This document shows positions 1 to 37,517 of a stretch of 37,517 nucleotides of DNA, piece after piece (position 1 is the stretch's first letter; each line of letters begins with the position of its first letter). The stretch lies in contig DQOF01000105.1 of assembly GCA_015658775.1 (NCBI GenBank), forward strand, positions 1 through 37,517, written 5' to 3'. Origin of the DNA: Acidimicrobiia bacterium (lineage in GTDB: Bacteria; Actinomycetota; Acidimicrobiia; Acidimicrobiales; MedAcidi-G1). The notes under the pieces were generated by a model. That model was not told the DNA's origin and searched no databases. It was given only the letters and a program-made list of their open reading frames with translations. The translations under genes and the position numbers were made by a program.

Positions 1-730
1 TCAGGCCCCGGGGTGGAGCCGGCTTCCCGGCCTCCTGCCGGTCATGGGCTGCGAGCACCGTGGAGACGGCCGTCGCCGGCAACCGCCCCTCGCCGATCCG
101 GACCAGGACCCCGACTATGGACCTGACCATCTGGTGGCAGAAGGCCGAGGCCGTGATCTCGAACACCAGCACGCCATCGCTGTCTGGACCACTCCAGCCG
201 GCGGCCTCTACACGCCGCACGAGGACGGTGGCGCTCTCGCTGAGGGGATTCGTGCGACGCCGGCAGAACGAGGTGAAGTCGTGCATGCCCACCAGGTCTC
301 CGGCAGCCCGGTTCATGGCCGCCGTGTCCAACGGCGCCTCCACGTGCCAGGTGGTGGTCGAGAGGAACGGATCCGGGTCGGCCCGGTTCAGGACCCGGTA
401 GCGATAGGTCCGACCGGTGGCGCTGAACCGTGCGTCGAAGTCGGGGGCGGCGGGCTCCATCGCCGACATGACGATCGATGGTGCACAGAGGCGGTTCACC
501 GAGCGGCGGACACGACCCAGGTCGGCTTCGTCGGGAAGGTCGAAGCTGACCACCTGGCCCACGGCGTGGACGCCCCGGTCCGTGCGTCCGGCACAGGTGA
601 CCACCACATCGCAGCCGACCACTCTGGACAGGACGGCGTTCAGGTCGCCGGCGACGGTGCGGACACCCTCGTTCACGGCGAACCCCCGGAACGGGGTGCC
701 GTCGTAGGCGAGTCGGGCCCGGACCCGCAT
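1..730 (-). CDS. truA: tRNA pseudouridine synthase A (3' end cut by window edge)
   Basis: TruA converts uridines 38-40 of the tRNA anticodon arm to pseudouridine in the cytoplasm. The frame is open from ATG at 730 to base 1 with no stop; 243 codons are visible and the family is usually about 250-270 residues, so only the last few residues are missing. The motif AGRTDRGVHAVGQV (about residues 47-60) contains the catalytic Asp51, and the late motif FCHQMVRSIVG is typical of the family. The last visible residues, PPRGL, match the usual penultimate segment. It lies 61 nt after rplQ and is the last gene of the alpha-type operon, the common actinobacterial position. No convincing ribosome binding site precedes the ATG. 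Confidence 0.95.
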   Translation of the reverse strand, partial: MRVRARLAYDGTPFRGFAVNEGVRTVAGDLNAVLSRVVGCDVVVTCAGRTDRGVHAVGQVVSFDLPDEADLGRVRRSVNRLCAPSIVMSAMEPAAPDFDARFSATGRTYRYRVLNRADPDPFLSTTTWHVEAPLDTAAMNRAAGDLVGMHDFTSFCRRRTNPLSESATVLVRRVEAAGWSGPDSDGVLVFEITASAFCHQMVRSIVGVLVRIGEGRLPATAVSTVLAAHDRQEAGKPAPPRGL

Positions 731-791
731 GGCTACCAGCGGCCGGCTGCCGGACTACCGGGAAGCCCCGTTGTCGCCGCCCGACCCCGGA

Positions 792-1145
792 TCAGACCAG
801 CTCGATGCGGGCCATCGGCGCGTTGTCGCCGTGGCGCGGGCCCACCTTGAGCACCCGGGTGTAACCACCCGGCCGGTCGGCGTACCGGGGACCGATCTCG
901 TCGAAGAGCTTGGCGGTCATCTCCTTGTCACGCAGGAAGGACACGACCTGGCGGTGGTTGTGCAGACCGCCCTTCTTGGCCTTGGTGATGACCTTCTCGG
1001 CGATCGGGCGCATGGCCTTGGCCTTGGCCTCGGTCGTCGTTATCGCCTCTGCGGCGATCAGCGAGGCGACCAGGTTGGCCATCATCGACTTCTGGTGGGC
1101 CGAGCTGCCGCCGAAGCGGCGGCCCTTCTTGGGGGTTGCCTGCAT
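792..1145 (-). CDS. rplQ: Large ribosomal subunit protein bL17
   Basis: bL17 is a structural protein of the 50S subunit near the exit tunnel. The 117-residue product starts [20 protein letters not shown], with the family's conserved block ([19 protein letters not shown]) and the later [15 protein letters not shown] segment. Length matches the short core form without C-terminal extension. The gene starts 4 nt after the rpoA stop and precedes truA, so it is almost certainly cotranscribed with rpoA. Confidence 0.97.
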
Positions 1146-1149
1146 GGTC

Positions 1150-2088
1150 TCAGTCCCGTGTCCGGAGGGACAGGCCGCGCTCGTCGAGCTTCTCGATCAC
1201 CTCGTCCAGCGACTTCTGTCCAAAGTTGGTCACTGTGAGCAGGTCGTCCTCGGTCTTCTCGAGGAGCTGCCCGATCGTGTCGACCTGGGCCCGCTTGAGG
1301 CAGTTGCGGGGGCGCTCGGAAAGGTCCAGGTCCTCGATCGGCAGGTCCATGTCGGGCGAACCGGTCGTGGCCGACTCGGCCTCGCTGAGCGCAAGGCCCA
1401 GGGGCTCGTCACTCATCTCCTCCACCAGCTGGACCAGGGCCCGCAGGGTCGCGCCTGCCGAGGCCAGGGCCTCACGGGGGGTGATGGTCCCGTCGGTCTC
1501 GATGTCGAGCACCAGGCGGTCGTAGTCGTTGGACTGTTCTACACGGGTGGGTGACACGTCGAATGCGACCCGACGGACCGGTGAGAAGAGTGCGTCCACG
1601 GGAATGACGCCGATGACGGCCTCGTCGCCCGACAGGCCTGCGGGCACGAAGCCCCGTCCACGCTCGATGGTCAGCTCGAAGGCCAGCCGGCCCTTTGCGT
1701 TGACCGTCGCGATGTGGAGGTCGGGGTTCATGACCTCGATGTCCTCATTGGTCTCGAGGGCAGTCGCCGTGACGATCGCCTCGCCCCGCACGTCCACACG
1801 AAGGGTGACCGGCTCGTCGCTGTGGCACCTCACCTCGAGGTCCTTCAGGTTCAGGATGATGTCGGTGATGTCCTCGACGACACCGTCGATGGTGCCGAAC
1901 TCGTGCAGGGCATCGTCGAACCTGACCTGGGTGACGGCCGCGCCCGGAATCGACGACAACAGCGTGCGCCGCAGGGAGTTCCCCAGTGAGTGGCCGAAGC
2001 CCGGCTCGAGCGGACCCACGGCGAACTGCTGACGGTTCCCCTCCACCTCGGTTTCGACCTCGACGATCGGTCGCTGAATTACCAGCAT
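1150..2088 (-). CDS. rpoA: DNA-directed RNA polymerase subunit alpha
   Basis: Alpha dimerises to scaffold RNA polymerase assembly, and its C-terminal domain contacts UP elements and activators. The 312-residue protein has the N-terminal domain (about 1-225, with [20 protein letters not shown] at about 28-47), an acidic linker, and the helix-hairpin-helix C-terminal domain ([18 protein letters not shown] to [14 protein letters not shown]). The Arg before NCLK corresponds to the DNA-contacting Arg265 of E. coli. It starts with ATG, 144 nt after rpsD; that spacer contains a strong hairpin. Length is normal for the family (about 310-350). Confidence 0.98.
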
Positions 2089-2184
2089 GCCTGTCTACCT
2101 TCTTGCTGCGTTCCCGCTGCGTTGTGATTGGTGGTCCCCGTCGGGAACCTGTGGCCTGATTTCGTGACTCGTGATACCTGGTTC

Positions 2185-2222
2185 GTGCCGTGCCCACCGG
2201 GGCTGCGGTGGGACCGCGGCAC
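2185..2222 (-). other. Two-step hairpin in the rpsD-rpoA spacer
   Basis: In the 144-nt spacer, GTGCCG (2185-2190) pairs with CGGCAC (2217-2222), and inside it CCCACCG (2193-2199) pairs with CGGTGGG (2206-2212) around a 6-nt loop, with a small internal loop between the two stems. No T-run follows on the minus strand, so it does not look like a simple intrinsic terminator. It could be an mRNA processing or stabilising structure, or a regulatory site; the role is inferred only. Confidence 0.6.
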
Positions 2223-2232
2223 GGATGCCGGA

Positions 2233-2850
2233 CTACTTGCTGTAGAGCTCCACTACCAGCTGCTCGCGCAGCGGAACGTCGATCTGGTCCCGCAGCGGCA
2301 ACTCTTTGACCGTGACCTCGTGGCCACCGTCAGCCACCTCCAGCCAGGCCGGGGCCTGTCTGTCCAGAACGTCGATGTTCCACTGCACGACGACCATGTT
2401 GCGGGCCTTCTGGCGCAGGGTCACGACCTGACCCTTCTTGAGGCGGTAGCTCGGGATGTCGACCCTGCGACCATCCACGTCGACGTGCCCGTGGTTGACC
2501 AGTTGGCGTGCCTGCGGGCGGGTGGCCGCCATGCCGGCCCGGTAGACCACGTTGTCCAGCCTCAGCTCCAGGAACCGGAGCAGGTTGTCCCCGGTGACGC
2601 CCTCGCGGCGATTGGACTCCTCGTAGAGGCGACGGAACTGGCGCTCGGTGAGGCCGTAGGAGAAGCGTGCCTTCTGCTTCTCCTGGAGCTGCGTCAGGTA
2701 CTCGGAGGGGTTGCCACGGCGGCGCGTGCGGCCATGTTCGCCCGGAGGGTACGGGCGCTTGTCGAGGGCGATGGTCTCGCCCTTGGTTCCGAAGATATTG
2801 ACGCCCAGGCGCCGGGATATCCGTGCCCTGGGACCGGTGTAGCGGGACAT
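2233..2850 (-). CDS. rpsD: Small ribosomal subunit protein uS4
   Basis: uS4 is a primary 16S rRNA binding protein that nucleates 30S assembly and takes part in decoding fidelity. The 205-residue protein begins [21 protein letters not shown]; the S4 RNA-binding domain is at about residues 94-160 (RLDNVVYRAGMAATRPQARQLV, then HGHVDVDGRRVDIPSYRLKKG). No CxxC zinc motif is present near the N-terminus, so this is the zinc-free form. ATG at 2850 overlaps the rpsK stop by 1 nt (TGATG), implying translational coupling. Confidence 0.97.
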   Translation of the reverse strand: MSRYTGPRARISRRLGVNIFGTKGETIALDKRPYPPGEHGRTRRRGNPSEYLTQLQEKQKARFSYGLTERQFRRLYEESNRREGVTGDNLLRFLELRLDNVVYRAGMAATRPQARQLVNHGHVDVDGRRVDIPSYRLKKGQVVTLRQKARNMVVVQWNIDVLDRQAPAWLEVADGGHEVTVKELPLRDQIDVPLREQLVVELYSK

Positions 2851-3248
2851 CAGACCCTCCGTCGCTTCGGTGGCCGGCACCCGTTGTGGGGGATCGGGGT
2901 GACGTCCTTGATGCCGGTCACCTCGATGCCGGTGCTCTGGATCGTGCGTATGGCGGTCTCGCGCCCCGAGCCGGGGCCCCGGACCACCACGTCCACCTTG
3001 CGGACGCCGTGCTCCATGGCCTGGCGTGCGCACTGTTCGGCGGCCATCTGCGCAGCGAACGGCGTCGACTTGCGCGAGCCCTTGAAGCCGACGTTGCCGG
3101 CGGTCGCCCAGGCGATGGTGTTGCCACCGAGGTCGGTGATGGTGATGATCGTGTTGTTGAAGGAGCTCTTGATGTGCGCCACCCCGTGCGGGACGTTCTT
3201 GCGCTCCTTCTTGCGGGGACGGCGGCCCCCGGCTGATGGCTTAGCCAT
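2850..3248 (-). CDS. rpsK: Small ribosomal subunit protein uS11
   Basis: uS11 forms part of the 30S platform and touches mRNA near the E site. The 132-residue product has a basic N-terminal tail and the family core [38 protein letters not shown] and the C-terminal [18 protein letters not shown]. Length is typical for actinobacteria. It starts 2 nt after the rpsM stop and overlaps rpsD by 1 nt. Confidence 0.97.
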
Positions 3249-3250
3249 GG

Positions 3251-3625
3251 CTATACGGCCTTCTTCTTGTTGGCGATCGTCTTGCGGGGGCCCTTGCGGG
3301 TGCGGGCGTTGGTGTGGGTGCGCTGCCCGCGGACCGGCAGGCCGCGGCGGTGGCGGAGTCCCTGGTAGCAGCCGATGTCCATCTTGCGCTTGATGTTCTG
3401 AGAGACATCACGCCGGAGGTCACCCTCGACCTTGAGCTGCTGGTCCACGAACGCCCTGATGTGGGTGATCTCCTCATCGGTGAGATCCTTCACCCGGGTG
3501 GACGGGTCGACGCCCGTGCCCTCGCAGACAAGGCCCGCGGTGGTACGGCCGATGCCGTGGATGTAGGTGAGCGAGACGAGGACCCGCTTGTCGCTGGGGA
3601 CGTCTACGCCTGAGATTCGTGCCAT
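3251..3625 (-). CDS. rpsM: Small ribosomal subunit protein uS13
   Basis: uS13 lies in the 30S head and contacts 50S (bridge B1) and P-site tRNA. The start at 3625 gives [26 protein letters not shown], the normal family N-terminus; the upstream in-frame extension has no family similarity and was left out. The product has 124 residues with the helix-two-turn-helix region and a basic tail ([23 protein letters not shown]). The gene lies 13 nt after rpmJ and 2 nt before rpsK. Confidence 0.97.
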
Positions 3626-3638
3626 GTCGTGTGTTCCC

Positions 3639-3752
3639 CTAGCCCTGGCGCTGCTTGTGCCGGGGGTTGCTGCAGATGACGTGAACGCGGCCGTGGCGCC
3701 GGATGACCCTGCACTTCTCACACATTCGCTTCACGCTTGTTCGGACTTTCAT
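3639..3752 (-). CDS. rpmJ: Large ribosomal subunit protein bL36, zinc-binding form
   Basis: bL36 is the smallest 50S protein. The 37-residue product [20 protein letters not shown]... keeps the zinc ligands Cys11, Cys14, Cys27 and His32, so it is the zinc-containing (C+) form. It lies between infA (50 nt upstream) and rpsM (13 nt downstream), the standard order. The product is too short to be picked up by length filters but is unmistakable by sequence. Confidence 0.96.
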
Positions 3753-3802
3753 ATGTTTCTCGTTCGGTACCTGGATCGGTATGTCGGAATCCGGCTGCCC
3801 GG

Positions 3803-4027
3803 CTACTTGTAGCGGTAGGTGATCCGGCCACGCTGGAGGTCGTAGGGAGTCAACTCCACCTGGACACGGTCGCCCGGAAGGATGCGGATGTAGTGCATCC
3901 TCATCTTGCCGGAGATGTGGGCCAGCACGTTGTGGCCGTTCTCCAACTCGACCCGGAACATAGCGTTCGGCAACGGCTCGAGGACCGTTCCCTCCATCAC
4001 GATCGCGTCTTCTTTGGATTTCGTCAG
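3803..4027 (-). CDS. infA: Translation initiation factor IF-1, probable CTG start
   Basis: IF-1 occupies the ribosomal A site during initiation. The core [20 protein letters not shown], then [19 protein letters not shown] and the terminal [13 protein letters not shown], is a textbook S1-like OB fold. ATG (3997) or GTG (4000) starts would remove the first 9-10 family residues. Reading upstream in frame gives (M)[14 protein letters not shown] from a CTG at 4025-4027, preceded 7 nt earlier by GGGAG, giving the usual length of 74 residues. An out-of-frame ATG-TCC-TGA overlaps this CTG; a one-base sequencing deletion that hides a normal ATG start is the main alternative. A promoter lies about 120 nt upstream. 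Confidence 0.93.
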
Positions 4028-4147
4028 GACATTGCTCCCGGTCCAACGGTGCTACTGGAAGATCTCGTCGGCCTGGCGAGCAGGCGGAGGCAACTACTGC
4101 CCTCGTCCACATGGCGCGGGCGCAGGCCCGGCCGAGGCCGAGGGACA

Positions 4148-4176
4148 ACGCTATCGCAGGCCTTCCGAGGGTCCAA
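4148..4176 (-). promoter_or_regulatory. Sigma-70-like promoter for infA-rpmJ-rpsM-rpsK-rpsD-rpoA
   Basis: On the minus strand TTGGAC (4171-4176) and TAGCGT (4148-4153) are separated by exactly 17 nt. They lie in the 184-nt gap between adk and infA where map normally sits. The predicted transcript would begin near 4141, leaving a leader of about 115 nt before infA. Confidence 0.6.
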
Positions 4177-4211
4177 CCTGACCACCCCCGCTCGACCACC
4201 CGATGGGCCGT

Positions 4212-4799
4212 TCACGACACCGACCCGTCCAGAACGGCTCCGTCCAGTGCAACGCACAGGCGGCTGAAGACCTCGTCCTCGGCTCCCTGGCCATCGACCA
4301 CGGTCAAAAGGCCACGCTCCTCGAACCAGGCCAGGAGCGGTGCCGTCTCCGACTCGTAGAGACCGAGGCGTCGGCTGATCGCCTCTTCGGTGTCGTCCAC
4401 CCGACCCCTGGCGACCATTCGGCCGGTGACAACGTCGACCGGCACCTCCAGGTTCAGCGCCCCGCCCAGGACCGAGCCGGCTGCACCCAGGATGTCCTCG
4501 AGCGCCTCCGCCTGGGCCGGGGTGCGGGGGAAGCCGTCCAGCAGGAATCCGTGTTCGACGACATCGGCTTCGGCCAGTCGCTCGGTCACGATGCCGATCA
4601 TGATCTCGTCCGACACCAGCTCGCCGGCGTCCACGCGAGCCCGTGCCTGTCGCCCCAGATCGCTGCCTGCCACCACTGCCGAGCGCAGCATGTCGCCGGT
4701 GGAGATGTGGACGATCCCGTAGGCGTCGACGAGGCGCGCGCTCTGGGTGCTCTTGCCTGAGCCCTGACGACCCAGGATGACGAGGCGCATGGCGGCCAC
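4212..4799 (-). CDS. adk: Adenylate kinase, short-LID form
   Basis: Adk interconverts ATP + AMP and 2 ADP in the cytoplasm. The 195-residue protein has the P-loop GRQGSGKST (10-18; the usual form is GPPGAGKGT), the NMP-binding segment with STGDMLR, and DGFPRT (88-93). The zinc/LID insertion is missing, as in the short actinobacterial enzymes. The GTG at 4799 is placed 9 nt after AGGAA; the ATG at 4790 is the alternative start and gives the more usual MRLVILG N-terminus. It follows secY at a short gap, the standard order, but map does not follow. Confidence 0.95.
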   Translation of the reverse strand: MAAMRLVILGRQGSGKSTQSARLVDAYGIVHISTGDMLRSAVVAGSDLGRQARARVDAGELVSDEIMIGIVTERLAEADVVEHGFLLDGFPRTPAQAEALEDILGAAGSVLGGALNLEVPVDVVTGRMVARGRVDDTEEAISRRLGLYESETAPLLAWFEERGLLTVVDGQGAEDEVFSRLCVALDGAVLDGSVS

Positions 4800-4830
4800 G
4801 GTTTCAGATTCCTGCCTGTCGGACCAACGG

Positions 4831-6162
4831 CTACTTGAGGAAGCCCTCGTAGTTGCGCATGGTCAACTGCGAGTCGACCTGCTTCATCGTCTCCAGCGAC
4901 ACGCCGGCGGCGATGAGTATCGAGATTCCCACGAAGCCGAACCCTGCCGCTCCGGCACCCGCCGAGCCGCCGACACCTGAACTGGTGTCCAGGAACACGT
5001 TGATCATGATCGAGGGGATCAACGCCACGCATGCCAGGAACAGGGCGCCCGGCAGGGTGATCCTGGAGAGGATCCTGGCTAGGTAACGCTCGGTCTGGTA
5101 GCCGGGCCTGATCCCCGGCACGAAGCCGCCCTGCTTGCGGATCGTGTCTGCCTGCTTGACGGGATCGAAGGTGATCGCCGTGTAGAAGTAGGCGAAACCG
5201 ACTATCAGCACACTGGTGATTCCGAAGTAGAAGACGTTGTTGGGCTGGGCCAGGTTGTCGTTGATCCACCTCCTGAAGCCGTCCCACGGAAGGGCGGCCG
5301 CCAACAGCACGGGCAGGTAGAGGACCGAAGAGGCGAAGATGATCGGGATCACACCGGACTGGTTCACCTTCAGCGGAATGTAGGTGTTCTGCCCGCCGTA
5401 CATCCGACGTCCCACGACCCGCTTGGCGAACTGCACCGGTATCCGGCGCTGGCCCTGCTCGACGAAGACGATGGCGGCGACGAGGCCGACCAGCACCACG
5501 AGCACGATCCCCAGCGCCACCGGCCCGTTCTCGGCGTGGATCAGCGACCCCTGGGCCGGGAAGCTGCTGATGATCGAGACCATGATCAACAGCGACATGC
5601 CATTGCCGATGCCCTTCTGGGTGATGAGCTCGCCCATCCACATGAGCAGCGCCGTGCCGGCGGTGAGGGTCAGGACGACCAAGCTCACAGTTCCGATGTG
5701 GAAGTTGGGCAACAGGTTCGCACCCGACGACCCGCTGATGGAGTTGCCGCCGCTGTTGAACAGGAACGCGAAGCTCGTCGACTGGATGACCGCTATGGCG
5801 ACGGTCAGGTAGCGGGTCCACTGGGTGATCTTGCGCTGGCCCACCGCCCCCTGCTGCTGCCACTGCTCGATCTTGGGCACCACCACGCCCAGGACCTGCA
5901 TGATGATCGACGACGTGATGTAGGGCATCACGCCCAGGGCGAATACGGCGAAGGTCGTCAGCGCACCACCCGAGAACAACTGCATGAAGGCCAGCACGCC
6001 GCCCTGGTTGGCCCGGTCGCGCAGCAACTGGACCTGCTCGACGTCGATACCGGGCGCGGGCATGAAGGCGCCGACCCGGTACAGCAGGATCATGAGCAGG
6101 GTGAACAGGATCCGCTTGCGCAGATCGGCGACCCTGAACATGTTCAGCATGCTGGAAATCAC
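4831..6162 (-). CDS. secY: Protein translocase subunit SecY
   Basis: SecY is the channel subunit of the SecYEG translocon in the cytoplasmic membrane. The 443-residue protein has about ten hydrophobic segments, starting with ILFTLLMILLYRVGAFMPAPG and including the plug and lateral gate region after it. It ends with the family-typical MRNYEGFLK. The GTG at 6162 follows GGGAG at 5 nt and is preferred; ATG at 6150 gives an N-terminus closer to relatives but lacks a binding site. It lies 55 nt after rplO. Confidence 0.97.
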   Translation of the reverse strand: MISSMLNMFRVADLRKRILFTLLMILLYRVGAFMPAPGIDVEQVQLLRDRANQGGVLAFMQLFSGGALTTFAVFALGVMPYITSSIIMQVLGVVVPKIEQWQQQGAVGQRKITQWTRYLTVAIAVIQSTSFAFLFNSGGNSISGSSGANLLPNFHIGTVSLVVLTLTAGTALLMWMGELITQKGIGNGMSLLIMVSIISSFPAQGSLIHAENGPVALGIVLVVLVGLVAAIVFVEQGQRRIPVQFAKRVVGRRMYGGQNTYIPLKVNQSGVIPIIFASSVLYLPVLLAAALPWDGFRRWINDNLAQPNNVFYFGITSVLIVGFAYFYTAITFDPVKQADTIRKQGGFVPGIRPGYQTERYLARILSRITLPGALFLACVALIPSIMINVFLDTSSGVGGSAGAGAAGFGFVGISILIAAGVSLETMKQVDSQLTMRNYEGFLK

Positions 6163-6217
6163 ATTTGCTCCCGTGTGTCGGGGGTGTCCCGGGCGGACCC
6201 GGGAACGACGGACTGGT

Positions 6218-6703
6218 TCAGCGGTTCATCAGCGCGTTGCCGCTGGCCGGAGGCCGGACAGCGAACGGCAGGGGCAGCTTCTGGACGCTCCCGCCGGCAG
6301 CCACGATGGCGGCCTCGGCAGAGCCCGAGAAGGCGTGTGCGCTGACGTTCACGGCGCGGGTGACCGCTCCGCGACCCAGAACCTTGACCAATGCCCGCTT
6401 GCCCACCAGGCCCTTGGACAACAGGGTCTCGGGAGTCACCTCGGTGAGGCCGGAGTCCTCGATGGTGTCCAGGTTCACGGCCTGGTACTCGACACGGAAC
6501 GGGTTCTTGAAACCCTTCAACTTCGGGATGCGCTGGTTGAACGGCATCTGGCCGCCCTCGAAGCCGATACGGACCGTGTTGCGGGCCCGCTGGCCCTTCA
6601 TGCCGCGACCGGCGGTCTTGCCGCCCTTGCCGCCGATGCCCCTGGCGACCCTCTTGCGGCGCCTGTGGGCCCCGGGTGGCGGGGTCAGATCATGGACCTT
6701 CAT
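6218..6703 (-). CDS. rplO: Large ribosomal subunit protein uL15
   Basis: uL15 is a late-assembling 50S protein with a long basic N-terminal extension that penetrates 23S rRNA. The 161-residue product begins MKVHDLTPPPGAHRRRKRVA and contains the glycine-rich GGKGGKTAGRGMKGQRAR block, then the globular domain. It starts 1 nt after the rpmD stop and precedes secY, the conserved spc order. Confidence 0.97.
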   Translation of the reverse strand: MKVHDLTPPPGAHRRRKRVARGIGGKGGKTAGRGMKGQRARNTVRIGFEGGQMPFNQRIPKLKGFKNPFRVEYQAVNLDTIEDSGLTEVTPETLLSKGLVGKRALVKVLGRGAVTRAVNVSAHAFSGSAEAAIVAAGGSVQKLPLPFAVRPPASGNALMNR

Positions 6704-6704
6704 C

Positions 6705-6902
6705 TCACTCGACCTCCTCTACCTCGACCAGGTGCGGAACCCGGGCGATCATGCCCCGGATCTCGCCACGGTCGGGAAGGGTGTTGCTGCGACCGATCTT
6801 TCCGAGTCCGAGTGCGCGCAGGGTGCCGCGCGCCTTGGGCTTGGCCCCGATGCCTGATCGGACCTGGGTGACCCGGAGCCGGGCCTCGGACGATCTGCTC
6901 AT
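6705..6902 (-). CDS. rpmD: Large ribosomal subunit protein uL30
   Basis: uL30 is a small 50S protein. The 65-residue product [20 protein letters not shown]... has the family pattern of an N-terminal strand, then [19 protein letters not shown] and a C-terminal [11 protein letters not shown]. The ATG overlaps the rpsE stop by 4 nt (ATGA), indicating coupled translation. Length is normal (about 60). Confidence 0.95.
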
Positions 6903-7504
6903 GCCGACGCTCCCTCACCGACCGACGCATCGGCCCGTTCGGGTGCGGGGTCCGTGGTGCCCGCTTCCGTCCGCCGGTAGGCGGCGAGCATGGCCTTTGG
7001 AACGAACTCCTCGGGATCCAGGCCGCGCAGCCTGGCTACGTCGTCGGGCCTGCGCAGGCCCTTCAGCCCGGCGATGGTCGCCCGTGCCACGTTGATGTGG
7101 TTCGCGGATCCCATCGACTTGCAGAGCACGTCGTGGATTCCGGCCTCCTCCAGGATGGCGCGGGCGGCGCCTCCGGCGATCACACCGGTACCGGGAGCGG
7201 CAGGCTGCAGCAGCACCCGTCCGGCGCCCGTCACACCGAGGATTGGGTGGATGATCGTGGAACCGGCGAGCGCCACGCTGAACAGGTTGCGCTTCGCCTC
7301 TTCGGTGCCCTTCTGGATCGCCAGGGGCACCTCCTTGGCCTTGCCGTAACCCAGGCCGACTCGGCCTGCGCCGTCACCCACCACTACGAGTGCGGTGAAC
7401 GAGAACCGGCGGCCGCCCTTGACGACCTTGGCCACCCGGTTGATGTGGATGACCCGGGACTCCCGCAGGGAGGCGTCGTCGCTGTTGCGTCTCTGTTGTG
7501 CCAC
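6899..7504 (-). CDS. rpsE: Small ribosomal subunit protein uS5
   Basis: uS5 lines the mRNA entry channel and affects decoding fidelity. The 201-residue protein has the double-stranded-RNA-binding-like N-domain ([40 protein letters not shown]) and the C-domain with [15 protein letters not shown] and [20 protein letters not shown]. About 30 extra C-terminal residues ([20 protein letters not shown]) form a low-complexity tail. The start is GTG, overlapping the rplR TAG by 1 nt. Confidence 0.97.
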
Positions 7505-7860
7505 TAGAACTCCAGTCCTGCCTCGCGGGCGGCATCGGCGAGCGCCGCCACCCGACCGTGGTACCTGTAACCACCACGATCGAAGACCACGGCATCGATC
7601 CCGGCTGTGCGAGCCCGCTCCGCCACGACCCGACCCACCTCTGTCGCAGCGGCGACACCGGTCGCAGCGTCGGCGACGCCGACCTGCTGGCTGGACGCCG
7701 AGGCCAGGGTGGAGCCCGTCTGATCGTCGATGACCTGGGCCGAGATGTGCCTGCTCGAGCGGAACACGGCGAGCCTGGGGCGTGCCGCGCTGCCGCGCAC
7801 GGCTTTGCGTACCCTCCGATGCCTACGGAGGCGTCCCGTACGTCGATTGCTGGTGCTCAC
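7504..7860 (-). CDS. rplR: Large ribosomal subunit protein uL18
   Basis: uL18 binds 5S rRNA and helps place it in the central protuberance. The 118-residue product has a basic N-terminus ([20 protein letters not shown]), [20 protein letters not shown] and the terminal [26 protein letters not shown]. The GTG start overlaps the rplF stop by 4 nt. Length and order are standard. Confidence 0.97.
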
Positions 7861-8396
7861 TTCGCCGCCTTTCCGGCCTTGCGGGCCACATATTCACCGA
7901 GATACCTGATTCCCTTGCCCTTGTAGGGCTCAGGCTTGCGGTGCGACCTGATGTCCGCAGCCACCTGGCCGACGGCCTGCTTGTCGATCCCCGACACGAT
8001 GATCCTCGTGGGTTCGGGCACGTCGAAGGTGACCCCCTCGGGGGCCTTGACCCTGATGGCGTGGCTGTAGCCCAACTGCAGTTCGAGGGCATCGTCGCCC
8101 TGGGCTGTCGCCCGGTAGCCGATGCCCACGATCTGGAGTTCCTTGGTGAAGCCCTCGGAGACGCCGATGACCATGTTGTTGACGAGCGAGCGCGCGAGGC
8201 CGTGCAGGGAGCGGTTCCGGCGCTCGTCGTCGGGACGCTCGACTATCAGCGTGTCACCGTCCCGGCGGACGCTGATCTCGCCGGGTACCTCAAGGTCGAT
8301 GGTTCCCCTGGGGCCGGTCACCTCGACACGACTGCCGTCGAGGGTCACCTCGACGCCGGGCGGCAGGGTTATGGGAGCCTTTCCGACTCGGGACAT
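7857..8396 (-). CDS. rplF: Large ribosomal subunit protein uL6
   Basis: uL6 lies at the base of the L7/L12 stalk near the sarcin-ricin loop. The 179-residue protein starts [20 protein letters not shown], with two related domains; the second ends in the signature [25 protein letters not shown]. Length is the family norm. It starts 12 nt after the rpsH stop. Confidence 0.97.
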
Positions 8397-8408
8397 GGGT
8401 GGCCTCCC

Positions 8409-8813
8409 TTACCAGACGTAGCAGAGGACCTCGCCGCCCATATGGCGGCGACGGGCCTCGCGGTCGCTCATGAGCCCCTTGCTGGTGCTGATCACGGCCA
8501 CGCCGAGACCTCCCAGTACGCGGGGAATCTTCGTCGAGTTCCTGTAGACGCGCAGGCCGGGCTTGGACACGCGCTTGACACCGCTGATGACGCGCTCCCG
8601 GTCGGGGGAGTACTTCATCTGGATGGTCAGCACCTTGCCCGGACCCTCCGGGGCATCCGCCACGGTGTAGCCCGAGATGTATCCCTCGGACCTCAGGATG
8701 TCGGCCAGGGCGACCTTCTGCCTCGAGGACGGCATCGCCAGGCCCGTGTGCATCGCCTGGTTGGCGTTGCGTATGCGGGTGAGCATGTCGGCAACCGGAT
8801 CGGTCATTGTCAT
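8409..8813 (-). CDS. rpsH: Small ribosomal subunit protein uS8
   Basis: uS8 is a primary 16S rRNA binding protein of the 30S central domain. The 134-residue product has [19 protein letters not shown] near the N-terminus and the C-terminal signature [17 protein letters not shown]. The second ATG (8807) gives the more usual MTDP start; the first (8813) adds two residues. It follows the zinc-form rpsN at 13 nt. Confidence 0.97.
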
Positions 8814-8826
8814 CTCAGATCACCCC

Positions 8827-9012
8827 TCACCAACTCGACTTCGTGAGGCCCGGGATCTCACCCGCGTGTGCCATCTGCCGCAGGCAGATCCGGCACAGGG
8901 TGAACGCCCTGTAGACCGAGCGTGGACGCCCGCAGCGCCGGCACCGCGTGTAGGCGCGGACCTTGAACTTGGGTGTCTTCTGTTGCTTGTTGACAAGTGC
9001 CTTCTTAGCCAC
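8827..9012 (-). CDS. rpsN: Small ribosomal subunit protein uS14, zinc-binding type Z
   Basis: uS14 sits in the 30S head. The 61-residue product is the short zinc-binding (type Z) form, with CxxC pairs in [11 protein letters not shown] and [11 protein letters not shown]. It starts GTG, overlapping the rplE TAG by 1 nt. The product length and both Cys pairs clearly separate it from the longer zinc-free form. Confidence 0.97.
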
Positions 9013-9581
9013 TACTGCCCCTCTTTACGGAACGGAAATCCAAAGGCGATGAGGAGGGCACGTCCTCCGGCATCGTCTGATGCGGACGTCACGATCGTGA
9101 TGTCCATTCCCCTTGTGCGGTCGATCCTGTCGTAGTCGATCTCAGGGAAGATCAACTGTTCTGTCACGCCGAACGTGTAGTTCCCGTGGCCATCGAACGA
9201 CCGGGGGTTGAGGCCCCGGAAGTCGCGGATGCGGGGGATCGCCAAGCTGATCAGGCGATCCAGGAACTCGTACATGCGGTCGCCGCGCAACGTGACCTTG
9301 GCTCCGATGGCCTGGCCCTCACGCAGCCGGAAGTTGGACACGGACCTCTTGGCCCGAGTCACCAGGGGCTTCTGGCCGGCGATCAACTCGAGGTCGACGA
9401 GCGCGCCGTCGAGCAGCTTGGCCTGCTGCGCAGCGTCACCGACGCCCATGTTGACGACGATCTTCTCCAGCTTCGGCACCTGCATCACGTTGGCGAGCCC
9501 CAACTCCGCCTGCAGACCGTCGCGGATCTCGGCCAGGTAGAGGTCCCGCAGGCGGATGGTCCCTGTAGCGGTGTCAGCCAT
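9012..9581 (-). CDS. rplE: Large ribosomal subunit protein uL5
   Basis: uL5 binds 5S rRNA and contacts P-site tRNA. The start at 9581 gives [20 protein letters not shown]; the upstream in-frame region is antisense-free but belongs to rplX in another frame, so it was excluded. The 189-residue protein has [39 protein letters not shown] and [20 protein letters not shown]. It overlaps rplX by 8 nt, which supports translational coupling. Confidence 0.97.
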
Positions 9582-9888
9582 CGAGGTCCACCCCCGTCCG
9601 CCTGCAGATCCGAACCTTGCGGCCGTCCACATCGAACCGGTATCCCACACGGGTCGGCTTGCCGTCCGACGGGCTGATGACAGCCACGTTCGAGACGTGG
9701 AGGGGCATGGCCTTGTCGATGATGCCACCCTGCATGGTGGCGCTCGTCGGCTTCTGGTGGCGCTTGGCCAGGTTCACACCTTCGATGATCACCTTGTCCT
9801 GCGACGGGATGGCTCGGGTCACCTGACCTTCACGACCCTTGTCCTTGCCGGCCAGGACGCGAACGGTGTCACCCTTCCTGATCTTCAT
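9574..9888 (-). CDS. rplX: Large ribosomal subunit protein uL24
   Basis: uL24 is an assembly-initiating 50S protein near the tunnel exit. The start at 9888 gives [20 protein letters not shown], a KOW-type SH3 fold, and a 104-residue product of normal length. The gene begins 1 nt after the rplN stop; an upstream in-frame extension inside rplN was rejected. Confidence 0.97.
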
Positions 9889-9889
9889 C

Positions 9890-10258
9890 TCAGAGCACCT
9901 CCGGCGCCAGCGAGACGATCCGCATGAACTTCTTGTCACGCAGTTCCCGGCCCACCGGACCGAAGATGCGCGTTCCCCGCGGCTGGTTCTGATCGGTGAT
10001 CAGCACCGCGGCGTTCTCGTCGAATCTGATGTACGAACCGTCGGGTCGGCGACGTTCCTTCCTGGTGCGAACGACGACACACCTCACGACCTCGCCCTTC
10101 TTGACCGCAGCACCCGGCGTGGCGTCCTTCACCGTCGCCACGAACACGTCGCCGATGAACGCATAGCGGCGCTTGGAGCCACCGAGCACCTTGATGCACA
10201 GCACCTCACGAGCGCCGGAGTTGTCTGCCACCCGGAGCCTGGTCTCCTGCTGGATCAT
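9890..10258 (-). CDS. rplN: Large ribosomal subunit protein uL14
   Basis: uL14 forms intersubunit bridges B5 and B8. The 122-residue product is canonical: [20 protein letters not shown], then [20 protein letters not shown] and the terminal [19 protein letters not shown]. It starts directly after the rpsQ stop (0 nt gap). Length equals the family norm. Confidence 0.98.
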
Positions 10259-10537
10259 CTACCTGGCCCTCTCGAGTATCTCGACCAGGCGCCAGCGCTT
10301 CAACTTCGACAGCGGACGGGTCTCCTCGACCCTCACCCGGTCGCCGACCCTGACCTCGTTGCCCTCGTCGTGCACATGGAGGCGCTTGGTCCGCTGAACC
10401 GTCTTGCCGTAGCGCCGGTGGCGTACCCGGTCGACTGTCTCCACGACGATCGTCTTGTCCTGGACGTCGGAGACGACCACACCCTCACGCACCTTGCGGC
10501 GGTTCGTCCTGGGCTGGGTTGCTTCGATCCCGGTCAT
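10259..10537 (-). CDS. rpsQ: Small ribosomal subunit protein uS17
   Basis: uS17 is a primary 16S rRNA binding OB-fold protein. The 92-residue product has a short basic N-terminal addition and then [40 protein letters not shown] and the terminal [22 protein letters not shown] overlaps the rpmC stop by 4 nt. Confidence 0.97.
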
Positions 10538-10773
10538 CGGCCGGACACCTCCTCGGCGGCAGAGGCCAGGGCCTCGGCTGCCTCGATCTCACGGACCCGC
10601 AGCTCTGTGAGCAGGCGGGCGATGGCCTTCTTGACCTCACGGATTCGGGCATGGTTCTCGAGCTCCCCTGTCACCAACTGGAACCGGAGGTTGAAGTACT
10701 CCTCTTTGCCCTCACCCAACTTCTCGATCAACTCGTTGTCGCCGAGGTCTGTCAGGGCCTTCTTCCTGGCCAT
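10534..10773 (-). CDS. rpmC: Large ribosomal subunit protein uL29
   Basis: uL29 is a small helical-hairpin protein at the exit tunnel rim that helps dock trigger factor and SRP. The start at 10773 gives [20 protein letters not shown]; the family core [20 protein letters not shown] follows. The 79-residue product is slightly longer than the usual 60-75 because of a C-terminal [16 protein letters not shown] tail. It lies 2 nt after rplP; a much longer in-frame extension into rplP was rejected. Confidence 0.95.
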
Positions 10774-10775
10774 TG

Positions 10776-11192
10776 CTAGAAACCCTCCTCGCGCTCGACG
10801 AACCGAGCCTTGATCGGCAACTTCTGGATGGCGCGGTCGATCGCCTGCCGGGCGACCTCCACGTCGTGGTAGGAGAGCTCGAAGAGCACCCGACCCGGCT
10901 TCACCACGGCGACCCAGTGCTCTGGGTTGCCCTTCCCCGACCCCATGCGGGTCTCGGCGGGCTTCTCGGTCACCGGCTTGTCCGGGAAGACGTTGATCCA
11001 GACCTTTCCGCCGCGCTTGATGTGGCGGGTCATGGCGATTCGGGCCGCCTCGATCTGGCGGGCGGTTATCCAGCCGGGCTCGAGGGCCTGGATGCCGAAC
11101 TCGCCGAACGTGACCTCGGTCATTCCCTTTGAGTTGCCGCGCATGCGTCCACGATGCTGCTTGCGGTGCCTGACCTTCTTGGGCATCAACAT
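10776..11192 (-). CDS. rplP: Large ribosomal subunit protein uL16
   Basis: uL16 contacts A- and P-site tRNA elbows and finishes 50S assembly. The 138-residue protein starts [20 protein letters not shown] (second ATG at 11186 gives the usual MPKK). It has the basic rRNA-binding N-terminus and [20 protein letters not shown]-like core, with [20 protein letters not shown]. It starts 2 nt after rpsC. Confidence 0.97.
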
Positions 11193-11194
11193 GC

Positions 11195-12145
11195 TCAGTC
11201 ACCGTCCCCTGAGCGGAAGTGCGGTGTCTCGTGGTGCTCGCGGGTCGAAGCCTCGATGGCCTCCTCCTCGGCGAGCAGTTTCTCGAACTCGACATCGCCT
11301 TCCTTGACGAGCGGTGCCGGCTCTTCGGCAGCCTCCGGTACCTCCTCCGGGATCACCGCGGCGGGTTCGACCGCCTCGGCGGCAACCGTCTCCGGCGACC
11401 GGCGGCGAGCGGCCGCGGACGACGACACTACCTTGGCCGGAATGGCCTGTCCTGAGGCCTCACCGACGGCCATGGCGGCCTCACGGGTGATCTTGTCCTC
11501 GAACTGGCTCTTGTAGGGAAGGATGTCGCCCTTGTAGATCCAGACCTTCACCCCGATGCGGCCGTAAGTGGTACGGGCCTCGCGGAAGCCGTAGTCGACG
11601 TCGGCTCTAAGCGTGTGCAACGGCACGCGCCCCTCGCGGTACCACTCGGTGCGAGACATCTCGGCGCCGCCCAGCCGGCCCGAGCACTGGACCTTGATGC
11701 CGAGGGCACCTGCCTTCTGTGCGTTCTGCACGGCGCGCTTCATGGCACGCCGGAATGCGATCCGACCGGCCAACTGGTCGGCGACGCCCTGGGCGATCAG
11801 GGCCGCATCCAACTCGGGCTCCTTGATCTCCTGGATGTTGAGCTGGACCCTGTTGTTGCCGGTGATCTCGCCGAGGCCCGCCCGTAACCGGTCGGCTTCG
11901 CTGCCCTTTCGGCCGATGACGATGCCCGGACGGGCTGTGTGGACGTCTACCCGGATGCGGTCACGGGTGCGCTCCACCTCGACCCGGCTGATGGCAGCGT
12001 GCGGCAACTCGGTCATGAGGTACTCGCGGACGCGATAGTCCTGGATGAGGTTTTCCGAGTACTCCCTGCGGGTAGCGAACCAACGCGACTTCCAGTCGGT
12101 GGTTATCCCCAGCCGGAAGCCGTACGGGTTGACCTTCTGGCCCAT
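11195..12145 (-). CDS. rpsC: Small ribosomal subunit protein uS3 with long acidic tail
   Basis: uS3 lines the mRNA entry tunnel and has helicase-related activity with uS4 and uS5. The first ~215 residues are canonical ([20 protein letters not shown], the KH-domain segment [15 protein letters not shown], and [13 protein letters not shown]). About 85 further residues are rich in Glu, Ala and Pro ([20 protein letters not shown]), making 316 in total against about 210-275 in relatives. ATG overlaps the rplV stop by 1 nt. Confidence 0.97.
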
Positions 12146-12828
12146 CAGGCGTTCTCCTCTGGGGTTTCGGTGGATTCATCGACATCCGCATCGACATGGT
12201 CAGTGGCGGTATCGGCATCCACATCGACATCGTCCGGGGTGGCATCCACATCGACGGTTTCGACGTCGGTGGGGTCGGGCTCGACCGAGCCGTCGACCGC
12301 CTCCGGCGTGTCCCCGTCCGGCGTCTCGACTGCTTCGGCGGCCTCGGCTGCCTCCTCGGCCACCCGGCTGCGCTCTACACGCCGGCGGCGCGCCTCAGCC
12401 GCCTGGACGCTCGAACCGGCGCGACCCCTTGCGGCCGCCCGCTCGCGGATGGCGTCGAGTTCGCTGTCGGTATAGCGGTCCACGATGATCGTGATGTGGC
12501 ACGTGCGCTTGAGGATCCGGGTAGCTCGCCCACGGGCCCGGGGACGCCAACGCTTGAGAGTCGGTCCCACGTCGGCGTAGCAGGCCGTCACGTAGAGCTC
12601 CTCGGCGGCTATGCCGTCGTTGTGCTCGGCGTTGGCAACGGCCGAGTCCAGGCACTTGGCGACGACCGTGGACACGGCCCGCTCGGAGAACTCCAGGATC
12701 TCGGCGGCACTGCCATAGGACTTGCCGCGAATGAGGTCCAGGACCTCACGGGCCTTGGACGCCGAGACCCGGATGTGCCTGGCGACGGCCCTGGTGCCGG
12801 GCCGCTCGTTGGTCTTGGTCCCGACCAT
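12145..12828 (-). CDS. rplV: Large ribosomal subunit protein uL22 with ~110-residue acidic extension
   Basis: uL22 spans the 50S and its beta-hairpin lines the exit tunnel. The globular part (about 1-118) is canonical, with [40 protein letters not shown] and [20 protein letters not shown]. It is followed by a basic helical stretch (about 119-155) and then a strongly acidic, Asp/Glu/Thr-rich tail to residue 227 with short repeats of Asp-Val-Asp-Ala type. The family norm is about 110-150 residues. It overlaps rpsS by 1 nt. Confidence 0.96.
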
Positions 12829-13106
12829 CAGCGATGAGCCCCCTTCTCCTGGCCCGCATGGGACCGGAAGGTGCGCGTCGGGGCGAACTCGCCCAACTTG
12901 TGGCCGACCATGGACTCCGTCACGTACACGGGCACGTGCTTGCGACCGTCGTGGACCGCGATCGTGTGACCGATCATGTCCGGCACGATCGTCGATCGAC
13001 GTGACCAGGTCCTGATGACCTTCTTCTCGCCGGACTCGTTCAGGGCGTCGACCTTCTTGAGCAGATGCCCGTCGACGAACGGTCCTTTACTGAGACTCCG
13101 TGGCAT
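12828..13106 (-). CDS. rpsS: Small ribosomal subunit protein uS19
   Basis: uS19 is a 30S head protein contacting uS13 and the 50S. The 92-residue product is canonical: [40 protein letters not shown] and [20 protein letters not shown]. It begins 6 nt after the rplB stop and overlaps rplV by 1 nt. Confidence 0.98.
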
Positions 13107-13112
13107 CGCTGC

Positions 13113-13949
13113 CTACCTCCGCGATCCACGACGGCGACGCCGGCGCACGATCATCTTGTCGGACTGCTTGTCCCGCTTGCGGGTACGACCCTCCGGCCTG
13201 CCCCAGGGCGAGACGGGGTGTCGACCACCCGAGGACTTTCCCTCGCCACCACCCAGGGGGTGGTCGACCGGGTTCATGGCCACGCCGCGGGTCTGGGGGC
13301 GTACGCCCTTCCACCGGTTGCGACCAGCCTTGCCGATCTTGATGAGCTCGTGTTCCTGGTTGCCGACCTCACCGATGGTCGCACGGCAGTCGATCCGCAC
13401 CCTGCGCATCTCGGTGCTCGGCAGGCGGAGGGTGGCGAAGTTCCCTTCCTTGGCGACCAGTTGGACGCTGGAACCTGCGCTGCGGGCGATCTTGCCGCCG
13501 CCCTCGGGCTGCATCTCGACGTTGTGGACGACGGTACCGACCGGGATGTAGCGCAGCGGCAGGGCGTTGCCGGGCTTGATCTCGCTGCCCTGGCCGGACT
13601 GGAGGGTGTCGCCGACCTCCACTCCCCTGGGGGCGAGGATGTAGCGCTTCTCACCGTCGTGGTAGTGGAGGAGCAGAATGCGGCAACTCCGGTTCGGGTC
13701 GTACTCGAGGGCTGCCACCTTGGCGGGCACGCCGTCCTTGTCCCGCCGAAAGTCGATGACCCTGTAGCGCTGCTTGTGGCCGCCACCACGATGCCGGGCG
13801 GTCTTGCGGCCGTAGTTGTTGCGACCACCTGTAGATGTCTGCTTCTCGACAAGGGACCGTTCGGGCCGGGTCCTGGTGATGTCGGAGAAGTCGGCCACGG
13901 TCTGGAACCGGCGGCCGGGACTGGTCGGCTTGCGCTTGCGTTGCGGCAT
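13113..13949 (-). CDS. rplB: Large ribosomal subunit protein uL2
   Basis: uL2 is needed for subunit joining and peptidyl transferase activity. The 278-residue protein has the OB and SH3 domains ([37 protein letters not shown]) and the conserved late loop [20 protein letters not shown] containing the His (His229-equivalent in E. coli) near the catalytic centre. Length is the family norm. It lies 5 nt after the rplW stop. Confidence 0.98.
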
Positions 13950-13954
13950 CTGTT

Positions 13955-14245
13955 CTAGACCTCGAACAAGTCGATCGAGTCACCCTCGACGAGGGTGACG
14001 TAGGCCCGCTTCACATCGGGCCGCCTGGTGACTGAGGGGTTGCGACGGTTCCGCTTGGTCTTGCCGTCGCGGTTCAGCGTGTTCACCTTCTTGACCCTGA
14101 CGTCGAAGATCGACTCGACGGCATCACGGATCTCGGGCTTGGAGGCCGACATGGCGACCACGAAGGTGTACACGTTGTCCTCGAGCAGGCCGTACGACTT
14201 CTCCGAGACGACCGGGTGGCGGATCACGTCACGTGCGTCTCTCAC
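13955..14245 (-). CDS. rplW: Large ribosomal subunit protein uL23
   Basis: uL23 is the main docking site for trigger factor and SRP at the tunnel exit. The 96-residue product has [20 protein letters not shown], an inserted loop with [19 protein letters not shown], and the terminal [18 protein letters not shown]. The GTG start overlaps the rplD stop by 4 nt. Confidence 0.96.
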
Positions 14246-14919
14246 TCTTCCTCCTCCTCGTCGGAGGTGGAGGGCACCTCAATGGCGGTCGCGTCCTCCG
14301 GAGTCCCGGCCTGCGCCGTGGGCAGGGTCGACCGGGTGAAGACCACCCAGTCGCTCACCAACAGGTCGTAGGCGTTGATCTCGCCGGGTGAGACGACGTG
14401 CACGTGGCCCAGGTTGGCGAAACTCTTCCAGGTGTTCGTGTCGTCACGCTCAGCGACGACCAGGACCCTGCCCTCGACTGCCAGGGCGGCCAGCGCGGAC
14501 ACGGCCTCCCTGGTCTTCGGGGCCTCGAAGTCCCAGGCATCGATAACGACGACCCTGCCCTCGGACGCCCTGTCGGAGAGAGCCGAGCGGAGGGCCAGGC
14601 GGATCATCTTCTTGGGGGTCCTCTGGGCGTAACTGCGGGGCTTCGGACCGAGCGCCACACCGCCGCCACGCCAGATGGGGGACCTGCTGGAGCCGTGGCG
14701 GGACCGACCGGTTCCCTTCTGGGCCCACGGCTTGGCGCCACCACCGCGGACCTCGGCCCGGGTCTTGGTGCTCTGCGTTCCGCTGCGGCGGGCCGCCAGT
14801 TGGGCGGTCACCACCTGGTGCATCACGGCCTTGTTGGGTTCGATGCCGAAGAACGAGGCATCCAGGTCGAGGGACCCGCTGTCGGCCCCGGCCGTCGTGC
14901 GTACGGTCACGCTCGCCAT
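14242..14919 (-). CDS. rplD: Large ribosomal subunit protein uL4
   Basis: uL4 lines the exit tunnel; in E. coli it also autoregulates the S10 operon. The product (225 residues from the ATG at 14919; a GTG at 14922 adds one) has the tunnel-loop segment TRAEVRGGGAKPWAQKGTGR and RSPIWRGGGVALGPKPRSYA. It ends in an acidic EEEEE tail beyond the usual end. The ATG overlaps the rplC stop by 1 nt (TGATG). Confidence 0.96.
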   Translation of the reverse strand: MASVTVRTTAGADSGSLDLDASFFGIEPNKAVMHQVVTAQLAARRSGTQSTKTRAEVRGGGAKPWAQKGTGRSRHGSSRSPIWRGGGVALGPKPRSYAQRTPKKMIRLALRSALSDRASEGRVVVIDAWDFEAPKTREAVSALAALAVEGRVLVVAERDDTNTWKSFANLGHVHVVSPGEINAYDLLVSDWVVFTRSTLPTAQAGTPEDATAIEVPSTSDEEEEE

Positions 14920-15560
14920 CACCGGCCACCCTTCACAGCGTCACGGATCAGGACGGTGGCACCTCGGGGTCCGGGCACCGACCCGCGGACCAGGAGCAGG
15001 CCCCGCTCGGAGTCGGTCTCGACCACCTGCAGGTTCAGCGTCGTGGTGCGCTGGTTCCCCATGCGACCCGGCATGCGCCTGCCCTTGAATACACGCGATG
15101 GCGTGGCGCACTGTCCAATCGCGCCCGGCTTGCGATGCACCTTGTGGGCGCCGTGTGAGGCACGCTGGCCCGCGAATCCGTGACGCTTCATGACACCGGC
15201 GAACCCCTTGCCCTTGCTGACGGCAGTCACGTCCACACGGGCCTCTCCGGCCAACGAGTCGACCGTGATCTCCTGACCCACCTCATAGCCGTCGACATCG
15301 TCGACACGCAACTCCACCAGGACCGGGCCGGGATCGACTTCGGCACCTGCGAAGTGGCCGGCCTCAGGGCGGGTCAACTTGTCGGCATCGCGTTGGCCGA
15401 ACGTCACCTGGAGGGCACTGTAGCCATCGCGGGCCACGGTCTTGATCTGCACGACGCGATTGGGAAGCACACGCAGGACCGTCACGGGTACAACGCGGTT
15501 GTCGTCGTCCCAGATCTGCGTCATGCCGACCTTCTCGCCGACTATTGCCTTGTTGGCCAT
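14919..15560 (-). CDS. rplC: Large ribosomal subunit protein uL3
   Basis: uL3 is an early assembly protein reaching the peptidyl transferase centre. The start at 15560 (AGGAG 5 nt upstream) gives MANKAIVGEKVGMTQIWDDD and a 213-residue product of normal length; the central loop GVMKRHGFAGQRASHGAHKV and HRKPGAIGQCATPSRVFKG is canonical. Unusually, rpsJ is not directly upstream: an opposite-strand permease gene and a promoter lie between, so rplC is the first gene of its transcript. Confidence 0.97.
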   Translation of the reverse strand: MANKAIVGEKVGMTQIWDDDNRVVPVTVLRVLPNRVVQIKTVARDGYSALQVTFGQRDADKLTRPEAGHFAGAEVDPGPVLVELRVDDVDGYEVGQEITVDSLAGEARVDVTAVSKGKGFAGVMKRHGFAGQRASHGAHKVHRKPGAIGQCATPSRVFKGRRMPGRMGNQRTTTLNLQVVETDSERGLLLVRGSVPGPRGATVLIRDAVKGGR

Positions 15561-15785
15561 GCTGGCTCCTGCGACTGGCGCTGGCGGCCCTCCCCGGAGG
15601 AGGTGTCCACCGAAATGGCCTCCTGGGGCCATTCACGCGAACGCTCCGCACGGAGGAACCCGGCGGAGCAGCGATTCGGTTGTGCCGTACGGTTCCACCC
15701 GGTGCCACGAGCGGAACCCGCGGGACGGACGGCCTGCACGGACGTCGGTTGTGGAACTCCGGACCCTCCGGAATTACGAAGGGTA
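15561..15785 (-). other. Long structured leader of the rplC transcript
   Basis: About 220 nt separate the predicted rplC transcription start (near 15779) from the ATG. On the minus strand several short perfect hairpins can be drawn: TCCGGA-GGG-TCCGGA at the 5' end, CTCCG-TG-CGGAG, AATGGCC-6 nt-GGCCATT, and CCTCC-TCCGG-GGAGG close to the binding site. No leader peptide is obvious. It may carry autoregulation replacing the leader normally in front of rpsJ; this is inference only. Confidence 0.4.
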
Positions 15786-15814
15786 ACGATACGGCCGACA
15801 GGCTCCGGTCACAA
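15786..15814 (-). promoter_or_regulatory. Sigma-70-like promoter for the rplC operon
   Basis: On the minus strand TTGTGA (15809-15814) and TATCGT (15786-15791) are separated by exactly 17 nt. They lie between the divergent rplC and permease genes. This is the signal needed to restart transcription of the S10-type genes after the interruption. Confidence 0.65.
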
Positions 15815-15861
15815 CCGGCAGGCCACAACCGGCCATCCCCACAGCGGAACCGGCAGGGGGT

Positions 15862-15867
15862 TAGCGT
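15862..15867 (+). promoter_or_regulatory. Possible -10 box for the permease gene
   Basis: TAGCGT fits the TANNNT pattern seen elsewhere in the window and would give a leader of about 30 nt before the GTG start. No convincing -35 box is visible, so this is weak. Confidence 0.3.
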
Positions 15868-15905
15868 CAGGTCCCGAGCAAGGCGACGATCAGGAGCACG
15901 CTCCG

Positions 15906-17060
15906 GTGGACCCCCCGGACGAGCAACCGACACCAGAACCCCGAGGTCAGATGGCGTTTTCGGATCCCGCCAACCGCCCACCGCCATGGGTCCGACGCGC
16001 GGTTCTGTCCCTTCTGGGGGGCATGGCCGCCCTCTGGTACCTACGGGGCGTCATCTCGTCCCTGCGCTCCCTGTTCCTGATCCTGCTCGTGTCGCTGTTC
16101 CTGTCCTTCGCCCTCGAGCCGGCGGTGAACCGCCTGGAGCGGCTGGGGCTTCGCCGCGGCGTCGGCACGGCGCTGGTCTTCCTGCTGGGATTCGGTGCCC
16201 TCGGCGGCTTCGGAATCCTGGTCGGAACCCTGCTGGCAGAGCAGGTAACGACTTTCAGCGACAACGTGCCCGGCTATCTGGAGGACATCGACGGATTCCT
16301 GGAGGACACGTTCGGCATCCCCGACGCCACCGCGGACCTGCGTGCCAATTACGACTCCGGGATGCTGGCCCAACGCCTGGGCGACGTCGCCGACGATCTC
16401 GCCAGATTCGGTACGACCGTCGTCAACGTCCTGTTCCAGCTCTTCACCGTGGGGCTGTTCACCTTCTACCTGCTTGCCGAGGGCCCCAAGTTCCGGCGCA
16501 CCGTGTGCACCCTGCTCCCGCCCCGCAGCCAGAGGACGGTGCTCGAGGTGTGGGACCTGGCGATCGCCAAGACCGGTGGCTACATCCTGTCCCGCAGCGT
16601 CCTGGCTCTTCTCTCCGGTGCGGTCCACTGGGCGGCGTTCGAGATCATCGGCCTCCCGTCCCCGCTGGCGCTCGCCCTGTGGGTGGGTGTCGTGTCCCAG
16701 TTCGTCCCAGTGGTCGGCACGTACATCGCAGGCGCCTTTCCGGTGGTGATCGGCCTGCTCAACGAGCCGGTCCACGGCCTCTGGGCCATCGTCGTCATAG
16801 CCCTCTACCAGCAGGTCGAGAACTACCTGTTGGCGCCCCGGATCATCTCCCACACCATGCAACTGCACGTCGCCGTGGCCTTCGGTGCCGTCATCGCAGG
16901 CGCAGCGGTTCTCGGCGTGGTCGGGGCACTCCTGGCCCTGCCTGCCGCCGCCACGATCCAGGCAGTGGCGTCGGCGGCAACCGGGCGCCACGAGGTGGCC
17001 GAGGAACTCCTGGCCGAGAGTCAGGTGCGGCGCGGCCAACCCGGGGACGACGCCACCTGA
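15906..17060 (+). CDS. AI-2E/UPF0118 family membrane permease inserted between rpsJ and rplC
   Basis: This is a member of the AI-2E transporter family (PF01594), multi-span membrane proteins linked in different members to autoinducer-2 export or Na+/H+ antiport; the substrate here is unknown. From GTG at 15906 (AGGAG 9 nt upstream) it has 384 residues; ATG at 15951 is the alternative start (369). Two hydrophobic segments near the N-terminus, a soluble middle part, then several helices and the family signature YQQVENYLLAPRIISHTMQ followed by a hydrophobic C-terminal hairpin are visible. It is transcribed opposite to every neighbouring ribosomal gene, is divergent from rplC and convergent with rpsJ. 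Base composition resembles its surroundings, so there is no sign of very recent transfer. Confidence 0.93.
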   Translation: MDPPDEQPTPEPRGQMAFSDPANRPPPWVRRAVLSLLGGMAALWYLRGVISSLRSLFLILLVSLFLSFALEPAVNRLERLGLRRGVGTALVFLLGFGALGGFGILVGTLLAEQVTTFSDNVPGYLEDIDGFLEDTFGIPDATADLRANYDSGMLAQRLGDVADDLARFGTTVVNVLFQLFTVGLFTFYLLAEGPKFRRTVCTLLPPRSQRTVLEVWDLAIAKTGGYILSRSVLALLSGAVHWAAFEIIGLPSPLALALWVGVVSQFVPVVGTYIAGAFPVVIGLLNEPVHGLWAIVVIALYQQVENYLLAPRIISHTMQLHVAVAFGAVIAGAAVLGVVGALLALPAAATIQAVASAATGRHEVAEELLAESQVRRGQPGDDAT

Positions 17061-17096
17061 CCCACCGGGTCCGCCGACGGGAGTGGGCCGAAAACG

Positions 17097-17124
17097 ACGG
17101 AAGCGCCCCTGATGGGCGCTCCGT
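17097..17124. terminator. Bidirectional intrinsic terminator between the permease gene and rpsJ
   Basis: AGCGCCC (17102-17108) pairs with GGGCGCT (17114-17120) around a 5-nt loop, extended by ACGG (17097-17100) with CCGT (17121-17124) past one bulged base. On the minus strand a TTTT run follows (17091-17094). It lies between the ends of convergent genes, and would end the long str transcript after rpsJ. Confidence 0.75.
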
Positions 17125-17160
17125 GCTCGTACCAGGTGGCCGTCCCGGCCGCGACCGGTG

Positions 17161-17481
17161 TCAGACCTGCTGGATCTTGATCTCCACGTCGACCCCTGCG
17201 GGGAGGTCGAGGCGCTGTAGCGAGTCGATGGTCTTGGGCGAGGGGTTCAGGATGTCAAGCAGGCGCTTGTGGATGCGCATCTCGAAGTGCTCGCGGGAGT
17301 CCTTGTCCTTGAACGGGCCCCGTATGACGGTGAAGCGGTGCTTCTCCGTCGGGAGAGGAACCGGTCCGCGGATATCGGCCTGGGTGCGGTTGACCGTCTC
17401 GACGATCTTCTTAGCCGACTGGTCGATCACCTCGTGGTCATAGGCCTTGAGGCGTATTCGGATCTTCTGACCTGCTGCCAT
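17161..17481 (-). CDS. rpsJ: Small ribosomal subunit protein uS10
   Basis: uS10 is a 30S head protein and, as NusE, joins NusB in antitermination. The 106-residue product has [40 protein letters not shown] and the terminal [13 protein letters not shown]. It starts 13 nt after tuf, so it is transcribed with the str genes, and is followed by a terminator rather than rplC. Confidence 0.98.
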
Positions 17482-17494
17482 GCGTGGGACCCGA

Positions 17495-18685
17495 CTACTT
17501 CAGGATCTTGGTGACGGCGCCGGCGCCGACCGTGCGGCCACCCTCGCGGATGGCGAAGCGGAGGCCCTCGTCCATGGCGATCGGGGCGATGAGCTCGACC
17601 GTCATGGTGGTGTTGTCGCCCGGCATGCACATCTCGGTGCCCTCGGCCAGGGCGATGTTGCCCGTCACGTCGGTGGTGCGGAAGTAGAACTGCGGCCTGT
17701 AGTTCGAGAAGAACGGCTTGTGGCGACCGCCCTCCTTCGAGGTCAGGACGTAGACCTCGGCCTCGAACTGGGTGTGCGGCGTGATCGAACCGGGCTTTGC
17801 CAGCACCTGCCCCCGCTGGACCTCGTCCTTGTCGACGCCGCGCAGCAGCGCCCCGATGTTGTCGCCGGCAATGCCCTCGTCGAGGATCTTGCGGAACATC
17901 TCGACCCCGGTGCACACCGTGGTCTTCGTGTCCTTGAGACCTACGATCTCGATCTTGTCACCGGTGTTCACCTTGCCCTGCTCGACACGACCGGTCACCA
18001 CCGTGCCGCGACCAGTGATCGAGAACACGTCCTCGATCGGCATCAGGAACGCCTTGTCGACATCCCGCTCCGGCAGGGGGATGAACTCGTCCACCAGTTT
18101 CATCAACTCGACGACCTGCTCGGCGGCGGCCTCGTCGCCGTCGAGTGCGTTCAGGGCCGAGACCTGCACGATCGGTGTGTCGTCGCCCGGGAAGCCGTAT
18201 TCGTCCAGAAGTTCACGGACCTCCATCTCGACGAGTTCGAGCAACTCCTCGTCGTCGACCATGTCGCACTTGTTGAGGGCGACGAGGATCTTCGGGACAC
18301 CCACCTGACGGGCGAGCAGAACGTGCTCACGGGTCTGGGGCATGGGGCCGTCGGCAGCCGACACGACCAGGATCGCGCCGTCAACCTGGGCGGCGCCTGT
18401 GATCATGTTCTTGATGTAGTCGGCGTGACCGGGCATGTCGACGTGCGCATAGTGCCGATTCGCGGTCTCGTACTCGACGTGGGAGACGTTGATCGTGATG
18501 CCACGCTCACGCTCCTCGGGCGCCTTGTCGATGTTGTCGAAGGAAGTGAATGAGGTCGAGTCGGGATCGAGCTCCGACAGGACCTTGGTGATCGCCGCGG
18601 TGAGGGTTGTCTTACCGTGGTCTATGTGCCCCATCGTTCCGACATTCACGTGCGGCTTGTTTCGTACAAACTGGGCCTTGGCCAT
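17495..18685 (-). CDS. tuf: Elongation factor Tu
   Basis: EF-Tu carries aminoacyl-tRNA to the ribosome as a GTP complex. The 396-residue protein has GHIDHGKT (19-26), DMPGHADY (83-90, where most bacteria have DCPGH, so the Cys81-equivalent is Met) and NKCD (137-140), then domains 2 and 3 ending [15 protein letters not shown] lies just before the ATG. It lies 48 nt after fusA and 13 nt before rpsJ; this is the only tuf copy in the window. Confidence 0.99.
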
Positions 18686-18733
18686 AGCGCTTCCTTGGAC
18701 TCTCGTTTTCGGTTCTCAGACGCACACTGCCGA

Positions 18734-20821
18734 TCACTCGCCGCGGATGCGACTGACGATCTCTTCCTGCACCGACCCCGGCGTCTGCTGATAGGAGTCG
18801 AACTGCATGGTGTAGGTCGCGCGCCCCTGGGTGCGCGAGCGCAGGTCGGTAGCGTACCCGAACATCTCGGACAACGGTACCTGTGCGGTGACCACCTGGT
18901 TGCCGCCCCGGGCCTCCAGTTGGCTGACCCGGCCGCGACGCGAATTGAGGTCACCCACGACATCGCCCATGTAGTTCTCGGGCGTGACGACCTCGACGCC
19001 CATGACCGGTTCCAGCAGTACCGGCCTGGCGAGGCGGACAACCTCGCGGAACCAGGCCTGTGCGGCGATCTTGAAGGCCATCTCCGACGAGTCGACATCG
19101 TGTGCCTTGCCGTCGTTGAGGCTCACCTTCAGGCCGAGCAGGGGGAAACCGGCCAGCACCCCACCGGTCATCGCCAACTGGATTCCGGCATTGACCGCCG
19201 GGATGTACTCCTTGGGGACGCGACCGCCCCTGATGTTGTCCTCGAACATGTAGGTCTCGTCCTCGTCGCTCCACGGTTCGATCGTGGCGACGATCTCTGC
19301 GAACTGGCCGGAACCACCGGTCTGCTTCTTGTGGGTGTAGCGGTGGTCGGCGACGGTCCTGGTGATGGTCTCGCGGTAGGCCACCTGCGGCTTGCCGACG
19401 TTGGCATCGACCCGGAACTCGCGCTTCATGCGGTCGACGAGCACCTCGAGGTGGAGTTCGCCCATACCGCCGATGATCGTCTGGCCGGTCTCCTCGTCGC
19501 TCCGGACGGTGAAGGTCGGATCCTCCTCTGCGAGGGCACCCAAGGCCTTGCTCATCTTGTCCTGGTCGGCCTTCGAGCGGGGCTCGACGGCGACGTGGAT
19601 CACCGGCAGGGGGAACTCAAGTTGCTCGAGCACGATCGGATGGTCGGGGGCACAGAGGGTGTCACCGGTCCGGGTGTTCTTGAGGCCGATTCCGGCGACG
19701 ATGTCGCCTGCCCTGACCACGTCACGGTCCTCGCGGTCGTTGGCGTGCATCTCCAGGATGCGGCCGATGCGCTCCTTGGAGCCGGAGCGTGTGTTGAGCA
19801 CCGTCGAGCCCTTGTCGAGGGTGCCGCTGTAGGCCCGGAAGTAGACCAGCTTGCCGACGTGCGGATCGGTCCTGATCTTGAACGCCAGGGCGGCGAACGG
19901 CTCCTCGTCGTCGGCCATGCGCTCGACGGTGTCACCCGTCCGGGGGTGCACGCCCTCGACCGGCGGAAGGTCCAACGGCGACGGAAGGTAGGCGACCACG
20001 GCGTCGAGCAACGGCTGGACACCTTTGTTTTTGAAGGCGGAGCCGGTGATCACCGGCACGCAGGCGCCTGAGATGGTGCCGGCACGCACTGCGGCACGCA
20101 GGTCGGCGGGGGTGATCTCCTCCTCGCCCACGAACTTCTCAAGGATGTTCTCGTCGAACTCCGCCAACACGTCCAGGAGCTCGCTCCTGTACTCCTCGGC
20201 CAGGTCGACCATGTATCCCGGGATGTCGACGACGTCCCAGGAGGATCCGAGGTCCTCGCCCTGCCAGACGAGGGCGTTCATCTCGATCAGGTCGACGACG
20301 CCCAGGAACTCCGACTCCGCGCCAATCGGGAGCTGCAACACCACCGCCTTGCATCCGAGCCTCTCCCGGATCGTGCCCAGCACGAAGTAGAAGTCGGCAC
20401 CGGTGCGGTCCATCTTGTTGATGAAGCACAGGCGGGGCACCTTGTACCTGTCGGCCTGCCGCCACACCGTCTCGGTCTGGGGCTCGACTCCGGCCACGCC
20501 GTCGAAGACCGCGACGGCCCCGTCGAGCACCCGCAGGGACCGCTCCACCTCGACCGTGAAGTCCACGTGGCCGGGCGTGTCGATGATGTTGATGCGATGG
20601 TCGTCCCAGAAGCAGCTGGTGGCAGCAGAGGTGATGGTGATCCCCCGCTCCTGCTCCTGCTCCATCCAGTCCATCGTGGCGGCGCCGTCGTGGACCTCGC
20701 CGATCTTGTAGTTGACGCCCGTGTAGTAGAGGATCCGCTCGGTCGTCGTGGTCTTGCCCGCGTCGATGTGGGCCATGATCCCGATGTTGCGGGTCTTTTC
20801 GAGGGGGTGTCGCTCTGCCAT
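18734..20821 (-). CDS. fusA: Elongation factor G
   Basis: EF-G drives translocation and, with RRF, ribosome recycling. The 695-residue protein has AHIDAGKT (17-24), DTPGH (81-85), NKMD further on, and the domain IV-V region with [20 protein letters not shown] and [20 protein letters not shown]. Length is the family norm. It follows rpsG after a 162-nt gap that shows GC-rich short hairpins but no convincing promoter. Confidence 0.98.
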
Positions 20822-20983
20822 CTCGCCTGTCGTGTCCCAGTTGGTCGTTGTTCGGGTGTCAGCCGGTGCCCGCCCGGGCTTCCGGCCGCACGGGGAGCAT
20901 GCCCCCCTGGTCGATCCGGCCTCAGCCGCGTCGGTACCGTTGCGACCGCAGGGTTCCGGAGATGGTCTACCGCCCGGGGCGGC

Positions 20984-21454
20984 TCACCACCGGTAGTGGG
21001 CGAAGGCCTTGTTGGCCTCGGCCATCTTGTGGAGGTCTTCCCGGCGCTTGACCGAGGCACCCACACCGTTGGCGGCGTCCATGATCTCGTTGGCCAGGCG
21101 CTCGGCCATCGTCCGCTCGCGGCGATCCCGGGAGTAGTTGACCAGCCAACGCAGGGCCAGCGTGTTGGCACGACGTGGCTTCACCTCGACCGGTACCTGG
21201 TAGGTGGCGCCACCGACCCGGCGGCTGCGGACCTCCAACTGGGGTCGGACGTTGTCGATGGCCTTCTTGAGGGTGCCGACCGGTTCGCCGCCGGTCTTGG
21301 ACTCGACCATGGTCAACGACGAGTACACGATCCGCTCAGCGGTGGAACGCTTGCCCCGCTGCAGGACCTTGTTGACGAGTTGGGTGACGGCGACGGAGCG
21401 GTAGACAGGGTCGGGGGTCAGTTCGCGACGTACCGCGGGACCTTTGCGTGGCAC
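20984..21454 (-). CDS. rpsG: Small ribosomal subunit protein uS7
   Basis: uS7 organises the 30S head and contacts E-site tRNA. The 156-residue product is canonical: [39 protein letters not shown] and [20 protein letters not shown]. It starts with GTG, 2 nt after the rpsL stop. Length equals the family norm. Confidence 0.98.
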
Positions 21455-21456
21455 GG

Positions 21457-21828
21457 TCAGCCTTCCTTCTTGGCGCCGTAGCGACTGCGTGCCTGACGAC
21501 GCTGGCCGACACCCGCGGTGTCGAGCGTGCCCCGGATGACCTTGTACCGGACTCCGGGCAGGTCCTTCACACGGCCACCACGGACCAGCACGATCGAGTG
21601 CTCCTGGAGGTTGTGGCCCTCGCCCGGGATGTATGCGGTCACCTCGGCCCCACTGGTCAGCCGGACACGGGCCACCTTGCGCAATGCCGAGTTCGGCTTC
21701 TTGGGAGTGGTCGTATAGACCCTGGTGCAGACCCCGCGCCTCTGGGGCGCGCCCTTCAGGGCCGGCGTGGCCTCCTTACGGCGCTTGGACTGGCGGCCCT
21801 TGCGGACCAACTGCTGGATGGTGGGCAC
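21457..21828 (-). CDS. rpsL: Small ribosomal subunit protein uS12
   Basis: uS12 sits at the decoding centre. The 123-residue product [20 protein letters not shown]... keeps the two lysines of [11 protein letters not shown] and Lys88-Asp89 of [13 protein letters not shown], the sites whose changes give streptomycin resistance, so a sensitive type is predicted. Asp89 is the site methylthiolated by RimO in some bacteria. The start codon is GTG. It lies 115 nt after rpoC; a TAGACT -10-like box (21925-21930) in that gap lacks a clear -35. Confidence 0.98.
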
Positions 21829-21943
21829 TCGTCTACCTCGTCTGGGGCACCATGTGGGGCCCGGTCTGGAACGTCTCTGAACTTCGCCGGACCGACACCG
21901 GGGTCACGTCGTAGCCAGCGGCCGAGTCTACGCCGGGAGTCAC

Positions 21944-25927
<3,984 letters not shown>

Positions 25928-26012
25928 TCGTTCTCTTCCTGGGTCTCGTTCGCTGGGTGTTGGTCGTGTCGCGTGGTTCGTGGGGCGGGATCAGTGCGGG
26001 GTCAGGTCGGGA

Positions 26013-29000
26013 TCAGCGGACGAGGCCGGCGCTGCGGCGTTCGTCCTCCTCGTCGGAGCCGCGCTCAGGCCGTGAGATGTCGATGCCGAGCGACTCCGTG
26101 GTCCGGTAGAGGTCCTCGTCCAGATCGTGCATCTCGATCTGGCGACCGTCCTCGGAGAGCACCTCCACGTCGAGGCAGAGGGACTGCATCTCCTTGATGA
26201 GGACCTTGAAGCTCTCCGGGATGCCGGGCTTAGGGATGTTGTCGCCCTTCACGATGGCCTCGTAGACCTTCACGCGGCCGAGCACGTCGTCGGACTTGAT
26301 CGTGAGCAGTTCCTGGAGGCAGTAGGCGGCGCCGTAGGCCTCGAGGGCCCACACCTCCATCTCGCCGAAGCGCTGGCCCCCGAACTGCGCCTTGCCGCCC
26401 AACGGCTGCTGGGTGATCATCGAGTAGGGGCCGGTCGACCGGGCGTGGATCTTGTCGTCCACGAGGTGGGCCAACTTCAGGATGTAGACGTACCCGACCA
26501 TGATCGTGTTGTCGAAGGGCTCGCCGGTCCTGCCGTTGTAGAGGACGGTCTTGCCGTCGGTCTGCACCAGGCGTTCGCCGTCGGCCGACTCCGGCCGTAT
26601 GTTGCCGAGGATCTGCTGGATGGTCGGATGGCCACCCGAACGGTCGACCTCGTCCCAGTGGGCGCCGTCGAAGACCGGCGTGGCCACGTGGACCGCCGGA
26701 GGTGTCGACGGTCGGGTCTTGCGCTCCGTGCCGCTGACAGGTGGTTCACCGACGGTCTCACCGTCGATCTCCCAGCCCCACCGGGCGCAGTAGCCGAGGT
26801 GGGCCTCGAGTACCTGGCCCACGTTCATCCGGGAAGGCACGCCCAACGGGTTCAGGATGATGTCGACAGGGGTGCCGTCGGCCAGGAACGGGAGGTCCTC
26901 GACCGGCAGGATCTTGGAGATCACGCCCTTGTTGCCGTGCCGACCGGCCAACTTGTCGCCGACGCTGATCTTGCGCTTCTGGGCGACGTAGACACGGACC
27001 AACTGGTTCACGCCGGGCGGTAACTCGTCGCCGTCGTCGCGGTTGAAGACCTTGACGTCGATGACCTTGCCGGCTTCACCGTGCGGCACCTTCAGCGACG
27101 TGTCGCGTACCTCACGGGCCTTCTCGCCGAATATCGCCCGCAGGAGTCGCTCCTCCGGTGTGAGCTCGGTCTCTCCCTTGGGGGTGACCTTGCCCACCAG
27201 CACGTCGCCGGGGGTGACGTCGGCACCGACCCGCACGATCCCCAGGTCGTCCAGGTCGGCCAGGATCTCATCTGAGAGGTTCGGGATGTCCCGGGTGATC
27301 TCCTCCGGCCCCAACTTGGTGTCGCGGGCGTCGATCTCGTGCTCGTGGATGTGGATCGAGGTCAGGACGTCGTCCTTGACCAGGCGCTCGGAGATGATGA
27401 TGGCGTCCTCGAAGTTGTAGCCCTCCCACGACATGAAGGCCACGAGGAGGTTCTTGCCGAGGGCCAGCTCACCGCCGTCTGTGGAGGAGGAGTCGGCGAG
27501 CAACTGGTCCGCCTTGACCTTCTGGCCGGGCACCACCCGACTCTTGTGGTTGATGCACGTGTCCTGGTTGGACCGCTCGAACTTGGAGAGGTCGTGGGTC
27601 ACGGACCCGGACTTCTTGTAGTTGACCGTGATCGAGACGCCGTCCACCTCGGTGACGGTGCCGTCCTCGAGGGCGAGGATCATGTTCACCGCGTCGTGTG
27701 CGGCACGTGCCTCGATGCCGGTACCGATGTAGGGCGCCTCGGCGCGGACCAACGGCACGGCCTGGCGCTGCATGTTGGCACCCATCAACGCCCGGTTGGC
27801 GTCGTCATGCTCGAGGAAGGGGATCAGGGCGGTCGCCACCGACACGATCTGCTTCGGGGAGACATCCATCAACTGGACCTCCTCCGGCGGCACGTAGGAG
27901 ATCTCGGTCGTGGCGCCGAAGAAGACGTCCTGTTCGAGCTGGAGCCTCAGATCCTGCAGCGACGACGCCTGAGGCGACCGCCGCACGAGAACCCGCGGGT
28001 TCCGGAACGTACCGTCATCGTTCAACGGTGCGTTCGCCTGCGCTACGACGTATTCCTCTTCCTCGTCCGCGGCGAGATAGACGATCTCGTCGGTCACCTT
28101 GCCGTCGGTCACCAGGCGGTACGGAGACTCGATGAAGCCGAACGGGTTGATCCGCCCGTATGTGGCGAGGCCGCCGATGAGGCCGATGTTGGGACCCTCG
28201 GGGGTCTCGATGGGACACATGCGTCCGTAGTGGGAGAAGTGGACGTCGCGCACCTCGAAACCGGCGCGTTCCCGCGACAGGCCACCAGGGCCCAGTGCAG
28301 AGAGGCGCCGGCGGTGCGTGAGCCCCGACAGCGGGTTGACCTGGTCCATGAACTGCGAGAGCTGGCTGGTTCCGAAGAATTCCTTGATCGCCGCGACCAC
28401 CGGTCGGATGTTGATCAGGGTCGTGGGCGTGATGGACTCGACGTCCTGGGTAGTCATGCGCTCACGGACGACACGCTCCATGCGCGAAAGCCCGATGCGA
28501 ACCTGATTCTGGATCAGTTCTCCGACAGAGCGGATCCGACGGTTGGCGAAGTGGTCCTGATCGTCGAGCCGGTAACCGGGCTCGCCCTTGGCCAGGTGCA
28601 GCAGGTACGTGCAGGTCGCCAGCACCTCGGACCGGCTGAGCACCGACTGGTCGGGGGCGGGACGCTCGAGCTCGATGTCGAACAACTCCTCACAGCGCTC
28701 GATCTCCGGTCCCAACTTCCGGTTCAACTTGTAGCGACCGACCCGCGACAGGTCGTAGCGGCGCGACTCGAAGAAGGCGTTGCGCAGGTAGGCCCTGGCA
28801 GCCTCGACGGACGGCGGCTCGCCGGGACGCACCCGCTTGTAGATCTCGAGGAGTGCCTCGTCCTGGGGAGCCTTCCGCTCACCGGCCTCGACCGCGGCCT
28901 CCCAGCCCTCGGGAAGGCGGTCCTTCTCCCACTGCCCCTCCAGGTAGTCGAAGTAGCGCACGAGGCGCTCGAGGAATCCCGGATGGTTCTGCTCGTCGTA

Positions 29001-29630
29001 GCCCAGTGCACGAAGCAGCACGAACATGCTGAGACGACGCTTGCGGGCGACTCGACAGCCTGCGGTGACATCCTTGCCGGGCTTCTGCTCGACATCGAAC
29101 TCGATCCACTCGCCTCGGTAGGGGTGGATGGTGCCGGTGACCAGCTGGTGCTTCGAGAGGTTGCGGAGGCGGTACCGCTCACCGGGCTGGAAGATGACGC
29201 CGGGCGACCGGACGAGCTGCGACACCACGACGCGCTCTGTTCCGTTGATTATGAAGGTGCCCCGGTCCGTCATCACGGGGAAGTCCCCCATGAATACCGT
29301 CTGCTCCTTGATCTCACCGGTGTTGGAGTTCATGAACCGGGCCCGGACGAACATCGGGGCGGAGAAGGTCATGTCCCTCTCCCGGCACTCCTCGACCGTG
29401 AACTTGGGAACGGGACTCAGGTCCTCGTCGTCGGGATCAAACTCCAGTTCCAGTGAGAGCGTCTCACTGAAATCGGTGATCGGGCTGAGGTCCTGGAACG
29501 CATCGGCGATGCCCTGTTCCAGGAACCATCGGAACGAGTCCCGCTGGATGGCAATCAGATTGGGCAACTCGAGCACATCTTCGAGCGTGCCGAACGAGTA
29601 ACGGTCCCGGACGAGGGGGCGAGCAGACAC
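26013..29630 (-). CDS. rpoB: DNA-directed RNA polymerase subunit beta
   Basis: Beta is the other large catalytic subunit. The 1205-residue protein has the rifampicin-pocket segment [20 protein letters not shown] followed by RLSALGPGG, with the Asp, His and Ser hot-spot positions wild type, so sensitivity is predicted. Val431 replaces the usual Asn518-equivalent, and Phe465 replaces the usual Pro in DVHPSHYGR. The late GEME motif and the C-terminal beta-prime interface are intact. It starts GTG with AGGAG 7 nt upstream. A 305-nt gap with a terminator and two promoters separates it from rplL. Confidence 0.99.
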
Positions 29631-29734
29631 CTATGAACTCCTGGCCAGAGCTTACGGACGACGGGCTAGCCGATGCGCGACGACTGACAGTCCCAAAACG
29701 GCACGACAGACAGGGGCGACCACGGCAACCAGTA

Positions 29735-29764
29735 ATCCTAACGCACCCGCGCACGGCTCCGCAA
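29735..29764 (-). promoter_or_regulatory. Second (proximal) rpoB promoter candidate
   Basis: On the minus strand TTGCGG (29759-29764) and TAGGAT (29735-29740) are 18 nt apart, about 100 nt before the rpoB start. It is weaker than the upstream one but correctly spaced. Confidence 0.45.
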
Positions 29765-29804
29765 CCCCCGACCGGGCGAACGACCCGGGGCGGTCACTGC
29801 GACA

Positions 29805-29833
29805 AGGGTAGGGAATCCACATCTTCAGGTCAA
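29805..29833 (-). promoter_or_regulatory. Main rpoB promoter
   Basis: On the minus strand TTGACC (29828-29833) and TACCCT (29805-29810) are separated by exactly 17 nt, just after the rplL terminator. The predicted leader to rpoB is about 165 nt. It is the closest match to a consensus promoter in the window. Confidence 0.7.
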
Positions 29834-29871
29834 GGCTCATCGCCGACCAGTGCCCGGGTTCCACCAGGGCG

Positions 29872-29911
29872 AAAATCGGCGATGCCCCCGAGGCACTCCC
29901 CGGGGGCATCG
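29872..29911 (-). terminator. Intrinsic terminator or attenuator after rplL
   Basis: CGATGCCCCCG (29880-29890) pairs perfectly over 11 bp with CGGGGGCATCG (29901-29911). On the minus strand it is followed by TTTT (29872-29875). It lies 25 nt after the rplL stop, the place of the rplL-rpoB attenuator in other bacteria. Confidence 0.85.
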
Positions 29912-29935
29912 GCAACCACGGCCAGTGGGTCGTCG

Positions 29936-30313
29936 CTACTTCAACTCCACCGAAGCGCCGGCGGCCTCGAGAGACTCCTTCGCCTTCTCCGCGTCCTCCT
30001 TGGACGCGCCCTCGAGCACGTTGCCGGGGGCACCGTCGACCAACTCCTTGGCCTCCTTCAACCCGAGGTTGGTGAGGGAACGAACCTCCTTGATGACCTG
30101 GATCTTCTTGTCACCGGCACCGGTCAGGACGACGTCGAAGGAGGTCTGCTCCTCTTCGTCACCGTCACCACCCTCCGCCGGGGCAGCGACGACCGCCGCG
30201 ACCGGTGCCGCCGCCGTGACGCCGAACTTCTCCTCGAAGTCCTTCAGCAACTCGCTCAACTCCAGCACGCTCATCTCGGCGATGGCGTCCAGGATCTCTT
30301 CTTTGGTAGCCAT
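29936..30313 (-). CDS. rplL: Large ribosomal subunit protein bL12
   Basis: bL12 forms the multimeric stalk that recruits translational GTPases. The 125-residue product has the dimerisation N-domain ([20 protein letters not shown]), an Ala/acidic hinge (about 34-56), and the globular C-domain with [20 protein letters not shown] and [20 protein letters not shown]. It starts 2 nt after rplJ. Confidence 0.98.
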
Positions 30314-30315
30314 GT

Positions 30316-31017
30316 TCAGGCCTCCTCGGTGTTCTCGGCCGCAGCCGTCTCGGTATCGGCAGCAGCCACGTCGGCAGCAACCTCGGTGTCGTCAGCCGGC
30401 GCCTCGTCAGCACCCGCATCGGTATCGGCAGCAGCCACGTCGGCAGCAACCTCGGTGTCGTCAGCCGGCGCCTCGACGCCACCCCGCTGATCTATGAGGG
30501 CCTGCAACGCATAGGCCAGATTCTGCGGCAGGGCCGTGAGAAGACCGGCGAACTGCTGAAGGGGTGCGGCGATGGCACCGGCCAGCTGGGCCAGCAACAC
30601 CTCACGGGTGGCGATCTTCGCCAACGCCTCGACCTCGTCGACGCTCAGCCGCCGCCCATCCAGAAGGCCGCCCTTGATCACGAGGGCCTCGTTGGACCTG
30701 GCGAACTCGCTCAACGCCCTGGCCAGCGACACCGCGTCACCGGCGGAACCATCGGGGCGGTCGGCTACGAAGGCGATCGCGGTCGGGCCGACCAGCAGAT
30801 CATCGAGGTCCAGGCCCAGGTCGCTCACGGCGAAGCGCACGAGCGTGTTCTTGTACACCTTGTACTCGCCACCGGCTTCGCGTAGGGCCGCACGCAACGC
30901 CGCCATGGCGGGAACGTCGAGACCCCTGTACTCGGTCAACAGGGCGGCTTCGACGTTGGAGAGCCGCTCACGGACCTCGTCGACCACCGCAACCTTCTCT
31001 GGGCGGGGCTCATCCAC
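30316..31017 (-). CDS. rplJ: Large ribosomal subunit protein uL10 with repeated acidic tail
   Basis: uL10 anchors bL12 dimers to the stalk base. The first ~175 residues are canonical ([40 protein letters not shown], the bL12-binding C-helix). The last ~55 residues are an Ala/Asp/Glu/Thr tail built from two copies of a 19-codon unit ([16 protein letters not shown]) encoded by a perfect 57-bp repeat. Total length is 233 against about 165-180. The GTG start follows AGGAGG at a good distance, and an L10 leader lies upstream. Confidence 0.96.
30350..30475 (-). repeat. Two perfect 57-bp direct repeats inside rplJ
   Basis: Bases 30350-30406 and 30419-30475 are identical; the start-to-start distance is 69 bp, a multiple of three, so the repeat is in frame and adds a 23-residue period. 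Identity includes third codon positions, which points to a recent duplication. Confidence 0.95.
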
Positions 31018-31147
31018 GCTCTTACCTCCTGCGAGTTCCTCGGATCGGTCGGGGCATTGGATGATTCCAACCCCCGTGTGCGTCTACGTTCGTTCGGGAC
31101 GTGCGCACACCGATGACCCGGCCCCGGCCGTGGCCAGATAACGATCA

Positions 31148-31218
31148 GGAGACTCGCCTGCTCGGGCGGCCGTCAAGCACGTTCTGTGCTGCAGGGCAGC
31201 ACAACCCGGAGGTCTTCG
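31148..31218 (-). ncRNA. Ribosomal protein L10 leader (rplJ-rplL autoregulation)
   Basis: In the 274-nt rplA-rplJ gap the minus strand reads GAAGACC, a perfect 8-bp stem TGTGCTGC/GCAGCACA with a 3-nt loop, an internal unpaired region and then GAGTCTCC, which re-pairs with GAAGAC. This layout matches the L10 leader element (Rfam RF00557), to which the L10-L12 complex binds to repress its own translation. The remaining gap holds an AGGAGG binding site next to rplJ. Confidence 0.75.
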
Positions 31219-31242
31219 GTGAGCGTGTCAGTTGTGGCGGTC

Positions 31243-31248
31243 AGGCTA
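31243..31248 (-). promoter_or_regulatory. Possible -10 box for rplJ-rplL
   Basis: TAGCCT on the minus strand lies about 25 nt upstream of the L10 leader structure, where a transcript carrying that leader should begin. No clear -35 is seen. Confidence 0.4.
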
Positions 31249-31291
31249 GCGGTGGGCGGACACACCGCCACCCCGATCCGACCGGTCGGGT

Positions 31292-32005
31292 TCAGTCGGT
31301 GACCCGGAGCGGGTCTATGCGAACGCTGGGGCCCATGGTCGACGAGATCGCCACCTTCTTCAGGTACCGGCCCTTGGACGCAGCCGGCTTCAGCCGCACC
31401 AGCTCGTCGATGGCCGCCTTCAGGTTCTCCTGCAACGAGGACACCTCGAAGCCGACCTTGCCAATCGGCAGGTGCACGTTGCCGTGGCGGTCTGTGCGGA
31501 ACTCCACCTTGCCGCCCTTGAACTCGCTGACCGCCTTGGCCACATCGTCGGTGACCGTGCCCGACTTGGGGTTCGGCATGAGGCCCCGCGGGCCGAGGGA
31601 CCGGCCCAGCCTGCCGACCGTGGGCATCATGTCGGGGGTGGCTATGGCCACATCGAAGTCCAGCATGCCGCCCTCGACCTCGGCGGCCAGATCCTCGGCG
31701 CCGACGTGCTCGGCTCCCGCATCACGTGCTGCCGCAGCCGCCTCACCCTGGGCGAACACGGCGATGCGCACGTTCTTGCCGGTACCGGCAGGTAGCGCGA
31801 CCGTGCCACGGACCATCTCATCGGTCTTGCGCGGGTCCACCCCGAGCCGGACCACAAGGTCGATGCTCTCGTCGAACCCGCCTACCGGCGACGACGCGAC
31901 CAGTTCGAGCGCCTCGGTACCCGCGTGCTGGTGCTGGCGCTCGTAACGGCCGGCGGCGTCTGTGTGACGCTTCCCCTTCCTGCCTGCAACTTCACTCTTC
32001 GCCAT
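31292..32005 (-). CDS. rplA: Large ribosomal subunit protein uL1
   Basis: uL1 forms the mobile L1 stalk that handles E-site tRNA. The ATG at 32005 has GGGAGG 6 nt upstream and gives [20 protein letters not shown]; an upstream in-frame extension was rejected. The 237-residue protein has [20 protein letters not shown] and the domain-II signature [12 protein letters not shown]. It follows rplK after a 134-nt spacer holding two hairpins. Confidence 0.97.
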
Positions 32006-32074
32006 GGTGATCCTCCCGGCTCCCTCGGGTCGGTCTCCGATTCCGGTGGGGCGAGGTCCTCCCATCTCCCGGAA

Positions 32075-32125
32075 CCGCCCCGTGGGGCGGCGACCTGTCT
32101 GTTGTCAGTGACCGTCGGTCGACGG
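32075..32125 (-). other. Two hairpins in the rplK-rplA spacer
   Basis: CCGCCCC (32075-32081) pairs with GGGGCGG (32084-32090), and CCGTCG (32112-32117) pairs with CGACGG (32120-32125). Neither is followed by a T-run. They could stabilise the mRNA end or form a regulatory site; uncertain. Confidence 0.45.
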
Positions 32126-32139
32126 CACATTCCCCGCCG

Positions 32140-32565
32140 TCAGCCGACGGCGATGCCCATGCTGCGGGCCGTACCCGCCACCTGCAACTTGGCGCCCTCT
32201 AGGTCGATGGCGTTCAGGTCGGGCAACTTGATCTGGGCGATCTCCTCGATCTTGGCCCATGAGATGGTCCCGGCCTGTTCTCGACCTGGGTTCTCCGAGC
32301 CCTTGTCGAGTCCGGCGGCCTGGCGGATCAGGAACGAGGTGGGCGGCGTCTTGGTGGCGAATGTGAACGACCGATCCTCGTAGATCGTGATCTCCACCGG
32401 GATGATCTGGCCGCGCTTGTCCTGTGTCCTCGAGTTGTACTCCTTGCAGAAGTCCATGATCGCCACGCCATGGGGACCCAGCGCGGTGCCGACGGGCGGC
32501 GCCGGTGAGGCCTGCCCGGCGGGGATCTGGATCTTGACGATCGTCATTACCTTCTTCTTGGCCAT
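32140..32565 (-). CDS. rplK: Large ribosomal subunit protein uL11
   Basis: uL11 forms the GTPase-associated centre with the stalk and is needed for the RelA stringent response. The 141-residue product has [20 protein letters not shown] with the flexible proline-rich N-domain and the rRNA-binding C-domain ([31 protein letters not shown]). A 142-nt gap follows nusG. Confidence 0.98.
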
Positions 32566-32637
32566 GTTTCGCTACTCGTCGCCTGGTCGTATTGAGACTG
32601 TGGACGCCTGCCGTGCGGCTGCCGTCGGGAACGGTCA

Positions 32638-32666
32638 AGTCTGGTGGTGGGCGGACGGATTGGCAA
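32638..32666 (-). promoter_or_regulatory. Possible rplK promoter
   Basis: TTGCCA (32661-32666) and CAGACT (32638-32643) on the minus strand are 17 nt apart in the nusG-rplK gap. The -10 lacks the first T, so this is tentative. Confidence 0.3.
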
Positions 32667-32707
32667 CCCGCGCCCGTGTCACCTGCGAATCTGTCGGGAG
32701 CGGCAGG

Positions 32708-33481
32708 TCAGAGTTGGGCAACCTGGGCGAACCCCAACTCGACCGGGGTCTCCCGACCGAAGATGTCGACCAGGACCTTGACCTTGAGCTGGTCGACGTT
32801 GATCTCGATAATCTCGCCCGAGAAGTCCGCGAACGGACCTTCCTTGACCCTCACGGTGTCGCCGATGTCGAACCCCAGGCGGGCCCGGGTCTTCTTGGGG
32901 GCCTCGGGAGCGGTTGCGTCGATGACCGGCAGGAACGTGTCGATCTCCCGGCGGCTGAGGCGTGACGGCTTGCCGCCGGCCCCCACGAAGTTGACGATGC
33001 CGGGCGTGTCCCGGATGGCCGCCCAGGTCGAATCATCCAGGTGGCAGCGCACCAGCAGGTAACCCGGGAACATCTTCTTGGCGACGGTCACCTTCTTACC
33101 GTTCCTGAACTCGACCACGTCCTCCATCGGGATCACCACCTCGAGGATGCGGTCCTCGAAGTTCATCGATGCGGTGCGGGCGTTCAGGTTCTGGCGGACC
33201 TTGTTCTCGTAGCCAGACTGTGTGTGGACCACATACCACCTGCCCGGCTTGTCATATGCGCTCTCAGGCCTGGGCGCGTCCTCGTCTGCGCCGGGCTCCA
33301 GAAGGCCGTCCTCGTCGAGCACCACCGCCTCCCGGGGCTCGGACCCGTCAGCCACGGGCTCGTCGGACACCGCTGTCTCGGTGGCTTCCGGCTCCACCTG
33401 CCCAGACGACTCGGTCAGCGTGCCTATGGGCAGGAGGTCGGTCGGAGACATGGTCGTGTCGGTTTCTTCGCCGGCAGCCAT
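32708..33481 (-). CDS. nusG: Transcription elongation/antitermination factor NusG
   Basis: NusG binds RNA polymerase and couples it to Rho or the ribosome. After an acidic N-terminal extension of about 80 residues, usual in actinobacteria, the NGN domain begins at RWYVVHTQSGYENKVRQNL and includes MFPGYLLVRC. The KOW domain has VRVKEGPFADFSGEIIEIN. It has 257 residues, and the ATG overlaps the secE stop by 1 nt (TGATG). Confidence 0.97.
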   Translation of the reverse strand: MAAGEETDTTMSPTDLLPIGTLTESSGQVEPEATETAVSDEPVADGSEPREAVVLDEDGLLEPGADEDAPRPESAYDKPGRWYVVHTQSGYENKVRQNLNARTASMNFEDRILEVVIPMEDVVEFRNGKKVTVAKKMFPGYLLVRCHLDDSTWAAIRDTPGIVNFVGAGGKPSRLSRREIDTFLPVIDATAPEAPKKTRARLGFDIGDTVRVKEGPFADFSGEIIEINVDQLKVKVLVDIFGRETPVELGFAQVAQL

Positions 33482-33777
33482 CAGACGTCGAACAGGTTGA
33501 GTACGGAGTTAGAGAAGATCCAGTCGAGGCTGGCGACAATGGCCGTCACGACGATGATGGTTATGACGACCACGGTGGCGTAGTTGGCGGTCTCGGCGCG
33601 TGACGGCCAGGCCACCTTGCGCAGTTCTGCACGAACCTCCCGGGTGAACTGGGCGACCCCTGTCCGCTCCTCCGGCTGGTGCGACGTCTGGCTACGCCGC
33701 TGGCGGATCGGCTCGCCGTCGGCGTCGACCTCGCCCTGGCGCTGCAACATGCGCTTCTGCTCGCGGTTCATTGACAT
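33481..33777 (-). CDS. secE: Protein translocase subunit SecE
   Basis: SecE stabilises SecY. The 98-residue protein has a charged cytoplasmic N-terminus, the conserved amphipathic segment FTREVRAELRKVAWPSRAET (about 44-63) and one transmembrane helix (about 66-88). It follows tRNA-Trp and is coupled to nusG, the classic arrangement. Confidence 0.96.
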   Translation of the reverse strand: MSMNREQKRMLQRQGEVDADGEPIRQRRSQTSHQPEERTGVAQFTREVRAELRKVAWPSRAETANYATVVVITIIVVTAIVASLDWIFSNSVLNLFDV

Positions 33778-33866
33778 GGACAGGCCTCGGATCGGAACAT
33801 CGGTGGGTGGATCAGGCTACTGGTGGTCTCGTCCTGACGCGCCGTCGGTCGGGCCGACGGGCATTG

Positions 33867-33940
33867 CAGGGCAGGGGGGACTCGAACCCCCAACCGCCGG
33901 TTTTGGAGACCGGTGCTCTAGCCAATTGAGCCACTGCCCT
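33867..33940 (-). tRNA. tRNA-Trp (anticodon CCA)
   Basis: A 74-nt cloverleaf: acceptor AGGGCAG/CTGCCCT, anticodon loop CTCCAAA, T-arm GGGGG-TTCGAGT-CCCCC, discriminator G. The 3' CCA is not encoded. It lies upstream of secE, as in many bacteria. Confidence 0.97.
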
Positions 33941-33989
33941 GTGTCCGGACCTCCGGCTCAGCGTCGGAGTCGGGGGCGGATCCGGCGGC

Positions 33990-34016
33990 AGGATAGCAGG
34001 AGCCCTCCCTTGTCAG
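33990..34016 (-). promoter_or_regulatory. Promoter for tRNA-Trp-secE-nusG
   Basis: TATCCT (33990-33995) is a good -10 box about 50 nt before tRNA-Trp. CTGACA (34011-34016) is a -35 at a short 15-nt spacing and forms the arm of a hairpin after rpmG. Confidence 0.5.
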
Positions 34017-34039
34017 CGCGGGATCCACCAGCGCTGACA
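34011..34039 (-). terminator. Inverted repeat after rpmG
   Basis: TGTCAGCGC (34011-34019) pairs with GCGCTGACA (34031-34039) over 9 bp with an 11-nt loop. No T-run follows on the minus strand, so termination is uncertain; its distal arm overlaps the proposed -35 box. Confidence 0.45.
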
Positions 34040-34077
34040 GGGTGCGCGGGCAATGTGGACCGGACCCGGGAAACAGG

Positions 34078-34239
34078 TCAGCGGGTCTCCTTGTGGTCGA
34101 CGTGGGCGCGGCACCAGCGGCAGAACTTCTTGAGTTCGATCCGCTCGCGGGTGTTCGCCTTGGACTTGGTGGTTATGTAGTTGCGGCGCTTGCACCCCTG
34201 GCACTCCAGGGTCACATGAACTCGTTTGTCGGACGCCAT
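34078..34239 (-). CDS. rpmG: Large ribosomal subunit protein bL33, zinc-binding form
   Basis: bL33 is a small 50S protein near the E site. The 53-residue product MASDKRVHVTLECQGCKRRN... has Cys13, Cys16, Cys40 and Cys43, the zinc-containing form. GAGG lies upstream of the ATG. It follows tRNA-Thr and tRNA-Met, the standard actinobacterial arrangement near secE. Confidence 0.96.
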   Translation of the reverse strand: MASDKRVHVTLECQGCKRRNYITTKSKANTRERIELKKFCRWCRAHVDHKETR

Positions 34240-34310
34240 GACGGCCTCGCTTCTGGGTTGGTTACCGGCCCCCTGCCCATCTGGGCCGCGGACCGGGTCG
34301 CTGTTCTGGC

Positions 34311-34387
34311 TGGTAGCGACGGACAGATTCGAACTGTCGACCTCTCGATTATGAGTCGAGCGCTCTCACCAACTGAGCTACGTCGCC
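34311..34387 (-). tRNA. tRNA-Met, elongator type (anticodon CAT)
   Basis: A 77-nt gene including an encoded 3' CCA: acceptor GGCGACG/CGTCGCT with a G-U first pair, anticodon loop CTCATAA, T-arm GACAG-TTCGAAT-CTGTC. The anticodon stem lacks the three G-C pairs of initiator tRNA. A CAT-anticodon Ile tRNA is the alternative, but the position next to tRNA-Thr and rpmG fits tRNA-Met. Confidence 0.9.
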
Positions 34388-34391
34388 AGCG

Positions 34392-34464
34392 AGCTCCCTG
34401 ACAGAATCGAACTGTCGACCTTCTCCTTACCATGGAGACGCTCTGCCGACTGAGCTAAGGGAGC
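34392..34464 (-). tRNA. tRNA-Thr (anticodon GGT)
   Basis: A 73-nt cloverleaf: acceptor GCTCCCT/AGGGAGC, anticodon loop ATGGTAA, T-arm GACAG-TTCGATT-CTGTC. CCA is not encoded. Only 4 nt separate it from tRNA-Met. Confidence 0.96.
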
Positions 34465-34491
34465 ACGACCACATGCGGGTGGTCGGGCAAC

Positions 34492-34521
34492 AGGATGCCA
34501 CGCGAGCCCGGTATTCCCCAA
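34492..34521 (-). promoter_or_regulatory. Possible promoter for tRNA-Thr-tRNA-Met-rpmG
   Basis: TTGGGG (34516-34521) and CATCCT (34492-34497) on the minus strand are 18 nt apart, about 28 nt before tRNA-Thr. A perfect 7-bp inverted repeat CGACCAC/GTGGTCG (34466-34485) lies in the short leader. Confidence 0.4.
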
Positions 34522-34579
34522 CGTGCCCACCGTTGTCAGACGTGTGGTCGGGATTCATGGGGTATGTGACCGGGCTCGT

Positions 34580-34585
34580 TACAGT
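34580..34585 (+). promoter_or_regulatory. -10 box for a leaderless acetyltransferase transcript
   Basis: TACAGT lies exactly 6 nt before the ATG at 34592, so the start codon would be the first transcribed bases. No ribosome binding site precedes it. Confidence 0.5.
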
Positions 34586-34591
34586 CGCCCC

Positions 34592-35095
34592 ATGCCCGCC
34601 ATCGAGACCCGGCTGGCGAGACCGGGCGACGCCGAAGCCATCCGCCTCATCTACAACCACGAGGTCCGGACCTCGACGGCCACCTTCGACCTGGTCGAAC
34701 GTTCTGCCGATGACCAGGTTGCGTGGATGGACGAGCGCACAGGTGCCTTCAGCGTGCTCGTGGCCGACCTGGACGGCCACCTCGCCGGCTTCGCCGCGCT
34801 CTCGCCCTACAGGGTGCGCGCCGCCTACCGGACCACCGTCGAGAACTCCGTCTACGTGGCCGTGGAACACAGGGGACGCGGTGTCGCGGACCTGCTGCTC
34901 GCCGACTTGTTGGGCGTGGCCCGCAACAGCGGATTCCACGCTGTCGTGGCCCGGATCGGCGGCGCCAACGAGGCCAGCATCGGACTTCACGCCAAGCACG
35001 GCTTCGAGTTGGTCGGCACCGAACGGCAGGTGGGGCGCAAGTTCGGGAAGTGGCAGGACGTGGTGGTGATGCAGACCCTGCTCGACGGCGTCTGA
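34592..35095 (+). CDS. GNAT family N-acetyltransferase, phosphinothricin/amino-acid type
   Basis: A GNAT enzyme transferring acetyl from acetyl-CoA to a small amine. The 167-residue protein resembles the phosphinothricin/methionine-sulfone acetyltransferase group (IYNHEVRTSTATFDLVERSA near 20-39, Glu84 in TVENSVYVAVEHRGRG). The acetyl-CoA-binding loop HRGRGVAD is at about 93-100, and GLHAKHGFELVG at 131-142 is typical. The natural substrate cannot be named from sequence. It is divergent from the tRNA cluster and has no functional link with it. Confidence 0.9.
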   Translation: MPAIETRLARPGDAEAIRLIYNHEVRTSTATFDLVERSADDQVAWMDERTGAFSVLVADLDGHLAGFAALSPYRVRAAYRTTVENSVYVAVEHRGRGVADLLLADLLGVARNSGFHAVVARIGGANEASIGLHAKHGFELVGTERQVGRKFGKWQDVVVMQTLLDGV

Positions 35096-35228
35096 CGCGG
35101 CGGAGGGAGTGGATGGCACCGAGGTCTTCGCGTCCGACGGACCTCCCCTCCCCCCGCTGCACCACTACCCGCGTCCCGACTGAAGTCTCATCTCCCGGAC
35201 GCCCGCAGGCACGGCCACCGCCCGTAAC

Positions 35229-36698
35229 TCATCCCAACCGGTAGGCCACCAGCCCGCCGTCAGGATCAGCCGGCAGTTCACCGAACCAGAACCCGTAGGG
35301 AACGTATGCCCACCGGTCTGTGGTCGTGATGCCACCAGCCATCAGGGAGGGGAACCGCTGCTCCCAGAGGACGCCGAGGTGAACCGAATCGCGGGCCTGG
35401 ACCATGCCGCCGGTCAAGGCGATCCAGACCAGCCCGTTCCGGTGGGTCACAGGGGCATAGACCCTCCCGGGGAACTCCACGGAACGCCGAACCTCTCCGG
35501 TGATTGCGTCCAGGACGAACAACCCGGCCGTCGGCCCAGCTGCCACCTCACCCCTCTGACCTACGTTTGACACCACGTAGAGTTCGTTCCTGTGGACTGC
35601 CGCTGCACCCATCACCCCCCCTGACCGGGAGCCCCGGGTGAGCTTGGTCGACCACGACAAGGTGCCATCGTCACGATCTATGGCTACGTAGCGGCCGGTC
35701 TTGTCGCCCACTCCAACGAGGTCGCGTCCGGCGGCGGTGAAGAGGTTGGGGGTGGCTCCAACGTCGGCGTCCATGCCCGCTCTCAGCGATTCGGGGACCA
35801 GCACATCGTCTTCGGTGAGCTGACGCATCCACGCGATCGAGCCGTCCTCCACCTCGAGGGCCAGGACGCCGTCGGCGTAGGGGCTGGCAGGAGCGGAGTG
35901 GGTGTTGCCCGTTCCGACAAACAGAAGACCTCGGTCCGGGTCGACCACCGGTGATGACCAGACGGACACCCCTGCACCCCAGAGATCGTCGTCGGTGGTG
36001 TATGTCTTCCAGCGGATCGAGCCGTCAGCAGGGTCGACGGCCACCACGCTGCCCCGGAACGTGAACCGTTCGACGGGCATCCGGAACTCGAAGCTGCCGA
36101 CACCCTGGACCACCAGGTCACCAGATGTCGTGGCGGCCAGGACCGGTGAGCCGAAGAGCGCCGCGTGGGGGTGGCCGTCGAGACGCATGCTCCACAGAAG
36201 AGTGCCAGTCTGTCGGTTGACGGCGTGGAGGAGCCCGGCGGTGTCTCCCAGAACGACCAGTTCGTCCATGACCAGCGGGGACCCGGGCAGAGTGGCGGTG
36301 CCCACGTCGGCTGTCCACAACTGCCGGCCGGTCTCAGCATCGACGGCACGAAGCGTGCCGTCGTACGCCCCGAAATAGATAGTCCCTTCGAACAACACGG
36401 GACGGCTGGTTGTCCCACTGATCCCTTCGATCCGCCAGGCTTCAGAGAGATTCCTGACGGTGTCAACCGACAGGACCTCCGGACTCGTCGTTCCGGGTGG
36501 AGACACGGTGGTCGATACGACGGAGACGACACCGGCCGTAGCGGTAGCGGCCAGGGAAGTCGTTGACGTGGTCGACGCATCAGTGGCGATCGTGGTCGGA
36601 GCCGGCCGGTTACCTGATATCGGGACGGCGGACCCGGTCGTCCCTGCACATCCGGCGGACGCCATGAGGACGACTGTTGCGACAAGCCTCATGTTCAT
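35229..36698 (-). CDS. PQQ-like beta-propeller lipoprotein
   Basis: The 489-residue protein starts with a hydrophobic signal and Cys17 (SAGC), a loose lipobox, then a Thr/Ser-rich linker to about residue 75. Repeated blade motifs follow (GTLRAVDAETGRQLW, GSVVAVDPADGSIRW, GVLALEVEDGSIAW, YVAIDRDDGTLSW), typical of PQQ-binding-like propellers (PF13360). The segment VWSSPVVDPDRGLLFVGTGN resembles polyvinyl-alcohol dehydrogenase-type quinoproteins, but no cytochrome c motif is present, and the enzyme activity is unproven. ATG at 36698 is chosen because a TAGCCT -10 lies 6 nt upstream; GTG at 36701 is possible. Confidence 0.85.
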   Translation of the reverse strand: MNMRLVATVVLMASAGCAGTTGSAVPISGNRPAPTTIATDASTTSTTSLAATATAGVVSVVSTTVSPPGTTSPEVLSVDTVRNLSEAWRIEGISGTTSRPVLFEGTIYFGAYDGTLRAVDAETGRQLWTADVGTATLPGSPLVMDELVVLGDTAGLLHAVNRQTGTLLWSMRLDGHPHAALFGSPVLAATTSGDLVVQGVGSFEFRMPVERFTFRGSVVAVDPADGSIRWKTYTTDDDLWGAGVSVWSSPVVDPDRGLLFVGTGNTHSAPASPYADGVLALEVEDGSIAWMRQLTEDDVLVPESLRAGMDADVGATPNLFTAAGRDLVGVGDKTGRYVAIDRDDGTLSWSTKLTRGSRSGGVMGAAAVHRNELYVVSNVGQRGEVAAGPTAGLFVLDAITGEVRRSVEFPGRVYAPVTHRNGLVWIALTGGMVQARDSVHLGVLWEQRFPSLMAGGITTTDRWAYVPYGFWFGELPADPDGGLVAYRLG

Positions 36699-36704
36699 CA
36701 CCCG

Positions 36705-36710
36705 AGGCTA
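36705..36710 (-). promoter_or_regulatory. -10 box for a leaderless propeller-protein transcript
   Basis: TAGCCT on the minus strand lies exactly 6 nt before the ATG at 36698. No ribosome binding site is seen. Confidence 0.45.
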
Positions 36711-36898
36711 CGGAAACGACAGGCGGGTCTACATCTCGGGCGGCGCTCGGGTTTCCACCTACGGTCAGCAGCGCCCCCCGGGGGGCTCACCACCATTTCC
36801 CCACTTTCCACATCCCACCCGCGACTACCAACCCCGGAAATGACAAACCCCCCGCACCGCGCAGGTCCAGGAGGTTCCCATGTCTCGCGACATCACAA

Positions 36899-36983
36899 TG
36901 GTGGGCCGGGGAGGATTTGAACCTCCGAAGGCAATGCCGACGGGTTTACAGCCCGTTCCCTTTGGCCACTCGGGCACCGACCC
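36899..36983 (-). tRNA. tRNA-Tyr (anticodon GTA)
   Basis: An 85-nt class II tRNA with encoded 3' CCA: acceptor GGGTCGG/CCGGCCC with one U-G pair, anticodon loop CTGTAAA, a long variable arm and T-arm GGAGG-TTCAAAT-CCTCC. Confidence 0.96.
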
Positions 36984-36994
36984 GGGAGCGTCGG

Positions 36995-37000
36995 AGGATA
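36995..37000 (-). promoter_or_regulatory. -10 box for tRNA-Tyr
   Basis: TATCCT on the minus strand lies 11 nt before the tRNA-Tyr 5' end. The same GCTATCCT string precedes tRNA-Trp. No clear -35 is seen. Confidence 0.45.
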
Positions 37001-37065
37001 GCGGCGGCCCGGTGTCCAACCACCGGTGCCCGACCATCGGAGGGAGGCACGGCCGACACGCTCGC

Positions 37066-37071
37066 TAGGGT
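37066..37071 (+). promoter_or_regulatory. -10 box for a leaderless yajQ transcript
   Basis: TAGGGT lies exactly 6 nt before the ATG at 37078, the same geometry as at the acetyltransferase and propeller genes. Confidence 0.5.
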
Positions 37072-37077
37072 GCGGCC

Positions 37078-37517
37078 ATGCCCTCCTTCGACGTCGTCTC
37101 CGTGATCGACCTCCAGGAGGTCCGCAATGCGGTCGACCAGGCCTCCAGGGAGGTCCACACCCGGTTCGACTTCAAGGGAACCGAATCCGTGGTCGAACTC
37201 CAGGACGGGGCCATCCGACTGGAGTCCTCCACAGAGGACCGCCTCGCCGCCCTCGTGATCGTGCTCGAGGAGAAGCTGGTCCGCCGCAAGGTGTCGCTCA
37301 AGTCGCTGGACTGGGGCACGGTCGAGGCCGCCAGTCGTGGCCGTTCGCGCCAGATCGCCGGGCTCAGGGCGGGCATCGACAGCGAGCGGTCCAGGACCAT
37401 CAACAAGATGGTCAAGGACCTAGGGCTGAAGGGCATCCAGACCCAGACACAGGGGGATCAGGTGCGGGTCACCGGCAAGAAGCGCGATTCGCTCCAGGAG
37501 GTCATTGCCGCCCTGAA
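37078..37517 (+). CDS. YajQ family nucleotide-binding protein (3' end cut by window edge)
   Basis: YajQ proteins are two-domain ferredoxin-like proteins; a Xanthomonas member binds cyclic di-GMP, while others bind nucleotides or tRNA. The visible 146 residues start MPSFDVVSVIDLQEVRNAVD, with the family segments TRFDFKGTESVVELQDG and KMVKDLGLKGIQTQTQGDQV, VRVTGKKRDSLQEVIAAL. The family has about 160 residues, so some 15 are missing at the right edge. It is transcribed away from tRNA-Tyr. Confidence 0.95.
   Translation, partial: MPSFDVVSVIDLQEVRNAVDQASREVHTRFDFKGTESVVELQDGAIRLESSTEDRLAALVIVLEEKLVRRKVSLKSLDWGTVEAASRGRSRQIAGLRAGIDSERSRTINKMVKDLGLKGIQTQTQGDQVRVTGKKRDSLQEVIAAL

Follow-up and report, generated by a model that had tools for sequence, protein, structure and literature searches.

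The ribosomal-protein operon that begins with rplC in an Acidimicrobiia bacterium of the family MedAcidi-G1 is preceded by a conserved RNA element, which, as judged from sequence comparison, is a candidate new RNA family of a known kind, the ribosomal-protein leaders. The element lies on the minus strand of the window, i.e., the whole 37,517-nt stretch analyzed here (contig DQOF01000105.1 of assembly GCA_015658775.1). It consists of two covarying stems joined by highly conserved unpaired linkers, and among the sampled genomes it sits immediately before rplC.

Genomic context of rplC

The genes and signals around the element are as follows.

14242 to 14922, minus strand: rplD (uL4), with a 4-nt overlap with rplC
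14919 to 15560, minus strand: rplC (uL3; PF00297), ATG at 15560-15558
15566 to 15570, minus strand: Shine-Dalgarno AGGAG of rplC
about 15906 to 17060, plus strand: AI-2E family transporter gene (PF01594), divergent from rplC
17122 to 17100, minus strand: terminator-like stem after rpsJ
17161 to 17481, minus strand: rpsJ (uS10), after tuf

Downstream of rplD follow, in order, rplW, rplB, rpsS, rplV, rpsC, rplP, and others. A gap of about 345 nt separates rplC from the transporter gene, beyond which lie the str genes (S12, S7, EF-G, EF-Tu) and rpsJ; the transporter gene thus splits rpsJ from rplC. The terminator-like stem after rpsJ was the only one found in the scanned region, where 0.7 were expected by chance. 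The AI-2E gene is divergent from rplC in 36/36 genomes of the family with an rplC match, the 37th genome having no such match, and an AI-2E gene beside rplC turns up in some other families too. Two other proteins of the operon carry long C-terminal extensions (11195-12828, minus strand): uL22 (rplV ORF, 227 aa), in which the L22 domain is confined to residues 14-116, and uS3 (rpsC ORF, 316 aa), in which the S3 domains end at residue 203.

A predicted promoter and leader for rplC

The features of the leader, all on the minus strand, are listed from the rplC side outward.

15589 to 15603: P4, a CCUCC/GGAGG hairpin before the ribosome binding site, found at the family level (by sequence and fold)
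15614 to 15633: P3, the AATGGCC/GGCCATT hairpin, found at the family level, not universal
15627 to 15755: the conserved RNA element, core of the leader (covariance model of 115 positions)
15632 to 15641: conserved UUCGCGUGAA immediately 3' of P2
15642 to 15670: stem P2, 15670-15659 with 15654-15642, GCUCCGC/GCGGAGC plus an inner stem
15674 to 15684: conserved P1-P2 linker CACAACCGAAU (by conservation)
15684 to 15743: stem P1, 15743-15729 with 15698-15684, closing a variable apical stem (by covarying pairs)
15755 to 15775: P0, a hairpin of variable sequence at the 5' end of the predicted transcript
15786 to 15814: promoter-like site (by sequence), -35 TTGTGA at 15814-15809, 17-nt spacer, -10 TATCGT at 15791-15786

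Transcription is predicted to start at about 15779, which would give rplC a leader of about 218 nt. When counted from the predicted starts, the leaders of the family span 175-218 nt, and the preliminary description, which had spoken of a leader of about 220 nt, agrees with this range. It had also supposed that rplC begins a transcript of its own; the promoter-like site, conserved in the family, points the same way, and the predicted start lies far from the rplC ATG, which goes against a start close to that codon. A strict sigma-70 scan listed 0 sites, and hence not the promoter-like site at 15814-15786. With the looser pattern TTG-N18..22-TANNNT, a site was found within 80 nt upstream of the element in 36/36 family members (mononucleotide-shuffle mean 3.7, maximum 8) and in 59/137 leaders outside the family (shuffle mean 4.0, maximum 11). 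In the leader alignment, the promoter-like site and the RNA block are kept across six genera. The sequence CGGTTGTG occurs four times, two per orientation (15677-15684, 15746-15753, 15810-15817, and 15824-15831); one copy overlaps the -35 and one overlaps the conserved linker.

Structure and covariation of the element

The consensus of the element can be written AAYYGAYGU-P1-(variable stem)-GGGAACC-P1'-CACAACCGAA-P2-UUCGCGUGA. The two sides of P1 are conserved as AGGC and GGGAACC, and both the unpaired linkers and P2 show very high conservation. RNAalifold, applied to an alignment built from sequence only (A1), returned two stems, and the same two were recovered from a separate sequence-only alignment of 147 non-redundant elements. 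Over 23 named pairs, 94.7% of 1,147 cells are paired and 106 cells have changed on both sides; such changes fall in 14/23 pairs, and 0/500 shuffles reach any of five measures. For 100 sequences fitted to the model (A2), 95.0% of cells are paired, and two-sided changes affect 18 pairs and 282 cells, counts that lean toward structure because A2 was aligned to the model; A1 and the 147-sequence alignment are free of this lean. One row of A2, and hence of model R2, is the antisense partial match of locus L045.

In a tree-aware test, with a null of our own based on 40 simulated alignments rather than R-scape, the eight highest-ranking of 5,565 column pairs are all within P1 or P2, three of them at E of 0.025 or less and the other five at 0.1 to 0.25. 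Furthermore, the paired sites hold 83 G-U cells vs. 34 A-C cells, an excess expected if the RNA strand is under selection. The preliminary description had named an alignment and covariation search as its check and a lack of conservation in the stems as what would speak against it: positions 15627-15755 proved conserved and P1 and P2 covary. The leader of the window, folded alone, gives a modest signal (z -2.40, with 2/200 shuffles equally good), and the element folds better than its own shuffles in most of the 147 sequences (mean z -2.8).

The CGAA of the linker (15678-15675) probably pairs with the UUCG after P2 (15641-15638), forming P2a. It is 81.7% paired, with 19 cells changed on both sides; shuffles reach the observed values 0/500 times on three of five measures, but 379/500 times on another, so that the support is moderate. 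The counts lend no support to an extra CAC/GUG pairing outside P2a.

The hairpins on either side of the element are more variable. A hairpin is present at the P0 position in each of 18 family members inspected out of 36. P3 and P4 are well formed in many family members and, over the whole set, weakly above chance (mean z -1.25, 135 leaders). Perfect inverted repeats, to which attention had been drawn from the sequence of the window, are indeed present at 15614-15620/15627-15633 (AATGGCC/GGCCATT) and 15643-15649/15663-15669 (GCTCCGC/GCGGAGC). The former, which had been singled out, is P3, a variable downstream hairpin and not the conserved core.

Distribution among genomes

Within its own genome, the element is the single match of model R1 at E up to 10 (E 1.9e-30). 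With model R2, 136/296 genomes of the class match at E 0.001 or better. Four genomes (G132, G259, G315, and G333) have weak matches only. A gap from 36.7 to 27.6 bits divides the listed scores, which leaves strong matches in 132 sampled genomes, 90/96 in the order Acidimicrobiales and 42/200 elsewhere in the class, as counted by hand on the assumption that the list of genomes without a match follows kinship. When more than 40 genomes are searched together, stricter filters apply, by which weak matches are lost. Among the six misses in the order, one assembly (G050) is without rplC, another genome (G189) yielded a weaker match when searched locally, and in the remaining four (G073, G314, G328, and G332) the model finds nothing within an rpsJ-rplC spacer of 160-384 nt.

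Among the phylum genomes sampled beyond the class, 25 had weak matches at E 0.1 or better (best 4.7e-6). In 9/9 of those checked, the match lies away from rplC, and neither model finds anything at the rplC locus; these matches, considered as possible distant homologs, were therefore treated as chance. Three loci (L107, L121, and L123) have an rpsJ-rplC spacer with a P1-like fold by eye and without a recognizable P2, possibly degenerate elements. They may be P1-only elements, but a broader model detects nothing in these spacers; L107 has one weak broader-model match, inside rpsJ.

Scanned for an exact pattern of the element, 84,980 species genomes gave 54 matches on 53 contigs. According to their titles, 31 contigs belong to Acidimicrobiia, Acidimicrobiales, or Acidimicrobiaceae, 5 to Microthrix or Microthrixaceae, and 1 to Aquihabitans, itself a member of Acidimicrobiia; the rest are 12 unspecified actinobacteria, 2 titled "bacterium," and one each named Actinomyces sp. 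and Bifidobacterium breve. These final two are taken to be mislabeled metagenome bins; if the titles are right, they lie outside the class. The record of locus L292 (CAMDSG010000002.1), titled Bifidobacterium breve, carries the element, and its title is probably wrong. A cultured relative, Aquihabitans sp. G128 (L269), has the element as well. NCBI places IMCC26256 (L266) among the unclassified Actinomycetes.

Position relative to rplC and rpsJ

In a first sample of 61 related genomes, the element is directly upstream of rplC in 58/58 genomes with an rplC match; the other three have none. The RNA block is also upstream of rplC in 14 loci first drawn from other families of the order, and the element lies just before rplC in the eight remaining rplC-bearing genomes of the first sample. 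Loci L001-L050 and L104-L132 were fetched via an rplC search, and the free tests of position are the 118 loci retrieved solely with the RNA model and the pattern scan. Among the former, 117/118 are followed on the same strand by rplC, at a distance of 5-186 nt (28-34 nt in L217, L219, and L222, with antisense secondary matches set aside), and the remaining locus, L226, stops at a contig edge without rplC. In the pattern scan, 53/54 matches directly precede rplC.

The genome searches brought up one strong copy away from rplC. Locus L275 holds two copies 5 kb apart (97-221 and 5184-5296): the one before rplC scores 105.9 bits, and the other, an orphan duplicate beside an AI-2E gene, scores 88.0 bits and has two broken P1 pairs. 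Decay of the orphan is what would be expected if selection acts only before rplC, in a single case.

In the 68 loci with rpsJ in view, the distance from rpsJ to the start of the element ranges from 50 to 3,576 nt, and the element is also found between rpsJ and rplC where both remain near neighbors. In the 10 element-free genomes examined from the rest of the class, beyond the order, rpsJ and rplC overlap or are at most about 51 nt apart. The spacing in loci with and without the element indicates that the element accompanies an opened rpsJ-rplC junction, whether or not a gene has been inserted. The preliminary description had proposed that a leader normally upstream of rpsJ moved to rplC. This proposal is unsupported, both because the element occurs between rpsJ and rplC that are near neighbors and because the orphan duplicate is the only strong copy away from rplC.

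Proposed function

We consider it likely that the element is a cis-acting ribosomal-protein leader, bound by a protein of its own operon, by analogy most likely uL4 or else uL3. In the proposed mechanism, uL4 (second gene) or uL3 (first gene) would bind P1-P2 when free protein exceeds 23S rRNA, and the bound protein would block 30S loading at the nearby rplC start. Translational coupling, through the 4-nt overlap of rplC and rplD, would carry the effect to the following genes, and the str block with rpsJ would stay outside the leader's control. On the precedent of the E. coli S10 operon, uL4 is favored and has about an even chance of being the ligand; uL3, favored by its position, is a possible but rather doubtful one.

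Simple sequestration of the ribosome binding site is not a consistent feature of the leaders, since the mean unpaired probability of the site is 0.53 over 147 leaders. A 4-nt Shine-Dalgarno match is missing from 59/173 leaders, all among the 137 outside the family of the window. Hiding of the Shine-Dalgarno by the 5' arm of P2 (GCUCC with GGAGC) was rejected, as this arm is unchanged in genera that have AGGAAA or AGGAAC instead. A possible upstream reading frame, or an alternative rplC start in the same frame at 15632, was also considered; it is not conserved, and an ATG after P2 is found in 75/173 leaders. The 5' side of P1 resembled by eye the uL4 region of 23S domain I of E. coli, and this candidate sequence mimicry was dropped after a profile scan: at the level of primary sequence, none of ten element segments scored against two 23S genes beyond block-shuffled 23S, the uL4 site included. 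The best segment score was equaled in 9/100 shuffles and is not at the uL4 site.

A riboswitch-like trait of the element, the strong conservation of its unpaired linkers, counts against a ribosomal-protein reading, as do the four genomes of the order that have a spacer without a model match. The element may thus be a riboswitch-like RNA, through which a small molecule or another factor that is not a ribosomal protein sets the expression of the main ribosomal-protein operon. The very high conservation of the linkers and P2 speaks for this, as do the lack of sequence mimicry of rRNA and of any matching Rfam family; we nevertheless hold it to be quite unlikely, since the strong matches that could be placed sit before rplC and none before metabolic genes, and the same operon is elsewhere controlled by a ribosomal protein, as reported for its leader (PMC10931766). 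That the RNA directly senses a small molecule or growth signal, and so acts as a riboswitch-type master control over the class's main ribosomal-protein operon, is improbable to the same degree. A constitutive 5' structure, in which P0-P2 guard the mRNA from decay or fix its translation rate without a ligand, would fit the place of the element at the predicted transcript start and its folding beyond shuffles in most of the 147 sequences. A generic stabilizer needs stability, not near-invariant unpaired linkers, and we regard this explanation as unlikely.

Two further readings appear far less probable. The perfect 7-bp arm pair of P2 within a divergent intergenic region could suggest a DNA element, with P2 as a palindromic operator and P1 as flanking promoter DNA. 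The asymmetry of G-U over A-C cells at paired sites is not expected of double-stranded sites, P1 covaries and has bulges, and the element follows the promoter-like site and is also retained in loci whose upstream gene is rpsJ instead of a divergent one; the DNA reading is accordingly very hard to sustain. The P3 and P4 hairpins 3' of the element in the family are what a transcription attenuator with an intrinsic terminator, in the style of the E. coli S10 leader, might be built from. A T-rich tract after P2 is however present in just 10/173 leaders, and the scan listed no intrinsic terminator in the leader of the window, which makes such an attenuator highly improbable. Rho-dependent control of the leader is possible. 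A ribosomal-protein leader remains our preferred reading of the element.

Comparison with known systems

Rfam 15, searched at gathering scores over the whole window, gave four tRNAs and nothing else; at E up to 5, searches of 12 and 20 loci gave 4 and 3 weak matches, respectively, none overlapping the element. No description of it was found in the titles and abstract openings of open-licence PMC papers. It is on these two grounds, no Rfam 15 match and no description found in the literature so covered, that we call the element a new RNA family, probably of the ribosomal-protein-leader kind. It is well delimited and alignable. If its proposed function is true, it would give Acidimicrobiia, a class known here mostly from metagenome-assembled genomes, feedback control over their largest ribosomal-protein operon, and it suggests how a long str-S10 block, cut after rpsJ, gained its own promoter and RNA control downstream.

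The first gene of the E. coli S10 operon is rpsJ, and its leader lies before rpsJ. There, uL4 controls the operon via this leader, through Rho-independent termination and control of translation that extend to the whole S10 operon, as described in the source cited (PMC10931766). The two systems, compared by description only, share a structured 5' leader on an mRNA with rplC, rplD, rplW, rplB, and onward, and the regulator protein may be the same (uL4). They differ in that the element described here comes after rpsJ and before rplC, with rpsJ outside the unit, and shows no intrinsic terminator.

Eckert and Weinberg (2020; PMC7247131) presented 20 new leaders in a paper from whose main text the string "Acidimicrob" is absent; the sole rplC-first leader among these is archaeal. 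This Archaeoglobi L4 r-leader candidate, borderline according to its authors and compared here by description only, is likewise directly before rplC, rplD, rplW, and rplB (PMC7247131). The Actinobacteria L17 and L31 r-leaders in the same paper are, like the present element, lineage-restricted, structured, and covarying, and belong to different genes (PMC7247131). Beside these, a uL4- or uL3-binding leader in Acidimicrobiia would be a further case of different RNAs evolving to be read by conserved ribosomal proteins.
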